This document shows, piece after piece, positions 1-64,000 of a stretch of DNA of 64,000 nt. The stretch is taken from NCBI GenBank assembly GCA_020629285.1, contig JAHDDP010000008.1, positions 1 to 64,000 of the forward strand. Reading direction: 5' to 3'. The stretch comes from Maribacter sp. Lineage in GTDB: Bacteria > Bacteroidota > Bacteroidia > Flavobacteriales > Flavobacteriaceae. The notes under the pieces are model-generated. The model did not search any database, was not told the DNA's origin, and saw nothing but the letters and a program-made list of their open reading frames with translations. The position numbers and the translations under genes are program-made. Numbering within the stretch: the stretch's first letter is position 1; the number at the start of each line of letters is the position of its first letter.

Positions 1-522
1 AAAAACAATAATTATGGATAATTTTAATCGCATTTGAAAATGTTGGGTAACGGTTAGGCTATGATTAGTGTGGGGCGGTGATTTACGATTCCCTTAGCGC
101 CAAAGCTCGTAACAAAATCTTTTTGTTTTGTTTTTTCTTTTCCTTGTTTAAAGCAAAATCCCAAAGATTTTGCGACTTTATAAAAAATACACAGACTTTG
201 GCGTAAAAAGCCAAACCACCACATTAATTATAGCCATTGTTGCCACACGTTTTTATTTTGGCGTAAACTAGCTAAATTATCACGTACCGATTGCGTTCTG
301 CTTTTCGCTGTTTTGAACACCTTAAAATTTCCTTTTTACTAAGGTTTTTAATTTACTCCGTTACCGTTCTGCTTGCGTTATGTTTTCCGCAATAATTATA
401 GTTGAGTAAAATCCATCGTCGCAAACTAGCTAAGAAATCCATTAGCGCAACAGTTGCGATTGAGTTTGTCCATTTACATTCAGATAGGAAATTCCATCTG
501 CGTAATTTTTGACAAATAAAAA
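1..522. other. Gene-free, repeat-rich stretch
   Basis: No reading frame here looks like a gene. The stretch contains several small repeats. One is an imperfect inverted repeat (57-73 against 219-235, 15 of 17 positions pairing). There are short hairpins at 153-173, 197-215 and 446-458, and an 11-base direct repeat at 265-275 and 423-433. It lies next to a lone small membrane-protein gene and looks like a dispersed non-coding element or gene-cassette flank of the kind seen in flavobacterial accessory DNA. Its function is unknown. Confidence 0.5.
57..235. repeat. Imperfect inverted repeat, arms 57-73 and 219-235
   Basis: The left arm reads GGCTATGATTAGTGTGG. The reverse complement of the right arm reads GGCTATAATTAATGTGG, so 15 of 17 positions agree. 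The bases just before the left arm (53-59, GTTAGGC) fit the GTTRRRY core of integron attC sites, but the partner core and an integrase are not in view, so calling it attC would be speculation. Confidence 0.45.
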
Positions 523-815
523 CTAATCAAATGATAGTTTATAGGTCACGTAAATAAACAAAGAGGTAATTAATAGTGAGGAAATAAGTACAAATAAATG
601 AAATAGACTATTCTTAATTATTCCTTTTTTTTCAATTTTGTTTTTGTAATATTTTGTGTTTTTAACTAGCCTATTACTTACGTACAACAAAATACCTAAT
701 AATGTTAATATAATTATTATTAAGATTACTATACTCTGAATTGTTATTCCAGATAAAAACATATTTTTCAGTTAAGTTATTGAATTAGGGTTATTTTCCT
801 CAAATGTGTGGCAAC
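239..815. repeat. 10-bp perfect inverted repeats bracketing the small membrane gene
   Basis: GTTGCCACAC at 239-248 and its exact reverse complement at 806-815 lie on either side of the small membrane-protein gene at 523-762. This could mark the ends of an inserted cassette. Ten bases are few enough that chance is possible. Confidence 0.35.
523..762 (-). CDS. Small two-helix membrane protein, unrecognised
   Basis: A 79-residue protein of no family I recognise. It has a hydrophobic helix at about residues 8-29, a short basic stretch (NKIEKKG, about 41-47) that is probably cytoplasmic, and a second helix at about 52-72. The ATG start is preceded by an A-rich leader. The gene stands alone in repeat-rich DNA and is bracketed by 10-bp inverted repeats, so it may be a mobile cassette gene. 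It could also be a chance frame, but two clean membrane segments and a sensible charge pattern favour a real gene. Confidence 0.45.
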   Translation of the reverse strand: MFLSGITIQSIVILIIIILTLLGILLYVSNRLVKNTKYYKNKIEKKGIIKNSLFHLFVLISSLLITSLFIYVTYKLSFD

Positions 816-872
816 GTAGGGATATGTGTACAATTACATATATCCCTTCTTTAGAAGCACTAATATAAAACA

Positions 873-904
873 AAAAAACCATCACTTTTAAGTGATGGTT
901 TTTA
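873..904 (-). terminator. Intrinsic terminator after the transaldolase-like gene
   Basis: A perfect stem CCATCACTT/AAGTGATGG (879-887 and 890-898) is flanked by A and T runs on both sides, so it can work in either direction. It lies just past the stop of the minus-strand gene at 931. A second, weaker hairpin (819-830 with 835-846, one mismatch) follows. Confidence 0.8.
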
Positions 905-930
905 ATATTAAATTGATTAAATCTTACGAT

Positions 931-1584
931 TTAGTTTCCTTTTTGGTAATCTGCCAAGAACTTAGCTAAACCGCTATCGGTTAATGGGTGCTTTAATAGT
1001 CCGGTAATTGAACTTAAACCACCGGTCATAACATCAGCTCCAATTTTAGCACAGTCTATAATATGCATTACGTGACGTACAGATGCTGCTAATATTTCAG
1101 TTTGGTAACCGTAGTTATCATAAATCATACGAATATCTGCAATCAATCCTAATCCGTCTGTTGAGATATCATCTAAACGACCAATGAAAGGCGATACGTA
1201 TGTAGCACCTGCTTTCGCAGCCAATAATGCTTGACCAGAAGAGAATACCAACGTACAGTTAGTTCTATATCCTTTATCAGAGAAATACTTGATCGCTTTT
1301 ACACCTTCCTTGATCATAGGTACTTTAATTACGATTTGTGGGCTAATTTTAACCAACTTCTCGCCTTCTTCGATCATACCCTCGTAATCTGTAGAAATAA
1401 CCTCTGCACTTACGTCACCGTCAACTACATCACAAATTTTCTTGTAATGTGCCAATATGTTGTCTGCACCTGTAATGCCTTCTTTAGCCATTAAAGACGG
1501 GTTTGTTGTAACCCCATCTAAAATACCCATATCTTGAGCTTCTTTGATCTCGTCTAAATTCGCTGTATCTATAAAAAATTTCAT
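931..1584 (-). CDS. Transaldolase-like protein / fructose-6-phosphate aldolase family
   Basis: A 217-residue TIM-barrel enzyme of the short transaldolase (TalC/FSA/MipB) family, cytoplasmic. It moves a three-carbon dihydroxyacetone unit between sugar phosphates or forms fructose-6-phosphate. The start MKFFIDTAN, the TTNPSL motif (26-31) and the Schiff-base lysine in VIKVPM (Lys87) are all present, and the length is normal. It lies 55 bp downstream of transketolase on the same strand with rpiA further upstream, which supports a non-oxidative pentose-phosphate role. Sequence alone does not separate transaldolase from F6P aldolase activity. In Bacteroidota this short form usually serves as the transaldolase. 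Confidence 0.93.
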
Positions 1585-1639
1585 ATCGTCTTAGTTTAAA
1601 TTTATTATGAATGTCTTTTGGGCATCCCCTAAAGATTAT

Positions 1640-3670
1640 TTACTTTAAAAAATCTACTACTTGTTGGTATACTTGATCACCGGTGAATCCGAATTTCTCG
1701 TCAAGTACCGTTGCCGGTGCAGAATAACCGAAATGCTCTAAACCGAATACTTTTCCGTTTGGTCCCGCTAATCCTTCCAAGTTTACAGGTAGACCTGCCG
1801 TAAGCCCGAATACTGGTTTGTTTGGCGGAATCACTGCTTCTTGGTATGCTTCTGACTGTTGTCTAAATATACCTTCTGACGGAATAGATGCGATGTTCAC
1901 TTTCAAACCTTCTTTCTCCTCCAATAATTTTGTTGCCGCTACCAAAGTAGAAACCTCAGAACCGTTGGCAATTAATATTACATCTGGATCGGCTACTTCT
2001 TGTACCAAGTAACCTCCTTTTTCAGCATTTAAAGCTTCCTCATAGCGGTTACCGCTTTTTGCAGGTACATCGCCAATACCTTGTCTGGATAAAATAAGTC
2101 CGGTAGGCGTTTTTTGGTTTTCCATTGCCATTTTCCAAGCTACGTTGGTTTCTTGAGAATCCGCAGGACGCAATGCTACGAAACTTTGCTCGTGGCTATG
2201 GTTCTTTAATTTCTCTAACAAACGTATTTGTGCTTCTTGCTCAATTGGTTGGTGCGTTGGTCCGTCCTCTCCTACTCTAAAGGCATCATGAGTCCAAACA
2301 AACTTCACCGGTAATTCTTGAATACAGCTTAAACGAATGGCTGGCTTCATATAATCAGAGAATACAAAGAATGTTGCTACTACTGCCATTACCCCGCCGT
2401 GAAGCGCAATACCGTTTGCCATAGTCGCCATGGTCAATTCAGCAACCCCAGCCTGTAAAAATGCTCCAGAGAAATCACCTTTCTTTAATACACTGGTTTT
2501 CTTTAAGAACCCGTCTGTTTTATCACTGTTCGATAAATCTGCAGACGATACGATCATATTCTCTACATTCTGCGCCAAGTAAGCCAATACATTAGATGAA
2601 GCCGCTCTTGTAGCCTGACCTTCTTTTTGCTCGATAGAACTGAAGTCTAGGTTTGGTAATTTACCTTCTAAGAAACCATCTAATTTTGCAGAAAGCTCAG
2701 CATTTTCTGAACGCCATGCATCAATCTCTCTTTTCTTAGCCTGTGCTTCGTCTTTCTTCTTATTGATAATGCCTTCGTAGTACTCCTCTACTTTTGAATA
2801 AATATCAAAAGGGTTATCTACATCTGCACCTAAATTAGCCAAGGTTTTCTCATAATCTGCACCTGTATTGCCAATTGGCTTACCGTGTAGTTCTGTATAC
2901 CCTTCATACGGAGTACCATCTGCAGTTACACAACCTTTACCCATAATCGTTTCACCGATTATCAAAGTTGGTTTTTCTGTTTCTGCATTGGCATCGGTAA
3001 GTGCTTTTCTTATTTGATCATGATCATGACCGTCAATAGTTACTACTTTCCATCCCCATGCTTCATATTTCTTGGCAGTATCTTCTGAAGTTACCTCATC
3101 TGTTTTAGATGATAATTGAACATCGTTAGAATCGTAGAACATGATAAAGTTGCTTAAGCCTAAGTGACCTGCAATTCTACCTGCACCCTGAGAGATTTCT
3201 TCTTGTACACCACCATCAGAAATAAAACCATATATCTTATGGTTCATCCAATCTCCAAAACGTGCTTTCAAGAAATTAGCAGCTACTGCTGCACCAACAC
3301 CCATGGTATGACCTTGACCTAAAGGACCAGATGTATTTTCAATACCTCTTGCAACATCAACTTCAGGGTGACCAGGAGTTACCGATCCCCATTGTCTAAA
3401 ATTAGACACATCGTCTTTAGAGTAATTACCCAAAAGATAATATTGAGCGTACATTAAAGTAGATAAGTGCCCTGCATCCATGAAAAAACGGTCACGGAAA
3501 GGCCATTTCATATCAGAAGGATCGTAGTTGAAAAATTCAGAATATAAAATGTGCATGTAGTCTGCTCCTCCCATTGGCCCACCTGGGTGTCCAGAATTTG
3601 CCTTTTCTACCATCGCTACAGCTAATGCCCTTATATTGTCGGCTGCTAATTGATCTAGTTCCTTGTTCAT
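1640..3670 (-). CDS. tkt: Transketolase
   Basis: A 676-residue, full-length transketolase. It is thiamine-diphosphate dependent and transfers two-carbon ketol units in the non-oxidative pentose phosphate pathway. Visible landmarks are GHPGGPMG near residue 27, the ThDP/metal site region ISDGGVQEEISQG near 150 and the substrate-site segment HDAFRVGEDGPTHQP near 460. The ATG start has an A/T-rich leader, with a promoter-like TATCTTTG at 3730-3737. It is followed by the transaldolase-like gene, probably in one transcript. Many flavobacteria split transketolase into two subunits. Here it is a single chain. Confidence 0.97.
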   Translation of the reverse strand: MNKELDQLAADNIRALAVAMVEKANSGHPGGPMGGADYMHILYSEFFNYDPSDMKWPFRDRFFMDAGHLSTLMYAQYYLLGNYSKDDVSNFRQWGSVTPGHPEVDVARGIENTSGPLGQGHTMGVGAAVAANFLKARFGDWMNHKIYGFISDGGVQEEISQGAGRIAGHLGLSNFIMFYDSNDVQLSSKTDEVTSEDTAKKYEAWGWKVVTIDGHDHDQIRKALTDANAETEKPTLIIGETIMGKGCVTADGTPYEGYTELHGKPIGNTGADYEKTLANLGADVDNPFDIYSKVEEYYEGIINKKKDEAQAKKREIDAWRSENAELSAKLDGFLEGKLPNLDFSSIEQKEGQATRAASSNVLAYLAQNVENMIVSSADLSNSDKTDGFLKKTSVLKKGDFSGAFLQAGVAELTMATMANGIALHGGVMAVVATFFVFSDYMKPAIRLSCIQELPVKFVWTHDAFRVGEDGPTHQPIEQEAQIRLLEKLKNHSHEQSFVALRPADSQETNVAWKMAMENQKTPTGLILSRQGIGDVPAKSGNRYEEALNAEKGGYLVQEVADPDVILIANGSEVSTLVAATKLLEEKEGLKVNIASIPSEGIFRQQSEAYQEAVIPPNKPVFGLTAGLPVNLEGLAGPNGKVFGLEHFGYSAPATVLDEKFGFTGDQVYQQVVDFLK

Positions 3671-4188
3671 TATATTATTAGATTATTTTTCAGGTTCGTG
3701 TTTATTTTACTATCTACAAAATTCTCCCCCAAAGATACTTTATAATAGGCGCTAATTAAAATATTTCAACTAACATAATTCTATAGTATTCAAGTATTAA
3801 ACCGCTGATTACTTCTTAATTAACACAATACCTCTCTCGAAAGGGTTTTCGGAAAATGCAATATCTTCTTGATTTTGACTCTATAGCAGTTTAGCTCCTA
3901 TAAATTAAGGAGTTACCAAATAATACTAGTTGATTATTCTTTTATGGGATTTGAAAAGAAATGTACCCAAATGTGAAATGCAGCACAACAGTCTTTATCA
4001 TATGAAAAAGTAATATCACATTATATAGACATTCTGTATCCTTGAAAAAAAGCATTTTCAGCTATTTCAACATCAAACCTATGACACGTGAATGCAAAAT
4101 AAATACAGTTCAAAGTACAGAAAACCGTAACCCGTGATTGGTTTTACCTGTATATGTTTATTCAGACAGCATATAAGAAGTCTAATCG
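3671..4188. other. 518-bp gap between tkt and rpiA
   Basis: No supported gene. It holds the tkt leader and a -7-like box TATCTTTG (minus strand, 3730-3737) about 60 bases from the tkt start. A -33 TTG at the usual distance was not found. A weak stem (4121-4126 with 4140-4145) downstream of rpiA might be a terminator. Nothing else was recognised. Confidence 0.5.
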
Positions 4189-4866
4189 CTATCTCTTTTT
4201 CACCATAGCCTGGTCCCCTTTTCCTATAATTACCAAATCAGTTGAAGTCAAGAATAAACCGGTTTCTACTATACCGGGTATGGTCTTTAATTGTTGCTCT
4301 AAATCGGTCAACGTTATATTGGTGTCCCAAATATCAATATCAACAATATCGTTGTTCTCATCGGTCTTATAGTCATCATTGCCGTTCTTTCGTTGTACCG
4401 GACTCAAGCCTATACCTCTTAATTCTTCAATAATCAATTGGGTTGCGAACGGTATGGTCTCAATAGGTAACTTAAACTTACCCAGTTTAGAAACGCTTTT
4501 AGAGGAATCTGCAATTATAATATTCAAATTAGAATTATGGGCAACGATTTTTTCACGTAGTAATGCTCCGCCTCCTCCTTTAATCAATTGAAAATCCTCA
4601 TCAACCTCATCTGCACCATCTATGGTAACATCCAGTCTTTTAGCTTCTGCAAGTGTTATTACATTAATACCCAGCTTAGTTGCTAATTTCTCTGTCTCGT
4701 TAGAAGTTGCCACGGCTTTAATCTCCATGCCGTTTTGCACCATATCACCAATTGCTTCAATCATAAAAAATGCTGTAGAACCTGTTCCTAGTCCAACCGT
4801 CATTCCTGACTTTACATATTTTACCGCCTCTAATGCTGCTACTTTTTTTTCGTTTACCGCGCTCAC
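4189..4866 (-). CDS. rpiA: Ribose-5-phosphate isomerase A
   Basis: A cytoplasmic enzyme interconverting ribose-5-phosphate and ribulose-5-phosphate. The family motifs are all visible: GLGTGSTAFFMIE, DGADEVD, and KGGGGALLREKI carrying the catalytic lysine/glutamate region. Length is about 225 residues, normal for RpiA. The start is not an ATG. The frame can begin at TTG 4878 (229 residues) or GTG 4866, and I chose GTG because the protein then begins MSAVNEKK, close to the usual RpiA N-terminus. It stands alone, 518 bp from tkt but on the same strand and in the same pathway. Confidence 0.93.
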   Translation of the reverse strand: MSAVNEKKVAALEAVKYVKSGMTVGLGTGSTAFFMIEAIGDMVQNGMEIKAVATSNETEKLATKLGINVITLAEAKRLDVTIDGADEVDEDFQLIKGGGGALLREKIVAHNSNLNIIIADSSKSVSKLGKFKLPIETIPFATQLIIEELRGIGLSPVQRKNGNDDYKTDENNDIVDIDIWDTNITLTDLEQQLKTIPGIVETGLFLTSTDLVIIGKGDQAMVKKR

Positions 4867-4995
4867 TTTTAGTATCAATTATAGTTTATCTGGTGCTAAA
4901 GATATTTAGAAATAATAGATAGCATTACCCTAACTATAAAGTAATATTCAAAATTTTGCGATTTAGACCTTTTAAACCTCGCTAACAAAAAAGTT

Positions 4996-5868
4996 TTAAC
5001 GGCTAATACTGATGTTATTCTCAACAAGCTGTAATGATAATAAAGGAACATGACAGCAAAATGTAGACCTACCTACTATATAATCATTGCACAAATTTCT
5101 CAAATAACCGTTTGCATTGTTAGACATAACAAGTAATTGGCAATTAGTATGATCAACATAGCTTTTTAAAGTAGGGGTTAAAGAAGTTTCTGTATCCAAT
5201 TTGTAGAAATCATGAGAGATACCGCCTAACTTTTCAGTAATAATTTGATGATTTATTTGCTGTAATTCTGTTACTTGAGCAGTTGTGTTTTGCATACTCG
5301 CAATTTGTACCGTGCTATTAAAATACTTTGCCAAATGTACCACAGGGTTTAATTCATCTCCCTTAAATAAATGATTTTGTTCTGATATTACGGAGATGGA
5401 ATGCAAATTTTCAAATGGAACCCTTGGCGGAATCACCATTACAGGACACTGATAGCCATGATTTAATATTCTTACCGTATTTCTTCCAAAAAATATAGTT
5501 TCATCATCAGCACCACCGCTAGCACTCATAATTATATAATCAATTTCTCGATCTTCTACCACTTCTTGTACTTCATCTACCAACATTGAAAAAGTAGAAA
5601 TAGAGGTGTATTGATGATGCGTATTTCTGTATTCCTTTTTAATACGATGTATAGTTCTACGCAATCCTTTTTCTGAAGCGGATTTAGCAGAACAACCCTT
5701 GTTCATATCTGAAACCCTACCTGCCATTAAGCGATTACTGTGCATTTCTGGTGTGTAGGCATTTAGGAAGTAAAATACACATTCAGATTCTGCAAACAAT
5801 TGCAAGGCATACTTTGTAGCGTTCCATGCTGCTAACGAGAAATCGGTCGGTATTAGAATATTTTTCAT
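4996..5868 (-). CDS. Universal stress protein, tandem-domain UspA family
   Basis: A 290-residue cytoplasmic protein with two UspA folds. The first begins MKNILIPTDFSLAAWNATKYA and carries the nucleotide-loop pattern IIMSASGGADDETIFFGRNTVRIL near residue 115-145. The second half (from about 155) is diverged and lacks a clear ATP-binding glycine loop. Its promoter has an FNR-type palindrome (5922-5935) exactly 22 bp from a -7-like box (5892-5899), so it is probably induced with the cbb3 oxidase genes. Usp proteins of this tandem type recur at 16374 and 61771-64000. The precise role of such proteins is unknown. Confidence 0.9.
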   Translation of the reverse strand: MKNILIPTDFSLAAWNATKYALQLFAESECVFYFLNAYTPEMHSNRLMAGRVSDMNKGCSAKSASEKGLRRTIHRIKKEYRNTHHQYTSISTFSMLVDEVQEVVEDREIDYIIMSASGGADDETIFFGRNTVRILNHGYQCPVMVIPPRVPFENLHSISVISEQNHLFKGDELNPVVHLAKYFNSTVQIASMQNTTAQVTELQQINHQIITEKLGGISHDFYKLDTETSLTPTLKSYVDHTNCQLLVMSNNANGYLRNLCNDYIVGRSTFCCHVPLLSLQLVENNISISR

Positions 5869-5891
5869 AAATGAGGCTCATCATTTGATGA

Positions 5892-5935
5892 TAAAAATAG
5901 TTTCACCAATGAATTGAAACTATGACATTTATCAA
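5892..5935 (-). promoter_or_regulatory. FNR-type operator plus -7 box for the Usp gene at 4996
   Basis: The palindrome ATGACATTTATCAA is at 5922-5935 and the minus-strand -7-like box TATTTTTA is at 5892-5899, with a 22-bp gap. The start codon is 53 bp from the palindrome. The geometry is identical to the sites at 6691, 9377, 18653, 56828, 58243 and 61708. Confidence 0.75.
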
Positions 5936-5948
5936 CTTCCACAATTAT

Positions 5949-6638
5949 TTAAAAACCATCGGCAAGTTCTTGTAAAGTATCCTCTTCCAAAACTCCAATC
6001 TTTTTGCCTTCTGTCTTTATAAGTCCCTTTTTCTTAAACTCAGAGATCATACGTATTAAAGATTCTGTTGCGGCACCTACAATATTGGCATAATCATCTC
6101 TACTTAAGGTCAATGACAGAAACCCATTTTCATCTTCTCCGTAATTTTTCTTTAAATATATAAAGGCTTCCGCCATGCGTTGTTTTACCGTTTTCTGAGA
6201 CATATTCACAATAACATCATCTGCCTCTTTTAAATCATGCGCCAAATGACGTAATACTTCCAAAGAAAAATTAGGATTCGTATTCAGGGTATTGGATATT
6301 ATTTCCTTTGTTATAAAACATACTTCCATATCATTAATGGCAGTAGCGCTTAAATTTGTGAAATCTTCAGCAATAACAGAACGTTGCCCCATTATCTCGC
6401 CTTTATTGGTCAATTTTACAATTTGCTCTTTACCATTGCTGCTTAATTTAGACAACTTTGAAACACCGTCTCTAACACAAAAAACGCCATCTAGCTTTTG
6501 CCCCTCTATAAATAAAGCTTCTCCCTTTTTAATCTTCTTGGATATTTTAGAGTCCGATACCCTTTTTAATTCGTCTTTGTTCAATGCACGGAGAGAATTA
6601 AATTGTCTAATGATACAATTCTCACATCTATTTTCCAT
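5949..6638 (-). CDS. FNR-like transcription regulator (Crp/Fnr family)
   Basis: A 229-residue Crp/Fnr-family regulator: cyclic-nucleotide-binding-type sensor domain (about 20-135), long dimer helix, and winged helix-turn-helix (about 175-220). The recognition helix ATESLIRM has Glu192 and Arg196 at the positions equivalent to E. coli CRP Glu181 and Arg185. Cysteines are Cys5 and Cys8 (CENC), Cys54 and Cys107. Cys107 falls near the place of E. coli FNR Cys122, so an oxygen-sensitive Fe-S cluster is possible, although the N-terminal spacing is not that of E. coli FNR. It is divergent from ccoI with a shared operator at 6691-6704 that also has a good -7 box toward this gene, which implies autoregulation. 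It is the best candidate to control the cco, hemN and Usp promoters. Confidence 0.92.
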   Translation of the reverse strand: MENRCENCIIRQFNSLRALNKDELKRVSDSKISKKIKKGEALFIEGQKLDGVFCVRDGVSKLSKLSSNGKEQIVKLTNKGEIMGQRSVIAEDFTNLSATAINDMEVCFITKEIISNTLNTNPNFSLEVLRHLAHDLKEADDVIVNMSQKTVKQRMAEAFIYLKKNYGEDENGFLSLTLSRDDYANIVGAATESLIRMISEFKKKGLIKTEGKKIGVLEEDTLQELADGF

Positions 6639-6660
6639 GGCTACATTTTTAAATATGAAG

Positions 6661-6734
6661 CAAAATTACACAAGCCCATAATTGTAATAAGTGACAATTA
6701 TCATGTTTTAGAAAGTGTTTCATTTTCACCTTTG
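6661..6734. promoter_or_regulatory. Divergent FNR-type promoter between fnr-like gene and ccoI
   Basis: The central palindrome GTGACAATTATCAT lies at 6691-6704. On the minus side TAATTTTG (6661-6668) is a perfect TAnnTTTG box 22 bp away. On the plus side CACCTTTG (6727-6734) is a one-mismatch box, also 22 bp away. Start codons lie 52 and 50 bp from the palindrome. One bound dimer could activate both genes. Confidence 0.82.
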
Positions 6735-6754
6735 TAATATATTAGTCAATAATT

Positions 6755-9151
6755 ATGCAGGCAGATACATGTTTTCATTGCGGTGACCCTTGTGATAGAC
6801 AACTTATAACATTTGATGAAAAATCATTTTGTTGTACAGGTTGCAAAACTGTGTATGAAATTTTCTCTACCAACGATCTATCCCATTATTATGAACTACA
6901 AGAAGCAGCAGGCTCTACACCTAAAGCCATTGAAGGAAAATATGATTTTCTGGATAATGAAGAAATCATAGCTAAACTTACAGAATTTAATGATGGCAAT
7001 ATTCAAATCATTAACCTATATATACCAACCATTCACTGTAGTTCATGCATTTGGATTTTAGAGAATTTGAATAAACTGAACAAGTATGTTACTAACTCTC
7101 AGGTAGATTTTCCTAAGAAAACCATTAGGGTTACTTATAAAAATGAAGATTTCAGCTTAAAGAACTTAGTCTTGCTCTTAGCTAAAATAGGATATGAACC
7201 TTATATCTCACTAGAAGATTTTGAAGGTAAAAAGAAAGTATCTGACCGTAGTCTGATTTATAAACTTGGCGTTGCCGGCTTTGCTTTTGGTAATGTGATG
7301 TTTTTATCTTTTCCAGATTATTTTGACCTTGGATCCAGTGCTGCTTCTGGCGGCGAATATTGGCTAAATAAATATCAAGATGTATTTAGATGGATGATGT
7401 TCATCTTCTCCCTGCCCGTAGTCTTTTATGCCGGCTGGGATTATTTCGTATCCGCATATAAAGGGTTACGGGCTAAGCTTTTAAATATAGATGTACCTAT
7501 TGCACTTGGTATTTTAGTACTATTCCTAAGAAGTACGTATGACATCGCCTTTAACTTGGGAAGCGGTTTTTTCGATTCCCTCACCGGACTCGTATTCTTT
7601 CTACTACTAGGAAAGTTTTTTCAACAAAGAACCTATAGCTTTTTGTCTTTTGAGCGCGATTATAAATCATACTTCCCTATTGCAATTACCAGACTAAATT
7701 TAAAAGGTAAAGAAGAAACCGTTCCCGTTCAGGAAATTCAAAAGGGCGATAGAATATTGATCCGTAATGAAGAGATGATTCCCGTTGATGGTACTTTGGT
7801 ATATGGTAACGCACAAATAGATTATAGCTTTGTTTCTGGGGAATCTGAACTTGTGGCCAAAGAAATTGGAGAACAAGTTTTTGCCGGCGGAAAGCAACTG
7901 AACGGTGTTATAGAAATGATTGCTTTAAAATCTGTCTCTCAAAGTTACCTGACCCAATTATGGGGCAACGCTGTTTTTAAAACGGATAAGGTAACCGCTT
8001 TTCAAAATCTTACTGACAGCATTGGTAAACGTTTTACCATTGCAGTACTTTCAATTGCATTTATTGCAACCGCTTTTTGGCTATACTATGATCCGTCTAA
8101 AGCTATGAACGTTTTTACAGCGGTATTGATTATTGCTTGCCCGTGTGCCATAGCATTGGCCTCACCATTTACGTTAGGTAATATGCTACGTATTTTCGGT
8201 AAAAAGAAATTCTATATAAAAGACACCCAAACTATTGAGCGTTTGTCCAAAATAGATACTGCCATTTTTGATAAAACGGGTACCATTACCACTTCTCAAA
8301 AAAGTACGGCGCATTATGAAGGTATGCCATTATCTCCTGAAGAAGAATCTATTTTAAAGAACACTATAAGAGCTTCTAACCACCCTTTAAGTAGATCTTT
8401 ATATGATTTACTTAAAGAGCAGAATATCATTACTTTAGATGAGTATGAAGAACATGTAGGCAAAGGACTTGAAAGCTCTAAAGACGATATAAACATGAAG
8501 ATCGGTTCTGCCAATTTTGTAGGTAAGGGCAGTTCAGAAAATCTATTAGATACCTCTATATACATCAGTTCTAATGATGCCTATAAAGGAAGGTATGTTT
8601 TTCAAAATCAATATCGTGACGGACTTTCAACTGTATTTAAAAACATGTCAGAATCAATGAATCTGGCCATACTATCTGGTGATAACGAAGGAGAAAAAGA
8701 ACGCTTAGAAGCATTACTACCAAAAATGACTCCGTTATACTTTAACCAAAAACCAGAAACAAAACTAGACTTCATAAAATCGTTACAAGAACAAGGTAAA
8801 AAAGTTTTAATGGTAGGCGATGGATTAAATGATGCCGGAGCATTGGCACAAAGTAACGTAGGCATTGCCATATCTGAAAATATCAATGTATTCTCCCCTG
8901 CTTGCGACGCCATTTTAGATGCCTCTAAATTTCAGCAACTTTACAGTTATATACTTGCATCTAAAAAAGCAATGCGCATTATAAAAATGAGCTTTGTTTT
9001 ATCTTTACTTTATAACTGTGTAGGTCTTTATTTTGCCATTACCGGACAGCTAGAGCCAGTAATAGCTGCTATTTTAATGCCTTTAAGCTCTATCAGCATC
9101 GTTATTTTCACTACGCTAATGACAAACCTAATTGGCAGAAAACTTTCTTAA
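6755..9151 (+). CDS. ccoI: Copper-transporting P1B ATPase for cbb3 oxidase assembly (CcoI/FixI-like)
   Basis: A 798-residue inner-membrane P-type ATPase that moves copper across the membrane for cytochrome cbb3 oxidase assembly. The N-terminus has a cysteine-rich metal site (Cys6, Cys9, Cys13, Cys26, Cys27, Cys30), then an HMA domain with CSSC at residues 95-98. Membrane helices follow, then the ion-binding motif CPC near 460, the phosphorylation motif DKTGT near 507 and the hinge GDGLND near 687. The order and length match CcoI/FixI. It is transcribed away from the fnr-like gene and toward ccoS, from an FNR-type promoter. The cco location separates it from a general copper-efflux CopA. Confidence 0.94.
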   Translation: MQADTCFHCGDPCDRQLITFDEKSFCCTGCKTVYEIFSTNDLSHYYELQEAAGSTPKAIEGKYDFLDNEEIIAKLTEFNDGNIQIINLYIPTIHCSSCIWILENLNKLNKYVTNSQVDFPKKTIRVTYKNEDFSLKNLVLLLAKIGYEPYISLEDFEGKKKVSDRSLIYKLGVAGFAFGNVMFLSFPDYFDLGSSAASGGEYWLNKYQDVFRWMMFIFSLPVVFYAGWDYFVSAYKGLRAKLLNIDVPIALGILVLFLRSTYDIAFNLGSGFFDSLTGLVFFLLLGKFFQQRTYSFLSFERDYKSYFPIAITRLNLKGKEETVPVQEIQKGDRILIRNEEMIPVDGTLVYGNAQIDYSFVSGESELVAKEIGEQVFAGGKQLNGVIEMIALKSVSQSYLTQLWGNAVFKTDKVTAFQNLTDSIGKRFTIAVLSIAFIATAFWLYYDPSKAMNVFTAVLIIACPCAIALASPFTLGNMLRIFGKKKFYIKDTQTIERLSKIDTAIFDKTGTITTSQKSTAHYEGMPLSPEEESILKNTIRASNHPLSRSLYDLLKEQNIITLDEYEEHVGKGLESSKDDINMKIGSANFVGKGSSENLLDTSIYISSNDAYKGRYVFQNQYRDGLSTVFKNMSESMNLAILSGDNEGEKERLEALLPKMTPLYFNQKPETKLDFIKSLQEQGKKVLMVGDGLNDAGALAQSNVGIAISENINVFSPACDAILDASKFQQLYSYILASKKAMRIIKMSFVLSLLYNCVGLYFAITGQLEPVIAAILMPLSSISIVIFTTLMTNLIGRKLS

Positions 9152-9376
9152 AACGGTTTTGGGGCAACACTAAGCCCATTTTATTTTTTAAAGAAAAAAC
9201 CGTTCTGGTTTAACAACGTATCACTTCAAAAACAATATCGCTCTTTTTAACAAATAAGCTATTCATATCATCTATTTCCACAGACTGTTAAAGCTAACAA
9301 AATCAGTACTTAACAACTATCAAATTACCCCATAGCCTATTAACCTTTTTCACTTTTTTAAGAATTTTTTTAAAGT

Positions 9377-9420
9377 ATGACAATTGTCATTTTCTAAGGT
9401 TAACAACCCTCTTATTTTTA
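9377..9420 (+). promoter_or_regulatory. FNR-type operator and -7 box of the cco operon
   Basis: The perfect palindrome ATGACAATTGTCAT is at 9377-9390, followed after 22 bp by TATTTTTA (9413-9420), one mismatch from TAnnTTTG. The ccoS start is 19 bp after the box. This is the most symmetrical of the FNR-type sites in the window. Confidence 0.83.
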
Positions 9421-9439
9421 CATCATAATTCAGGTAGGT

Positions 9440-9628
9440 ATGAGTGTTATTTATATTTTATTGGCGATCAGCCTTGTGGTGGCAATTATCTTTTTTGTCG
9501 CTTTTATCGTATCGGTCAGGCAAGGACAATATGATGATGCTTACACACCTTCTGTACGTATGCTTTTTGAAGATGAACTGGTGAAACCTATGAAGGAAAC
9601 AGGAAATGTCGTGAAGAGTGAAGAGTGA
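9440..9628 (+). CDS. ccoS: cbb3 oxidase maturation protein CcoS
   Basis: A 62-residue single-pass membrane protein. It begins MSVIYILLAISLVVAIIF, a helix at about residues 2-26, and then carries the short conserved tail with RQGQYDDAYTPSVRMLFED typical of CcoS, which is needed to mature cbb3 oxidase by copper/haem insertion. It is the first gene of the cco operon and follows an FNR-type promoter. The last codons and the stop sit inside a GTGAAGAGT-type tandem repeat (9611-9655), so the C-terminus could change if the repeat number changes. Confidence 0.93.
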   Translation: MSVIYILLAISLVVAIIFFVAFIVSVRQGQYDDAYTPSVRMLFEDELVKPMKETGNVVKSEE

Positions 9629-9655
9629 AGAGTGGTGAAGAGTGGTGAAGAGTGA
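9611..9655. repeat. Short tandem repeat at the 3' end of ccoS
   Basis: Units of GTGAAGAGT and GTGAAGAGTG follow one another for about 45 bases. The first units encode the last residues of CcoS and its stop, and the rest lie in the 145-bp gap before ccoNO. Unit lengths that are not multiples of three mean slippage would alter the CcoS tail. Confidence 0.75.
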
Positions 9656-9772
9656 AATAATAAATGAACGGGTGGAACATATGCAAATTAATAGGAGTCT
9701 CATCTCTATTTTCTTTTCTCTCTGTTCTCCATTTAATAAAAATAAAATCCAACTAAATAAACAAGTATAATT

Positions 9773-11971
9773 ATGGAAGTACAGCAGTTTTATTACGATA
9801 ACAAAATCGTGAAAAATTTCCTTTATGCAACCATGTTCTGGGGCATAGTGGGTATGTCTGTAGGCTTATTGTTAGCCTTTATGTTCATGTTCCCCAATGT
9901 AACCGATGGCATCTCATGGTTAAGTTTTGGTCGCTTGCGCCCGTTGCACACCAACGCGGTAATTTTTGCATTTGTAGGTAATGCTATTTATGCAGGAGTA
10001 TATTACTCTACACAACGTCTATTGAAAGCACGTATGTATAGTGATTTTTTAAGCAAATTTAATTTTTGGGGGTGGCAGTTGATCATTGTTGCAGCTGCAA
10101 TTACTTTACCGCTAGGTTATACAAGCTCAAAGGAATATGCCGAACTTGAGTGGCCTATAGATTTAGCCATAGCAGTGGTTTGGGTAGCATTTGGTGTTAA
10201 CCTAATAGGTACCATGATCAAAAGAAGACAGCGTCACCTTTATGTGGCTATCTGGTTTTATTTGGCAACCTTCGTTACTGTAGCCGTACTTCATATTTTT
10301 AATAGTTTAGAGCTACCTGTAACCGCATTTAAAAGTTACTCTGTGTATGCGGGTGTACAAGATGCATTGGTACAGTGGTGGTACGGTCATAATGCAGTTG
10401 CATTTTTCTTGACTACACCTTTCTTGGGTCTTATGTACTATTTTGTACCTAAAGCTGCAAACAGACCAGTATACTCTTATAGATTATCTATAGTACATTT
10501 CTGGTCATTGATTTTTATATACATCTGGGCGGGTCCACATCACTTACTATATTCTGCATTGCCAGATTGGGCACAAAATTTAGGGGTTGCCTTTTCAATT
10601 ATGTTACTGGCTCCATCTTGGGGTGGTATGATCAACGGTCTACTAACATTAAGAGGTGCATGGGATAAAGTACGTACCGATCCTGTTCTTAAATTTATGG
10701 TCGTTGCAATTACCGGTTATGGTATGGCAACTTTTGAAGGACCAATGCTTTCACTTAAAAATGTAAACGCAATTGCCCACTTTAGCGATTGGATCATTGC
10801 TCACGTGCACGTAGGTGCATTAGCTTGGAACGGATTCTTGACCTTTGGTATGATCTACTATTTGGTACCTAAAATGACCAAGAACAAATTGTTCTCTATT
10901 GGTTTGGCAAATTTTCATTTCTGGATCGGTACACTAGGTATTATTCTATACGCTTTGCCGATGTATGTTGCCGGGTTTACCCAAGCTTTAATGTGGAAAG
11001 ATTTTAACCCCGATGGTACGTTGGTTTATGGTAACTTCTTAGAAACCGTAAACGAGATTATGCCAATGTATTGGATGCGTGCCATAGGTGGTAGTCTATA
11101 TATTGTCGGTGCATGTGTAATGATCTACAATGTAGTACGCACTATTAAAGCTGGTAGCGTTATAGAAGATGAACTGGCAGAAGCAACAGCACTTACAACA
11201 GTTTCCAAACGTAGAACCGCTGGTGAAACTTTTCATACTTGGTTAGAGCGTAAACCTATTCAATTAACCATTTTAGCAACAGTAGCTATCTTGATCGGTG
11301 GTATCATACAAATTGTACCTACCATTTTGGTAAGGTCAAACATACCTACCATAACTAGCGTAAAACCCTATACACCATTAGAACTAGAGGGTCGTGACCT
11401 ATATATTCGTGAAGGTTGTGTTAGTTGTCACTCACAAATGGTTCGACCGTTTAGAAGTGAGGTAGAGCGTTATGGTGAATATGCCAAGGCTGGTGAATTC
11501 GTTTATGATCACCCATTTCTTTGGGGTAGTAAACGTACAGGTCCAGATTTATTGAGAGTTGGTGGTAAATACTCTGATAACTGGCACTTAAATCACATGT
11601 ACGATCCTCAAAGTACCTCTTCTGGTTCTATAATGCCTTCGTATTCTTGGTTAGTGCGTGATAAACATGACAGAGATAACATACAAACTAAAATGGAAGC
11701 TATGGTAACCTTAGGTGTACCATATACCGAAGAAGACATTGCAAATGCCGTTGCTCTTATGGATACACAAGCAGAAAAAATCGAGAAAAACTTATACAGT
11801 GATCCCGATTTTGCAAAATCTTATGAAGCAGATAAAAAATATGCTGCTGAAAATGGCGAAGAATTCATAGAAATGCGAGACCGTGAAATTGTATCCTTAA
11901 TTGCATACCTACAACGTTTGGGTACCGATATTAAGATCAAGGAAACCGGTGAATTATTATCTGATAACTAA
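9773..11971 (+). CDS. ccoNO: Fused CcoN-CcoO subunit of cytochrome cbb3 oxidase
   Basis: A 732-residue fusion of the catalytic subunit I and the monohaem cytochrome c subunit of cbb3 oxidase, which reduces oxygen to water at high affinity in the inner membrane. The CcoN part (about 1-480) is polytopic with haem/copper ligand regions RPLHTNAV, WYGHNAV, GPHHLLYS and HVHVGALAWNG. The CcoO part follows a further helix near 495-515 and carries the haem motif CVSCH with SQMVRPF near residue 549. CcoN and CcoO are separate in most proteobacteria. The fusion is typical of Bacteroidota. It is followed 11 bp later by ccoQ. Confidence 0.96.
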   Translation: MEVQQFYYDNKIVKNFLYATMFWGIVGMSVGLLLAFMFMFPNVTDGISWLSFGRLRPLHTNAVIFAFVGNAIYAGVYYSTQRLLKARMYSDFLSKFNFWGWQLIIVAAAITLPLGYTSSKEYAELEWPIDLAIAVVWVAFGVNLIGTMIKRRQRHLYVAIWFYLATFVTVAVLHIFNSLELPVTAFKSYSVYAGVQDALVQWWYGHNAVAFFLTTPFLGLMYYFVPKAANRPVYSYRLSIVHFWSLIFIYIWAGPHHLLYSALPDWAQNLGVAFSIMLLAPSWGGMINGLLTLRGAWDKVRTDPVLKFMVVAITGYGMATFEGPMLSLKNVNAIAHFSDWIIAHVHVGALAWNGFLTFGMIYYLVPKMTKNKLFSIGLANFHFWIGTLGIILYALPMYVAGFTQALMWKDFNPDGTLVYGNFLETVNEIMPMYWMRAIGGSLYIVGACVMIYNVVRTIKAGSVIEDELAEATALTTVSKRRTAGETFHTWLERKPIQLTILATVAILIGGIIQIVPTILVRSNIPTITSVKPYTPLELEGRDLYIREGCVSCHSQMVRPFRSEVERYGEYAKAGEFVYDHPFLWGSKRTGPDLLRVGGKYSDNWHLNHMYDPQSTSSGSIMPSYSWLVRDKHDRDNIQTKMEAMVTLGVPYTEEDIANAVALMDTQAEKIEKNLYSDPDFAKSYEADKKYAAENGEEFIEMRDREIVSLIAYLQRLGTDIKIKETGELLSDN

Positions 11972-11982
11972 AACAAAAAATC

Positions 11983-12174
11983 ATGTTCAAATTTGTAAAA
12001 GGTTACATGGAAACTATTGATGGCGTAGCAACCTACCCTATGATATCGTTACTGATCTTCTTTGTGTTCTTCACATTGTTATTTTGGTGGGTCATCACAG
12101 CCTCAAAATCATATATAAAAGAAGTTAGCGAATTGCCTTTAGAAGAAGATAACCAACAAAACAACCCATTATGA
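11983..12174 (+). CDS. ccoQ: cbb3 oxidase small subunit CcoQ
   Basis: A 63-residue single-helix membrane protein between ccoNO and ccoP. The helix is at about residues 19-41 (SLLIFFVFFTLLFWWVITAS), followed by an acidic tail ending EEDNQQNNPL. Size, helix position and operon place fit CcoQ, which stabilises the oxidase. The stop overlaps the ccoP start as ATGA, a sign of coupled translation. Confidence 0.88.
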   Translation: MFKFVKGYMETIDGVATYPMISLLIFFVFFTLLFWWVITASKSYIKEVSELPLEEDNQQNNPL

Positions 12175-13127
12175 AAAACAATACAGCCTGGTGGTTAAGA
12201 ATAACCGTCGCCTTTTTTCTGGTCATAGTATTTATGGAAATTTACATTGATAGCGGCGATAAACCTGCTTTTATAGCATACCCAACAATGATGTTTGGCT
12301 TTATGGCACTCATTTTATTGCTTTTGATAGCAATAGCCTTTATAGTTCAAGCTATTGAGAATGTTATGTATAACACGCTTGACGAAGAAGCCAAACTTCG
12401 CTATCTAGAAGCCAAAGAACAAAAATGGGAATGGACCTGGGGTAAAAAAATGTACAACAAAATGTTGGGCAGTAAACCCATTGAGTCAGAAGAAGAAATC
12501 ATTCTTGACCACAACTACGACGGTATACGTGAACTTGACAATAATTTACCGCCTTGGTGGGTGTATTTGTTCTATGCTTCTATCGTTTTCGGTGTTGTAT
12601 ATCTAGCTCGTTTTCATGTGTTTAATGATTATGACCAAGACCTGGAATATGAACAAGAAGTTGCCGCTGCTCAATTAGAAATTGAAGCCTACAAAAAAAC
12701 GGCTAAAGGGCTTGTTGATGCAAATACTGTTGAGTTGTTGACCGACGCTTCTGATATTAGTGCTGGTAAAGGCATTTTTGAAAGTAACTGTGTTGCCTGT
12801 CACATGGCAGATGGTGGCGGTGGTATTGGCCCCAACCTAACCGACCAAAACTGGATTCTTGGCGGAGGCATTAAAAATGTTTTCAACACCATTTCAGAAG
12901 GTGGTCGTGACGGTAAAGGTATGATCGCTTGGAAACAGAACTTAAAACCTGCCGAGATTGCTCAGGTAGCTAGCTATGTTCTAACTTTTCAAGGTACTGT
13001 GCCAGCCAACCCTAAAGCTCCAGAAGGTGATATTTGGGTAGACCCTAATGCGCCTGCAGAAGAAGCTCCGGTTGAAGTGGAAGCAACAGAGGTAGTTATT
13101 GATTCTGCTGCGGTTACAATGAACTGA
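12171..13127 (+). CDS. ccoP: cbb3 oxidase cytochrome c subunit CcoP, one haem motif
   Basis: A 318-residue membrane-anchored cytochrome c that feeds electrons to the CcoN part. It has two N-terminal helices (about 8-25 and 35-62) and another near 125-145, then one haem-binding motif CVACH near residues 206-210 with GPNLTD after it. The C-terminal tail is rich in Glu, Ala, Pro and Val. Proteobacterial CcoP normally has two CxxCH motifs, and only one is seen here. The start overlaps ccoQ by four bases. Confidence 0.93.
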   Translation: MKNNTAWWLRITVAFFLVIVFMEIYIDSGDKPAFIAYPTMMFGFMALILLLLIAIAFIVQAIENVMYNTLDEEAKLRYLEAKEQKWEWTWGKKMYNKMLGSKPIESEEEIILDHNYDGIRELDNNLPPWWVYLFYASIVFGVVYLARFHVFNDYDQDLEYEQEVAAAQLEIEAYKKTAKGLVDANTVELLTDASDISAGKGIFESNCVACHMADGGGGIGPNLTDQNWILGGGIKNVFNTISEGGRDGKGMIAWKQNLKPAEIAQVASYVLTFQGTVPANPKAPEGDIWVDPNAPAEEAPVEVEATEVVIDSAAVTMN

Positions 13128-13174
13128 GTACAGTGAGAGGGTAATACCTCTCAAAGCCTATAAAGAGAGAAACA

Positions 13175-14593
13175 ATGTCACAAGATCAAGATAATTTTAG
13201 AGATTCCATCGGTACCATTAAAGAAGATGGTAAACGGGCTTGGGTTTTTCCAAAAAAACCAAGTGGTAAGCTTTATGAATACCGTAAGTATGTAAGCTAT
13301 GTACTTCTTCTTTTCTTGATTGCGTCTCCCTTTATAAAAATAAACGGCAACCAATTCTTGATGTTCAATGTGTTGGAAAGACGTTTCAATATCTTCGGAT
13401 TTCCTTTTTATCCTCAAGATTTTCACCTTTTTGTAATCTCTATGATTATTGGGGTCGTTTTTATCGCCCTATTTACAGTAGCCTTCGGACGTATTTTCTG
13501 CGGATGGATGTGCCCTCAAACTATATTCTTAGAAATGGTTTTTCGTAGGATAGAGTATTGGATCGACGGAGATCGAGGTGCTCAAATAAAATTAGACCGA
13601 CAAGAATGGAATGCCGAGAAAATACGTAAGCGTGTATTAAAATGGTTTATATTTTTTATCATTTCGTTTATTATTGCCAATGTCTTTCTTGCATATCTTA
13701 TAGGTAGTGATCGTTTAATACAATACATCACAGATGGTCCTGCCCAGCATCTAAGTACCATGGTATCTTTATTGATCTTCACAGGTGTATTCTATTTTGT
13801 ATTTGCCTGGTTCAGAGAGCAAGTTTGTATCATTGCCTGCCCTTACGGTCGTATGCAAGGGGTTCTTCTTGATAATAAATCTATCGTAGTCGCTTATGAT
13901 TATGAACGTGGCGAAGCTGAGAACGGCAGAAAAAAATGGCGTAAAAACGAAGATCGTGAAGCATTAGGTAATGGCGATTGTATAGATTGTAACCAATGTG
14001 TAAACGTTTGCCCTACAGGAATAGATATTAGAAACGGAACGCAACTAGAATGTGTAAACTGTACTGCTTGTATTGATGAGTGCGATACTATTATGGAAAA
14101 AGTGAATCTGCCAAAAGGCTTGATTCGCTATGCAAGTGAAGATGAGATTACCAAGAAAGAGAAGTTCAAATTTACTCCTCGCCTAAAAGGATATACCGCT
14201 GTTCTTGTAATTTTAACGGGAGTTCTTGTTGGTATGATGTTCTTAAGAAATGATCTAGAGGCTAATATTTTAAGATTACCTGGTCAGCTTTACGAACACA
14301 AAGAAGGCAATATCATTAGTAATGTATACACCTATAAATTAATGAATAAGACTACCAAAACAGTAGAAGACGTTCATTTTGAATTGATATCGCCAAAAGG
14401 AGAAATTAAATTGGTGCGTAATGAGAATTTTGATGTAGATGCTGAGGCTTTAGCAGAGGGTACCCTGTTCATTGAAATTAACCAGTCTGCCTTAAGCGGA
14501 GATAAGAACAACCTTAAAATTGGGGTGTACAGTAATGATAAGTTAATAGAGACCACTACAGCTCGCTTTTTAGCACCACGTAGTTATAAATAA
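13175..14593 (+). CDS. ccoG: CcoG/RdxA-type ferredoxin-like membrane protein
   Basis: A 472-residue inner-membrane iron-sulfur protein of the CcoG/FixG/RdxA family, which acts in copper reduction for cbb3 assembly. It shows several helices, the CGWMCPQ motif near residue 110, a CPYG motif near 225, two ferredoxin-type clusters (CIDCNQCVNVCP and CVNCTACIDECD, about 269-305), another helix near 340 and a C-terminal Ig-like periplasmic domain. It lies 47 bp after ccoP in the same operon. Confidence 0.95.
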   Translation: MSQDQDNFRDSIGTIKEDGKRAWVFPKKPSGKLYEYRKYVSYVLLLFLIASPFIKINGNQFLMFNVLERRFNIFGFPFYPQDFHLFVISMIIGVVFIALFTVAFGRIFCGWMCPQTIFLEMVFRRIEYWIDGDRGAQIKLDRQEWNAEKIRKRVLKWFIFFIISFIIANVFLAYLIGSDRLIQYITDGPAQHLSTMVSLLIFTGVFYFVFAWFREQVCIIACPYGRMQGVLLDNKSIVVAYDYERGEAENGRKKWRKNEDREALGNGDCIDCNQCVNVCPTGIDIRNGTQLECVNCTACIDECDTIMEKVNLPKGLIRYASEDEITKKEKFKFTPRLKGYTAVLVILTGVLVGMMFLRNDLEANILRLPGQLYEHKEGNIISNVYTYKLMNKTTKTVEDVHFELISPKGEIKLVRNENFDVDAEALAEGTLFIEINQSALSGDKNNLKIGVYSNDKLIETTTARFLAPRSYK

Positions 14594-14611
14594 TGCTTAA
14601 ACAGAAATATT

Positions 14612-15058
14612 ATGAAGATTAATTGGGGTACCGGTATTGTAATTGCCATAGTAGCATTCATTAGCTTTATTATGTATTTTGTAGTTACAATGACTACCAA
14701 CCATGATGCTAACCATGATTTGGTTACTGAAGAATATTATAAAGCAGAACTTGGCTACCAAAAAGAAATAGATGCTGAAAGAAATGCCATTACCGCTGCA
14801 TCACAAATAAAAATCAAAAAATCTCCAGAGGGTTTACTCGTAATTTTTCCCGATGGATATGATGATACCAATGTTGAAGGTATCGTATCCCTATATAGAC
14901 CATCCAACAAGAACTTGGATTTTAACTTGCCCATTAGTTTATCCAATTCACATTTGCTCATACCTGACAATCAATTGTTGGAGGGTCGTTGGGATATAAA
15001 AGTTTTTTGGGAACACGAAGAAAAAGAGTTTCTTCATAAAGAGAGTATTACTTTTTAA
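14612..15058 (+). CDS. ccoH: FixH/CcoH family protein
   Basis: A 148-residue protein anchored by one N-terminal helix (about 6-27), with a periplasmic domain. It begins MKINWGTGIVIAIVAF and has the EEYYKAELGYQKEIDAE segment typical of FixH in Bacteroidota. It is needed for cbb3 assembly or stability. The position between ccoG and a small TauE/UreH-like membrane protein is the usual one. It is separated from the next start by 3 bp. Confidence 0.92.
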   Translation: MKINWGTGIVIAIVAFISFIMYFVVTMTTNHDANHDLVTEEYYKAELGYQKEIDAERNAITAASQIKIKKSPEGLLVIFPDGYDDTNVEGIVSLYRPSNKNLDFNLPISLSNSHLLIPDNQLLEGRWDIKVFWEHEEKEFLHKESITF

Positions 15059-15061
15059 ATT

Positions 15062-15766
15062 ATGCTATTATCTGCCCTCATATTAGGCCTCATGGGAAGT
15101 TTGCACTGCGTTGGCATGTGCGGACCCATTGCCTTTATGCTTCCGGTAGATAGAACCAATAATTATAAAAAATTCGGACAGATATTTATCTATCACTTTG
15201 GGCGTTTACTTGCCTATGGTATCATTGGTCTTGTATTTGGTCTTTTAGGAAAAGGATTGTCCATCTTTGGTATTCAGCAGAAACTTTCTATCGCTATTGG
15301 TATTATAATGATTCTGGTTGTTTTGATTCCGTATAACACCTTCAATAAATACAATCTTTCAAAACCCATTTACAAAGTCATATCAAAGGTTAAGAATCAA
15401 TTAGGCAAAGAGCTGAAAAAAAAATCTCCAGATACCTTCTTGACCATAGGTTTCTTAAACGGATTTTTACCCTGCGGTCTTGTTTACATGGCTCTTTTTG
15501 GGTCTATTGCAATGGGTGATGCTTTACAAGGTGGTTTATACATGATGCTATTTGGGGTAGGCACTTTACCCCTAATGACGGCCGCCATATATTTTAGTAA
15601 TCTACTGAAAGGTGGCATTCGACAAAAAGTACAAAAAGCCATTCCTGTTTTTGTCATTATCATTGGTTCACTTTTTATTCTTAGGGGTCTTGGCTTGGGT
15701 ATTCCTTATGTATCCCCTGCCCCTGTTACACAATTAGTATCTAGTGCCATAGAATGCCATAATTAA
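15062..15766 (+). CDS. UreH/TauE-like membrane protein of the cco operon
   Basis: A 234-residue polytopic inner-membrane protein of the sulfite exporter TauE/SafE-like (UreH) group. It begins with LGLMGSLHCVGMCGPIAFMLP, and the GSLHCxGMCGP motif with a second NGFLPCGLVYMALFGS motif near 145-160 is characteristic of the cco-linked branch, thought to help metal handling for oxidase assembly. About six helices are visible. It follows ccoH by 3 bp, so it belongs to the operon. Its substrate cannot be read from sequence. The cysteine-histidine motif suggests copper rather than sulfite. Confidence 0.85.
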   Translation: MLLSALILGLMGSLHCVGMCGPIAFMLPVDRTNNYKKFGQIFIYHFGRLLAYGIIGLVFGLLGKGLSIFGIQQKLSIAIGIIMILVVLIPYNTFNKYNLSKPIYKVISKVKNQLGKELKKKSPDTFLTIGFLNGFLPCGLVYMALFGSIAMGDALQGGLYMMLFGVGTLPLMTAAIYFSNLLKGGIRQKVQKAIPVFVIIIGSLFILRGLGLGIPYVSPAPVTQLVSSAIECHN

Positions 15767-15793
15767 TGGCGACATTCAAATAAATCTATTCAT

Positions 15794-16285
15794 ATGAAAC
15801 CTTTACCGAACGAGATTGTACTTCGCCCCAGGTTTCAATTGCAGATACCAAAAAATAAAGAAAATGTTCTTAGCAAGTTTGAAGGATTAAAACTGGACCC
15901 TTTTTTAGTGAAACGACTAGATGACCATGTATTTATCAAATTCAATCAAAAAGAGAATCACTTTTGGTCGCCACAATTACATTTAGAAATAGATGAAGTA
16001 GATGATATCAGCTGTAAATTATATGGCGTCTTTGGTCCTAACCCTACCCTATGGACCTTCTTTATGTTTGTACACTTTATAGTCGCTACTTTATTTATAA
16101 TTATAGGTATTTGGGCATATTCAAGTGCATCTTTAGATAAAAATTACCACATACAAGTTGGTCTTATGGTGCTATTTGTACTCATATGGTTCGTGTTATA
16201 TTTCGCCGGTAGAAGCGGTAAAAAGAAAGGCAAGCCACAAATGCAACAATTACTGGACTTTATGCAGAATGTTCTTGAAAGGTAG
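15794..16285 (+). CDS. Conserved two-helix membrane protein at the end of the cco operon
   Basis: A 163-residue protein I cannot assign to a named family. An N-terminal soluble part of about 90 residues is followed by two hydrophobic helices (about 94-115 and 122-141) and a basic tail. It lies 27 bp after the UreH-like gene, ahead of a strong terminator, and so is probably the last gene of the cco transcript. A role in oxidase assembly is a guess from position. Confidence 0.75.
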   Translation: MKPLPNEIVLRPRFQLQIPKNKENVLSKFEGLKLDPFLVKRLDDHVFIKFNQKENHFWSPQLHLEIDEVDDISCKLYGVFGPNPTLWTFFMFVHFIVATLFIIIGIWAYSSASLDKNYHIQVGLMVLFVLIWFVLYFAGRSGKKKGKPQMQQLLDFMQNVLER

Positions 16286-16320
16286 TTATAATAGTGTAAT
16301 CGAGAATATCATAAATAAAT

Positions 16321-16346
16321 AAACCCAAGGCTTTCGCCTTGGGTTT
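16321..16346. terminator. Bidirectional terminator between the cco operon and a Usp gene
   Basis: The 11-bp stem AAACCCAAGGC/GCCTTGGGTTT (16321-16331, 16336-16346) has a 4-base loop. It sits between two convergent transcription units. Confidence 0.88.
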
Positions 16347-16373
16347 ATTCTTGTTTACAGATTAGGTTAGTAT

Positions 16374-17195
16374 CTATATTTTAAAAGTGATAACCGGTAT
16401 TCTAGCATGGTTTACTACATCTTCGCCAATACTGCCATTAAATAAATGCGAAATACCCTTACGACCGTGAGTAGGCATTGCTATGGCATCTGCTAAAATG
16501 GTATTTCCATAATTGAGAATACCTTGTTCTACGCTGTAATCGTTGTAAATTTCTACTTGTTGTGCTGAGTTGGCCTTAGTTAAAAACTTATTTATTTTTT
16601 GATAGGCATCTCTATTACTCAAGAACTCATCGTTTGGCGTATTAATGAAAACAACCTCCATACTAGCTCCTAACATTTCCGCAAATTCTTTTGCTTTTTG
16701 AAAGGCAGGTAAATTATCATCGTTAAAATCGCATGCAAATACAAAACGATCTAAACTTAAATTTGTAATCTCTCCTTTAATTACTAAAACCGGCACGGTA
16801 GCGTTACGAACTACTTTTTCAGCATTAGAACCAATAAACATTTCTTCCAGTCCGCTAGCTCCATTAGAACCCATTACTATTAAGTCTGCATCATGTTCTT
16901 TTGCAATGCTATCCAACTCACTAAATACTTTATAATGTTTAATTACCGGAGTTACAGATAAGCCTTCTAAATATGGTTTTTCTAAAAATTCTTTTAAATT
17001 CTTTTCTGCCAATTTCACTAGAAAAACGGTCTGCTCTATATACATACCATCTGGTGATGATAAAATAGCCTGATTTAGTTCTAGCATATGAACTACCAAT
17101 AGCTCAACATCATGTTTTTTAGCTAAATCTGCAGCTGCTTTAAGTGCTTGTTCCGATTGTTGTGAAAAATCTGTAAGTACGATTATTTTTTTCAT
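16374..17195 (-). CDS. Universal stress protein, tandem-domain UspA family
   Basis: A 273-residue cytoplasmic protein with two UspA domains. The first begins MKKIIVLTDFSQQSEQALKAA and has the ATP-loop pattern VMGSNGASGLEEMFIGSNAEKVV near residues 105-130. The second (from about 150) ends with a related MPTHGRKGISHLFNGSIGEDVV loop. Unlike the Usp at 4996, the second domain keeps its loop. No complete FNR-type palindrome is seen upstream; only a half-site TGTCA at 17249-17253. It follows hemN by 47 bp on the same strand and could be co-transcribed with it. Confidence 0.92.
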   Translation of the reverse strand: MKKIIVLTDFSQQSEQALKAAADLAKKHDVELLVVHMLELNQAILSSPDGMYIEQTVFLVKLAEKNLKEFLEKPYLEGLSVTPVIKHYKVFSELDSIAKEHDADLIVMGSNGASGLEEMFIGSNAEKVVRNATVPVLVIKGEITNLSLDRFVFACDFNDDNLPAFQKAKEFAEMLGASMEVVFINTPNDEFLSNRDAYQKINKFLTKANSAQQVEIYNDYSVEQGILNYGNTILADAIAMPTHGRKGISHLFNGSIGEDVVNHARIPVITFKI

Positions 17196-17242
17196 GGTAA
17201 TTTTATTTAGCGATAATTAAGATTAGAGACTTTTTATTATTA

Positions 17243-18604
17243 TTAAATTGTCATAGAAAACAACTTGGTTTCTGGTTTTTTCTTTTGCAATGGTAAATCA
17301 AAAGCCATACACACATTTCTAACGAACGGTCTACCCTTTTCAGTAATTTGAAGACTGCCTGCGGTAATGGTCACTAATTCATCTTCTTCCATTTCCTTTA
17401 ATCTGTCAAGAATACTATTCATTTGCGGCAGATGTAATTTATATTCGCTCCAAGAGGTTTCAAACTGACACATTAAATTTAAGATATGCCTTCTTATGAT
17501 TTGGTCTTCATCCGATAAAATATGACCTCTATATAATGGAATAATATCGTTTTCCACTAAATTTTGGTACTCTTCAACATTCTTTACATTTTGCGCAAAA
17601 CCGTACCAACTGTCACTTATACTAGATGCCCCTAAACCTACCATTAAGTGGGTATTAGAACTGGTATAACCCATAAAATTTCTATGTAAATCACCGTTTT
17701 CCATAGCCTTATAAAGTCCGTCAGTAGGTAAGGCAAAGTGATCCATTCCTATTTCATGATAACCAAATTTCAACAACAGTTCTTTACCTACTTCATATTG
17801 TATTCTTTTCTCATCTCCTGCCGGCAAATCCGCATCGTTATATCCTCGTTGACCATTACCTGCTAACCAAGGCACGTGAGCATAGCTATAAAAAGCGATG
17901 CGGTCAGGTTTTAATTCCTTAGTTTTTTCTATAGTGTATTCCACATGTTCTAATCTTTGATGTGGAAGTCCAAAGATGATATCATGACTCACAGATTCAT
18001 AGCCTATTTCTCTAGACCATTCTGTTACATTCTTTACATTTATAAACGGTTGAATTCTATGTATTGCCTTCTGTACCGTTTCATTGTAATCTTGAACACC
18101 AAAGCTCACTCTTCTAAAACCAACATCATACAAAGCTTGTAAGTGTTCTTTAGTGGTATTGTTTGGGTGACCTTCAAAACTAAACTCGGCATCAAATGCT
18201 TTATCTGCCAATCTCAAAATGCCGTCAATTAAGTATTTTAAGTTTTCTGGGTTAAAAAAGGTTGGTGTTCCCCCACCTAAATGCAACTCTTTAATAATTG
18301 GCTTTTCATCAAACATAGCACTATATAGTTTCCATTCTTTTAAAACAGATTTTATATAAGGCAATTCAACATCATGTCTTTTTGTGATACGCTTATGACA
18401 TCCGCAAAACGTGCACATACTTTCACAAAATGGTAAATGTATATACAGACTAATACCTGATACAGAATTGCTAAGGTGAAAACTCTTTTTCACCGAAGCT
18501 TCCCATTTTTTTCCTGAGAAGGTATTAATGTCCCAAAAAGGAACTGTAGGGTAACTAGTATATCTAGGTCCTGGTACATTATACTTTTGAACAAGCGAAC
18601 ACAT
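17243..18604 (-). CDS. hemN: Oxygen-independent coproporphyrinogen III oxidase
   Basis: A 453-residue radical-SAM enzyme that converts coproporphyrinogen III to protoporphyrinogen IX without oxygen in haem synthesis. The cluster motif C60-x3-C64-x2-C67 plus Cys69 (CESMCTFCGC) is the HemN signature, and GGGTPTF follows near 110. The length matches bacterial HemN (about 450-460) rather than the shorter HemW. An FNR-type palindrome with a perfect -7 box lies upstream, which fits classic induction of hemN under low oxygen and the haem demand of the cbb3 oxidase. Confidence 0.96.
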   Translation of the reverse strand: MCSLVQKYNVPGPRYTSYPTVPFWDINTFSGKKWEASVKKSFHLSNSVSGISLYIHLPFCESMCTFCGCHKRITKRHDVELPYIKSVLKEWKLYSAMFDEKPIIKELHLGGGTPTFFNPENLKYLIDGILRLADKAFDAEFSFEGHPNNTTKEHLQALYDVGFRRVSFGVQDYNETVQKAIHRIQPFINVKNVTEWSREIGYESVSHDIIFGLPHQRLEHVEYTIEKTKELKPDRIAFYSYAHVPWLAGNGQRGYNDADLPAGDEKRIQYEVGKELLLKFGYHEIGMDHFALPTDGLYKAMENGDLHRNFMGYTSSNTHLMVGLGASSISDSWYGFAQNVKNVEEYQNLVENDIIPLYRGHILSDEDQIIRRHILNLMCQFETSWSEYKLHLPQMNSILDRLKEMEEDELVTITAGSLQITEKGRPFVRNVCMAFDLPLQKKKPETKLFSMTI

Positions 18605-18622
18605 AAACTTTTAATTTAGTCA

Positions 18623-18666
18623 CAAACATACATGTCATTGCCTGTAAAAAATATGATTTATATCAG
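18623..18666 (-). promoter_or_regulatory. FNR-type operator and -7 box of hemN
   Basis: ATGATTTATATCAG at 18653-18666 (TGAT-N4-ATCA, the closest to the classic FNR half-sites) lies 22 bp from a perfect minus-strand box TATGTTTG at 18623-18630. The hemN start is 48 bp from the palindrome. Confidence 0.8.
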
Positions 18667-18729
18667 TTCAGGTATTTATAAAAAAAGATAACTTTCCAAA
18701 GAAACTAAAGCATCAATAGACCGGCTTAT

Positions 18730-18773
18730 GTAACCAATGTTACAATACTAAAAAGTAAGATCTAATAGTTTTG
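18730..18773 (+). promoter_or_regulatory. GTAAC-type operator and -7 box, DUF983-crp promoter
   Basis: The palindrome GTAACCAATGTTAC (18730-18743) lies 22 bp from a perfect box TAGTTTTG (18766-18773). With flanking bases the symmetry extends to TGTAAC-N4-GTTACA. Because the Crp-type regulator is the second gene of this transcript, the site implies autoregulation. Confidence 0.82.
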
Positions 18774-18791
18774 TTTTTAAATTTAAAAAGC

Positions 18792-19181
18792 ATGTTACCA
18801 CAGGGTTCTAAATTGTACAGTATTATTTTTTTGAAATGCCCACGATGCCACAAAGGTGAATTCTTTGAGGCTAATCCTTATAAATTAAGTAACTTCAATA
18901 AAGTAAAGGAGCGTTGCCCAAAATGCGATTTAAAATATAGCATTGAACCTAGTTTTTACACGGGTTCTATGTACGTGTCATATGGAGTTGGTATTGCTGT
19001 AGCTGTTGCAGCATATGTTTTGACCTTGATTTTTGGTTTAGAGCTTTCTATAGGCGCATTATTTGTAGTAATAGTTACCGCTTTGGTATTGGCAATGCCT
19101 TGGATCGCTGCTGTTTCTAAATCTATTTGGGCGAATATATTTTTTAAATTTGATAAAAAAATAGCAAAGAACATTAATTAA
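18792..19181 (+). CDS. DUF983 family membrane protein
   Basis: A 129-residue protein of the DUF983 family. A zinc-ribbon-like N-terminus has CPRC and CPKC pairs, followed by the SFYTGSMYVSYG motif and two membrane helices (about 65-86 and 88-108). Function is unknown. I start it at ATG 18792, not the upstream TTG 18771, because that TTG lies inside the predicted -7 box. It is 6 bp ahead of the Crp-type regulator gene, so the two are almost surely one transcript. Confidence 0.88.
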   Translation: MLPQGSKLYSIIFLKCPRCHKGEFFEANPYKLSNFNKVKERCPKCDLKYSIEPSFYTGSMYVSYGVGIAVAVAAYVLTLIFGLELSIGALFVVIVTALVLAMPWIAAVSKSIWANIFFKFDKKIAKNIN

Positions 19182-19187
19182 CCAAGA

Positions 19188-19820
19188 ATGATTCAAGACT
19201 TAAAGGAAGAATACGGAAATATCTTTGAAGAAGAGCTGATCAATGAAATTGTACAAGTAGGTACTTTTAAAGAAGTACAAGAAGGTTATAAATTCATGGA
19301 AATAGGTGACTACATTAGAGGTATGCCTTTATTGATATCTGGAGTCATTAAAATTTTGAGAGAAGATGAAGATGGCGATGAACTATTGCTGTATTATCTA
19401 GAAAAAGGCGATACCTGTTCTATGACCATGGCATGTTGTATGGGCGACAAAAAAAGTGAAATAAGAGCTGTAGCCGAGACAGATGCCAAATTAATTATGA
19501 TACCTATTCAGAAAATGGAAGAATGGACCGGCAAATATAAATCTTGGAGAAACTTTGTTTTCAATAGTTATCATGTTAGATTAAATGAACTTTTAAGCAC
19601 CTTAGATAATATCGCTTTCCAAAAGATGGATGAACGCCTAATTGGCTATCTAAAAGAAAAAGCTAGGGTAACAAAAGACAATATAATTCATAGTACCCAT
19701 CAAGATATCGCTTACGATTTACACAGTTCTAGAGTCGTAATTTCCAGACTTTTAAAGAAGCTTGAAGAAATGGGAAAAATTAAACTTCACCGTAACTATT
19801 TAGAAATATTAGATTTATAA
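19188..19820 (+). CDS. Crp/Fnr-type regulator, candidate regulator of the sulfur block
   Basis: A 210-residue Crp/Fnr-family protein: sensor beta-barrel (about 20-115), dimer helix, winged helix (about 165-208). Its only cysteines are Cys77, Cys83 and Cys84 in GDTCSMTMACCMG, which suggests thiol chemistry rather than an FNR-type Fe-S cluster. In the recognition helix SRVVISRL, Arg187 matches CRP Arg185 but Val183 replaces CRP Glu181. This predicts a half-site different from TGA and fits the GTAAC palindromes around it. It lies behind DUF983 and a GTAAC site, and ahead of the sulfur genes. Assigning it to those sites is inference from location and helix residues. Confidence 0.9.
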   Translation: MIQDLKEEYGNIFEEELINEIVQVGTFKEVQEGYKFMEIGDYIRGMPLLISGVIKILREDEDGDELLLYYLEKGDTCSMTMACCMGDKKSEIRAVAETDAKLIMIPIQKMEEWTGKYKSWRNFVFNSYHVRLNELLSTLDNIAFQKMDERLIGYLKEKARVTKDNIIHSTHQDIAYDLHSSRVVISRLLKKLEEMGKIKLHRNYLEILDL

Positions 19821-19929
19821 TGCCACTGTGCTAAGAACAAAATGTTTAGCAATCTAGTATCTACTTTTAATTTTTTAAAAAAACAGTGTTGCTTAGGTTG
19901 TGTTGGCTATGGTGCTTTTCGTGTTCAGT

Positions 19930-20217
19930 TTAGAGCATATTATTTACATCTTGTTTTCCGACAATTGCCATTATGTCAACAATATCATTATCAATTTTGA
20001 AGTAAATACTATCCGAACCGAAAACACAACTTCGATACCCTCCTTTAATAAATTCGACAGATTCGAATGAATATGGCCTTTTTGCTATAATGTCAAAATA
20101 TTCGAAGAATGTTTCAAAATATTTATCCGCTTGTAGCATTCCAAATTTATTGACTCCGTACCGATGAATCCTTATTAGGTCTTTTTTAGCGTCGTTACTT
20201 AACCTATACTTTGTCAT
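19930..20217 (-). CDS. parE: ParE-type toxin of a toxin-antitoxin pair
   Basis: A 95-residue RelE/ParE-superfamily protein. It begins MTKYRLSNDAKKDLIRIHRYGVNKFG and keeps the core pattern of a central two-strand segment (RPYSFESVEFIKGGYRSCVFGSDSIYFKI) and a C-terminal strand (IVDIMAIVGKQD). Length is normal for ParE, which poisons DNA gyrase. The start overlaps the end of the antitoxin gene by 14 bases. The pair lies on the strand opposite to the sulfur genes, between the crp-type gene and tauE. Confidence 0.88.
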   Translation of the reverse strand: MTKYRLSNDAKKDLIRIHRYGVNKFGMLQADKYFETFFEYFDIIAKRPYSFESVEFIKGGYRSCVFGSDSIYFKIDNDIVDIMAIVGKQDVNNML

Positions 20218-20449
20218 TAGGCATAGCCTTGGATTGCGCTAAAATTTGCTCTTTGCTATCATTGGTAAATCCGCTATTTTCAGCCTTTTCCAATTTAGCT
20301 CTAATCCAGTCAATTTCGACTTGCTGGTTTCTTGCCTGACGAATTAGGTCATTTACAAGTTCGCTTTTGCTTGAATACTCTTGATTGTCTACTTGCGTTT
20401 TTAACCACTCATCATTCGGTTTAGTGAAAGATATGCTCTGCCTAGCCAT
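20204..20449 (-). CDS. parD: ParD-type antitoxin
   Basis: An 81-residue protein with a ribbon-helix-helix N-terminus (MARQSISFTKPNDEWLKTQVDNQEYSSKSELVNDLIRQ split into strand, helix and helix) and a charged C-terminal tail that would bind the toxin. It precedes and overlaps the ParE gene, the usual ParDE order, and should repress its own promoter. It is flanked by non-coding DNA on both sides and is probably a later insertion between the regulator and its target. Confidence 0.88.
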   Translation of the reverse strand: MARQSISFTKPNDEWLKTQVDNQEYSSKSELVNDLIRQARNQQVEIDWIRAKLEKAENSGFTNDSKEQILAQSKAMPNDKV

Positions 20450-20527
20450 GAGAATATAATTTTGATGCTAATTTACACCAAAAATGAACCAAATTCAAAT
20501 TTTTGTAATATTGTAGCTAATACCTCT

Positions 20528-20571
20528 GTAACCAATGTTACTGCGCAGGTTTCCGCACCACTCTACTTTTG
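20528..20571 (+). promoter_or_regulatory. GTAAC-type operator and -7 box of the tauE gene
   Basis: The palindrome GTAACCAATGTTAC at 20528-20541 is identical to that of the DUF983-crp promoter. TACTTTTG at 20564-20571 is a perfect box 22 bp away. The gene starts 18 bp after the box. Confidence 0.83.
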
Positions 20572-20589
20572 TGATATCAAATACATCAC

Positions 20590-21390
20590 ATGGAAATTTT
20601 GCAAATTCTTGGTTATATCAGTGCCTTAATTATAGGTATTTCATTAGGCTTAATTGGTGGTGGCGGTTCCATTTTGGCGGTTCCTGTTTTAGCTTACCTA
20701 TTTTCAATTAATGAAAAAGCTGCAACCGCTTACTCCCTTTTTATTGTTGGTGCAAGTGCATTGGTTGGTGGTTGGCAACAGCATTTAAAAGGTTATGTAG
20801 ATTTGCGTACTGCCATCGTATTTGGTATTCCCGCTATTATTGGTGTTACCCTGGTAAGATACTATGTGGTCCCTGCAATGCCCGATGTTTTATTTGAAAT
20901 TGAACACTTTCAATTTACACGTAGAATGGCAATGTTCGGACTCTTCGCCATTTTAATGATTCCTGCTGCTTACGCTATGCTTAAAACTGAAAAGAATACG
21001 ACCAAAGTTGGAAATGTCTCTTATAACTATCCATTAATCTTATTAGAGGGACTCATAGTAGGTGGCATTACTGGATTAATTGGAGCTGGTGGCGGATTCT
21101 TAATTATTCCAGCATTGGTCATATTGGCGAATGTTGAAATGAAAGTTGCCGTAGGTACTTCTTTAATTATAATTGCCATTAAATCTTTAATGGGTTTCTT
21201 TTTAGGCGATGCAATGAACATGCTTATCAATTGGAAGTTTCTTGCCATTTTTACATCACTATCTTTTATTGGTATTTTTATTGGCAGTTACCTCAGTAAC
21301 TTCATAGATGGTAAAAAATTGAAGAAAGGTTTCGGCTATTTTATTCTTGTTATGGCGGTCTTTATTTTCTACATGGAATTCTTTAAATAA
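20590..21390 (+). CDS. TauE/SafE family sulfite/sulfur-compound exporter
   Basis: A 266-residue inner-membrane protein with about eight helices and two copies of the TauE glycine-rich motif (GLIGGGGSILAVPVL near 20-35 and GLIGAGGGFLIIPALV near 158-173). The family exports sulfite, sulfoacetate or related anions. In the staphylococcal cst locus a TauE protein sits with CstB to remove sulfite formed from persulfides. Here it is followed by two CstB-like genes, each with its own GTAAC-type promoter, which supports the same job. Confidence 0.93.
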   Translation: MEILQILGYISALIIGISLGLIGGGGSILAVPVLAYLFSINEKAATAYSLFIVGASALVGGWQQHLKGYVDLRTAIVFGIPAIIGVTLVRYYVVPAMPDVLFEIEHFQFTRRMAMFGLFAILMIPAAYAMLKTEKNTTKVGNVSYNYPLILLEGLIVGGITGLIGAGGGFLIIPALVILANVEMKVAVGTSLIIIAIKSLMGFFLGDAMNMLINWKFLAIFTSLSFIGIFIGSYLSNFIDGKKLKKGFGYFILVMAVFIFYMEFFK

Positions 21391-21402
21391 AATTTCGCTT
21401 AT

Positions 21403-21446
21403 GTGACTAATGTCACTGTACACGTTTTAAAGAAAGGGTAATTTTA
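21403..21446 (+). promoter_or_regulatory. GTAAC-type operator (GTGAC variant) and -7 box of first CstB-like gene
   Basis: GTGACTAATGTCAC at 21403-21416 differs from the other sites by a symmetric change in both half-sites. TAATTTTA (21439-21446) is a one-mismatch box 22 bp away. The symmetric change keeps the palindrome perfect, so it is probably still a real site, and it could also be read by the FNR-like protein. Confidence 0.72.
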
Positions 21447-21472
21447 TGTTGTAAATCAAAATATAAAACAAC

Positions 21473-22888
21473 ATGAAAGTAGAACAAATTTATACAGGAT
21501 GTTTGGCACACGCTGCCTATTATATAGAAAGTAATGGTGAAGCTGCAGTATTTGACCCGTTAAGAGAAGTACAGCCATACCTTGACCGTGCAAAAAAAGA
21601 CAATGCGAAAATCAAATACGTTTTTGAGACCCATTTTCATGCAGATTTTGTAAGTGGACATTTAGATTTACAAAAAAAGGTAGGTGCAGAAATTGTATTT
21701 GGTCCTGGTGCAAAACCTAATTATAAAGCTACTACGGCAAAGGACAATCAAATATTTGAAGTGGGTGATTACAAGGTAAAAGTGATTCATACGCCTGGTC
21801 ATACAATGGAAAGCACCACCTACTTACTAATAGATGAAAAAGGAAAAGAGCATGGTATTATCACTGGCGACACCTTGTTTATCGGTGATGTTGGTAGACC
21901 AGATTTAGCACAACACGTAGTAGCGGATTTAACCGAAGAAAAGCTCGCTGGTTACCTATACGATTCTCTACGCAATAGAATTATGCCACTGAGCGATGAT
22001 TTAATTGTGTACCCTAATCACGGTGCAGGTTCTGCTTGTGGTAAAATGATGAGTAAAGAAACTACCGATACGTTAGGGCATCAAAAGAAAGTAAACTATG
22101 CCTTAAGACCAGATATGACCAAAGATGAATTTATCAAAGAACTTTTAACAGGACTCACAACTCCTCCTGGGTATTTTCCTAAAAATGTTTTAATGAACAT
22201 TCAAGGGTACGAGAGTTTAGATAAAATTATGGATCGCGCCACTACCCCATACACTCCCGTGGCTTTTGAGGCTGTTGCTAATGAAACTGGAGCTTTAGTT
22301 TTAGATACTAGAAATGCCGAAGATTTTGCAAAAGGATTTATTCCTAATAGTATCAATATAGGACTTGAAGGTAGTTTTGCGCAATGGGTTGGTGAAATGA
22401 TACCAGATATTAAACAAGAAATTTTATTGGTCACTTACAAAGACAAACAAGAAGAAGCCATTACCCGTTTAGCAAGAGTTGGTTATGATCATACCGTTGG
22501 CTTTTTAGATGGTGGTTTTGATACATGGAAAAACTCAGGAAAAGATTTTGAGGTAAGCAAAAGAATTAATGCCGATGAATTAGAAACTGAATATAAAACG
22601 GATAAACCTTTAATCATTGATGTTAGAAAAAAGAGCGAATTTGATTCTGAACATGTGGTTGGGGCAATCAACGTGCCATTAAATGAAATTAACCAGCATC
22701 TATCTCAGTTTCCAAAAGACAAGCCCTTTGTTTTACATTGTGCCGGTGGGTATAGGAGTATGATCGCAGCTTCAATTTTAAAACAAAGAGGATGGCAAGA
22801 TTTTACTGATGTTAGAGGTGGTTTTGAAGCTATTTCAAAAACAAAACTACCTAAAACCGCATATGTTTGCCCATCAACACTTTTGTAA
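21473..22888 (+). CDS. Metallo-beta-lactamase/rhodanese fusion, CstB-like persulfide dioxygenase
   Basis: A 471-residue cytoplasmic protein with the three-part layout of staphylococcal CstB. An MBL persulfide dioxygenase domain (about 1-250) has THFHADFVSGH (His54, His56, Asp58), His110, Asp133/Asp139 and His183 as metal-site residues. A middle rhodanese fold (about 265-365) lacks a catalytic cysteine. A C-terminal rhodanese carries Cys423 in HCAGGYRS. CstB oxidises persulfides and makes thiosulfate. The gene has its own GTAAC-type promoter and a terminator after it. A paralogue follows at 23012. Confidence 0.93.
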   Translation: MKVEQIYTGCLAHAAYYIESNGEAAVFDPLREVQPYLDRAKKDNAKIKYVFETHFHADFVSGHLDLQKKVGAEIVFGPGAKPNYKATTAKDNQIFEVGDYKVKVIHTPGHTMESTTYLLIDEKGKEHGIITGDTLFIGDVGRPDLAQHVVADLTEEKLAGYLYDSLRNRIMPLSDDLIVYPNHGAGSACGKMMSKETTDTLGHQKKVNYALRPDMTKDEFIKELLTGLTTPPGYFPKNVLMNIQGYESLDKIMDRATTPYTPVAFEAVANETGALVLDTRNAEDFAKGFIPNSINIGLEGSFAQWVGEMIPDIKQEILLVTYKDKQEEAITRLARVGYDHTVGFLDGGFDTWKNSGKDFEVSKRINADELETEYKTDKPLIIDVRKKSEFDSEHVVGAINVPLNEINQHLSQFPKDKPFVLHCAGGYRSMIAASILKQRGWQDFTDVRGGFEAISKTKLPKTAYVCPSTLL

Positions 22889-22898
22889 TATTCAAGAC

Positions 22899-22930
22899 TA
22901 AAACAGCGCTGATTTTTCAGTGCTGTTTTA
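22899..22930 (+). terminator. Intrinsic terminator between the two CstB-like genes
   Basis: Stem TAAAACAGCGCTG/CAGTGCTGTTTTA (22899-22911, 22918-22930, one G-T pair) with a T-rich end. It separates the two paralogues into independent transcripts, in line with each having its own operator. Confidence 0.83.
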
Positions 22931-22945
22931 CTTCTAAATACCTAT

Positions 22946-22989
22946 GTAACCTAAGTTACTGTGTAGTCCTTTTTACCAATGTAGTTTTG
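22946..22989 (+). promoter_or_regulatory. GTAAC-type operator and -7 box of second CstB-like gene
   Basis: GTAACCTAAGTTAC at 22946-22959 has a perfect box TAGTTTTG (22982-22989) exactly 22 bp downstream. The start codon follows 22 bp later. Confidence 0.83.
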
Positions 22990-23011
22990 TATCAATAATA
23001 AATATGAACTT

Positions 23012-24421
23012 ATGAAAGTAGAACAAATATATACGGGTTGTCTTGCGCAAGGTGCTTATTACATTGAAAGCAATGGCGAAGTCGCCATTATTGATCCTCT
23101 ACGAGAAGTACAGCCTTACATCAAAAAAGCTGCTGCAGACAACGCTAAAATCAAATATATATTTGAAACTCATTTTCATGCAGATTTTGTAAGTGGTCAT
23201 GTAACCTTGGCCAAAGAAACTGGTGCAGAAATCATATATGGACCAAAAGCGAATCCGTCTTTTGAAGCTATTATCGCAAAAGATAATCAAGAATTTAAAC
23301 TAGGGGATATTAGTATTACCGCTTTGCATACACCTGGTCATACAATGGAAAGTACCACGTATTTATTAAAAGATGCATCAGGTAAGGACTATGCTATTTT
23401 TAGCGGAGATACCTTGTTTTTAGGTGACGTTGGCAGACCAGATCTTGCTCAGAAAATGGGCGAACTAACTGAGCGTGACCTTGCCGGATTCTTGTTTGAC
23501 AGTCTACGTGAAAAAATAATGCCTTTGGCAGATGAAGTGATCGTTTACCCTGCTCATGGTGCCGGTTCTGCATGTGGTAAGAATATGATGAAAGAAACAG
23601 TAGATACCTTGGGCAACCAAAAGAAAATGAATTATGCCCTACGTGCAGATATGACGAAAGAAGAATTTATTGATGAAGTCATAGACGGCTTACTGCCACC
23701 ACCTCAATATTTTCCTTTAAATGTAAAATTGAACAAAGAAGGGTATGAAGATATAAAAGAAGTCTTGGTACGTGGCACAAGAGCTCTTTCTCCAAAAGCC
23801 TTTGAAGCTGCGGCAAATGAAACCGGAGCCATAGTTTTAGATGTTCGTCATCAAGATGATTTTGCCAAGGGTCATATTCCACGTTCCATATTTATAGGCT
23901 TGGATGGTAGTTTTGCCCCATGGGTAGGTGCATTGATCGCAGATGTAAAACAACCTATTGTACTGGTAACTCCTGTTGGTATGGAAGAAGAAGCGGTTAC
24001 TAGATTATCAAGAGTTGGTTTTGATGGTACGCTAGGATATTTAGAAGGCGGCTTCGATGCTTGGAAAAAAGCTGCAATGGAATATGACACTGTAAGTCAG
24101 GCAGATGCAGGTGAACTTAAGAAAGCTATTGAAACCGATCATGTACCGGTATTCGATGTTCGTAAAGAATCTGAATACCTTTCTGAACATATTATCGATG
24201 CTAAAAATACACCGCTAGATTTTTTAAATGATCATTTAGCTGAGTTCCCAAGCAAAACTTCATTTTATGTGCATTGTGCAGGTGGTTACAGAAGTATGAT
24301 CGCATCATCTATTTTAAAAAGTAGAGGAATTCATAATCTTATAGATGTAAAAGGCGGATTTAAAGAAATTAAGGAAGCTGGTATATCAGTGACTGAATTT
24401 GTTTGTCCTACTACATTATAA
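23012..24421 (+). CDS. Metallo-beta-lactamase/rhodanese fusion, second CstB-like persulfide dioxygenase
   Basis: A 469-residue paralogue of the preceding gene with the same layout: MBL domain with THFHADFVSGH, HTPGHTMES, GDTLFLGDVGRPD and YPAHGAGSACGK; a middle rhodanese fold without catalytic cysteine (IVLVTPVGMEEE in place of the loop); and a C-terminal rhodanese with Cys422 in HCAGGYRS. The two copies share the first residues MKVEQIYTGCLA and are a clear tandem duplication, but each keeps its own operator and terminator. Difference in substrate between the copies cannot be told from sequence. Confidence 0.93.
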   Translation: MKVEQIYTGCLAQGAYYIESNGEVAIIDPLREVQPYIKKAAADNAKIKYIFETHFHADFVSGHVTLAKETGAEIIYGPKANPSFEAIIAKDNQEFKLGDISITALHTPGHTMESTTYLLKDASGKDYAIFSGDTLFLGDVGRPDLAQKMGELTERDLAGFLFDSLREKIMPLADEVIVYPAHGAGSACGKNMMKETVDTLGNQKKMNYALRADMTKEEFIDEVIDGLLPPPQYFPLNVKLNKEGYEDIKEVLVRGTRALSPKAFEAAANETGAIVLDVRHQDDFAKGHIPRSIFIGLDGSFAPWVGALIADVKQPIVLVTPVGMEEEAVTRLSRVGFDGTLGYLEGGFDAWKKAAMEYDTVSQADAGELKKAIETDHVPVFDVRKESEYLSEHIIDAKNTPLDFLNDHLAEFPSKTSFYVHCAGGYRSMIASSILKSRGIHNLIDVKGGFKEIKEAGISVTEFVCPTTL

Positions 24422-24440
24422 TTTTTATTGGTTGGTTAAA

Positions 24441-24475
24441 GAAAGGAACGGTCATATACCAAGACCGTTTCTTTC
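24441..24475 (+). terminator. Terminator-like hairpin after second CstB-like gene
   Basis: Stem GAAAGGAACGGTC/GACCGTTTCTTTC (24441-24453, 24463-24475, one mismatch). It lies between the second CstB-like gene and the rhodanese. Only a weak promoter is seen for the latter, so read-through may feed it. Confidence 0.75.
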
Positions 24476-24507
24476 TATTGTTGAATCTTAATTTTAAATA
24501 AAATACT

Positions 24508-24852
24508 ATGTCATTTTTAAGTACACTCTTTGGTAAAAAGGAAGAAACCGCAGGTAATATTACTATATTGAACAAGAACGAATATGCTACGCAAATTATA
24601 GCTAATAATATCAAACCTATTGACGTTAGAACACCGTCTGAATATAATGGCGGTCACATTAAAAACGCTATAAACGTTGATTTTTTCAACGGTGGTAACT
24701 TTAACGCTTACTTTGAAAAAGTAAATAAAGAAAAACCGGTATACGTATATTGTAGATCAGGTGCAAGAAGCCAAAAAGCAGCTCGTAAACTATTAAAAGT
24801 GGGCTTTACACAAGTATATGATCTTAAAGGAGGTTATACTTCATGGAATTAA
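24508..24852 (+). CDS. Single-domain rhodanese
   Basis: A 114-residue rhodanese-fold sulfurtransferase. The active-site loop CRSGARS has Cys82, and the family's start motif IDVRTPSEYNGGHIKNAINVDF is at about 38-59. It transfers sulfane sulfur between thiols, thiosulfate or cyanide. An unusual 25-residue N-terminus (MSFLSTLFGKKEE...) precedes the fold. No signal peptide is visible, so it is cytoplasmic. It sits directly after the CstB-like genes and ahead of its own terminator. Confidence 0.92.
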   Translation: MSFLSTLFGKKEETAGNITILNKNEYATQIIANNIKPIDVRTPSEYNGGHIKNAINVDFFNGGNFNAYFEKVNKEKPVYVYCRSGARSQKAARKLLKVGFTQVYDLKGGYTSWN

Positions 24853-24855
24853 AAT

Positions 24856-24884
24856 CAAAAGCTATCTTTAATAGGTAGCTTTTG
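24856..24884 (+). terminator. Intrinsic terminator after the rhodanese gene
   Basis: Stem CAAAAGCTATC/GGTAGCTTTTG (24856-24866, 24874-24884) with one G-T pair, starting within five bases of the stop codon. Confidence 0.78.
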
Positions 24885-24948
24885 GCAGTTTTATCTACTG
24901 AGGATCATAAAATTTAAAGGCAATCAACATAGTTTAAATGTCATACTT

Positions 24949-25569
24949 ATGAAAAATATCTTTTTAATGTTAGCGATTATTTTTGCAATTGGCTGTAAAG
25001 ATTCTCCAAAGGTTAAGCAAGAATTTTTAGAAAATACCGATAGTACCTCTTTGTCTGAAATAGATACTAAAATAAACGATAGCCTACTTTTAGAAGAAGG
25101 TAAAATGTATGCACAAATTACCCAAAAAATTTTAGGTAAGAATCTTATGCTCAACATTCAAAAAAATGGTCCATTAGGTGCTGTAGCATTTTGTAATGAA
25201 AAAGCATATCCTCTAACAGATAGTATGGCAATTGTTCATCATGCTAAAATCAAAAGGGTAAGCGATAAACCTAGAAATCAAAATAATAAAGCAAGTAAAA
25301 AAGAGCTTGAGTATATTGAGTTTTTTAAATCAAAAATTAATAACAACAAGTCTTACGAACCTATACTAACAAATGAGAATGGAACAACTAATTTCTATTC
25401 CCCTATTGTTACTAATACCATGTGCCTAAATTGCCATGGTGTACCAGAAACAAATATCGACCCAAAGGTTGCCCAACTTTTGAACGATAAATACCCATAT
25501 GACCAAGCTGTAGGCTATAAAGAAAATGAGGTTAGAGGCATTTGGAGTATAAGTTTTAAAGACGAATAA
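24949..25569 (+). CDS. DUF3365 family haem lipoprotein
   Basis: A 206-residue exported lipoprotein. The signal ends in a lipobox with Cys16 (IFAIGC). The C-terminal part has one c-type haem motif CLNCH (159-163) followed by GVPETNIDPKV and the YPYDQAVGYKENEVRG segment typical of the DUF3365 (Tll0287-like) haem-sensor/redox family. The role is unknown. A redox or gas-sensing function in the periplasm is plausible. It is followed 12 bp later by an HMA-type metal-binding protein. No GTAAC operator was found directly upstream. Confidence 0.85.
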   Translation: MKNIFLMLAIIFAIGCKDSPKVKQEFLENTDSTSLSEIDTKINDSLLLEEGKMYAQITQKILGKNLMLNIQKNGPLGAVAFCNEKAYPLTDSMAIVHHAKIKRVSDKPRNQNNKASKKELEYIEFFKSKINNNKSYEPILTNENGTTNFYSPIVTNTMCLNCHGVPETNIDPKVAQLLNDKYPYDQAVGYKENEVRGIWSISFKDE

Positions 25570-25581
25570 AATAAATAAGAT

Positions 25582-25851
25582 ATGACATCAGTAATTCCTA
25601 TTCAAAATTTAAAATGTGGTGGCTGTGCCAAAACAATTATTTCTAAATTAGAAGAGATCCCTACAATAACCAATGTATCCGTATCAGTAGAATCATCATC
25701 GGTTTCTTTTGATGCTTTAAAACAGGAAGATATAGCTACTGCAAAAACTAAATTAAAGGCTATTGGCTACCCAAGTCTAGATCAAGATAATTCGGTACTA
25801 TCAAAAGCGAAGTCCTTTGTAAACTGCGCTACAGGTAAACTATCTGACTAA
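25582..25851 (+). CDS. Small heavy-metal-associated (HMA) domain protein
   Basis: An 89-residue cytoplasmic copper-chaperone-like protein. The ferredoxin-like HMA fold covers about residues 1-70, with the metal motif written LKCGGCAKT (Cys13, Cys16), CxxC as in CopZ/Atx1-type proteins. A C-terminal extension of about 20 residues has one more Cys. It lies 12 bp after the DUF3365 gene and before a bidirectional terminator. Copper binding is likely, but thiol/persulfide chemistry is an alternative in this setting. Confidence 0.87.
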   Translation: MTSVIPIQNLKCGGCAKTIISKLEEIPTITNVSVSVESSSVSFDALKQEDIATAKTKLKAIGYPSLDQDNSVLSKAKSFVNCATGKLSD

Positions 25852-25863
25852 TTTTAAAAATCT

Positions 25864-25896
25864 AAAGAAGAAGTAATTACGTATTACTTCTTCTTT
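25864..25896. terminator. Bidirectional terminator between convergent genes
   Basis: A perfect 14-bp stem AAAGAAGAAGTAAT/ATTACTTCTTCTTT (25864-25877, 25883-25896). It serves the HMA gene on the plus strand and the desaturase-family gene on the minus strand, whose last codons lie within it. Confidence 0.85.
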
Positions 25897-26759
25897 GTTT
25901 TAAACCCATGGGTCATCTGCCCTAAAAAGTCTTGCGGCAAATTCTCATCTCCTGGATAACCTAATTTAACATCTCCGCTATCTTCCGGAATATAATCGGT
26001 TCTAAATATATAATCCCACAGGCTTAAGCTAATTCCAAAATTTACACCGTAAGTACCCTCTGGCAAATCATATGCGTGATGGTACAAGTGCATAACCGGG
26101 TTATTTAAAATATACTTCAAAGGTCCCCATGTAATTTTAATATTAGAATGGTTAAAATGCCCAATAGCTATGGCAGCAAAATGGACGATATAGGCTTGTT
26201 CTGGCTCAAAACCGCCAAGAATCATTACACCAAAAGTCTTCAGCGGTTTGTATAGAATATTCTCCATCCAATGGTAACGTAAATGAGCTGCAAAGCCCAT
26301 TTCTTTTACACTATGGTGTACTTGATGAAATTTCCATAGAAAGGCGTACTTGTGTAATAATGTATGTGTAAACCATTGCACAAAATCTAATACGATAAAG
26401 AACAATAACAACTGCCCCCACATTGGCCAACCAGAAATATCTATTAATGCCAAACTATTTGCTTTTACACCAATATCACTAAAAAACACTTGTAGTAATT
26501 TATAAATACCACTTATGGCAATGGCAAATAGAAAAAAGTTGAAGAACATATAAAAACCGTCTAACCAAAAGTCTTTTCTAAACACCCCTTGTTGTTTTCT
26601 CCAAGGAAAAACAATTTCTAACAGCCAAACTATAAGCGATATAGATATTAAACCCCAAAAGTAATTAAGATACCAGGGCACTTGAAAAATGATTGATTTC
26701 CATGTCCAACTTAAAGTTCCTGTTATCGCATTTAAAAACGCATCTATATATGCTTCCAT
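25884..26759 (-). CDS. Sterol desaturase/fatty acid hydroxylase family membrane protein
   Basis: A 291-residue di-iron membrane enzyme family member. The conserved histidine boxes are HTLLH (about 132-136), HQVHH (about 145-149) and HLYHH (about 222-226) with HFNHSN nearby, and four or more helices are present. The family hydroxylates or desaturates lipids using oxygen. The substrate here is unknown. It has a GTAAC-type operator with a good -7 box upstream, so it seems to be a member of the sulfur regulon, an unexpected partner for such an enzyme. Confidence 0.88.
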   Translation of the reverse strand: MEAYIDAFLNAITGTLSWTWKSIIFQVPWYLNYFWGLISISLIVWLLEIVFPWRKQQGVFRKDFWLDGFYMFFNFFLFAIAISGIYKLLQVFFSDIGVKANSLALIDISGWPMWGQLLLFFIVLDFVQWFTHTLLHKYAFLWKFHQVHHSVKEMGFAAHLRYHWMENILYKPLKTFGVMILGGFEPEQAYIVHFAAIAIGHFNHSNIKITWGPLKYILNNPVMHLYHHAYDLPEGTYGVNFGISLSLWDYIFRTDYIPEDSGDVKLGYPGDENLPQDFLGQMTHGFKTKKK

Positions 26760-26776
26760 TCCTATAACGCTTTTTG

Positions 26777-26850
26777 CAAAAATACTGTAATAATTATGGC
26801 CTTGCTGTAACTAAAGTTACAATAAAAACCACGGTCAGCCATTAGTTTTG
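26777..26850. promoter_or_regulatory. Divergent GTAAC-type promoter (desaturase-family gene / DUF2892 gene)
   Basis: The palindrome GTAACTAAAGTTAC is at 26807-26820. On the minus side TATTTTTG (26777-26784) and on the plus side TAGTTTTG (26843-26850) are both perfect TAnnTTTG boxes, each exactly 22 bp away. The plus-side box is flanked by a 7-bp inverted repeat (GGTCAGC 26833-26839, GCTGACC 26852-26858), which might be a second control site. Confidence 0.8.
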
Positions 26851-26985
26851 AGCTGACCAATGTCATATGTCAATTTCTTAGTTTATAGTACTTTGGTAAA
26901 GTATAAGATGTATCAAGTACTATAACTATTGAGTATGTCCACTATATAATGTCAACATTACAAATAACATTTAAAAACTAGTATC

Positions 26986-27192
26986 ATGAAAAAGAATATG
27001 GGAACCACAGACAAATTCATAAGATTTATTATTGCAGCGATACTTTTGATTGCATTTTTCACAGAAGCCATAACAGGCGTTTTGGGTTATGTGGCATTAG
27101 CAATAGCAGCTATTTTCATTTTAACTTCTTTTGTTAGTTTTTGCCCTCTGTATACACTATTTGGCGCTAATACCTGTAAAATGAAAAAGTAA
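26986..27192 (+). CDS. DUF2892 (YgaP-type transmembrane) small protein
   Basis: A 68-residue membrane protein of the DUF2892 family, which occurs fused to rhodanese domains in YgaP or alone next to sulfur genes. It begins MKKNMGTTDKFIRFIIAA, has two helices (about 11-27 and 31-50) and ends with CPLYTLFGANTCKMKK, with the conserved cysteine pair (FCPLY...TCK). It is likely transcribed from the plus-side GTAAC-type promoter with a leader of about 130 bases. A role in sulfur handling is inferred from family and context. Confidence 0.88.
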   Translation: MKKNMGTTDKFIRFIIAAILLIAFFTEAITGVLGYVALAIAAIFILTSFVSFCPLYTLFGANTCKMKK

Positions 27193-27233
27193 AACTATTA
27201 CGTAATAAAAATTTATTGTCCAGCTTTTCGGCG

Positions 27234-28568
27234 CTAAAAATTATAATTAAGAATGACATCTAAGTGAAACATATCTACCTTATTAAAATAGAGATTAGCA
27301 TTGTTTGGTATATCACCATTACCAATTTTAGAGGTCAACAACAGTTCTGGCCGTAAGCGTTTCAACTTTTTAATATCGAAGAAAATATCAAAATTAATAT
27401 GCGTATAATCTGGCATAGCATACTTATTTAAAGTAGCATCGGTTGGATCTGGTTTCCAATGTTTTCCAACACTTAAGATCGACATAAGATTTAGATCTTT
27501 TGAAATGGTAAAGTCTTTTTTATAATTGAATACCAAAGCATGATTGTCTGCTGAACCTTCGCTACGTTCTCGCTTTTGAAAACTGAATAAATCTTCTCTA
27601 CCCCATTCTCTTGCCGATATAAATTGACCGTGCGGTAGTATTCTATTATATGCCAAAGAAACCAGTCCTACTTTATTTTTATATCCAATTTTCAACCCTA
27701 AAACATCTGCAGTTTTCTGATTATAATAGCGAAGTGAGTCTACACTGCTACCACCATCACCCACCTTATTTTGATGTAACCACTCCCCTTCTAACGTCAA
27801 CGATTTAGATAGTTTACAAGCAGGTTTTATATAGAACGAATTGAATATATTGTCTACATATTGGTTCCATATTTTTACATTAAAATCGTCAGTTACTTCA
27901 AAATCGACATTTGCCATTAGAATATAATCGGATGTCGTGTTGTCTTTATATTCAGATGCACTACCAAGTTTATTTCTACCTACAGGGTATGTACCTATGC
28001 TTTCACCAATACCATAAAACTCTCCTGTGGAGCGTGGTGCTATTTCATTTAATATTCCAAACTGAAACGATGTCTTTTGATTTTTGTATTTATACCAAAA
28101 ACCTTGAACCAAAGTAGGTATCATTCTACCATCTTCAGGATTAATTAAGGGCGTATTTATTTTCATCCGCCCAAGCGTAAATGAATGATGAGCTAGGTGA
28201 TATTTTGCATACAGTTCTCCTAATAGAAAAACAGCATCATTTTTTAAATCTATCCTATCAAAAAGTCCTTCTTCATATCTACTTAATCTACCTGTAGTAG
28301 CATCTGCAATAGTTAAATCTTGCAGACCCAAATTTGTTGAATTATATAGAGCAGCCCCTATTTCCAAACCCTTAAATAATTTATACTGATATTTAAGTTT
28401 ACCTCCTGTCGCTAAAGCATTAAAGTCTTTTAATTCCCCTTTATTTGACGTCATCATGTAATATGTTCGCCATTGCCCAGATAGGGTCCCTTTTTTCTTT
28501 ACCGCTACCGTATCTTGTGCCATAGAAAAAATAGGCAAACAAAAAATGAACAGATATACTAATCGCAT
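27234..28568 (-). CDS. Outer-membrane beta-barrel porin-like protein
   Basis: A 444-residue exported protein with a clear signal peptide (MRLVYLFIFCLPIFSMAQ) and many alternating hydrophobic/polar strands (for example WRTYYMMTSN, FTLGRMKINTPLI, YILMANVDFEV), ending in the strand DVILNYNF with terminal Phe, typical of a bacterial outer-membrane barrel. It resembles porins of the OprD/OprO kind in layout, but I cannot place the family. It lies 4 bp after the TsdA-like cytochrome gene, so the pair probably work together, perhaps letting sulfur anions into the periplasm. Confidence 0.8.
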   Translation of the reverse strand: MRLVYLFIFCLPIFSMAQDTVAVKKKGTLSGQWRTYYMMTSNKGELKDFNALATGGKLKYQYKLFKGLEIGAALYNSTNLGLQDLTIADATTGRLSRYEEGLFDRIDLKNDAVFLLGELYAKYHLAHHSFTLGRMKINTPLINPEDGRMIPTLVQGFWYKYKNQKTSFQFGILNEIAPRSTGEFYGIGESIGTYPVGRNKLGSASEYKDNTTSDYILMANVDFEVTDDFNVKIWNQYVDNIFNSFYIKPACKLSKSLTLEGEWLHQNKVGDGGSSVDSLRYYNQKTADVLGLKIGYKNKVGLVSLAYNRILPHGQFISAREWGREDLFSFQKRERSEGSADNHALVFNYKKDFTISKDLNLMSILSVGKHWKPDPTDATLNKYAMPDYTHINFDIFFDIKKLKRLRPELLLTSKIGNGDIPNNANLYFNKVDMFHLDVILNYNF

Positions 28569-28572
28569 GGGG

Positions 28573-29610
28573 TTACTTTGTTTTGGTAATTCCGTATTCC
28601 TTTTTGTAAAAGTCCATTATCGGTAAAAAAGGTCCGTATTTGTGCTGCTCTGGAGAAAAATCGTCTACCCACGGACCATAAGGCGTAGAAACCGGTTTTA
28701 ACTTCTTATCAGGATAATCGTTTTCTGTATTTAATTTGTGCGGTCTAGAAAAACTATTAATATATCCTGCTACATGATACGCTTCTTCATCGGTCAATTT
28801 GGGGTTATCCCAAGTAGCTTGTAGATATGGCATGTTGCTCTTAATAAATTCCGCAGATGTTATCACCCTATTCATACCTGCACCATCGTTAAAACTATCT
28901 GGACCCCAAAGTGGTGGATACGTGTAGCTTTTACCATCGACCGCATTAAGAACTCCCGCTCCATTTTCACCATGACAGATGATACACTCTTTTTGATATA
29001 CCTGACTTCCTGTTTCTAAATTGACCGCCACAGTAGGAATTTCAATTTTCGGATACCCTTTAAATTCAGCTTTTCTATTGTCTGGTACATCTTCGCCCAA
29101 CCAATTCATATAGGCTACAATCGCCTTCATTTGGTCAGAATCTACTGGTAGTTTTTTGCCGTTCATGCTACGCTCCATACACCCATTTATGCGATCTTCA
29201 ATAGTACCTATTTTATTACCTCGACCCCCAAACTGAGGAAAACGTTCTATAATACCCACCCAAGAACCAGAGCCCGCCTGTACCCCTTTTTGTAAATGAC
29301 AGTTGGCACATGCCAAATTATTCCCACTATATCTATCTTCTGCACGCGCTGCATTCGGTCCCATATACTTTGAGGTTTCTGCAATAAGGTAATACCCCTG
29401 TTTCACTGTCGCAGACATAGTAGGCAATTCTGCCATGGCGTCTTTAGGTTGCCAATCATCGTTAGCTACTATTTCTTCAGCTTCAATAATTATATCATTT
29501 TCAGTGCTTGGTTCATAAGTAATCAACCATGTAAATACAATGCCTACCAAAACAAAGACTATCACAAATAGCTTAAAAAGTTGTTTTGCCAATACCTGTA
29601 GTTCATTCAT
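28573..29610 (-). CDS. TsdA-like dihaem cytochrome c (thiosulfate dehydrogenase family)
   Basis: A 345-residue membrane-anchored dihaem cytochrome c. An N-terminal helix (about 12-30) anchors a periplasmic part with two haem motifs, CANCH (101-105) and CIICH (209-213). The segment after the first haem, with RINGCMERSMNGK (140-152), is the TsdA/SoxA-like signature. TsdA joins two thiosulfates to tetrathionate or runs the reverse reaction. It is driven from a divergent GTAAC-type promoter shared with the DsrE-like gene. Thiosulfate made by the CstB-like enzymes is a natural substrate, though the direction of reaction cannot be known from sequence. Confidence 0.88.
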   Translation of the reverse strand: MNELQVLAKQLFKLFVIVFVLVGIVFTWLITYEPSTENDIIIEAEEIVANDDWQPKDAMAELPTMSATVKQGYYLIAETSKYMGPNAARAEDRYSGNNLACANCHLQKGVQAGSGSWVGIIERFPQFGGRGNKIGTIEDRINGCMERSMNGKKLPVDSDQMKAIVAYMNWLGEDVPDNRKAEFKGYPKIEIPTVAVNLETGSQVYQKECIICHGENGAGVLNAVDGKSYTYPPLWGPDSFNDGAGMNRVITSAEFIKSNMPYLQATWDNPKLTDEEAYHVAGYINSFSRPHKLNTENDYPDKKLKPVSTPYGPWVDDFSPEQHKYGPFLPIMDFYKKEYGITKTK

Positions 29611-29640
29611 AGAAATGTAATGTTAGGCTAATTTAAATAA

Positions 29641-29714
29641 CGAATCTATAATTTAACCTTGTATGTGAAAGTAACTCAGGTTACAATTACGTTAAAAACT
29701 TTAATTTACTTTTA
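29641..29714. promoter_or_regulatory. Divergent GTAAC-type promoter (TsdA-like / DsrE-like genes)
   Basis: The palindrome GTAACTCAGGTTAC is at 29671-29684. On the minus side TAGATTCG (29641-29648) and on the plus side TACTTTTA (29707-29714) are one-mismatch boxes, each 22 bp from the palindrome. The TsdA-like start is 60 bp from the palindrome. The DsrE-like start is 112 bp away. Confidence 0.77.
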
Positions 29715-29796
29715 TTCCTTTTAAAAATAGCGGACATTAGAGATAAATAACATTTACATTCTAACTACACTAGCTATTTTAAAATCTCAAGAACAC

Positions 29797-30324
29797 ATGA
29801 AAAAAGCACTTCTTATTGCAATAGTACTTATGGCAGCAAAAATGACAACCGCACAAGATTGGACCACACCCATTATTGATGGTTATGGGAAAATTAAAGA
29901 ATTTAAGGATGTTGCCGTTCAAGCAGACTCTAACAAAGAATATAATCTTGTATTTGATCTCAAAGATGAACGTGAGTTAGATGGTATTAATGTTGGCTAT
30001 TTTAAAATTGCTAGAATGATAAATATGCTAGGTGCAGGTGGTGTTTCTGCCGATAAAGTAAATATAATCGCTGCTGTACATGGTGGAGCTACTTTTACTG
30101 CCTTAAACGAAGCTAAATACAAGGCTAAATACGAAAAGGAAAATCCAAATGAAGCGGTAATAAAGTTATTGAAGGATTACGGGGTAGAATTCTATGTTTG
30201 CGCACAAGCTACCGCTGCTAGAGATATTACCGCTGAAGATTTAAACCCTAATACAGAACTAGGACTTTCTGCTATGATGGTTCTTGCCAATTACCAAATG
30301 GACGGGTATATTTTTATGCCATAA
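29797..30324 (+). CDS. Periplasmic DsrE-family protein
   Basis: A 175-residue exported protein. It has a signal peptide (MKKALLIAIVLMAAKMTTAQ) and then a DsrE/DsrF-like fold (about 45-175) with NIIAAVHGGATFTAL and the cysteine-bearing loop EFYVCAQATAARD (Cys about 138). Cytoplasmic DsrE proteins carry persulfide sulfur on a cysteine. This periplasmic branch is common beside sulfur genes but has no settled function. It is divergent from the TsdA-like gene with a shared GTAAC-type operator. The leader before the start is about 80 bases. Confidence 0.86.
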   Translation: MKKALLIAIVLMAAKMTTAQDWTTPIIDGYGKIKEFKDVAVQADSNKEYNLVFDLKDERELDGINVGYFKIARMINMLGAGGVSADKVNIIAAVHGGATFTALNEAKYKAKYEKENPNEAVIKLLKDYGVEFYVCAQATAARDITAEDLNPNTELGLSAMMVLANYQMDGYIFMP

Positions 30325-30356
30325 TAGTTAGTTTTAATACTAATTTTTTGTTTTAT

Positions 30357-30400
30357 GCAACCAATGTAACATAAGAAAAATACACCGTTTCGTATCTTTG
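30357..30400 (+). promoter_or_regulatory. GTAAC-type operator (degenerate) and -7 box of cydAB
   Basis: GCAACCAATGTAAC at 30357-30370 keeps one changed base in each half-site, the weakest of the eight palindromes. TATCTTTG at 30393-30400 is a perfect box at exactly 22 bp, which is the main reason to accept the site. Confidence 0.7.
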
Positions 30401-30425
30401 TAATCATTCGTAAAAAAGGTTGATT

Positions 30426-31739
30426 ATGGAAAATATAGATGCTGCAAGATTACAAATGGCGTTCACTCTTATTTTCCATATTGTTTTTGCCTGTATTGGT
30501 ATGGTGATGCCATTTTTCATGGTAGTCTCGCATAAAAAATGGTTAAATACACGTAATCCAATTTACCTGACTTTAACGAAGTCTTGGCAAAAAGGTGTTG
30601 CCATTTTCTTTGTCACGGGTGCAGTATCTGGCACTGCTCTATCCTTTGAACTTGGTCTTCTTTGGCCAGAATTCATGAAGCATGCAGGACCGATTATCGG
30701 TATGCCATTTTCTCTTGAAGGTGCCGCATTTTTTGTGGAGGCCCTCGCTTTAGGATTTTACCTTTACGGATGGAAAAGGATACCTGAAAAATTTCATTGG
30801 TTTACAGGAATTATTGTAGGTGTTTCTGGTGTAATGTCTGGTATACTTGTTGTGTCTGCCAATGCTTGGATGAACGCCCCATCTGGTTTTGATTATATCG
30901 ATGGAGAATTTTTGAATATTGACCCTGTAAAAGCGCTGTTGAATCCTGCTTGGTTTACACAAGCCTTGCACATGACTTTGGCAGCATTTACCGCAACCGG
31001 ATTTGCAGTTGCCGGTATCCATGCCTATCAAGTATATAAAAAACGGAATGTTGAGCTTCACAAGAAGGCATTTAAAATAGCAATTACATTTGCAGCCGTT
31101 GCTGCCATGTTACAACCTTTAAGCGGAGATCTTTCTGCCAAGGATATTGCAAAAAGACAACCCGTTAAATTAGCTGCAATGGAAGCTCACTATGAAACCA
31201 AAAAAGGAGCTCCGCTCTACATTGGCGGAATTGTAGATAGCGCAAAACAAGAAGTTAATTATAAAATAGAAATTCCCAATGCGCTATCATTTCTTGCTTT
31301 CGGAGATTTTAATGCTGAAGTAAAAGGTCTGAATGACTTCCCTAAAGATGAGCAACCTAACGTTGCCATGGTTCATTACGCTTTTCAGACCATGGTAGGT
31401 TTGGGTTCGCTTCTAATGCTAGCTGGTATTATATTTTTCGTAGCTAAATTCAAAAAGAAATCGTGGTTTGATCTGCCAAAATTTTGGCTCTTATTTTCAT
31501 TACTTGCCCCCATGGGTTTCATTGCTCTTGAAGCTGGCTGGATCGTTACCGAAGTTGGAAGGCAACCTTGGATCATTCATAATATTATGAAAACGAAAGA
31601 TGCCGTTACCCCAATGCCAGGTATCGTTTTTAGCTTGTACATCTATATTGCCGTTTACACCATATTAACGATTGCGGTTACTTGGTTAATGGCAAGACAA
31701 ATTAAATTTTTGAACAGTATTAAAATTGATCAAGCATGA
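30426..31739 (+). CDS. cydA: Cytochrome bd-type ubiquinol oxidase subunit I
   Basis: A 437-residue polytopic inner-membrane subunit of a bd-type quinol oxidase, with haem-ligand regions (His18 in MAFTLIFHIVFACIG) and the GRQPW motif near residue 380. At under 450 residues it is of the short CydA/CioA type lacking the long Q-loop. I start it at ATG 30426 (MENIDAARLQM). An upstream TTG (30420) lies in frame, but the ATG gives the usual N-terminus. The stop overlaps the cydB start as ATGA. It is under a GTAAC-type site. bd oxidases are resistant to sulfide, whereas haem-copper oxidases are not. Confidence 0.95.
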   Translation: MENIDAARLQMAFTLIFHIVFACIGMVMPFFMVVSHKKWLNTRNPIYLTLTKSWQKGVAIFFVTGAVSGTALSFELGLLWPEFMKHAGPIIGMPFSLEGAAFFVEALALGFYLYGWKRIPEKFHWFTGIIVGVSGVMSGILVVSANAWMNAPSGFDYIDGEFLNIDPVKALLNPAWFTQALHMTLAAFTATGFAVAGIHAYQVYKKRNVELHKKAFKIAITFAAVAAMLQPLSGDLSAKDIAKRQPVKLAAMEAHYETKKGAPLYIGGIVDSAKQEVNYKIEIPNALSFLAFGDFNAEVKGLNDFPKDEQPNVAMVHYAFQTMVGLGSLLMLAGIIFFVAKFKKKSWFDLPKFWLLFSLLAPMGFIALEAGWIVTEVGRQPWIIHNIMKTKDAVTPMPGIVFSLYIYIAVYTILTIAVTWLMARQIKFLNSIKIDQA

Positions 31740-32755
31740 TATACGTTGTACTAGCTTTTCTTGCTGTTTCTTTATTACTTTATGTTTTATTGGCAGGTGC
31801 AGATTTTGGTGCGGGAATCATTGAATTGTTTTCGTCAAAGGAAAACCAAGCCATTAATAAAAAGACCGTATACCAAGTTATGGGGCCCGTTTGGGAAGCA
31901 AACCATATTTGGATTATCATATTGATCGTGATTTTATGGATTGCCTTCCCCCATTACTACAACATTTTAGTGCTCGCACTACATATTCCGTTGACCCTGG
32001 TGTTACTGGGTATAACCCTTAGAGGCGTGGCGTTTGTTTTTCGTTATTATGATGCGTATAAAGACAGTTCACAAATTTTATATGATTGGATGTTTAAAAC
32101 CTCAAGTCTAGTTACGCCAATATTCTTAGGCCTTACCATGGGCGGCGTGGTCAGTGGAGATATTATCAATCCGTCGCAAATGGAGCAACATAGTTTTTTG
32201 GAAGTTTATGTACACTCTTGGTTGAATGTTTTTTCAATTTTAACCGGTTTTTTCTATGCTGCCCTCTGTGCATTTTTGGCTTCCGTTTTTCTTATTGGTG
32301 AGGTAGACGACTTTAGTAAGACCATGTACATGAGAAAAGCCTCTATTGCCACCATAGTCGTAGTTTCTTTAGGTTTTATTACACTGCTCTATGGGTATTT
32401 TACAAACATTACCTTTGTGGTAGATTTTATTGGAAATATATATTCCATTTCTGCTATTATTTTATCCGGAATTTTGTTGTTCCCTTTGTGGCAGAGTATT
32501 AAAACGGGACGAAGAATTATATCTAGAGCATTAGCGGGACTCCAAATATTCTTAATCCTATTTGCAGCAACTATTACGCATTTCCCAAACATTCTTTTCA
32601 CCACGACCGGAAGCATAAGTATTCTTGAACAACCTGTACCTGATAGTGTTATGAATGTCTTAGGAATTTCACTTCTAATTGGTGGTTTTTTAATCATACC
32701 CGGTCTCTTCCATTTATTAAAATCTTTTAAGTTAATTAAAATATTAGAGCGTTAG
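31736..32755 (+). CDS. cydB: Cytochrome bd-type ubiquinol oxidase subunit II
   Basis: A 339-residue polytopic membrane protein with about eight helices, beginning MIYVVLAFLAVSLLLYVLLAGADFGAGI. The conserved LLAGADFGAG and GPVWEANHIW patterns are characteristic of CydB. It overlaps cydA by four bases and is the last gene of the pair. No CydX-like small subunit or CydDC assembly ABC transporter is seen nearby. Confidence 0.95.
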   Translation: MIYVVLAFLAVSLLLYVLLAGADFGAGIIELFSSKENQAINKKTVYQVMGPVWEANHIWIIILIVILWIAFPHYYNILVLALHIPLTLVLLGITLRGVAFVFRYYDAYKDSSQILYDWMFKTSSLVTPIFLGLTMGGVVSGDIINPSQMEQHSFLEVYVHSWLNVFSILTGFFYAALCAFLASVFLIGEVDDFSKTMYMRKASIATIVVVSLGFITLLYGYFTNITFVVDFIGNIYSISAIILSGILLFPLWQSIKTGRRIISRALAGLQIFLILFAATITHFPNILFTTTGSISILEQPVPDSVMNVLGISLLIGGFLIIPGLFHLLKSFKLIKILER

Positions 32756-32760
32756 TTTCT

Positions 32761-32804
32761 GTAACATTAGTTACCTACCAAGTCTTTTTTATTCCATTTC
32801 TTTG
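32761..32804 (+). promoter_or_regulatory. GTAAC-type operator and -7 box of the YeeE-type pair
   Basis: GTAACATTAGTTAC at 32761-32774 has the one-mismatch box TTTCTTTG (32797-32804) exactly 22 bp downstream. The gene starts 18 bp after the box. Confidence 0.78.
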
Positions 32805-32822
32805 CATTTTTAATTTATTTCT

Positions 32823-33383
32823 ATGAATTTACTATACGATCCCTGGCCGTGGTATGTCGCCGGACCTTTAATTGCCCTAACTATGTTTATCTTATTGTAC
32901 ATAGGTAAGCAATTTGGAATGTCATCTAACCTTAGAACCATGTGTTCCATTGGTGGTGCTGGCAAATACTCAGATTTCTTTAAATTCGATTGGAGAGCTC
33001 AACGGTGGAATTTAGTAGTTGTGATCGGTGCTATAATTGGCGGCTTTATCGCTTCCCAATTTATGTCCGATAATACGGTGAAAATTAATCCTGAAGTTGC
33101 TCAACAACTTTCAACTGATTACGGAATTGAAAGTGCCGGAGAAGCTTATTTACCAACTGAACTATTTTCTTCTGAACATCTTACAGACCCATTTGTATTG
33201 GTAATTTTAATTATTGGCGGATTCATGGTGGGCTTTGGTGCTCGTTATGCCGGTGGTTGTACCAGCGGACATGCGATATCTGGACTAAGTAATTTGCAGT
33301 TGCCTTCTTTAATTGCCGTTATCGGTTTCTTTATTGGTGGTTTAGTTATGATTCATCTTTTATTCCCTCTAATATTCAGTTAA
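32823..33383 (+). CDS. YeeE/YedE family transporter, first half-size subunit
   Basis: A 186-residue membrane protein of the YeeE/YedE (sulf_transp, DUF395) family with about four helices. Its conserved motif GARYAGGCTSGHAISGLSNLQ near residue 140-160 carries the functional cysteine. Full-length E. coli YeeE imports thiosulfate. Here the function is split over two adjacent genes, with the second at 33385. A CxSGH motif is kept. It is preceded by a GTAAC-type operator. Confidence 0.92.
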   Translation: MNLLYDPWPWYVAGPLIALTMFILLYIGKQFGMSSNLRTMCSIGGAGKYSDFFKFDWRAQRWNLVVVIGAIIGGFIASQFMSDNTVKINPEVAQQLSTDYGIESAGEAYLPTELFSSEHLTDPFVLVILIIGGFMVGFGARYAGGCTSGHAISGLSNLQLPSLIAVIGFFIGGLVMIHLLFPLIFS

Positions 33384-33384
33384 C

Positions 33385-33798
33385 ATGAAATATATAAGTT
33401 ATTTAACCATAGGTATCTTTTTCGGTATCATCATGTATAAATCTGAAGCCGCATCGTGGTTTCGTATTTATGAAATGTTTCAATTTGGATCTTTTCACAT
33501 GTATGGTATTATAGGTTCTGCCCTTGTTATTGGAGTGATCGGTGTGCAAATCATCAAAAAATATAAGATAAAAGCGATTGGTGGCAATGAGATGAATTTA
33601 CACCCTAAAACTAAAAGTGTTGCCCGTTATTTAATTGGTGGTATTATCTTCGGATTAGGTTGGGCGTTGGCAGGTGCTTGCCCCGGGCCAATGTATGTAC
33701 TTGTCGGTGCTGGCTATTCCTCTATTCTTGTAGTTATTGGCGGAGCTCTTTTAGGTACTTTCGTTTACGGATTGATAAAAAATAAATTACCTCATTAA
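33385..33798 (+). CDS. YeeE/YedE family transporter, second half-size subunit
   Basis: A 137-residue membrane protein with four helices. The signature GLGWALAGACPGPMYVLVGAG near residue 92-112 matches the C-terminal half of YeeE/YedE family transporters (DUF6691 type) and contains the second functional cysteine. It begins 1 bp after the first subunit stops, so they are co-translated and probably form one transporter for sulfur compounds such as thiosulfate. A terminator hairpin follows inside the convergent gene. Confidence 0.9.
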   Translation: MKYISYLTIGIFFGIIMYKSEAASWFRIYEMFQFGSFHMYGIIGSALVIGVIGVQIIKKYKIKAIGGNEMNLHPKTKSVARYLIGGIIFGLGWALAGACPGPMYVLVGAGYSSILVVIGGALLGTFVYGLIKNKLPH

Positions 33799-33812
33799 AT
33801 TAATAAAGTGGT

Positions 33813-35564
33813 TTAGCTTTCTGCGGATAATTTTGGTGAAAGCCACAACCACCCTACCCCTAATAAAAAGAGGATATAAAATACTAGTAGAGAAACAGGA
33901 CGGTCAACAACAACCGTCCTGTTTTTTCGAGTTTCTTTTTCAAATTGATTTTTATTTGCTGCTATGTTCGCGGTACTTTTTAAAGCTTTCCAATCTTTAT
34001 GTTCAAAAACATAGTATGAGAAGTTCGTACTATCATTTTCAACTTGCATTGAATTCCAACCTGTTTTCTTGGGATAAACAGTACCTGAATAGTGACTAGG
34101 CAGCAATGCATTTTGAACAAGCGATATCGAAATACTATCTTCATTTATAATACCGAATTCCTCTAAATTTGTTCGAATCTCAAAATGAAAAGGCTCCTCT
34201 ATTCTAGGAAATTTTGTATTGGATTGCCATGAAACTGCCTGCCCTTTCTTCTTTGCTATCTTATCTAAAATAGTGGTCCAAATACCATGATACACTTCAC
34301 TTTTACCATTTAACAAAAACTGATAACTATTTAATAATGTAGTAGTTGCAATTTTACCATTTCCTATTTGTCTATACGCTGCCAAGTTTGATGTTCCACC
34401 TAAATGAATTGGCTCTACTAATAATTGTTCATTAAACTGATACGGGTACTTTTCTGTTTCTGCGGCATAAACCGGTAATTTCGCAGTGTTCATCCTATCA
34501 CGTTTAAATTTAAAATAAGCCTCGCTGCTGCGGCTATTAAACAGAAAATCACTTGGTTGAATAAATAGTCCTAAACCTTGTTCTTCAATACTTGATTCAA
34601 ACCTTTTTCTAATCGTATTTCCAAATGCCGTATACGTTTCAGCATCAACAATTACGATATCAAAATTTTTAAGGGTCTCTTTGGTAAACTGATATATATG
34701 TCGCGTAGGCGTATTAAAATATTCAAACTTGTATTTCCCCTTTGTTAACTGACTTCTAACAATAACTTCATGGCCAGATTCAGCCAAGAAATTCTTTAGA
34801 TATTTGGTCTCAAACGTGGGGAAGGTATTTAAAATCAAAGCCCGTAACGGTTCTTTTCTCATCACCTCTATAGGTAACGGATTCGTTTCTAAAACAACAC
34901 CTGTGCTATCTTTAACAGCGAATTGATATACATAAGCTCCAGCTACTTTTGGACGAGTCTTCAGGTTAAAATCCGCATTCTTATCTTCAGTAATCTGAAT
35001 AGAATCTAACCCGTTATTCCTTGAATCTTGTAGTACTAAAAATGACTTTTCAATTGGTTGAGAATAACTTCCAGAAACCTTTAATTCTTCACCTAATACA
35101 AGCTGTTCCGTATAGTTCAGTTGTGTTACTCCCATTGGAGCAGCATTAGGAATGTAGGTAGTTGGGATACTATCGAACAAATAAAAATCATACGGTTCTA
35201 TGCCATCACCTAGTACAATAACATTGGTAAGTGAATCGAGCTCTTTACGAATCGATTTTTTAGGATTATAATCTAAAACCTTTATTCCCTCATAACGGTT
35301 TAAAAGACTGTCTCTTATTAACCCATCAAAATTATTGGTCAACAGTACTGCCTGACTATCATTAATTTCCACCTCTTGTGTAGGCTCTAGAATTAACACA
35401 GCCAATGCCAAGACGGTTATTAAAGCAACAATAGTATTTACTACAAACCGACCACTATGCTTGGTTTTCCATTCTTTCCAAACATAGCTATTAAAAACTA
35501 CTAATCCTCCAAGTAAGATGGGGATCATGAGCTCTTTTTGCAAAAATGAGAATCCATCAATCAT
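33813..35564 (-). CDS. Membrane-anchored BatA-cluster protein with glutamine-amidotransferase-like core
   Basis: A 583-residue protein with two helices at the N-terminus (about 13-28 and 40-60), a long periplasmic part with Ig-like and amidotransferase-like segments (for example LRALILNTFPTFETKYLKNFLAESGHEV near 240) and a C-terminal helix near 560. Function is unknown. It ends the MoxR-DUF58-BatA-DUF4175 gene run, overlapping the DUF4175 gene by 8 bases. A plus-strand terminator for the opposing yeeE-type genes lies within its last codons. Confidence 0.75.
   Translation of the reverse strand: MIDGFSFLQKELMIPILLGGLVVFNSYVWKEWKTKHSGRFVVNTIVALITVLALAVLILEPTQEVEINDSQAVLLTNNFDGLIRDSLLNRYEGIKVLDYNPKKSIRKELDSLTNVIVLGDGIEPYDFYLFDSIPTTYIPNAAPMGVTQLNYTEQLVLGEELKVSGSYSQPIEKSFLVLQDSRNNGLDSIQITEDKNADFNLKTRPKVAGAYVYQFAVKDSTGVVLETNPLPIEVMRKEPLRALILNTFPTFETKYLKNFLAESGHEVIVRSQLTKGKYKFEYFNTPTRHIYQFTKETLKNFDIVIVDAETYTAFGNTIRKRFESSIEEQGLGLFIQPSDFLFNSRSSEAYFKFKRDRMNTAKLPVYAAETEKYPYQFNEQLLVEPIHLGGTSNLAAYRQIGNGKIATTTLLNSYQFLLNGKSEVYHGIWTTILDKIAKKKGQAVSWQSNTKFPRIEEPFHFEIRTNLEEFGIINEDSISISLVQNALLPSHYSGTVYPKKTGWNSMQVENDSTNFSYYVFEHKDWKALKSTANIAANKNQFEKETRKNRTVVVDRPVSLLVFYILFLLGVGWLWLSPKLSAES
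33893..33927 (+). terminator. Plus-strand terminator inside the 3' end of a minus-strand gene
   Basis: Perfect 12-bp stem AAACAGGACGGT/ACCGTCCTGTTT (33893-33904, 33913-33924) followed by a run of six T on the plus strand. It lies 95 bases after the YeeE-type pair but within the coding region of the gene at 33813. Confidence 0.72.
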
Positions 35565-37794
35565 ACACCTCTAGTTGTTTTAGAAATAATGAATTGATTT
35601 CATCTGTATACTCTTTTTTAGCCCCAGGTATTTGTGGTGTTTTGGGTAAAGCTGCTAATAATCCTTTTTGCACGAATTTATAATTAGCCATTGTACGCTC
35701 CGTATTATTTTCAATTCCTTTTAAGCCCTGTAACACTCGTAAATACTTACTTGGGTTAGCTATAGCCAATTGAGCCAATTCATTGCCTGCGGCTGTAAAA
35801 AGGGCATTATCAGCCTCATTAAAAGTGCTTTCTTGCTGAATGAACTGTTCTAAGCGAGCAACTGCATTCTCAAGTGCTTCAAAAGGATTTTCTACCTCTT
35901 TAGTTTCGTTCTTTCGATAATTCTCTATATCCTTTATTTTACCGGTAAGTCTGCTGTCTTCTTTAATTGGTGGTGGATCAAAACCTATTCTGTGTACATA
36001 AATACGGGCACTGTTCTTAATTTCTTGAATAAGCGTTAAGGCATCATATTGAAATGGCAATGACTTTTCTGGCTCGTTTAATCGTAGGTGTAATTCGGCA
36101 TCCCACATAATGCTTAATGCCTTTCGCAATTTTGTTTTCAAAGATTCTTCAAACAGAGTAGACTCCTCTGGATCATCATGATTATGAAGATAGTCGTGCA
36201 ATGGATCTTCAGGTTCTTCGGGATCATTTTCTTCATGATGTTCATGCTGTTTTACCAAGTTATGCTCGTTATCGCCATCATGGTCATGCATGAATTCTTT
36301 TATTACATTTTCTTGATCTTCAGCATGATCATGGTCCTCACCTTCTTCATCGCTTTCGATCTCTGCTGGAGCTTCTTCCATTTCAGATTCATCTCCCATA
36401 AACTGACCATACTTTAATCGCAACGCTTTTTGGTCAAACCCTAGTTCATTACTTCTCGACTTAAATTCGGTCATCGTAATGCTCGGTTTATCTTTTATCA
36501 ACTTCTCGGTATCGATAATCAACTGTCGCTGACTTCTAAAATAATCGGGCATTTGATCTACGCCCAAAGTTCCTTCTACACCATATTGCTCACTAACGGT
36601 ATCTTTAATTACAGCGAAGTAGGTTTCGCTACGCGACACATTTCTTTTAGGTCGTTTTTCATCAAAGGCTTCAATATAAAAATAGAGTTCATCACCCATT
36701 TCCATTTTTAAGGCATTTAAATCTAGTGTTTTTGTAGCCCTCACCGATTTCAAACCTTTTGAAATAGTTTCCTTAAAATTCAATTTTTCTTCCCTAAACT
36801 TGACCGATTCTCCCGATCCTTTACTTACGGTTGCTATGATATAGGCTTCGTCAATTCCGTAATCATCGGTAATTGTACTTTGTAGTTCGACAACTTTTTT
36901 ATCTGAAAAATCAAAATACGTGTACCGCTCCAATCCTAAAATCTCTATTTCTGGCGGATTATCGGGTATTGCTTCCAACGAGAATAAATCTGATGTAAAT
37001 TCAATACCGTCTTCATTCTTGAATTTGAAACTATAGAATCCCGATTCTAACAATACTTGCTTAATACGATACCCGTTTTCGCCTTTTTGCAACGGAATGA
37101 GTTCCCCCATTCGGTCTAAGTAAACCTCAGTAACAGAGTTATCAAAGACCAATAGCCACTGAACCGTAGCACCAGCAATCGTCTTTATGTTTGGATCACT
37201 TACAGCAATTGTACCTTTTCGGGTATAGGATGGATAAGTAACACTAATATCTTGACTAGAAATTTTTGGAATGATGGACTTCTCACTAATACTATCTGTT
37301 GCTATAAACTGAATTTGTATTTCGTTAGTAGCATTCCCTAAAACGCTTTCTACGCTTTTAAAGAAGTCTAATTTCTGAACAACAATACCAAGTAATACCA
37401 GCCCTAGCGTAACCAATACCGCTTGTTTTAATTTGTTAGGCGGATGAATAGTATCTAGCCTTTTGCTAAGCTCTTCTGATACTTTATAACGTTGTAGCTT
37501 GGCAAGATTTGACAATGAATCTTCTGGCTGCAACAATAGTCCTGTACTAAACGATGCTTCATCTACATGTGCATCCACATAAGTACCTGTGATAGCTAAA
37601 TTATGTTTCCAAGGCTTCTGTATAAAAAGCACTGCGACTACCGCAACTACAAAGCTTAAAACGCCAAGCCATAGATTTTTAGATGCTAAATAAAAAAGAA
37701 TGGCAATACCAACAGCATACAAGACAGCTTCTGCGTATGACAAGATTTGCCATCGCCTGTGAAATTTCATCAAGTGTAGTTTACCTGATTCCAT
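35557..37794 (-). CDS. DUF4175 family membrane protein with His/Asp/Glu-rich segment
   Basis: A 745-residue protein with two N-terminal helices (about 18-55), another near 125-145 and a long periplasmic part, matching the DUF4175 family that accompanies MoxR/DUF58/BatA genes. It contains a highly acidic, histidine-rich stretch at about residues 478-545 (clusters such as EDHDHAED, HDHDGDNEH, HEHHEEN, DYLHNHDD), which would bind divalent metals. It overlaps the gene after it by 8 bases and the BatA gene before it by one. Function is unknown. Confidence 0.83.
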   Translation of the reverse strand: MESGKLHLMKFHRRWQILSYAEAVLYAVGIAILFYLASKNLWLGVLSFVVAVVAVLFIQKPWKHNLAITGTYVDAHVDEASFSTGLLLQPEDSLSNLAKLQRYKVSEELSKRLDTIHPPNKLKQAVLVTLGLVLLGIVVQKLDFFKSVESVLGNATNEIQIQFIATDSISEKSIIPKISSQDISVTYPSYTRKGTIAVSDPNIKTIAGATVQWLLVFDNSVTEVYLDRMGELIPLQKGENGYRIKQVLLESGFYSFKFKNEDGIEFTSDLFSLEAIPDNPPEIEILGLERYTYFDFSDKKVVELQSTITDDYGIDEAYIIATVSKGSGESVKFREEKLNFKETISKGLKSVRATKTLDLNALKMEMGDELYFYIEAFDEKRPKRNVSRSETYFAVIKDTVSEQYGVEGTLGVDQMPDYFRSQRQLIIDTEKLIKDKPSITMTEFKSRSNELGFDQKALRLKYGQFMGDESEMEEAPAEIESDEEGEDHDHAEDQENVIKEFMHDHDGDNEHNLVKQHEHHEENDPEEPEDPLHDYLHNHDDPEESTLFEESLKTKLRKALSIMWDAELHLRLNEPEKSLPFQYDALTLIQEIKNSARIYVHRIGFDPPPIKEDSRLTGKIKDIENYRKNETKEVENPFEALENAVARLEQFIQQESTFNEADNALFTAAGNELAQLAIANPSKYLRVLQGLKGIENNTERTMANYKFVQKGLLAALPKTPQIPGAKKEYTDEINSLFLKQLEVYD

Positions 37795-39110
37795 TACTGT
37801 TTTCGTTTATAAGCCACAAAGCGTTCTACAATCAATAATACTAGCAGAACAATCCATAAATACGGATTCAGATTCCAGCTGGCTTGGTGTGTTTTCGATT
37901 CTTTATTATCAATGAAATTTGTTTTTAAATCTGCTTCGTCAACTGTACGAATATCAGCATTAGCTTGTAGTTCACGTAGCTCTTCATCGACATCTAAAAT
38001 GCTTAGTAGGTTCTCTGTTAATCGCCCAGATAACGCATTTTCTGTAGTGATTCTTTTTGATATATAAAATGTATTTTCATTTTCACCATTTGTTATAAGT
38101 GAATTAGAAATGGAATCGTTCTTAAATATAAGTGTCTTTCTAGCTGAAACCGGAGCAGGCTTAGTATTCAACCAAATCATTAAATCCGTTTCCTTATTCT
38201 CCAATAGTTCGCTATCTAAAAAACTTTCGACTATTATTTCCCTTCCCAAATAAGTCGATAAAGCCGCCAATGCTGCTTCTATATAGGTCTTATCTGTACT
38301 TAAACTATCTGCATACACTAGCGCTACTTCTAATGCCTTTTGTTGAATTACAGGGATTCTTGCTGAGTCTGAACTTGAACTTGAACTTGAACTTGAACTT
38401 AATATCTTTAAACTATCGCCATTTGATGTCAGTTGATATACATCACCTAATTCAATACTCTTCTGTGCTATTTTTGAAGCTACCGGACTATTTATGGCTG
38501 TAAATAAAGCTATATTTTCCTCTGTCTGATATGCTAATAAAGGCTTCTCAAGATTTTGAGCCGAATCCAAAACTATCCAATTAATATCATGATTGGTTTC
38601 TGGTCTAGCTCCTTTTAATCCTTTTGCATATCCGTGGGTAAAAACAATAATGCTATCAGTTTTCAAGGCATTCATTTCTGATGCTAATGACCAGTAATCG
38701 GCACTTCTGAAATCTTGTGAATTGGCATATTCAACATCGTTTTTAGGCAAACCTGATTGTAACAATCTTATTTCTTGATCAGCTTGCAAATCAATAAAAC
38801 GAGCCATAAAATTTTCATTCCGGGCTAATTCAGGTTCAATAATATAGGTCAGTTTACTGTTGTTCACCTTTGATTTCCATAGCGGTTTTGCCATGACCAA
38901 AGTGATGAGGGAAATAATTGCCATACGCAGTAGCAACAACCACCATTCGTTTAATTGAATACTACTAGATTGTCTTGATTTTGATTCTGATAGCAGTTGA
39001 ACACTACCAATTTTTATAGTTTTCGCTTGCTTTTTACTCCATAAATGGATGGCTATCGGAACTAAAAGTCCCAATAAAGCCCATAAATACGAAGGTTGTG
39101 CGAATGACAT
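37794..39110 (-). CDS. BatA-like membrane protein
   Basis: A 438-residue protein with an N-terminal BatA-type region (MSFAQPSYLWALLGLLVPIAIHL, then a helix near 55-75), a long von Willebrand-like extracytoplasmic part and a C-terminal helix near 418-432. A poly-serine run of ten residues (about 237-246) is encoded by a GAACTT hexanucleotide repeat at 38371-38400. BatA-type proteins work with MoxR ATPases. The exact role is unknown. It is co-transcribed with DUF58 upstream and DUF4175 downstream. Confidence 0.85.
   Translation of the reverse strand: MSFAQPSYLWALLGLLVPIAIHLWSKKQAKTIKIGSVQLLSESKSRQSSSIQLNEWWLLLLRMAIISLITLVMAKPLWKSKVNNSKLTYIIEPELARNENFMARFIDLQADQEIRLLQSGLPKNDVEYANSQDFRSADYWSLASEMNALKTDSIIVFTHGYAKGLKGARPETNHDINWIVLDSAQNLEKPLLAYQTEENIALFTAINSPVASKIAQKSIELGDVYQLTSNGDSLKILSSSSSSSSSSDSARIPVIQQKALEVALVYADSLSTDKTYIEAALAALSTYLGREIIVESFLDSELLENKETDLMIWLNTKPAPVSARKTLIFKNDSISNSLITNGENENTFYISKRITTENALSGRLTENLLSILDVDEELRELQANADIRTVDEADLKTNFIDNKESKTHQASWNLNPYLWIVLLVLLIVERFVAYKRKQ
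38371..38400. repeat. Hexanucleotide repeat encoding poly-serine in the BatA-like gene
   Basis: Five copies of GAACTT (plus-strand reading) within the gene at 37794. Each copy adds two serines (AGT-TCA type codons on the coding strand). Copy-number change keeps the frame and would vary only the length of a flexible linker. Confidence 0.85.
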
Positions 39111-39111
39111 A

Positions 39112-40011
39112 TTAACCGAGTCTTTTACGTTGTTTTAAAAATAATAGTAATGCTTCACCCAAGTGTGCATCCATACGAAAGACATAGTGATCAATACCAT
39201 TTGAAAGTAATTCGTCCTTAACCTTTTTCAATCTACTTTCTAAAGCAGCCAAATAATCTGTTTTAGCTTTTTCGGTATCTACTTTTACTCGCGCCCCTGT
39301 TTCCCAATCTTCAAAAGTGATGTTGGGACCGTAATTAAAATCCATTTCAGCTGATCCCATCACCTGTAGTGCCACAACTTCATTTCTGGCAGATTTTAAT
39401 CCTTTGATAAACTTTGAAATCTCCTCTCCTGTTTCATACATATCGGTTAGAAAGAAAATCAATTCTTTACCGCCTCTATTCGGAATGCGTTTATTGGAAA
39501 TATGGGTTTCTGGCCATTTACCAGAATTAGAAAGATTAATTAATTCTAGCAGCAATCTGTTGTAGTGCTTTTTATCTGCCTTGGGGTAAATACTGACTAC
39601 ATCATTTTCATTAAGTGCGAAAAGACCAACAGCATCTCCTTGCTTATGAGCCATATATGCTAGTGTAGCCACCAAGACACGTACAAAATCAACTTTAGTT
39701 AAGTCCTTTTCTTTATGCAGCATTGAAGCACTGGCATCTACAATAAACTTAATGGTTACCTGACTTTCTATCTCAGATTGCTTAATGTAGTACCTGCCCG
39801 AACGTGCCAACATTTTCCAATCTAGCAATCGTAAATCATCACCAGGTTCGTAACCTCTGTATTGACTAAACTCCATACCAGGACCCACACTGGCACTTCT
39901 ATTTAAACCTGACGTAAATCCCTCGACCACAATACGTGATATCAAGGAAAGTCCCTCAACCGTATTGATGTCCTCTGGTTTTAATAAATCGTGATAGTCC
40001 TGTTTTGCCAT
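39112..40011 (-). CDS. DUF58 family protein
   Basis: A 299-residue cytoplasmic protein with the DUF58 signature (SVGPGMEFSQYRGYEPGDDLRLLDWK near 42-67) and a following vWA-like region with the MIDAS-type sequence VDASASML. DUF58 proteins partner MoxR AAA+ ATPases in protein-complex assembly. It begins 1 bp after the BatA-like gene stops on the minus strand and follows moxR by 22 bp. Confidence 0.93.
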   Translation of the reverse strand: MAKQDYHDLLKPEDINTVEGLSLISRIVVEGFTSGLNRSASVGPGMEFSQYRGYEPGDDLRLLDWKMLARSGRYYIKQSEIESQVTIKFIVDASASMLHKEKDLTKVDFVRVLVATLAYMAHKQGDAVGLFALNENDVVSIYPKADKKHYNRLLLELINLSNSGKWPETHISNKRIPNRGGKELIFFLTDMYETGEEISKFIKGLKSARNEVVALQVMGSAEMDFNYGPNITFEDWETGARVKVDTEKAKTDYLAALESRLKKVKDELLSNGIDHYVFRMDAHLGEALLLFLKQRKRLG

Positions 40012-40033
40012 GTACTCAATAATGGAGCGTTGT

Positions 40034-41038
40034 TTATTTGCCTTTTATTTCTATCGCATTCAATAAATGTGATGCTACTTTATCTGAAGTTATGCCTTCT
40101 GCCTCTGCTCTAAAGTTGACCAAAACTCTATGGCGAAGTACCGGTAGTGCCACACTTTTAATATCATTTAATGTAACTGCTAAACGACCCTCTAACAAAG
40201 CATTAGCCTTTGCAGTTAAGATCATTGCTTGACCTGCACGCGGTCCTGCGCCCCAATCTACCCAGTCTTTTACATAAGAATCCGTAGTGGTTTCTGGTCT
40301 CGTAGCACGAATCATATCACTCACCAAACTGATGAGTGCATCGCTTATAGAAACTTCGCGAACTAACTGCTGCAATCGTACAATATCATCACCAGAAATA
40401 ACCTTATTCAGTTTCTTTTTTATACCTCCGGTAGTTGCCTTTAAAATGGTTTCCTCATCTTTCTGAGTAGGATATCCAATTTTTATATATAGTAAAAAAC
40501 GATCTTGTTGTGCTTCCGGCAGTACAAATGTACCTGACTGTTCAATTGGGTTTTGTGTCGCTAGAATAAAGAACGGTTTATCTAAAGGATATGTTTTATC
40601 TCCGTAAGTAACCTCAAATTCTTGCATCGCTTCCAATAATGCTGCCTGAGTTTTTGGTGGAGTACGGTTTATTTCATCCGCTAGTATAATATTAGAAAAT
40701 ATAGGTCCTTTATTGAACTTAAAGAACTTTTTACCTGTGGTATGATCTTCCTCCAATATCTCGGTCCCGATAATATCCGAAGGCATTAAATCGGGTGTAA
40801 ACTGAATCCTTTTAAACTTTAAATCGATTGCATTTGCCAAAGTTCTGATCATTAAGGTTTTTGCCAAACCGGGTACTCCTTCTAACAAAGCATGACCACC
40901 GGCTAAAAACGTAATCAGTAATTGAGAAACCGTTTCTTCTTGCCCAATAATGACCTTTCCGATTTCTTGCTTTAGGGCACTCAATTTACCGGAAAGCATT
41001 TCTACCTCATCTGCAATACGCTGTAATTCTTTATCCAT
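40034..41038 (-). CDS. MoxR-family AAA+ ATPase
   Basis: A 334-residue MoxR-type AAA+ ATPase. Walker A GVPGLAKT is at about residue 55-62, Walker B ADEINRTPPKTQAALLEAMQE at about 118-138, a sensor segment ATQNPIEQSGT near 160-170 and the arginine-finger region GAGPRAGQAM near 267. The family acts as a chaperone in complex assembly with DUF58 and vWA partners. It lies 12 bp after the DUF4159 gene and leads the DUF58-BatA-DUF4175 run. Confidence 0.94.
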   Translation of the reverse strand: MDKELQRIADEVEMLSGKLSALKQEIGKVIIGQEETVSQLLITFLAGGHALLEGVPGLAKTLMIRTLANAIDLKFKRIQFTPDLMPSDIIGTEILEEDHTTGKKFFKFNKGPIFSNIILADEINRTPPKTQAALLEAMQEFEVTYGDKTYPLDKPFFILATQNPIEQSGTFVLPEAQQDRFLLYIKIGYPTQKDEETILKATTGGIKKKLNKVISGDDIVRLQQLVREVSISDALISLVSDMIRATRPETTTDSYVKDWVDWGAGPRAGQAMILTAKANALLEGRLAVTLNDIKSVALPVLRHRVLVNFRAEAEGITSDKVASHLLNAIEIKGK

Positions 41039-41050
41039 TCAAAAATGTAT

Positions 41051-41677
41051 TTATGAGGTAAGGGCGTACAACACTATGTTGACCCCAAACCGTGTATTGT
41101 CTATTTTGTACCAACGTTTATTTCTAAAATCATAATCCCACTCACATCCATAATCCTTATTACTATAAAGCACGCCAATTCTACCATTAATTACGATGGC
41201 TTTCAGATATTCGTGCACCAAATCATCGCCCCAACCATTCAGTTCTTGTGATGTGGTTGGCGGTCCATTTTCAAAATCAAAGAAAATGGAATACAATTCG
41301 TGGTCGTTGGGTATTTTTTTTAATTCAGACGGACCAAATATTTCTTCCATTTGCCGTTCAAAAGATTTAGCGAACAATCCGTCAATATCATGGTTGCAAT
41401 CATCTGCGAAAACGAATCCTCCGTTACGCACATATTTTTCAAAATTCTCTTTTTCCTTTTTAGTAAACTCCACCAATTTATGTCCGGATATATAGCAAAA
41501 CGGACTCTTAAAAATATCATCGCTCGCTAGTGTGATTATCTTTTCTTGGGTGTCTACTTTCAAGGTGGTGTACTCTACCAATGAATTCAACAAATTAGAA
41601 GGCATACGTTGATCCACATCCCAATCGCCGGACTCATACTGTAATCTCGTGAAGAAAAATTCGTTGCTCAAGGGCAA
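41051..41677 (-). CDS. DUF4159 family protein
   Basis: A 208-residue protein with the DUF4159 pattern (FFFTRLQYESGDWDVDQRMPSNLLNSL near 7-33, YISGH near 70, and an adenosine-like fold). The frame has no upstream ATG. TTG 41677 gives MPLSNEFFF, close to the family's N-terminus, so I take a TTG start. The gene follows a terminator hairpin (41713-41749) and precedes moxR, the usual neighbourhood for this family. Function is unknown. Confidence 0.83.
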   Translation of the reverse strand: MPLSNEFFFTRLQYESGDWDVDQRMPSNLLNSLVEYTTLKVDTQEKIITLASDDIFKSPFCYISGHKLVEFTKKEKENFEKYVRNGGFVFADDCNHDIDGLFAKSFERQMEEIFGPSELKKIPNDHELYSIFFDFENGPPTTSQELNGWGDDLVHEYLKAIVINGRIGVLYSNKDYGCEWDYDFRNKRWYKIDNTRFGVNIVLYALTS

Positions 41678-41712
41678 TTGATTTGTGTTTTTATTCCGAT
41701 AGAAAAAAGAAA

Positions 41713-41749
41713 AAACTGGTTGTCGTGACGTGTCACAAACAACCAGTTT
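41713..41749 (-). terminator. Intrinsic terminator after the tldD/tldE pair
   Basis: Stem AAACTGGTTG/CAACCAGTTT (41713-41722, 41740-41749) with a further inner GTGACACGTCAC pairing, and a T-rich run on the minus strand. It separates tldE from the DUF4159-moxR genes. Confidence 0.83.
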
Positions 41750-41767
41750 AGATATTTATAATGTCAT

Positions 41768-43084
41768 TTATACGGCATCTGAAAGACTGGTGAACGTAAA
41801 GTCACGAACCTTCATATATGGTATTAGATTACCATTGATACGTACTTGCTGCCCTAGGGTTTCCAAATTGTTTAACATGATGATCGGACTCTCATTAAAC
41901 CTGAAGTTTTTTACAGGGTATTTAATTTCTCCGTTCTCGATGTAAAACGTTCCATCCCTTGTTAGTCCCGTATATAATAAGGTCTGCGGGTCAACGCTAC
42001 GTATGTACCATAAACGTGTTACCAGAATTCCCTTTTTGGTACTCTTTATCAATTCTTCTAAACTGGCATCGCCACCGGTCATAATCGCATTCGAAGGAAA
42101 AGGAACTGGCTCAACACCTTTCTCTTTCGCCCAAAAACGATCATAAGCTAAATTTTTAACGACTCCGTTTTCAATCCAGCTTGTTCTTTTTAAAGGTTGT
42201 CCTTCGCCGTTCCAAGTTGCTGTAGGTACTTCTGGGTTCAATGGATCTGAATAAATATTAACGCGTTCGTCAACTATTTTCTCTCCAATTTTATTTTTAC
42301 CATCTGGTGCAGACATAAAGCTTCTACCTTCATCTGCAGAACGTGCGTCTAATGAGCGAAACATATTACGTAACAGATCTGCCGAGGCAGCTGGTTCTAA
42401 TATCACTGTATATTTACCTGGCTCTATAGCTTTTGTTTCTCTAGATAATACTGCCTTGTCGATTGCGGTTTTTGCAGCTTCATCAGCATCGAACTTATCA
42501 ACATCGTTAAAATCTCTTTTAACCCAACCAGAACCAGTACCGTCATTGGTACGCATGGTTACCGTAAAATCGACATCCGTAGATTGGTTGTAAGCGAACA
42601 ATCCTTTAGAATTAATCATTGCATTAAAACCAGCGGAATCATTTAAAAAACCTGCTGCAGTAACATCTTTTGCAGCTGCAGGAACAATACTGCTGCTCGC
42701 TACTTCTGCTCTATATTCCGGTGTTACATTGGCAGTTGATTCGCTATATGTAATTGCTTCATCATACATCTGCGGACCTAAAGGTTCCATAAACTCAGGA
42801 TTTTCAGGAGATAATTGCGCCAATTCCTCGGCTCTTCTTACTACCTTCTCCAATGATGCATCATCAAATTCATCAATAGTTGCCGTACCTGATTTTTTCC
42901 CAAAACTAGATTGTACCGCCAAACTTTGATTAGAACTGTACCCAGATGTAGATACCGTATTTCGTGCATATCTTATATTACCGCTGTTATAACCGCTTAA
43001 ATTTATCTCGCAGGTATCGGCTTTGGAAAAGCTCAATGCTTTCTCCAATATTTTTCTTGCTTCTTCTTTTGTATAAATTGCCAT
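41768..43084 (-). CDS. TldE/PmbA-family metalloprotease-like protein
   Basis: A 438-residue protein of the TldD/TldE (PmbA) family. TldE is the partner without the HExxxH zinc motif, and none is seen here. Family traits are the N-terminal segment with YARNTVSTSGYSSNQSL and the C-terminal beta-rich part with LWYIRSVDPQTLLYTGLTRDG. TldD and TldE form a heterodimer that degrades peptides and unfolded chains. It follows tldD by 25 bp on the same strand and precedes a terminator. Confidence 0.92.
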   Translation of the reverse strand: MAIYTKEEARKILEKALSFSKADTCEINLSGYNSGNIRYARNTVSTSGYSSNQSLAVQSSFGKKSGTATIDEFDDASLEKVVRRAEELAQLSPENPEFMEPLGPQMYDEAITYSESTANVTPEYRAEVASSSIVPAAAKDVTAAGFLNDSAGFNAMINSKGLFAYNQSTDVDFTVTMRTNDGTGSGWVKRDFNDVDKFDADEAAKTAIDKAVLSRETKAIEPGKYTVILEPAASADLLRNMFRSLDARSADEGRSFMSAPDGKNKIGEKIVDERVNIYSDPLNPEVPTATWNGEGQPLKRTSWIENGVVKNLAYDRFWAKEKGVEPVPFPSNAIMTGGDASLEELIKSTKKGILVTRLWYIRSVDPQTLLYTGLTRDGTFYIENGEIKYPVKNFRFNESPIIMLNNLETLGQQVRINGNLIPYMKVRDFTFTSLSDAV

Positions 43085-43109
43085 TGTTGTTCTTTTTTGG
43101 GTGAAACAA

Positions 43110-44750
43110 TTAAATGTTTCTACCTGTGTTAATTACGTTTACATCATTGAACCTGGCAGTAGAACTACCATGAGATACAGCGCTCACCTGAGAAGGCTGC
43201 CCTTTACCATCGAAGAACGTACCGAACAAACGGTAATCATCCTTATCGCAAATCTTAACACATGAATTCCAAAATTCTTGGGTGTTACTTTGGTAGGCTA
43301 CATCTTCTAACATACCTACAATTTCACCATTTTTAATCTCGTAAAAAACAGTACCACCAAACTGGAAATTATAACGTTGCTGATCAATAGAGTAAGAACC
43401 TCTACCAGCAATATAAATACCTTTTTCAACGTCCTTTATCATTTCGGCAATAGAGTACTTTTCTTTACCGGGCTCTAATGATACGTTTGGCATACGCTGA
43501 AACTGAACATCGTCCCAACTTTGTGCATAGCAACAACCGTGAGATTCCTCTTCACCGATCATATGTGCTTGGTCACGTATGGCTTGGAAATTTGTCAATA
43601 CGCCGTTTCGTACCAAATCCCATTTTTTAGCTTTCACTCCTTCATCATCATAACCCACAGCGCCTAAAGAACCCACTTGGGTCTTATCCGCAACAAGGTT
43701 TACAATGTCGCTACCATATTTAAAGTTGCCCGATTTTAATTTATCCAATGAGGCAAAACTTGTACCTGCATAGTTGGCTTCATAACCCAATACACGATCC
43801 AATTCCAATGGGTGACCCACGGACTCATGAATAGTTAAACCTAGGTGATTAGGCTCTAAGACCAAATCATACTTACCGGCATCAACGGATTTTGCCGTTA
43901 ATTTTTCTCTTGCCTGTTTTGCTGCGATAGTGGCATCTTCTACCATGTCATAGCTGTTTCTATATAAACGCAATCCAGCAGGACCATCAATTTTCTCAGA
44001 TTCCAATCCGTCTAAATACTCATAGCCCATACCTACGGGAGCACTCATATTCTCCCTGGTCTTAAAAGTACCGGCAGCCTTGTCTACAGCAGTTACTCGT
44101 AGTGTTGGCCACAAGCGGTGAATATCCTGATCAATATAAGAACCGTCCGTTGAAGCAAAGTACTTTTGTTCGTTCACCATAAATAAGGCGGAGTTCACAA
44201 AGTTTGCTCCGTTATCCAAAGCAGCAGCGTTGGCGCTTAACAAAAGGTCTACCTTTTCCGAAACCGGAACTTCCTTAAAATCCTTTTTGATCGGTGTTTT
44301 CCAAGACACTTCACCATATGCGTTAACAGGAGCTAACTTCACCGGTTCTTTTTGAATTTTAGAGTTAGCTTTTGCAATGGCAACTGCCTGCTCCGTCGCT
44401 TTTTTAATACCATCTTCAGTAACACTATTGGTAGAGGCAAAACCCCATGTACCGTTAGCGATTACACGTATACCTATACCAAAGGATTCTGTATTGACCA
44501 CGTTTTGAACTTTGTCTTCCCTAGTGAATACATACTGATTTAAATACCTGCCTATACGGGCATCTGCATAGGTAGCGCCTAATGATTTGGCAGTATTTAA
44601 GGCAACATCTGCCATTCGTTTTTTCACCAAGGCATCCATACCTGGTTCCAGTAACGCCTCTGTAGGGATGTCGTTACCTAGCAATAATGATGGCATCATC
44701 AATGCTCCGGCACCCAACCCGGCGTACTGTACAAAATCTCTTCTTTTCAT
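43110..44750 (-). CDS. TldD-family metalloprotease with Tat-like signal
   Basis: A 546-residue TldD-type protein. The zinc motif HESVGHPLE (HExxxH, near residue 317-322) is present, so this is the catalytic partner. The N-terminus MKRRDFVQYAGLGAGALMMPSLLLG has a twin-arginine-like (RRDF) signal, so export to the periplasm is likely, whereas E. coli TldD is cytoplasmic. It pairs with TldE (41768). A role in peptide or modified-protein processing is inferred from the family. Confidence 0.93.
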   Translation of the reverse strand: MKRRDFVQYAGLGAGALMMPSLLLGNDIPTEALLEPGMDALVKKRMADVALNTAKSLGATYADARIGRYLNQYVFTREDKVQNVVNTESFGIGIRVIANGTWGFASTNSVTEDGIKKATEQAVAIAKANSKIQKEPVKLAPVNAYGEVSWKTPIKKDFKEVPVSEKVDLLLSANAAALDNGANFVNSALFMVNEQKYFASTDGSYIDQDIHRLWPTLRVTAVDKAAGTFKTRENMSAPVGMGYEYLDGLESEKIDGPAGLRLYRNSYDMVEDATIAAKQAREKLTAKSVDAGKYDLVLEPNHLGLTIHESVGHPLELDRVLGYEANYAGTSFASLDKLKSGNFKYGSDIVNLVADKTQVGSLGAVGYDDEGVKAKKWDLVRNGVLTNFQAIRDQAHMIGEEESHGCCYAQSWDDVQFQRMPNVSLEPGKEKYSIAEMIKDVEKGIYIAGRGSYSIDQQRYNFQFGGTVFYEIKNGEIVGMLEDVAYQSNTQEFWNSCVKICDKDDYRLFGTFFDGKGQPSQVSAVSHGSSTARFNDVNVINTGRNI

Positions 44751-45045
44751 GTGTTAGTTTTATAGTGTTTCAATGTTGTTAGCGTTGTTCTTTAATAAAA
44801 CAACTATTTCTAAGCTTACCATATGTAATAAGGACAACTCGTGAATATCCCTTTTTACGGTTAGTTTGAAATATGTAACTGAATTCGTGCCCTCTAAAAA
44901 TAGTTAGGCTTTTGAAATTATTATGTTAACCTTAACATAAATTATAACATTCAATACCGCTTTTGAGAATAATATAAAAATGGGGCATTGATTTTTTGTT
45001 CTTCGGAAGGGTAGGAAAGGAAATTGAAAATTGGGTTATTATTTA

Positions 45046-45489
45046 TTATTTAACTAAACTGATTCGACAAGGAAAGCCAAATTGACCTGAAATCGGTTTA
45101 TTATTATTGTCAACCAATGAAAAATCTGGTAACAATGGATTCAATAGATGTACAATTTGAGATTTTACTTTTAATTCATCAGTTTGAATTTCATACTTTG
45201 AAATTAATCCTTCCTCATTAAAGTAAAATTTAAACCAAATTTTATATTCTATCTCTTTACTTTCTATTTTTTCCCAATCAAAATATTTGAAAATATAGTC
45301 CGTAATTTTTTTCTTCGAACATGAATTATTATCCCAACTATTTGATAAGTCTTTGCAGTCCTTGTGAACAAAGTATTTGCCAGTCTCCTTTTTATACTCT
45401 GATTTAACCTGATTAAAAACTAAAGTATCTTGTGCAAATAGTTGCATACAAATCAATACAAAAATCGAAAACAGAAACTGTTTTTTCAT
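45046..45489 (-). CDS. Secreted small hypothetical protein
   Basis: A 147-residue protein of unknown family with a signal peptide (MKKQFLFSIFVLICMQLFAQ). It has about 125 mature residues with two cysteine-containing segments (CKDLSNSWDNNSCSKKK and a C-terminal FPCRISL). I use ATG 45489, which gives a regular signal peptide. An upstream ATG (45504) adds five residues. It follows a hypothetical gene by about 30 bp and is part of an accessory-looking patch. Confidence 0.7.
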   Translation of the reverse strand: MKKQFLFSIFVLICMQLFAQDTLVFNQVKSEYKKETGKYFVHKDCKDLSNSWDNNSCSKKKITDYIFKYFDWEKIESKEIEYKIWFKFYFNEEGLISKYEIQTDELKVKSQIVHLLNPLLPDFSLVDNNNKPISGQFGFPCRISLVK

Positions 45490-45520
45490 AATTAAGGATA
45501 ACATTCTAGATGAGTAAATG

Positions 45521-46102
45521 TTAAATACATTCTTTTATTCGCTTGTTTATATATTCAGAATTTAAAAGAGATAAATAATCCAATTCAATTTCTTTCCATT
45601 CCACCGATGTAGCAACACCTTTAATGATATTTATATTTTCTCTTCTTTTTTGAAACATGATTATCCATTCGTCCGCTAGTTTATTACCGAATTTATCTAG
45701 GTACTTTTTATTGATTGGAAACTCGAAATGATATTTCATAAATTCCAAGTAGTCTTTATGTCTAAAAAACCAAAACTTGTTTAAGACTATATTTTCATTA
45801 ACAAGAATTTTTTGTAATTCATAAAACTGCTCCAAGACATTGGGATAAAATATAAACAATAAATTTTCAGAAGATTCTCTTAGATTTTTGGTGATTAATT
45901 TTTCGATAAGCTTACCATCAAGAAGTTCTTCATTATTTATAATTTTCTTTATTTCACCACCTATTTCACTTTTACTCTGAGACTCTTTTCTAATTATGTT
46001 TTGAATATTAAATATTTGTAGGTTCATAGTTTCAGAAATAATTTTGGAAATATCATTTTTTGAAAAACCCCAATCCACAAAGAGTATATCTATTTCTCTC
46101 AT
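45521..46102 (-). CDS. Hypothetical soluble protein
   Basis: A 193-residue protein without a recognised domain or signal peptide. I start it at ATG 46102, which overlaps the stop of the upstream membrane-protein gene as ATGA, a sign of translational coupling. A longer form from 46126 would overlap more. It has an even charge mix (many Lys, Glu, Asn, Ile) and no catalytic motif I could identify. Base composition is lower in GC than the metabolic genes around it. Confidence 0.72.
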   Translation of the reverse strand: MREIDILFVDWGFSKNDISKIISETMNLQIFNIQNIIRKESQSKSEIGGEIKKIINNEELLDGKLIEKLITKNLRESSENLLFIFYPNVLEQFYELQKILVNENIVLNKFWFFRHKDYLEFMKYHFEFPINKKYLDKFGNKLADEWIIMFQKRRENINIIKGVATSVEWKEIELDYLSLLNSEYINKRIKECI

Positions 46103-46671
46103 TTTTTTAGTTCGTTTTTTTTCCAACTAAGCAACAGATGTACTACACCAACAATCAAAATAAAGACTAACACTTTACCAGTTATTCCAACTAGTACTTG
46201 TCCAAAATTCATTCCTAAACTCCAACTACTAGGTAAATAGTCTCGATGTAATGAAGTTGCTATAACAACCATCCTTTCAAATGAAACCAAAAACATTAGG
46301 CTTAATAGTAATCTATAAATTAAATTATTGGCTATTTTTTTATACCACAACAACTGACTTAAAAACACCCAGAATAGTGGTTGTAGCCAAATCCCAAAAG
46401 AGTATTTCCCTGTTAATCTTTGAGTAAAAGCAATTTTGTCCATCTCATTTTCTATTTCTAAGTAAGAAATAAAAAGTCTAAAAATCCATAATATCCCGAA
46501 AACTATACCTGAAAATATTACCACTTTAATTGCGGTTCTATCAAAGCCATTTAATAATCCTTTACGCTTTGAAAAGTATCGAACCAAAAAGAATGCTACC
46601 GTATAGAATCCGAATGCAATGATTATATCAACTCTTAGTATTTCGGAAATAAAATATAGTGTTTCTACCAA
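46099..46671 (-). CDS. Hypothetical polytopic membrane protein
   Basis: A 190-residue protein with five or so hydrophobic helices (about 14-32, 46-68, 93-109, 118-138, 160-182) and charged loops. No family is recognised. Its stop overlaps the start of the soluble gene at 46102, so they are probably a two-gene unit. Nothing in its surroundings points to a function. Confidence 0.72.
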   Translation of the reverse strand: MVETLYFISEILRVDIIIAFGFYTVAFFLVRYFSKRKGLLNGFDRTAIKVVIFSGIVFGILWIFRLFISYLEIENEMDKIAFTQRLTGKYSFGIWLQPLFWVFLSQLLWYKKIANNLIYRLLLSLMFLVSFERMVVIATSLHRDYLPSSWSLGMNFGQVLVGITGKVLVFILIVGVVHLLLSWKKNELKK

Positions 46672-46756
46672 TTATAAAAATTATTTTAAATGCTATAAAG
46701 ATTTGAGATAGCTATAATTTTCAATCTCTCCCTAGCGATGCAACTGATTTAAAATA

Positions 46757-47146
46757 TTATTCAATATTACCACTACCCTTCTTTTCTCTCTTTTCTTTCA
46801 AAAATAGATTCAAACCATAAAGCATTAATGCAAATCCTATCAATAAGCGAAGTGTATCTAAAATAAAATTTTCATTTATTGAATCTATAAATCTGTTCAT
46901 CCTTAAAATCAATATTCCAATAACAATATATACTTTAGATGATAATGCTCTCCAATCAAATTTCCAATCGTTATTAAGTGAGAAAAGTTTGTTCTCTGCT
47001 TTATTGTGTAAATAAATACCATAAAATAAAGCTAAACCACCAATTAAAAATGTTATCCAAGATGGTATTAATTTGCTTGAATTATCTCCAAAACCTAAAA
47101 GTGTTATAAATAAGCCAAAATAAATAAGTTGGGATGAAGTCTTCAT
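46757..47146 (-). CDS. Hypothetical membrane protein
   Basis: A 129-residue protein with about four hydrophobic segments (about 5-18, 28-46, 66-82, 102-115) and a basic C-terminus (KEKREKKGSGNIE). No family is recognised. It lies 86 bp upstream of the two-gene unit on the same strand, with no strong terminator between, and could be co-transcribed. Confidence 0.65.
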   Translation of the reverse strand: MKTSSQLIYFGLFITLLGFGDNSSKLIPSWITFLIGGLALFYGIYLHNKAENKLFSLNNDWKFDWRALSSKVYIVIGILILRMNRFIDSINENFILDTLRLLIGFALMLYGLNLFLKEKREKKGSGNIE

Positions 47147-47532
47147 TTTTGAAGTTTATTACCAATAAATACAATTAAGTAACGTTCAGTGATTATTGAT
47201 ATTGCTTGAAATGATTGGTATCAACTTATCAAAGCCTTATGTTGAGGAATGAAATAAAATAGCTTTTTGTTCACAGTTAAAACTTTAATTTATTTTCACC
47301 TTTTTAAAAGCTAAATACATTCATCTAGCAATTTATATTTCAGACCTCTTTGAAAATTAACTTTTCAAGTTAGCAAGTAACCACTTATTGGATGTAGCCT
47401 GTGTTGTAAAGAGTATTTTTTCTTTTTTATGTCAAGTAGGTATTCTAAAAATTTAAAGTTTTTATATAAAACTCAAACCTTAAGGTTAAGCTTGAAGCCA
47501 TTTCCATTTATAAATTATGTTAGCAAATGTCT
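47147..47532. other. 386-bp gap in the accessory patch
   Basis: AT-rich, with no gene, operator or clear terminator that I could support. Confidence 0.5.
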
Positions 47533-47931
47533 TTATTTCCAAAACTGCCACCATTTTTTTTCATTTAAGGAACCTTCTTTTATTTGTTCTTGTAAAAATT
47601 TTTCATCATATAATTCACCCTCCTCACCCTGCACTTGAGCTTTAAGCTTATCAGCAATGGAAATCATTTTTATTATTATTTGTAAATCAGGATTTTTCAC
47701 AGAAATTCCCCAATTTTCATTGAAGGTAAAAGTTATAGCTCTATCTTGATACTCCCAAAGTCCAGCGTCTGGCGTTGGTACATTAAGAATATTACCATTA
47801 GGCATTTCTCCAGAAATTTCCTGAATTAGCTTAAATTCTGCATCAGATTCAATCAATTCTATCCACTCAGTTTTTGTAATTTTGTTACCATTAAGACGGT
47901 TAATTGTCAAGTTGTATCCCATATAAAACAT
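47533..47931 (-). CDS. Hypothetical soluble protein
   Basis: A 132-residue cytoplasmic protein of no recognised family. It begins MFYMGYNLTINRLNGNKITKTEW, and a second ATG three codons in (47922) may be the true start. It has alternating strand-like segments (RAITFTFNENWGISVKN) and ends in WWQFWK, so it may be a small binding protein. It lies downstream of the LytTR regulator gene on the same strand, but with a different feel of sequence and no shared operator. Confidence 0.62.
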   Translation of the reverse strand: MFYMGYNLTINRLNGNKITKTEWIELIESDAEFKLIQEISGEMPNGNILNVPTPDAGLWEYQDRAITFTFNENWGISVKNPDLQIIIKMISIADKLKAQVQGEEGELYDEKFLQEQIKEGSLNEKKWWQFWK

Positions 47932-47969
47932 TTATCAAAATATAATATCATTTCTCCTCAACCTACCCC

Positions 47970-48719
47970 CTACCTATGCATCTTATCTAAAATCTCAATA
48001 ATCTCGGTTTTCTTTCTAACAGATACTGGTACATTCTCTCCATTCTTCAACATTAAATAGCCGCCATCGGTTTTTATATATGCACTGATGCATTGAAGGT
48101 TTACTAAATGACTTTGGTGTACTCGTACAAAATCTTGACTACTTAAAAGGTCTGCAAAGTACTTTAAAGTCTTTGTTACGAATATCTTGCGTTTATCTTG
48201 TAGATGAAAAATGGTATTATTACTATCAGATTCGCACCGTATAATGTCATCTAAGCTGACAATTATAATTTGATCTAATGTATGTAGCGAAATCTTGTTC
48301 GGCTTTTTCTCTGGCGCTGCAATGGTTTCCTTTAAAATCTGTAAGCGTTCTTTATTTGGCTGTAATTGCTCTTTTGCACGTGAAATCGCTAAGCTTAAAT
48401 CGTCATTAGCATATGGTTTCAAAACATAATCTATGGCTGCAAATTTGAACGCACGAATTGCAAATTCATCACTTGCAGTTACGAATATGATTTTAGATTT
48501 TAAATCGGGGAATATCTCTAATATATCAAAGCCCGTACCATCACCCAACATAATATCCAAGAACAAAATGTCTGGTTGATTTTTACGCAATACCTTGGCA
48601 GCTTCCACTACACTCTGTGCCGTGGCGATAATTTCAATATCTGGATGCTGGGTCTCAATATCCTTTTTTAAAAGGGTCATGGCATCGATCATGTCTTCTA
48701 CTATTATCGCTGTATGCAT
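47970..48719 (-). CDS. LytTR-family response regulator
   Basis: A 249-residue two-component regulator: receiver domain (about 1-120) with phospho-acceptor Asp55 in ILFLDIMLGDG and acidic Glu8-Asp9, then a LytTR DNA-binding domain (about 145-247). It follows the sensor kinase by 6 bp. LytTR domains bind paired direct repeats about 21 bp apart. Two such sites are present, upstream of this operon (54391-54422) and of the VIT/vWA gene (56773-56804). These are its likely targets, which implies autoregulation. Confidence 0.95.
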   Translation of the reverse strand: MHTAIIVEDMIDAMTLLKKDIETQHPDIEIIATAQSVVEAAKVLRKNQPDILFLDIMLGDGTGFDILEIFPDLKSKIIFVTASDEFAIRAFKFAAIDYVLKPYANDDLSLAISRAKEQLQPNKERLQILKETIAAPEKKPNKISLHTLDQIIIVSLDDIIRCESDSNNTIFHLQDKRKIFVTKTLKYFADLLSSQDFVRVHQSHLVNLQCISAYIKTDGGYLMLKNGENVPVSVRKKTEIIEILDKMHR

Positions 48720-48725
48720 AGGTCT

Positions 48726-51700
48726 TTAATAATCTGTTAGTAAAGGTATTTTAAAGGTAATCTTGGTACCATCAATACTACCGTCTTCATTTTTGATTTC
48801 ACTGATATGCAGGGTATTGGTACCTACAATTGATTCTAGTCTTTCTTTAGTAACGGTCAATGCCATAGATTGATGGTCTGTTTTTGGCTTTTCGCTTTGC
48901 GATTTAAAAATACCTAATCCGTTATCAATAATACTACATTGTAAATGGGTCTCGCTAGTACTAAAACCTATCTCAAGTTTGCCCGGTTTATCGCCTTTTA
49001 AAATACCATGTCTAATGGCATTTTCCACAAATGGTTGAATTAACATTGGCGGAATCAATATCTCTTCGGCATCAGGATTAGTTTCTACCTTGATAGTATA
49101 CTCAAAAGGTTTCTGTGCCATTAATTGCTCCACTTCTACATAATGCCGCAACGCCTTAATTTCTTGGTCTAGACTAATATGCTCTTTCCTTGAATTCTGA
49201 AGTGTTTCTCTCAATAATATGGCAAAGCTATTAATGGTGGTATCCATCTTTTCTGGCTTGTTGCCTGCCATCGCTTTTATCCCATTCAACACATTGAATA
49301 TAAAATGCGGATTCATTTGTAATTGCAATGCTTTCTGCTCTAAGGTTAGCAGGTAATTTTGTGTTTTCAACCGTTCTTGCTCCGCTTTGTTCTTTGCTTT
49401 TATCTTACGAATGTAAAACCACCCAACACTTAACAATACAACAATTGCCAATGCTAAAACCGACCATTGAAACCAGTCTTTTTTGTACAGCGGACTATCA
49501 ATAAAAAAACCGAAATTTATAGGTTCACTTTCTTGCCATCTGTAATTTCTAGATTGCACTTGAAAAGTATGAGACCCATAAGCCAGACCTGCAAAATTTT
49601 GCTTGTTCTCTTTTACCCACGGACTCCAATCCGTTTCATCTAATCGTGTTCTGTACTCAATTTCATTTGGGTGATCCACATCTACCGTTCTGAATGAAAA
49701 ACCTAATTGTGTCTGCTCTGGAGTTAGTTGTAGTACCTTGTTACTATTTGTCCAGTCTTTTAAAATTAAAGAATCAATATTCTTATACCGCTCCTCTACT
49801 CCCATAAAATAAACTGTTGGTGCTAACGACGCCTTTTTGCTTTCACTAGGCACATGTTTAGTCAATCCGTAAATGGCACCAAACCATAGATTTCCAGAGT
49901 CATCTTTATCTACGGCATTTATGCAGGTTTCTATTCCTAAAAACCCGTCATTTCTACCAAAGTGATAGACGTCTAAAATTTCGTTATCAGGATTTAATTC
50001 TATTTTATCCACTCCCCTTTCGGAACCTGCCCACATGTACCCTTGGTCATCGAAAATGAGCTGATAAATGTTATTAGAAGACAAATTCTTGTTTCCTTTT
50101 AATTGTTGAAAATTTACAGGGTTTGTGCTGTTCGCATACCAAATACCCTTACCCGATGTACCTAAGAAAATAGTATCATCATGAAACAAAATCGTATTAA
50201 CTGCAGTTTGTTGTTCTAAACCGGTTTCAATACTGGTCACCTTGTTATTTTCTATATACCCTAAATGACCATTCTGTGTGGAGTACCACAGCTTACCATC
50301 TGGTGCTTTTACCATGCCTTTTATCAGCATATCGGCAATGCCATTTCGCTTAGAAAAGGTTTTTCTAACCACAAGGCTATCATTATCTGAATAGTAATTG
50401 AATTTCACTATACCATTGGCATAGGTAGCTGCCCAGATATAATCATCATCGGCAATTACGGTACGCACCCAATCTGAAGGAAAGCCTTTGCTCTCATCAA
50501 TGATATGATTGGTGGTTCTTTCTACAGAAACCGTATCTATCTGTATTAAAAAGGTTTCGCTTGATGAGAACACTAAACTATCTACCATTTTAGTTTCTCG
50601 AAATAAAAGCCCTCTATTGTCTGATCCTGCCCAAATATTGCCTTTTGAATCGCTATCGATTGTCTTGATCTTAACATCGAAAAATGTACCCTTACTTGGT
50701 AATGATTGAATTCCTGTGGAATCTATTTTTGCCAAACCAGCTTCTGATGTGGAAAACCATAATCCGTCTGCAGCATTATGCACCGCATAAACCCGATTTC
50801 CCTTTAGACCTGATCTTTGATTATAATGCTTAAAGTTATTCTGAAAGTACTTGTAAAATCCGCCACCAGATGTAGCAATCCATAAATTGCCATTGTCATC
50901 TTTTACTACTTTTCTAATATGCGGAGTTGCTAAACCACTAGCTGTATTCAATTGCTTTATCTCTGCAAATTTATTCGTTTCTACAATAGCAATGCCCTCA
51001 TTGTCAGTAGCTACCCATAACTCATCTGTATTTTGAATTGACATGGAGTTTATACGCGATGGTTCTGGCATTAGAAACCTGTCATCGTTATTATCTTGAT
51101 CGATGATAAATACACCATCATCAAAAGTAGCCGCAAGAATTTTGTTTTGATGTGCAATAACGGACTTAAAATTATTGACTTCTAATTTTGTTTTTTCTGT
51201 TGCTGAATCGCTTAATTCATTCAGTTTCCATAAGCCATTATTGGTTGCTAACCAATAGTAATCTCCATCAAAAAAAATAGAATTGATTTCGCTAGAATCT
51301 ATTTCAGGATTAATAGTAACCTTACTTAATTCTTTATTTTTAGAATAACTATAGAGACCTTTTTTAGTACCCACATACATCACATTTTCAGCAGTGTAGA
51401 ATTGAAGAATTTGTGGGGAATTAAAATTTACGAAGTTGTTCTTAACTTTTATAGAAAGTCCTTTTCTGGTTCCCACAAAAAGCGAGTCATTTGTGGTATA
51501 TAAGGCATCAATATAATTAGAGAGTAAATCGTCACTTTCATTCCATACTTCAAAGGTTTCGCCATCAAAATTTGCCAATCCGCCACCTTGGGTTGCCAAC
51601 CACAGATAACCCATTTCATCTTGTACAATATCATATACTTGAGACTGTGGTAAACCATCTGCAATGGTATATGCCCGTAACTGGCTATTTTGCGCAGCTA

Positions 51701-51758
51701 AGTGCATTATTCCAAAGAAACAAAATACCCATAAGACGTATTTAGTAAACAGATTCAA
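48726..51758 (-). CDS. LytS-type sensor histidine kinase with propeller sensor domains
   Basis: A 1010-residue inner-membrane sensor. The signal peptide (about 1-22) is followed by a long periplasmic region of Reg_prop beta-propeller repeats (to about 640; for example DGLPQSQVYDIVQDEMGYLWLATQGGGL near 33-60), a Y_Y_Y domain (about 660-745), one helix (about 755-775) and a His-kinase/ATPase region with the phospho-acceptor segment QMNPHFIFNVLNGIKA near 820 and the ATP-site PPMLIQPFVENAIRHG near 925. The only possible start is TTG 51758; an upstream stop excludes anything else. It signals to the LytTR regulator at 47970, but the ligand is unknown. Confidence 0.93.
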   Translation of the reverse strand: MNLFTKYVLWVFCFFGIMHLAAQNSQLRAYTIADGLPQSQVYDIVQDEMGYLWLATQGGGLANFDGETFEVWNESDDLLSNYIDALYTTNDSLFVGTRKGLSIKVKNNFVNFNSPQILQFYTAENVMYVGTKKGLYSYSKNKELSKVTINPEIDSSEINSIFFDGDYYWLATNNGLWKLNELSDSATEKTKLEVNNFKSVIAHQNKILAATFDDGVFIIDQDNNDDRFLMPEPSRINSMSIQNTDELWVATDNEGIAIVETNKFAEIKQLNTASGLATPHIRKVVKDDNGNLWIATSGGGFYKYFQNNFKHYNQRSGLKGNRVYAVHNAADGLWFSTSEAGLAKIDSTGIQSLPSKGTFFDVKIKTIDSDSKGNIWAGSDNRGLLFRETKMVDSLVFSSSETFLIQIDTVSVERTTNHIIDESKGFPSDWVRTVIADDDYIWAATYANGIVKFNYYSDNDSLVVRKTFSKRNGIADMLIKGMVKAPDGKLWYSTQNGHLGYIENNKVTSIETGLEQQTAVNTILFHDDTIFLGTSGKGIWYANSTNPVNFQQLKGNKNLSSNNIYQLIFDDQGYMWAGSERGVDKIELNPDNEILDVYHFGRNDGFLGIETCINAVDKDDSGNLWFGAIYGLTKHVPSESKKASLAPTVYFMGVEERYKNIDSLILKDWTNSNKVLQLTPEQTQLGFSFRTVDVDHPNEIEYRTRLDETDWSPWVKENKQNFAGLAYGSHTFQVQSRNYRWQESEPINFGFFIDSPLYKKDWFQWSVLALAIVVLLSVGWFYIRKIKAKNKAEQERLKTQNYLLTLEQKALQLQMNPHFIFNVLNGIKAMAGNKPEKMDTTINSFAILLRETLQNSRKEHISLDQEIKALRHYVEVEQLMAQKPFEYTIKVETNPDAEEILIPPMLIQPFVENAIRHGILKGDKPGKLEIGFSTSETHLQCSIIDNGLGIFKSQSEKPKTDHQSMALTVTKERLESIVGTNTLHISEIKNEDGSIDGTKITFKIPLLTDY

Positions 51759-51799
51759 ATATGTGTGCTATTTTAAGTAATTATCTAACGTTGTTATGC

Positions 51800-52831
51800 C
51801 TATAATATTTGATATAATAAAGGGTCTTGTATGTTTGTGTTTTGGTACTCACTAGCATCATTAGCCTGCAAAATAGGTGCCAATACGCAGAGTACGGTTG
51901 TTTTTCCTTTTATTATTAATTTATTTCCTTGTACCCTACTTCTCCAACGAAATTTTTCTATCGGAATGTTCAATTTAAACAATACCTCTGACATTTCTGG
52001 AGATTCTGAAATCCAATCCATAATTGCCTCTTTGTCTTCTAAAGTAGGAATATCGGTAACAGCATCAAAAGTAAACTCCCAATCTACCGGAATATTAAAC
52101 TTGAAACTATAGGCTTTACCAAATGAAGACTCTTGCCTTGTCTTTAACGCTTTAAACCAATCGATAGCTACATCAGGATATGCTTGCTTAAACTCCTTTG
52201 CAAGATGCGCAGGTCCTTTAGATTCTGCTGTTGGGTAATACCCGTAATAGGGCTTTGCCAAATAGTGATCTGCATATTTACCACCGAATACATTAAAGAA
52301 TGATGACGCCACTACTTGCTCTGCTTTAAACGTATTTTTAAATTCTTGAAGTAAGGGTTGATTTTCTCCTAATCCGCACGAATGAAATATTATTTTAGAA
52401 CCACTAGCAGTGTTATCACACATTGTTTCTATACTATAATTTTGTACTGCATTTTGTAATGTACTTACGGTAATTCGCTCTCCTGTTTTTGTAGTCTTTA
52501 AAGACATACCCAACCAGGCATTACTATGACTTACAATGTGTATTTCTTTAAAACGTACTTGATTTTCTCCTGCACTATTTAGATAACTTACAATCTCATC
52601 AATAGCATATAAACTATCTACAATTGGCATTCCTTGTTTTTCAAAATACTGCTTGGCATTGCTATAATAGGTGTTATCACCTTCATCAAAACCAGCAATA
52701 AATACTATAGCTTCTTGTACCATTTCTTTTTTGGTAGGTGAAGCAAGTGCCGCTCCCGACTGTTGCGAAAACGGCTTCTTACCACCTAGGATTAGCACAC
52801 TAACCAATACTATAATTAAACACTTATTCAT
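51800..52831 (-). CDS. Secreted protein with CHAT/DUF4347-like His-Cys peptidase-type core
   Basis: A 343-residue exported protein (N-terminal hydrophobic segment MNKCLIIVLVSVLILGG, then FSQQ). Its core reads IHIVSHSNAWLG (His102) and FHSCGLGENQPLL (Cys152), and then VVASSFFNVFGG. This order resembles the DUF4347/clan CD pattern in which His and Cys form a catalytic pair. The match is by eye and uncertain. It lies third of five in an operon with an SH3 protein, a small secreted protein and the LytTR two-component genes. Confidence 0.6.
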   Translation of the reverse strand: MNKCLIIVLVSVLILGGKKPFSQQSGAALASPTKKEMVQEAIVFIAGFDEGDNTYYSNAKQYFEKQGMPIVDSLYAIDEIVSYLNSAGENQVRFKEIHIVSHSNAWLGMSLKTTKTGERITVSTLQNAVQNYSIETMCDNTASGSKIIFHSCGLGENQPLLQEFKNTFKAEQVVASSFFNVFGGKYADHYLAKPYYGYYPTAESKGPAHLAKEFKQAYPDVAIDWFKALKTRQESSFGKAYSFKFNIPVDWEFTFDAVTDIPTLEDKEAIMDWISESPEMSEVLFKLNIPIEKFRWRSRVQGNKLIIKGKTTVLCVLAPILQANDASEYQNTNIQDPLLYQIL

Positions 52832-52840
52832 AATTATTTT

Positions 52841-53734
52841 TTAAAAGTCTATACTTACTACAGCAGCATCTTTAATCTCACGAACTTCTTCTTTCTTAAT
52901 TAATTTGGATCCATTCCATATATACGAAGTGGTAATGAATTCTACGTTGTTTTGTGCCAATGCATCATCAAGTGTTTTGATGTTTTTTGTAATGGTCGTT
53001 TTCAACAAAATAGTACTCTTAACACCTTGCATATCCGACGGAAAAACAAAAGACTCGGTCTTTAAATAATTGGTGTCTGCATAGTCTATTAAACTTGCCA
53101 CTTTTTTGAATCTACCATTGTTCCAAAACAGGTAGCTTTTACCTACTTGGTAACCTGTGTCTTTATCAGCTAAATCTACTGTGATTACATCTTCAACATT
53201 GAACAAACCTAAACTACCGTGGTTTTCAATATGAACCGGAATCGCAGCAAGACTATCCAATACCATTTTGTCTAATTGTTGTCCGTTTTTAAAGGCACGT
53301 AACTGGAATTTTGTTTCTGTAACTCCAGATTCGTTTTTGGCACTACTTTCATAACCATACACAAACTTCACTTGGTTGTCTGCAATACTCCCAAAAGATT
53401 TTTGAGCGATCATACCTCCCCAAACCCATCCGGTTTCATTGCCTGTTGTTACTCGGTACCAGTGACTATTGATGCCATCTATTTCTTTAGAGTACATGCT
53501 TTTTTCCCACAATACCATTTTAGTTCCGATATCTAGAAGTGTTACTTTTTTACTTCTAACAGATGGCTTTTCACGAAGAAATACTTTGTGAGCCAATAAA
53601 TACTCATACGTTAGTTCTTCTGCAGGAATATCTTTATCCATCACTTCAAATTCTACTTGTTCTACACTTTGGGCGAACATGTTTACAAATGCAAATAAGC
53701 ATAGGAATAAGGCACTTTTCTTTAAATTTTTCAT
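52841..53734 (-). CDS. Secreted SH3-domain protein
   Basis: A 297-residue exported protein: signal peptide (MKNLKKSALFLCLFAFVNMFAQ), a bacterial SH3 domain at about 48-112 (FLREKPSVRSKKVTLLDIGTKMVLWEK and GWVWGGMI), and a long C-terminal part with beta-rich character. Bacterial SH3 domains bind peptidoglycan peptides. It lies 21 bp after the small secreted gene and 9 bp before the DUF4347-like gene, so the same operon. A role in sensing or acting on the cell wall is a guess from this domain. Confidence 0.82.
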   Translation of the reverse strand: MKNLKKSALFLCLFAFVNMFAQSVEQVEFEVMDKDIPAEELTYEYLLAHKVFLREKPSVRSKKVTLLDIGTKMVLWEKSMYSKEIDGINSHWYRVTTGNETGWVWGGMIAQKSFGSIADNQVKFVYGYESSAKNESGVTETKFQLRAFKNGQQLDKMVLDSLAAIPVHIENHGSLGLFNVEDVITVDLADKDTGYQVGKSYLFWNNGRFKKVASLIDYADTNYLKTESFVFPSDMQGVKSTILLKTTITKNIKTLDDALAQNNVEFITTSYIWNGSKLIKKEEVREIKDAAVVSIDF

Positions 53735-53755
53735 AATTCTAAATTTTAAGGGTTA

Positions 53756-54319
53756 TTAATAATTAATTGCTGTTATAGCGTCTTCAGTATCAAAATCATC
53801 GTCGTTCCAGACGATGCTTCTAAGTACTTTAATGTCTTTAATAGTAGCTGTTTCTGTGTATTCTAATGCTGCTCTTAGTATGGTTCCTTCTTTACCGAAT
53901 AATTGGTTAGGAAAAATGTAGTGTATGTCTAAAATAGGTTCGTAGGCATACTCATTCTTTATACCTGGCAGCGCGATAAAATCTTTGTCATTACTTACCA
54001 AATAATAGAACTCTTCTGTGCTTGAACAGCAAGCATTATATTCTAGTGTTACTTTTAAGATTTCATTGATATCTTCTAGATCAGGATTGCTTAAAACCGA
54101 GATTCGTATTTCATCTAGTAAACCGAAATCTGAGATAGATAATGTCGCAACATGACTTTCTGGATTGTTTGATTCGATTACGTCTACCAACCAGGTGTCT
54201 TCCTCTTCTTGACCACTACTTCTTTGGTTTGTAATATCGTAGGTATCCGTTAATTGAAACTCCTGTGCATTGGTGATACAAATGCTGAATAAAAAGGCGA
54301 ATAAGATTAAATTTTTCAT
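53756..54319 (-). CDS. Secreted hypothetical protein, first gene of the LytTR operon
   Basis: A 187-residue exported protein with a signal peptide (MKNLILFAFLFSICITNAQ) and no recognised domain. It has two adjacent cysteines (NACCSSTEEF near 94-99) and is rich in Asp/Glu. It is the first gene after a paired-direct-repeat LytTR-type site and a -7-like box TAATTTAG (54353-54360), and precedes the SH3, DUF4347-like, kinase and regulator genes with small gaps (21, 9, 41 and 6 bp). Confidence 0.78.
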   Translation of the reverse strand: MKNLILFAFLFSICITNAQEFQLTDTYDITNQRSSGQEEEDTWLVDVIESNNPESHVATLSISDFGLLDEIRISVLSNPDLEDINEILKVTLEYNACCSSTEEFYYLVSNDKDFIALPGIKNEYAYEPILDIHYIFPNQLFGKEGTILRAALEYTETATIKDIKVLRSIVWNDDDFDTEDAITAINY

Positions 54320-54352
54320 ACTGTTATTTTTAGTTGTTTTCTTTCTACACTA

Positions 54353-54422
54353 CTAAATTACAGTAGAGACAGCGCTCTTAAGAGGGTGTTCTAGTATTCG
54401 TAGCACCTCATCTAGAATTCGT
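54353..54422 (-). promoter_or_regulatory. LytTR-type paired repeat and -7 box of the secreted-protein/two-component operon
   Basis: Plus-strand reading: CTAGTATTCGT (54391-54401) and CTAGAATTCGT (54412-54422) are direct repeats offset by 21 bp, the two-helical-turn spacing of LytTR-domain sites. A -7-like box TAATTTAG (minus strand, 54353-54360) follows 30 bp away. The operon's start codon is 71 bp away. The same layout occurs at 56735-56804. Confidence 0.8.
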
Positions 54423-54483
54423 TGAATATGCTGTAATTATTTATTCTGCACCTGTTCTTTATTGAGTTTATTACAAAAGAAAA

Positions 54484-54512
54484 ACCTGCAAGATTTTACA
54501 AATCTCACAGGT
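54484..54512 (-). terminator. Intrinsic terminator after the VIT/vWA gene
   Basis: On the minus strand the stem ACCTGTGAGATTT/AATCTTGCAGGT (54512-54500 and 54495-54484) is followed by a T-rich stretch. One mismatch lies in the stem. It ends transcripts from the VIT/vWA gene. Confidence 0.7.
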
Positions 54513-54554
54513 CTCCTCCTCCTTTCGGAGAACCAACTAACAAAAACTAACTAC

Positions 54555-56702
54555 CTATTTTTTCAACGTTAATGTAATTTCTTTTTTAACGGATTTTAAA
54601 CTGATTTTCTCCAATTCTGATTGCATGTTTTTATCAATCGTCCAGCTACCATTTTCTAATTTCTCTACACGTATCACCTTGCCTTGTGAATTGAATTTTA
54701 TTAGTAAGCTTTCATACTTTTTTAAGTACTCAGTTATTAGTTTGGTATACATCACTTTGAACTCCATCGTCAATTGTCTTTTTACATTCTTCTCTATTTC
54801 GTTTTCAAAATCTATGGTAAATGTGCGTTTAAATTTGCTACTCTCTTTTACCTCAGCTTCTGCACCAACGGCTGAATTATTTACATTATTAGGCATTGGC
54901 AACGGTTGCTTCACTTTGGTCAATGAACCGTCCTCATTTACTATGGCTTCATCTACCGCTACAAAAGAAGTGTAGTTGGTAAGTAGGTTGTATTTTAACC
55001 CTAAAGCAACTACCTCACCTTTTACGTCTTCATTGAACAAGTTTTTATAATCATCTAACTCCGCTATTTTCTTTCTTGCCCATAAGTAACGTAATGCTTT
55101 GTTCTGCTTACTTAAATGCCCATCAGATACATTATACACTTCTCTAAATCGTTTTTTACCTTGATAGCCGGTAACTATAATTTTTCCTTCTGCCTTGCCT
55201 CTATATTTACCATGAACAATAACTGGTCTTGCCGCAAATACATCTGGTATACTCTTTTGGGCTAGGTCATACATATCAAAGCCTTTCGACTCTATTTTTA
55301 CTCGTGTTAATAATGGTGTAGCAATATATTTCGCAAAGTCTTTGGCTACTTCTGCCGCTTCTTCAGATGTGGTTGCAATAAAGGATTCACTATTAGAAAC
55401 CTTTGCCATACCTTCTATTAAATACCAATTGACACTAGAACCGATACCGAAGGTGAATATATTGGCTTTATCCAAATTTGAACTTATCAGCTCAAAAGCT
55501 TCTTTTTCAACACTTACATAGCCGTCAGTGATAATAACCATAGAACGGGCACTACCCATATCTTTTCTTGGTAATTTATATGCCTCGTGTAATGCGCTCA
55601 ATAATTGAGTACCACCACCGCCTTGACCTTCTGATAAAAAACGAATGGCTGCTTCAATATTCTGCTCGGTCGATTCTACCGGTGTAGCACTGAAAACAGT
55701 TGAACTAGATGCGAATAACTGAACATTGAAGGTGTCGCTCATTCGTAAATTGCAAAGTAGGTTTCGCATTAATTGTCTTGATATTTCTAAAGGGTATCCG
55801 TTCATAGAACCTGATACGTCTACAATAAACAAGTACTCACGTGACGGAATATCTTCTAACTCCACATTTTTACTTGGCTCCATTTGATAGGTAAAAAAGT
55901 TCTCATCTTCCCCCTCATACATCAATAATCCCGTTTGTATTTGGTTTCCTCGTAAGTTATAATTCAATATAAAATCTCTGTTCGACGGATTCTTATTCCC
56001 TTCGGATAAAAAGACTTCAGCTGTTTTCGCATCAGGATGCTTTACGGTTACTTTATGACTAGTGCTATTTATATTCTGAATGATCATACCCGCATTCAAG
56101 GTTACCGTCATATCAAAATCAAAACTATCTGCAATACCCTTTGCCGTGTATGGCATATTGAAACTCTCTTCATTTTGAGTGCTCTCACCCGTGAACCTTG
56201 GACCTACAACACCTGGCGCTACAAATTGATATTCCCCATTTACAGGCACCAATATTTCTGTATAATAAATATCTATGGCAATTTCATCGCCAGGCATAAT
56301 ATTACCCACATTCATTTTAAACACGTTGGGTCTGTCTTGGTCTAATTTCGCTGCTCGATTGCCTTCGCTCAAAGCGGTTTCATATACTTTTTGGGCTTCT
56401 TGCTTTTCAAATATTTTGGCATTTACAATTCTATTGCCAATAGTCATCTGCATTTTATGTACCGCTGCCTGTGTAGAAAGCGGAAATATATATTTTGCTT
56501 CTACTGCCCCTGCTCCCTTATTTTGATATACCTGTGTTACCCTAACATGAGCAATAGTACCAGATATTTCAACTTCTGTTTTTGAAGATTTTAAGGGTAT
56601 GACCGCATCTTCTGTAGAAACCAATAAATACGGACTGTCATTATCTTGAGAGTAACCTGTGAATATGGTGCAACACAGTAAAAAGGTGTAAAGTAGTTTC
56701 AT
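54555..56702 (-). CDS. Secreted VIT/von Willebrand factor A domain protein
   Basis: A 715-residue exported protein: signal peptide (MKLLYTFLLCCTIFTGYSQ), VIT domain (about 25-155, with the VRVTQVYQNKGAGAVEAKYIFPLSTQAAVH region near 52-80), a vWA domain (about 285-460) with the intact metal-binding MIDAS DVSGSMNG near 295, and a C-terminal region. This is the inter-alpha-trypsin-inhibitor heavy-chain-like layout used for protein contacts outside the cell. It has the same LytTR-type site and spacing as the adjacent LytTR operon, so it is a likely target of that regulator. Confidence 0.93.
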   Translation of the reverse strand: MKLLYTFLLCCTIFTGYSQDNDSPYLLVSTEDAVIPLKSSKTEVEISGTIAHVRVTQVYQNKGAGAVEAKYIFPLSTQAAVHKMQMTIGNRIVNAKIFEKQEAQKVYETALSEGNRAAKLDQDRPNVFKMNVGNIMPGDEIAIDIYYTEILVPVNGEYQFVAPGVVGPRFTGESTQNEESFNMPYTAKGIADSFDFDMTVTLNAGMIIQNINSTSHKVTVKHPDAKTAEVFLSEGNKNPSNRDFILNYNLRGNQIQTGLLMYEGEDENFFTYQMEPSKNVELEDIPSREYLFIVDVSGSMNGYPLEISRQLMRNLLCNLRMSDTFNVQLFASSSTVFSATPVESTEQNIEAAIRFLSEGQGGGGTQLLSALHEAYKLPRKDMGSARSMVIITDGYVSVEKEAFELISSNLDKANIFTFGIGSSVNWYLIEGMAKVSNSESFIATTSEEAAEVAKDFAKYIATPLLTRVKIESKGFDMYDLAQKSIPDVFAARPVIVHGKYRGKAEGKIIVTGYQGKKRFREVYNVSDGHLSKQNKALRYLWARKKIAELDDYKNLFNEDVKGEVVALGLKYNLLTNYTSFVAVDEAIVNEDGSLTKVKQPLPMPNNVNNSAVGAEAEVKESSKFKRTFTIDFENEIEKNVKRQLTMEFKVMYTKLITEYLKKYESLLIKFNSQGKVIRVEKLENGSWTIDKNMQSELEKISLKSVKKEITLTLKK

Positions 56703-56734
56703 GATCGTAGTTTTAGATTATTATTATTTGAAGT

Positions 56735-56804
56735 AAAATCTAACTGCGAACTACTCGTAAAATGGGTGCCTTTTAGTATTCGTTGGGTATGAACTAGAAT
56801 TCGT
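56735..56804 (-). promoter_or_regulatory. LytTR-type paired repeat and -7 box of the VIT/vWA gene
   Basis: Plus-strand reading: TTAGTATTCGT (56773-56783) and CTAGAATTCGT (56794-56804), offset 21 bp. The minus-strand -7-like box TAGATTTT (56735-56742) is 30 bp from the first repeat. Gene start is 70 bp away. Repeat sequence, spacing and box distance are the same as at 54353-54422. Confidence 0.8.
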
Positions 56805-56827
56805 AGTACACTATAGTTTTTCAACTA

Positions 56828-56871
56828 CTGACGAATATCATGTACCACTAATTCAATGATTTATACCTTTA
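56828..56871 (+). promoter_or_regulatory. FNR-type operator and -7 box of the flavin-type protein gene
   Basis: CTGACGAATATCAT at 56828-56841 (TGAC-N4-ATCA) lies 22 bp from TACCTTTA (56864-56871), a one-mismatch box. The box lies beyond the upstream ATG 56856, which argues that translation begins at ATG 56898. Confidence 0.74.
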
Positions 56872-56897
56872 TCGCATCAACAAACAACAATAAGGTC

Positions 56898-57359
56898 ATG
56901 AGAAGAAATTTAGATAATAAAGAATGTGTAGCATTGTTAGAGCAAAACTATATTGGCAGACTGGCCTATATATCTGGCGGATGCCCACATATTGTACCTA
57001 TTACGTATTTCTACGATTCAGATACCAACACCCTAACAAGCTATTCTTCTGAAGGTCATAAGATTCAAGAAATGAGAAAAAATACGGCGGTGTGTCTGTC
57101 TATAGATGAGATTGCTTCCATTTCAAATTGGAAATCTGTTTTGGTTCAAGGTACTTTTGAAGAACTTTCTCGTATCGATGCCAAGCACATGTTACATGAA
57201 TTCTCTGAAGGAGTTAAAAAAGTGATTTCCGATAATTTTGGAAAACACCCGAAATACATTAGTGAGTTTTCTGCAAAAATTGATGCCGAAGATGCACCTA
57301 TTGTTTTTCGAATTCACATGAACGAACTAACGGGTAAAATTAGAATTACCGATAACTAG
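56898..57359 (+). CDS. Pyridoxamine 5'-phosphate oxidase-fold flavin-binding protein
   Basis: A 153-residue cytoplasmic protein of the split-barrel FMN-binding family (pyridoxamine 5'-phosphate oxidase-like). The pattern RNLDNKECVALLEQNYIGRLAYISGGCPHIVPITYFYD near residues 3-40 and SAKIDAEDAPIVFRIHMNELTGKI near 125-148 fit it. The start ATG 56898 has an AAGG-like site before it and lies after the predicted -7 box. It has an FNR-type operator, so it appears to be induced with low-oxygen genes. Its substrate is unknown. Confidence 0.87.
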   Translation: MRRNLDNKECVALLEQNYIGRLAYISGGCPHIVPITYFYDSDTNTLTSYSSEGHKIQEMRKNTAVCLSIDEIASISNWKSVLVQGTFEELSRIDAKHMLHEFSEGVKKVISDNFGKHPKYISEFSAKIDAEDAPIVFRIHMNELTGKIRITDN

Positions 57360-57390
57360 TCGTTATTGAAATCACTTTTAAATCATATAA

Positions 57391-57419
57391 AAAAGCTCTC
57401 ATTAAAATGAGAGCTTTTT
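57391..57419. terminator. Bidirectional terminator between convergent genes
   Basis: Stem AAAAGCTCTCATT/AATGAGAGCTTTT (57391-57403, 57406-57418) with A and T runs on both sides. It serves the flavin-type gene on the plus strand and the sigma-like gene on the minus strand. Confidence 0.85.
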
Positions 57420-57424
57420 CATGT

Positions 57425-58183
57425 TTAGTTACTTTCAAACAGAAACCGTTTCTCAAAACTATCTTTTAAAAGCTGGCGTGCCGAAGTCAATAATTCTTCT
57501 ACTTTTGTCAATGTTGTTTTACGTATGTCTGCTATTTCTTCAATAGTTAAACCTTCGTTCGTAAAAAGTTCAAATACCGTTCTCATTGGCAGGTTCATTT
57601 TATCTAAGACCAATTGTACATGATTATATATACGTTCTTTATCTAATGTAGCATCTAGCTTATCTGCCAATTTTTTTTCTTCCTCGGTTATAAAGACGTG
57701 GTTAAGAGAATAGTTGCTTTTATTTAAAGACTTATCATCCATCTCATCTAAAAGTAAAAAGTCACCATCAGCGTCTTGTGTATAATTTTCTTCCATGGCA
57801 TCCCATTCTGGTTTTGAATACGTATCTATATTATCAAAAAAAACATGGTCAAACTCCTCCTCTACCAAACTATCTTCTAATAACTCATCTACTTTTTTGA
57901 ATAGAAAAACATGCAATTCATTTTCACTTTTTATATCATCGATATTATCATACACTTCTATAAAAAGTTGATCTGTAAAATCGCTCGGGTTAAACATACC
58001 TTTATTTAACTTTCCATTTGCTATGGCACTATTCAACCTTTTAGACACATATCTGTAAATTTGAGGGAGTACCTTTAATAGTTCTGTATTGAAAGATTCT
58101 CTATTCTCTTTTCGTTTATAAGAGACCAGTTTAGAATACGTTTCTTTCATTATTATTCTTATATCATTCATGGTAGCTTCCAT
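57425..58183 (-). CDS. Sigma-70-like protein with long acidic middle
   Basis: A 252-residue protein. Its C-terminal part (about 195-245), LPMRTVFELFTNEGLTIEEIADIRKTTLTKVEELLTSARQLL, looks like sigma region 4 with a helix-turn-helix. The N-terminal part (about 1-110) has a weak sigma region 2-like helix pattern (RYVSKRL...DFTDQLFIEVYDNIDDI). The middle (about 110-175) is long and acidic, unlike ordinary ECF sigma factors. It could be a sigma factor or a sigma-like regulator. It is divergent from the cation ATPase with an FNR-type site between. Confidence 0.75.
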   Translation of the reverse strand: MEATMNDIRIIMKETYSKLVSYKRKENRESFNTELLKVLPQIYRYVSKRLNSAIANGKLNKGMFNPSDFTDQLFIEVYDNIDDIKSENELHVFLFKKVDELLEDSLVEEEFDHVFFDNIDTYSKPEWDAMEENYTQDADGDFLLLDEMDDKSLNKSNYSLNHVFITEEEKKLADKLDATLDKERIYNHVQLVLDKMNLPMRTVFELFTNEGLTIEEIADIRKTTLTKVEELLTSARQLLKDSFEKRFLFESN

Positions 58184-58242
58184 AATAGTTTACTTTTAAG
58201 ATTATTACACTATAAAATTGCAAACTTATAGGCGTATATCAT

Positions 58243-58286
58243 ATGATAAATGTCAGTGACTTCCCTAAAGATTTCAGATAATTTAG
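58243..58286 (+). promoter_or_regulatory. FNR-type operator between the sigma-like gene and the cation ATPase
   Basis: ATGATAAATGTCAG at 58243-58256 (TGAT-N4-GTCA). On the plus side TAATTTAG at 58279-58286 is a one-mismatch box at 22 bp. On the minus side the box (58213-58220) is two mismatches away. The plus direction is better supported. Confidence 0.68.
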
Positions 58287-58329
58287 TACTTGATATGCCT
58301 TTTACAAATTAATACCGAAATACAATAGT

Positions 58330-60837
58330 ATGATCAACCCTACCGACTTTGGAATTACCGGACTCACAGACCAACAGGTTGATGATTCTAGAAAAGAACA
58401 CGGCGTAAATTCTTTTAATTACAAAAAAGAAAATAGCTTTTTAAATGCCCTAAAAAGCATTGCTAAAGAGCCCATGGTTATATTATTACTCATAGCTTCA
58501 TCTATATATTTTATAACCGGTAATTATGGTGATGGCGTTTTTTTGGCTTCTGCCATTGTTCTTGTTGGCTCCATATCGCTATATCAAGATTCTAGAAGTA
58601 GAAAGGCTCTAGAAAATCTCGAAAACCTTACCCATCCAAAAAGCAAGGTCATACGTAATGATGCCGTTGTAGAAATTGATAGCCAAGATATTGTTGTTGG
58701 TGATTTTCTTATGGTTGAAGAAGGCACTACCATTTCTGCGGATGGTGTTATAGTTCACTCAAATGATTTTTCTGTAAATGAATCCATATTAACTGGCGAA
58801 TCACTTTCTGTATATAAGGACGCCACAAGTACAGATAATTTAATTTTTACAGGAAGTACCGTTGCTAGCGGATTGGCAATTGCCCAAATTACAGCAATTG
58901 GCAACTTAACCAAACTGGGAAAAATAGGCAAAAGCCTTGAAGACATCACCGAAGAAAAAACACCTTTGGAACTGAAGATTTTCAACTTCGTAAAATTAAT
59001 GTCCATCTTGGGCGGCGGCGTATTTCTACTCGTTTGGGGAATAAATTACCTGCGTTCTGGTATTGTACTTGACAGTTTACTAAAGGCATTGACCTTAGCC
59101 ATGAGTATTTTACCTGAAGAAATTCCTGTAGCATTTACCACTTTCATGGCATTAGGTGCGTGGCGATTAATGAAAATGGGAATCGTCGTAAAACAGATGA
59201 AGACCGTTGAAACCTTAGGTAGTGCAACTGTTATTTGTACTGATAAAACGGGTACTATTACCCAAAACAAAATGGCTTTAGCCAAACTGTTCACATTAAA
59301 GACCGGTAACATAGTAAACACTAAAGATATTTTAGGCGATAATGAAAAAGAACTTATAACTACTTCTATGTGGGCAAGTGAACCAATACCATTTGACCCT
59401 ATGGAAATTGCAATACATAATGCATATGGTACCTTAACAGATAACGATGAGCGCCCCAATTATAAAATGGTTCATGAATACGCCTTAGGTGGTAAACCGC
59501 CAATGATGACCCATGTTTTCCAGGATGATGAGGGCAACCAAATTATTGCCGCTAAAGGTGCGCCTGAAGCTATTATAGCAGTAGCCAATCTTACTACTTC
59601 TGAAATTGAAATGATACAAAACACACTTACCGAATTAGGTAAAGACGGATTTAGAATGCTTGCCGTTGGCATGGCGATATTTGAAGGAGAAAATTACCCA
59701 AAAGAACAACAAGATTTTAAATTTGATTTTAAGGGAATTATCGCCTTCTATGATCCGCCAAAAGAGAATATTACACAAGTTTTGAAGGACTTTGATAGTG
59801 CTGGCATACAAGTGAAACTGGTAACTGGTGATAATGCTAATACCGCTATGGCAATCGCCAAACAAATTAATTTTAAAGGATACGAAAAATGTATTTCTGG
59901 TAATGAGTTAATGCAACTAACAGATGCAGAACTACAAGAAAAAGTAAAAGACATCAACGTATTCTCTAGAATGTTCCCCGATGCGAAACTGAGAATTGTA
60001 AATGCATTAAAGAAAAACAATGAAGTTGTTGCCATGACTGGCGACGGTGTAAATGACGGCCCTGCTTTAAAGGCTTCACATATTGGTATTGCCATGGGTA
60101 AAAAAGGCACCGAAATTGCCAAGCAAGCGGCATCCCTTATTTTGGTTGATGATGACCTATCTAGAATGGTAGATGCCGTTGCTATGGGTAGAAAAATATA
60201 CACCAACTTAAAAAAGGCAATTCAGTATATCATTTCTATACACATACCCATCATTCTTACTGTATTTATACCCTTGGCGTTACGGTGGATATATCCAAAT
60301 ATCTTCTCGCCATCTCATGTCATTATCTTGGAATTGATTATGGGACCAACCTGCTCTATCATTTTTGAAAATGAACCTCTAGAGAAGAACCTCATGTTCA
60401 AAAAACCGAGACCTTTTTCTACTACTTTCTTTAAATATAAAGAACTAACTACTAGTGTTATACAGGGTATATCCATAACTATAGGTGCATTAGTAATGTA
60501 TCAATATACAGTAGCTGTTGGATTCTCTGAGAATACGGTTAGAACTATGGTTTTTACGGTGTTAATAGTCGCCAATATTTTTTTGACTTTGGTCAATCGT
60601 TCTTTCTATTATTCCATATTTACAACCTTGAAATACAAAAATAATTTGGTTCCGTTAATTATAGGCCTAACGATCATTCTTTCCTTAGCAATAATCTATA
60701 TACCTGTGTTAGCCACCTTTTTTGAATTTGAAAGTCTAACGCTATCTCAGTTAGGTTTGACCATTATTATAGGTGCCATCTCCGTTCTTTGGTACGAATT
60801 TGTAAAAGCAGCAAAACGCGCTAAGAAAAAAGTATAA
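58330..60837 (+). CDS. Cation-transporting P-type ATPase (Ca2+-ATPase type)
   Basis: An 835-residue polytopic inner-membrane P-type ATPase. It has the phosphorylation motif DKTGT (Asp305), the ion-site region LPEEIPVAFT in the fourth helix and the hinge GDGVNDGPAL near residue 571. It has no heavy-metal (CPC) motif and no N-terminal HMA domain, which puts it in the P2-like group for calcium or monovalent cations. Ion specificity cannot be fixed from sequence. It follows an FNR-type operator, so it may be induced with the oxygen-limitation genes, and it meets the upp gene tail to tail. Confidence 0.9.
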   Translation: MINPTDFGITGLTDQQVDDSRKEHGVNSFNYKKENSFLNALKSIAKEPMVILLLIASSIYFITGNYGDGVFLASAIVLVGSISLYQDSRSRKALENLENLTHPKSKVIRNDAVVEIDSQDIVVGDFLMVEEGTTISADGVIVHSNDFSVNESILTGESLSVYKDATSTDNLIFTGSTVASGLAIAQITAIGNLTKLGKIGKSLEDITEEKTPLELKIFNFVKLMSILGGGVFLLVWGINYLRSGIVLDSLLKALTLAMSILPEEIPVAFTTFMALGAWRLMKMGIVVKQMKTVETLGSATVICTDKTGTITQNKMALAKLFTLKTGNIVNTKDILGDNEKELITTSMWASEPIPFDPMEIAIHNAYGTLTDNDERPNYKMVHEYALGGKPPMMTHVFQDDEGNQIIAAKGAPEAIIAVANLTTSEIEMIQNTLTELGKDGFRMLAVGMAIFEGENYPKEQQDFKFDFKGIIAFYDPPKENITQVLKDFDSAGIQVKLVTGDNANTAMAIAKQINFKGYEKCISGNELMQLTDAELQEKVKDINVFSRMFPDAKLRIVNALKKNNEVVAMTGDGVNDGPALKASHIGIAMGKKGTEIAKQAASLILVDDDLSRMVDAVAMGRKIYTNLKKAIQYIISIHIPIILTVFIPLALRWIYPNIFSPSHVIILELIMGPTCSIIFENEPLEKNLMFKKPRPFSTTFFKYKELTTSVIQGISITIGALVMYQYTVAVGFSENTVRTMVFTVLIVANIFLTLVNRSFYYSIFTTLKYKNNLVPLIIGLTIILSLAIIYIPVLATFFEFESLTLSQLGLTIIIGAISVLWYEFVKAAKRAKKKV

Positions 60838-61491
60838 TTATAGCTTTTCGCCATATGCTAAATCACCAGCATCGCCTATACCCGGTATAATGTAACCGCG
60901 AGCATTCAGTTCTGGATCTACTGCGGCAATCCATAAATGAGTATCAGTTGGGAAAACACTTTTTACAAAATCAATACCTTGCTGAGAGCCTATAACAGAG
61001 ACAATATGAATTTGTTTGGGCGTACCATGTTTTTTAAGACCTTCCAATACATTTTCTAGGGTTCTGCCTGTTGCCAACATAGGATCTGTAAGTACAAGAA
61101 CCTTACCTTCTAAAGAAGGAGCAGCAAAATAATCGACTACAACTTCAAAATCATCTTCGTTGTTTTTATGTTTACGATAGGCTGATATAAATGCGTTTTC
61201 AGCCGCATCAAAATAATTTAAAAGCCCTTGGTGCAGTGGTAAACCTGCTCGTAAAATAGAGCATATAACTACTTGATCTTGGCTTAAATGCATAGATTTT
61301 GTGCCAAGTGGAGTTTCTATATTTTTAGAATTATAAGCAAGCTCTTTACTAAATTCATAACCTAAAATTTCTCCTATACGCTCTATATTTCTACGAAAGC
61401 GCATTGCATCTTTTTGTATTTGTGTGTTTCGTATTTCTGAAATAAACTGATTGAGAACTGAATTTTCGTCGCCTAAATTATGAATGGTCAT
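60838..61491 (-). CDS. upp: Uracil phosphoribosyltransferase
   Basis: A 217-residue cytoplasmic enzyme that makes UMP from uracil and PRPP in pyrimidine salvage. The PRPP-binding signature VLVLTDPMLATGRTLENVL is at about 130-148 and the uracil-site C-terminal segment GDAGDLAYGEKL at about 206-217. Length and ends are normal. It is convergent with the cation ATPase, the two stops being adjacent, and divergent from the Usp cluster. No terminator is seen between the convergent genes. Confidence 0.95.
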   Translation of the reverse strand: MTIHNLGDENSVLNQFISEIRNTQIQKDAMRFRRNIERIGEILGYEFSKELAYNSKNIETPLGTKSMHLSQDQVVICSILRAGLPLHQGLLNYFDAAENAFISAYRKHKNNEDDFEVVVDYFAAPSLEGKVLVLTDPMLATGRTLENVLEGLKKHGTPKQIHIVSVIGSQQGIDFVKSVFPTDTHLWIAAVDPELNARGYIIPGIGDAGDLAYGEKL

Positions 61492-61707
61492 AAATGCTAT
61501 ATTTTAAGGTACTGCTTTCAAAAATAAAACTTGTCACTATGAAAATGGCCATTAACGACCTCAAGTTTTTTAAAAAAATAATGAAACTGTATACGACAAT
61601 ATATACCCCATACTATCTTCATCTAGATTTACTATTGTCTTTCTTTTTATTAAGATATTGAAAATCAACTACTAAAAAGCAAACTTTATGATTTGCTTTT
61701 ACTCCTC

Positions 61708-61751
61708 ATGATATTTATCATAGGTTTTTTTCACACCCTCCAATACTTTTA
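61708..61751 (+). promoter_or_regulatory. FNR-type operator and -7 box of the Usp cluster
   Basis: ATGATATTTATCAT at 61708-61721 is a near-perfect palindrome. TACTTTTA (61744-61751) is a one-mismatch box 22 bp later. The first Usp gene starts 19 bp after the box. Confidence 0.8.
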
Positions 61752-61770
61752 AGTATCAATAAAGAAAACT

Positions 61771-62616
61771 ATGAAAAATATTCTCATTCCTACAGATTTC
61801 TCTAGCAATGCTGATCACGCGATTGCATATGCCCTTAATATTTTTAAGTGTGAGCGTACCAATTTTTATTTTATACATGCATATGCAGATGAAGTATATG
61901 GACCATATCATAATGTAGACAAGGATACATTCGACAAACAAAAAAATAGTATTGCCGAAGAATCTGAGAATAAATTACAGAAGCTTGTTGCGGATACGCA
62001 AACAAAAACACATAACCCGCTTCATAAATACGAGGCAATTTCATCTTTTGAATCTCTGGTTGATGCCATTAATGATTTTGCCGATTCAAAAAATATCGAC
62101 TTAATAATTATGGGTACCAAAGGTAAAACCGCCAGTTCTAAAATCACCTTTGGCAGTAATACCGTGCAAGTTTTTAAGTATGTAAATTGTCCGGTTTTGG
62201 CGGTACCTGATCAATACGATTATAGCCAGCCTAAAAAAATACTATTCCCTAGTAACTACATGCTGCCCTATAAACGCAGAGAATTAAAACTACTAGATAT
62301 TATGGCAGGTGAATTCAAAGCAGAAGTTCTTAGTTTGTACATCTCAGATTTTGAAGATTTAAGCCTTAGACAACTAGATAACAAAAAATTCTTAGAAGAA
62401 TCTTTACCAAATGCCAGATTATCATTTGTTAGAACTGGTGTTCATAATAGAACAAATGCGATTACTGAATATATTAAAGAGCACAATATCGATTTGCTTG
62501 TAATGGTCAACTCTAGACATTCATTTTTAGAAGATATGTTGTACCAGTCTACTATTGATGAAATTGGTCTTTCACCTACCATACCGTTTATGGTAATGCA
62601 AAATCTACCCCGCTAA
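61771..62616 (+). CDS. Universal stress protein, tandem-domain UspA family
   Basis: A 281-residue cytoplasmic protein with two UspA folds. The first begins MKNILIPTDFSSNADHAIAYAL and has the loop IIMGTKGKTASSKITFGSNTVQVF near 112-135. The second half (from about 152) is more diverged and lacks a typical ATP loop. It leads a run of at least three Usp genes on the plus strand, behind an FNR-type site. Role unknown. Confidence 0.9.
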   Translation: MKNILIPTDFSSNADHAIAYALNIFKCERTNFYFIHAYADEVYGPYHNVDKDTFDKQKNSIAEESENKLQKLVADTQTKTHNPLHKYEAISSFESLVDAINDFADSKNIDLIIMGTKGKTASSKITFGSNTVQVFKYVNCPVLAVPDQYDYSQPKKILFPSNYMLPYKRRELKLLDIMAGEFKAEVLSLYISDFEDLSLRQLDNKKFLEESLPNARLSFVRTGVHNRTNAITEYIKEHNIDLLVMVNSRHSFLEDMLYQSTIDEIGLSPTIPFMVMQNLPR

Positions 62617-62632
62617 TTAAAGTTATTCTACT

Positions 62633-63475
62633 ATGAAAAAGATACTGATTACAACAGATTTCTCAGATAATGCATGGAATGCCATTTTTACAGCCTTAAA
62701 AATATACACAGATGTAGAGTGTCACTTTTACCTCTTGCACGCCTTTGAACCTTCGCCAGTAAACATGATGGGTTCTAAAACCCAACAGAGACTTGGTGTT
62801 ATCTATGATTCGCTTTCTAAATACTCGGTAAAAGAGTTAGAAGAAATGCTTTCATACCTTAAAATAAACCACAAAAACGCAAAGCACCAATTTACGACGT
62901 TATCAAAACCAGGAAATTTAGAAGATGCAGTGGAGTCTGTACTGAACGAAAATGATATCGACATGTTAATTATGGGTACACAAGGTGCCACTGGTGCCAA
63001 AGAAGTTTTCTTAGGTAGTAACACGGTAAAAGTATTGAATCTTATAAAAAGCATTCCCATTCTTGTGGTACCCACCGGTTTTAACTTTCAAAGTCTTAAA
63101 TCGATACTTTTCGCAACTGATTTTAGCGCATCCTACACGAAAAATTTATTTGACCTCATTATCGAGCTTAGTAAGCTTTGGAGTGCCAATATTGAAATAG
63201 TACACGTGGCTATAGAATTCAATTTAAATGATTATCAAGAGGCACATAAAGAAGTTTTAAAAGAACGTTTAGCTGGGTTCGATATTAAATTTAAGAACAT
63301 ACCTTTTGAAATCAATATTTCTAAAAGTATTGACCTGTATGCTGAAGAAAAAAATTCAAGCTTCTTAACTATACTGCGCCATCAACATACTTTTTGGGAG
63401 AACGTAATTGGCGAACCTGTCGTAAAAAAAATCGCTTTTCATTCAAAAATTCCGGTTTTATTCTTACCCCAGTAA
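62633..63475 (+). CDS. Universal stress protein, tandem-domain UspA family
   Basis: A 280-residue cytoplasmic protein. The first UspA domain starts MKKILITTDFSDNAWNAIFTAL and has the loop IMGTQGATGAKEVFLGSNTVKVL near 112-134. A second, weaker domain follows from about 158. It lies 16 bp after the previous Usp gene, so the same transcript, and is a near relative of both neighbours by tandem duplication. Confidence 0.9.
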   Translation: MKKILITTDFSDNAWNAIFTALKIYTDVECHFYLLHAFEPSPVNMMGSKTQQRLGVIYDSLSKYSVKELEEMLSYLKINHKNAKHQFTTLSKPGNLEDAVESVLNENDIDMLIMGTQGATGAKEVFLGSNTVKVLNLIKSIPILVVPTGFNFQSLKSILFATDFSASYTKNLFDLIIELSKLWSANIEIVHVAIEFNLNDYQEAHKEVLKERLAGFDIKFKNIPFEINISKSIDLYAEEKNSSFLTILRHQHTFWENVIGEPVVKKIAFHSKIPVLFLPQ

Positions 63476-63508
63476 CAGGTCATCTTTTCTAATATTTAAA
63501 CTACTACA

Positions 63509-64000
63509 ATGAAAAATATACTAATACCTACAGATTTCTCAGATAACGCTTGGAATGCATTGGTGTACGGAATTTCTTTTTACCAGAAAACACACTGTAA
63601 TTTTCATATTGTTCACGTTAATGCCATTAATACAACTGCTAGTGGAGAATCTGCGATGTACGTATCTCCAGAAATTTTAGAGACCTCAATATTGGCAGAG
63701 AGTAGAGAACAACTTAAAGCTCTTAGTAAAAAAATAGAACAACTACCACTAAACGTTAAGCATGAATTTCATTTTAAAGCTATCTATGGCTTTTTAACTG
63801 ATCAGCTTAAAGATTTTGTCAAAGAAAAGAGTATTGAACTTATAATAATGGGTACAAAAGGGGCCTCTGGTCTTCAATCTGTGGCTATGGGTAGTAATAC
63901 AGGTAATGTTATCACAAAAGTACCATGTACATTATTAGCTGTACCAGAGGATGCTACTTATGATAAAGTAGAAGAAGTAGGTTTTCCGTCCGATTTAAAT
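63509..64000 (+). CDS. Universal stress protein, UspA family, cut by window end
   Basis: 164 codons are seen with no stop; the frame runs past the end. It begins MKNILIPTDFSDNAWNALVYG and has the UspA loop IIMGTKGASGLQSVAMGSNTGNVI near residues 112-135. It lies 33 bp after the preceding Usp gene and continues the cluster. Confidence 0.9.
   Translation, partial: MKNILIPTDFSDNAWNALVYGISFYQKTHCNFHIVHVNAINTTASGESAMYVSPEILETSILAESREQLKALSKKIEQLPLNVKHEFHFKAIYGFLTDQLKDFVKEKSIELIIMGTKGASGLQSVAMGSNTGNVITKVPCTLLAVPEDATYDKVEEVGFPSDLN

Follow-up and report, generated by a model that had tools for sequence, protein, structure and literature searches.

Paired direct-repeat sites point to a LytTR regulon of a sensor kinase operon and a VIT/vWA gene in Maribacter and related Flavobacteriaceae

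Two matching paired sites lie upstream of a five-gene operon and of a VIT/vWA protein gene in a Maribacter sp. genome and, judging from their sequence, they very probably serve as binding sites for a single regulator that responds to a signal. It appears highly likely that this is the LytTR response regulator encoded by the last gene of the operon and that the sites are its operators; through it the adjoining sensor kinase would drive activation of both the operon and the VIT/vWA gene. The analysis was centered on a stretch of 64,000 nucleotides, hereafter the window (contig JAHDDP010000008.1 of assembly GCA_020629285.1, positions 1 to 64,000). The sites, their confinement to this locus in the source genome, their co-occurrence with the regulator among related genomes and their fixed geometry are observed directly.

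Two paired sites and their genes in the Maribacter window

The pattern YTAGTATTCGT-N10-CTAGAATTCGT matched exactly at 54391-54422 and 56773-56804, with no third copy in the whole window, and none of 100 dinucleotide shuffles of the window contained a match. Relaxing the pattern to at most 3 mismatches recovered the same two sites only (shuffle mean 0.03, maximum 1). A previous sequence-only reading of this DNA had reported paired repeats at these positions, with an offset of 21 bp, 30 bp to a -7-like box and 70-71 bp to the start codon. The pattern scan confirmed the repeats and remeasurement gave the same distances: the offset is 21 bp at both sites, and the edges at 54391 and 56773 lie 30 nt from their respective -7-like boxes and 71 and 70 nt from the ATG codons at 54319 and 56702. 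Since the operon and the VIT/vWA gene are both on the minus strand, the functional reading is ACGAATTCTA-N11-ACGAATACTA, and each site, read along transcription, is a 31-base direct repeat ACGAATNCTA-N11-ACGAATNCTA (Table 1).

We then considered the entire source assembly (3.6 Mb, 144 contigs, 83% complete). The two window sites were the sole matches at 0-2 mismatches, and at this stringency no large regulon was found in the 83% complete assembly. Allowing up to 3 mismatches gave 9 matches, versus 9 for a reversed control pattern, and the seven extra ones are background. Two 99%-complete congeners likewise carry just two sites each at up to 2 mismatches. The earlier reading had named numerous copies beside unrelated genes as the finding that would speak against it; the scan of the source genome showed none of this.

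Table 1. Features of the locus (window positions).
Feature	Position	Strand	Basis
Operon, five genes	54319 to 47970	minus	
Candidate paired site for the regulator at the operon promoter, ACGAATTCTA-N11-ACGAATACTA	54392..54422	minus	pattern scans; kept in relatives
-7 box TAATTTAG	54353..54360	minus	31 nt past the 31-bp site; same place in 35 relatives' promoters
Predicted transcription start, operon	near 54348	minus	-7 box placement according to a passage of PMC9723704
Operon gene 1, g187: 187 aa, probably secreted, beta-rich model	53756..54319	minus	secretion by eye from N-terminus
Operon gene 2: probably secreted protein, SH3_3 domain	52841..53734	minus	secretion by eye from N-terminus
Operon gene 3, g343: probably secreted 343-aa protein, putatively caspase/CHAT-like, candidate H102/C152 dyad	51800..52831	minus	secretion by eye; model
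Operon gene 4: sensor kinase, 1010 aa, Reg_prop propeller and His_kinase/HATPase	48726..51758	minus	
Operon gene 5: response regulator, 249 aa, receiver and LytTR DNA-binding domain	47970..48719	minus	
Candidate paired site for the regulator at the VIT/vWA promoter, ACGAATTCTA-N11-ACGAATACTA	56774..56804	minus	pattern scans; kept in relatives
-7 box TAGATTTT	56735..56742	minus	31 nt past the site; relatives' promoters
Predicted transcription start, VIT/vWA gene	near 56730	minus	
VIT/vWA protein gene, predicted target of the second site	54555..56702	minus	

A domain scan of the gene at 47970-48719 (Response_reg 8.4e-16, LytTR 1.3e-18) agreed with the earlier view that a LytTR regulator closes the first operon; its residue D55 is invariant in 23 aligned sequences. 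The adjoining gene encodes the kinase domain PF06580 (His_kinase, 3.1e-20). The VIT/vWA protein shares its VIT plus vWA architecture with TIGR03788, a marine proteobacterial sortase target, and aligns with it over residues 40-608; unlike members of that family, it scores below the cut-off (374.6 bits, cut-off 551.65), and by eye no LPXTG or other surface-sorting tail was seen at its end. VIT/vWA-type proteins elsewhere in bacteria bear such tails, as described in a portion of PMC3237569.

The structural model of g343 (pLDDT 82.6) had its best match in 9qpe_G (Z 9.5, rmsd 3.6, 147 aligned), with further matches in 8tl0_D, a SAVED-CHAT protein (Z 8.1, rmsd 4.1, 145 aligned), and 7zoq_A (Z 8.1, rmsd 3.5, 133 aligned). 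Caspases, legumains, CHAT and related proteases made up most of its neighbors among the best 50 rows; Foldseek rows for methyltransferases and flavodoxins were set aside, with TM at most 0.37. A profile search of g343 against sequences of solved structures returned no match up to E 1, and DUF4347 matched weakly in 10 of 15 g343 members (E up to 1, best 6e-4), the window protein being without a match. Alignment and model place the candidate residues H102 and C152 of the window protein each after a strand, yet both are absent in 3 of the 15 aligned members (L093, L102 and L108), so enzyme activity would not be general. For the beta-rich model of g187 no fold match exceeded Z 6.2 among the rows listed, and with so low a best score we claim no fold for it.

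Two further open reading frames lie close by. One of 132 aa (47533-47931) shares the strand of the regulator gene, starts 38 bp past it and might be an operon member. The other, at 57425-58183 near the VIT/vWA gene, matches Sigma70_r4_2 (E 4.8e-4) and sigma70-ECF (E 5.6e-8), both below cut-off.

Promoter geometry and co-occurrence of site and regulator

The typical Bacteroidota promoter combines a -7 box with a -33 TTTG. To describe the promoters behind the sites, we used the ungapped alignment of 35 relatives' sites (22 from operons, 12 from VIT/vWA genes and 1 from a lipoprotein gene), a set that leaves out the two window sites and the G224 operon with its 1-mismatch site (C91). All 35 promoters have a TAnnTTTG-like -7 box at site positions 63-70, with A64, T67 and T68 in 35/35, G70 in 33/35 and T63 in 32/35, and a TTG in the -33 region was present in a single one. 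Half-sites and -7 box are conserved in these promoters, while much of the spacer and flanks diverge, and both window boxes are one base off TAnnTTTG. According to a passage of PMC9723704, the Flavobacterium -7 box spans -12 to -5, which would center the sites near -59. Such fixed spacing to the -7 box with hardly any -33 element is the layout predicted for activator-dependent promoters.

Similar spacing was seen in a wider scan of genome contigs. We scanned one genome per species across 84,980 species and obtained at least 115 stretches with at least 127 exact matches. For the 123 distinct listed matches followed by 90 nt or more of sequence, the -7 box stood at offset 32 in 80, at 31 in 7, at 33 in 5 and at 53 in 10, with a background mean of 0.32 per offset away from 31-33 and 52-54. 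The 33 listed matches without a box at 32 or 53 comprise 12 with one at 31 or 33 and 21 with none at these offsets either. Seven matches among the 80 titled stretches come from Lachnospiraceae, Oscillospiraceae, Acidobacteria and Litorilituus; none has a box at offset 32, and they are natural chance controls.

The sign of regulation is not directly given by comparative data, and the sites could in principle be operators of a repressor. We consider this very unlikely, since the site center at about -59 lies wholly upstream of the -7 box and a repressor would not need such phasing; the fixed 31-nt spacing (about 21 nt more at alpha-2-macroglobulin genes, see below) and the near absence of a -33 element also argue against repression.

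Site and regulator travel together. At thresholds of E<=1e-70 for regulator and E<=1e-100 for VIT/vWA orthologues, a regulator orthologue is found in 24 of 299 family genomes, representing 20 genera. The exact site occurs in 22 of the 299, all of which carry the regulator (22/22), and in 0 of the 275 regulator-less genomes (Fisher p about 2e-31, with relatedness left out of account); the remaining 2 regulator genomes (G093 and G235) have a 1-mismatch site. Five regulator-less genomes also have a 1-mismatch site (G042, G085, G168, G189 and G236), and in the two of them inspected, G168 and G189, it falls inside a gene. Matches with up to 2 mismatches occur in 75 of the 299 genomes, most of them probably by chance, because the reversed control pattern matches many genomes too. 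VIT/vWA orthologues are present in 13/299 genomes, every one regulator-positive and with a site in front of the gene. Outside family f1, the regulator was found in 0 of 246 order-level genomes at E<=1e-70; a single 2-mismatch composite match there (G400) was taken as chance, the reversed control also giving one (G050). The in-family genome G539 adds one more regulator and site.

With 11 LytTR domain matches in the source genome, some other LytTR protein might likewise bind the sites, whose overall layout is common to LytTR sites (passages of PMC4847170), and the local kinase-regulator pair might then be no more than a target. We give this little credence: genomes with the exact site all fall within the regulator genomes, and in 22 of 22 operon stretches the regulator itself is one of the operon genes that follow a site. 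These stretches are among 40 examined from relatives, each of the 22 from another genome and with the site ahead of the operon in every case; including the window, this arrangement of site and orthologous operon is shared by 23 genomes of 19 genera. All 22 retain kinase and regulator, and g187, the SH3 gene and g343 vary. The sequence-only reading had the local regulator control both promoters, a proposal that gains comparative support from the 22/22 co-occurrence, the conserved positions and the fixed distance to the -7 box.

Twelve of the 40 stretches hold the VIT/vWA gene, each time downstream of a site; other stretches surround further sites, some without a recognised gene nearby. In the window, the second site lies in an intergenic stretch common to the VIT/vWA gene and a divergent PNPOx-like gene at 56856, which it might serve instead or in addition. 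This we regard as highly improbable and reject the PNPOx-like neighbor as owner of the site, as that gene is present in only 1/40 stretches (L109), and the site precedes the VIT/vWA gene in 13/13 genomes with its -7 box oriented toward it.

The internal geometry of the site is equally constant. When exact half-site pairs were sought in the 24 regulator genomes with any gap of 0-30 bp, all 36 pairs had an 11-bp gap, equivalent to a 21-bp period, and 22 of the 24 genomes have such a pair; the reversed control gave 1 match. The 10-nt repeats and gap of 11 in the window agree with the LytTR layout of two repeats of 9-11 nt, 11-13 nt apart, given in part of PMC4847170. The genomes are related by descent, so co-occurrence and conservation counts are not independent; even so, a chance or mobile repeat with no regulatory role has a negligible probability and was rejected on the shuffles, the genome scan, the constant gap and the promoter alignment, in which half-sites and -7 box stand out amid differing spacers and flanks.

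Alpha-2-macroglobulin and other genes behind the sites

Extra sites in five genomes precede a gene for a lipoprotein of about 1860 aa, which is a thioester alpha-2-macroglobulin. The representative protein P0001 (L085) has MG2, bMG3, bMG5, bMG6, A2M_BRD, A2M, TED_complement and bMG10 domains above cut-offs and contains the GCVEQ thioester. Alpha-2-macroglobulin is present in 16 of the 24 regulator genomes; of 36 genomes without the regulator, picked by handle, 21 have it; it was not found in the source genome or its two congeners (0/3). A matrix built from 34 sites of operons and VIT/vWA genes detected a site upstream of the gene in 9 of the 16 regulator genomes (scores 7.3 to 27.2, 0/200 shuffles each), although the cut at 7 was chosen after the scores had been seen and five of the nine positives had pointed to alpha-2-macroglobulin beforehand. 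By the same matrix, 0 of the 21 regulator-less genomes had a site there (best score -2.7; Fisher p 9e-5), nor did the other 7 of the 16 regulator genomes (best score -8.4). The relatives' regulon would thus often include a thioester alpha-2-macroglobulin, a predicted target that is new in this analysis.

The promoters of these genes show a second spacing. Among 18 distinct alpha-2-macroglobulin promoters with a site, the -7 box stands at 53 in 12, at 54 in one and at 31-32 in 3; in the other 2 it was found nowhere by pattern, one of them (L131) having TACATTAC at 53. An offset of 53 exceeds 32 by 21, which adds the length of one 21-bp repeat between site and -7 box. In 6 of the 18 promoters the site is followed by a third half-site, a weaker one with up to 3 mismatches.

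Across species, 83 of the 127 listed matches precede five gene families: g187 (28), VIT/vWA (22), g343 (16), alpha-2-macroglobulin (10) and SH3 (7). In 4 more listed matches the site is followed by a 190-aa lipoprotein, split by eye from the VIT/vWA cluster.

Several individual loci carry other genes. In L094 a penicillin-binding protein 1C-like protein was noted by eye downstream of the alpha-2-macroglobulin gene; penicillin-binding protein 1C is a known E. coli partner of alpha-2-macroglobulin (part of PMC4498604). The many-site genomes G177 and G138 have further genes behind sites in L073 (7164-8327), L072 (6051-7976) and L081 (6332-7567), one for an astacin protease that carries a carbohydrate-binding module, one for a secreted ricin-B-lectin protein bearing a T9SS tail and one PSP1-domain gene; the site is exact at the astacin and PSP1 genes and has 2 mismatches at the ricin-B-lectin gene. 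In L107 (6079-7764) an exact site is flanked on one side by another LytTR-type regulator, distinct from the first (39% identical), and on the other by a 267-aa protein with a lipoprotein-like start and no Pfam match. Finally, exact sites whose -7 box stands at 31-33 are found in L227, L245, L269, L283, L212, L233, L272 and L202. An open reading frame of 45-52 aa follows in all but L202, for which an ATG-only scan listed none, and probably encodes a single-pass membrane protein of the MKKLLIPIILICFAV...FVHIDNMNK type; the five of these loci with titles shown are all Aquimarina.

Proposed mechanism and relation to known systems

Binding, phosphorylation, activation and a role in envelope defence are what we infer from the sequence comparisons, as follows. 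The propeller kinase would detect an extracytoplasmic cue and phosphorylate the LytTR regulator, a dimer of which would occupy two direct half-sites 21 bp, or two helical turns, apart, centered at about -59. There it would bring RNA polymerase, carrying the main sigma factor, to a promoter with a -7 but no -33 box, turning on the VIT/vWA gene and the operon with its three secreted proteins, kinase and regulator. Since kinase and regulator lie within their own target operon, positive feedback would result. In many relatives the regulon would also take in the thioester alpha-2-macroglobulin, which hints at a system that guards the cell envelope. More tentatively, it might be a dedicated protease-defence response of marine Flavobacteriaceae under signal control, in which one propeller kinase and LytTR regulator co-induce a thioester alpha-2-macroglobulin trap, an inter-alpha-trypsin-inhibitor-like VIT/vWA protein, a secreted caspase/CHAT-like protein and SH3 proteins through two helically phased layouts one 21-bp repeat apart, Maribacter having the VIT/vWA protein and no macroglobulin; we regard this as possible but doubtful.

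Overall, this would be a LytTR two-component regulon of known type with an unexpectedly coherent target set. BtsS/BtsR and YpdA/YpdB of E. coli likewise pair a LytS-type kinase with a LytTR regulator, and the sites of YpdB and BtsR also have a 21-bp period. A section of PMC4847170 gives GGCATTTCAT, directly repeated, as the sequence bound by YpdB, unlike the half-site ACGAATNCTA found here. The Maribacter kinase has a propeller; the title of PMC10653868 calls BtsS a 7-transmembrane receptor. In contrast to both E. coli systems, kinase and regulator belong to their own target operon, and the predicted targets are mostly secreted proteins rather than transporters (excerpt of PMC5552118). AgrA of Staphylococcus aureus uses direct repeats centered near -60 at promoters with suboptimal -35/-10 spacing, as stated in part of PMC4227749. 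The center here is similar, but the -33 element is nearly always absent, the predicted promoter is of the Bacteroidota sigma-A type (TAnnTTTG-like), the targets differ and, unlike with AgrA, no peptide quorum genes were found among the scanned operon genes. E. coli YfhM, which acts with PBP1C, resembles the relatives' predicted target, a protein with bacterial macroglobulin domains and a GCVEQ thioester that differs in being one of several putative LytTR targets; its gene was not found in the source genome or the two congeners. Bacteroidota hybrid two-component systems join propeller sensor, kinase, receiver and DNA-binding domain in one protein; we rejected this class here, as kinase and regulator are separate genes and the output domain is LytTR.

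Titles and abstracts returned by searches of the open-licence literature contained nothing on a LytTR regulon in flavobacteria or on a tie between one and alpha-2-macroglobulin, and named no trigger of alpha-2-macroglobulin or VIT/vWA proteins in these bacteria. The sites define a predicted LytTR regulon in Flavobacteriaceae to base level, with a promoter code of site, 31 or about 52 nt, -7 box and almost no -33 box. One sensor kinase would tie together alpha-2-macroglobulin and VIT/vWA proteins, and the inducer of bacterial protease traps would become testable in culturable Maribacter, Aquimarina or Psychroserpens strains.
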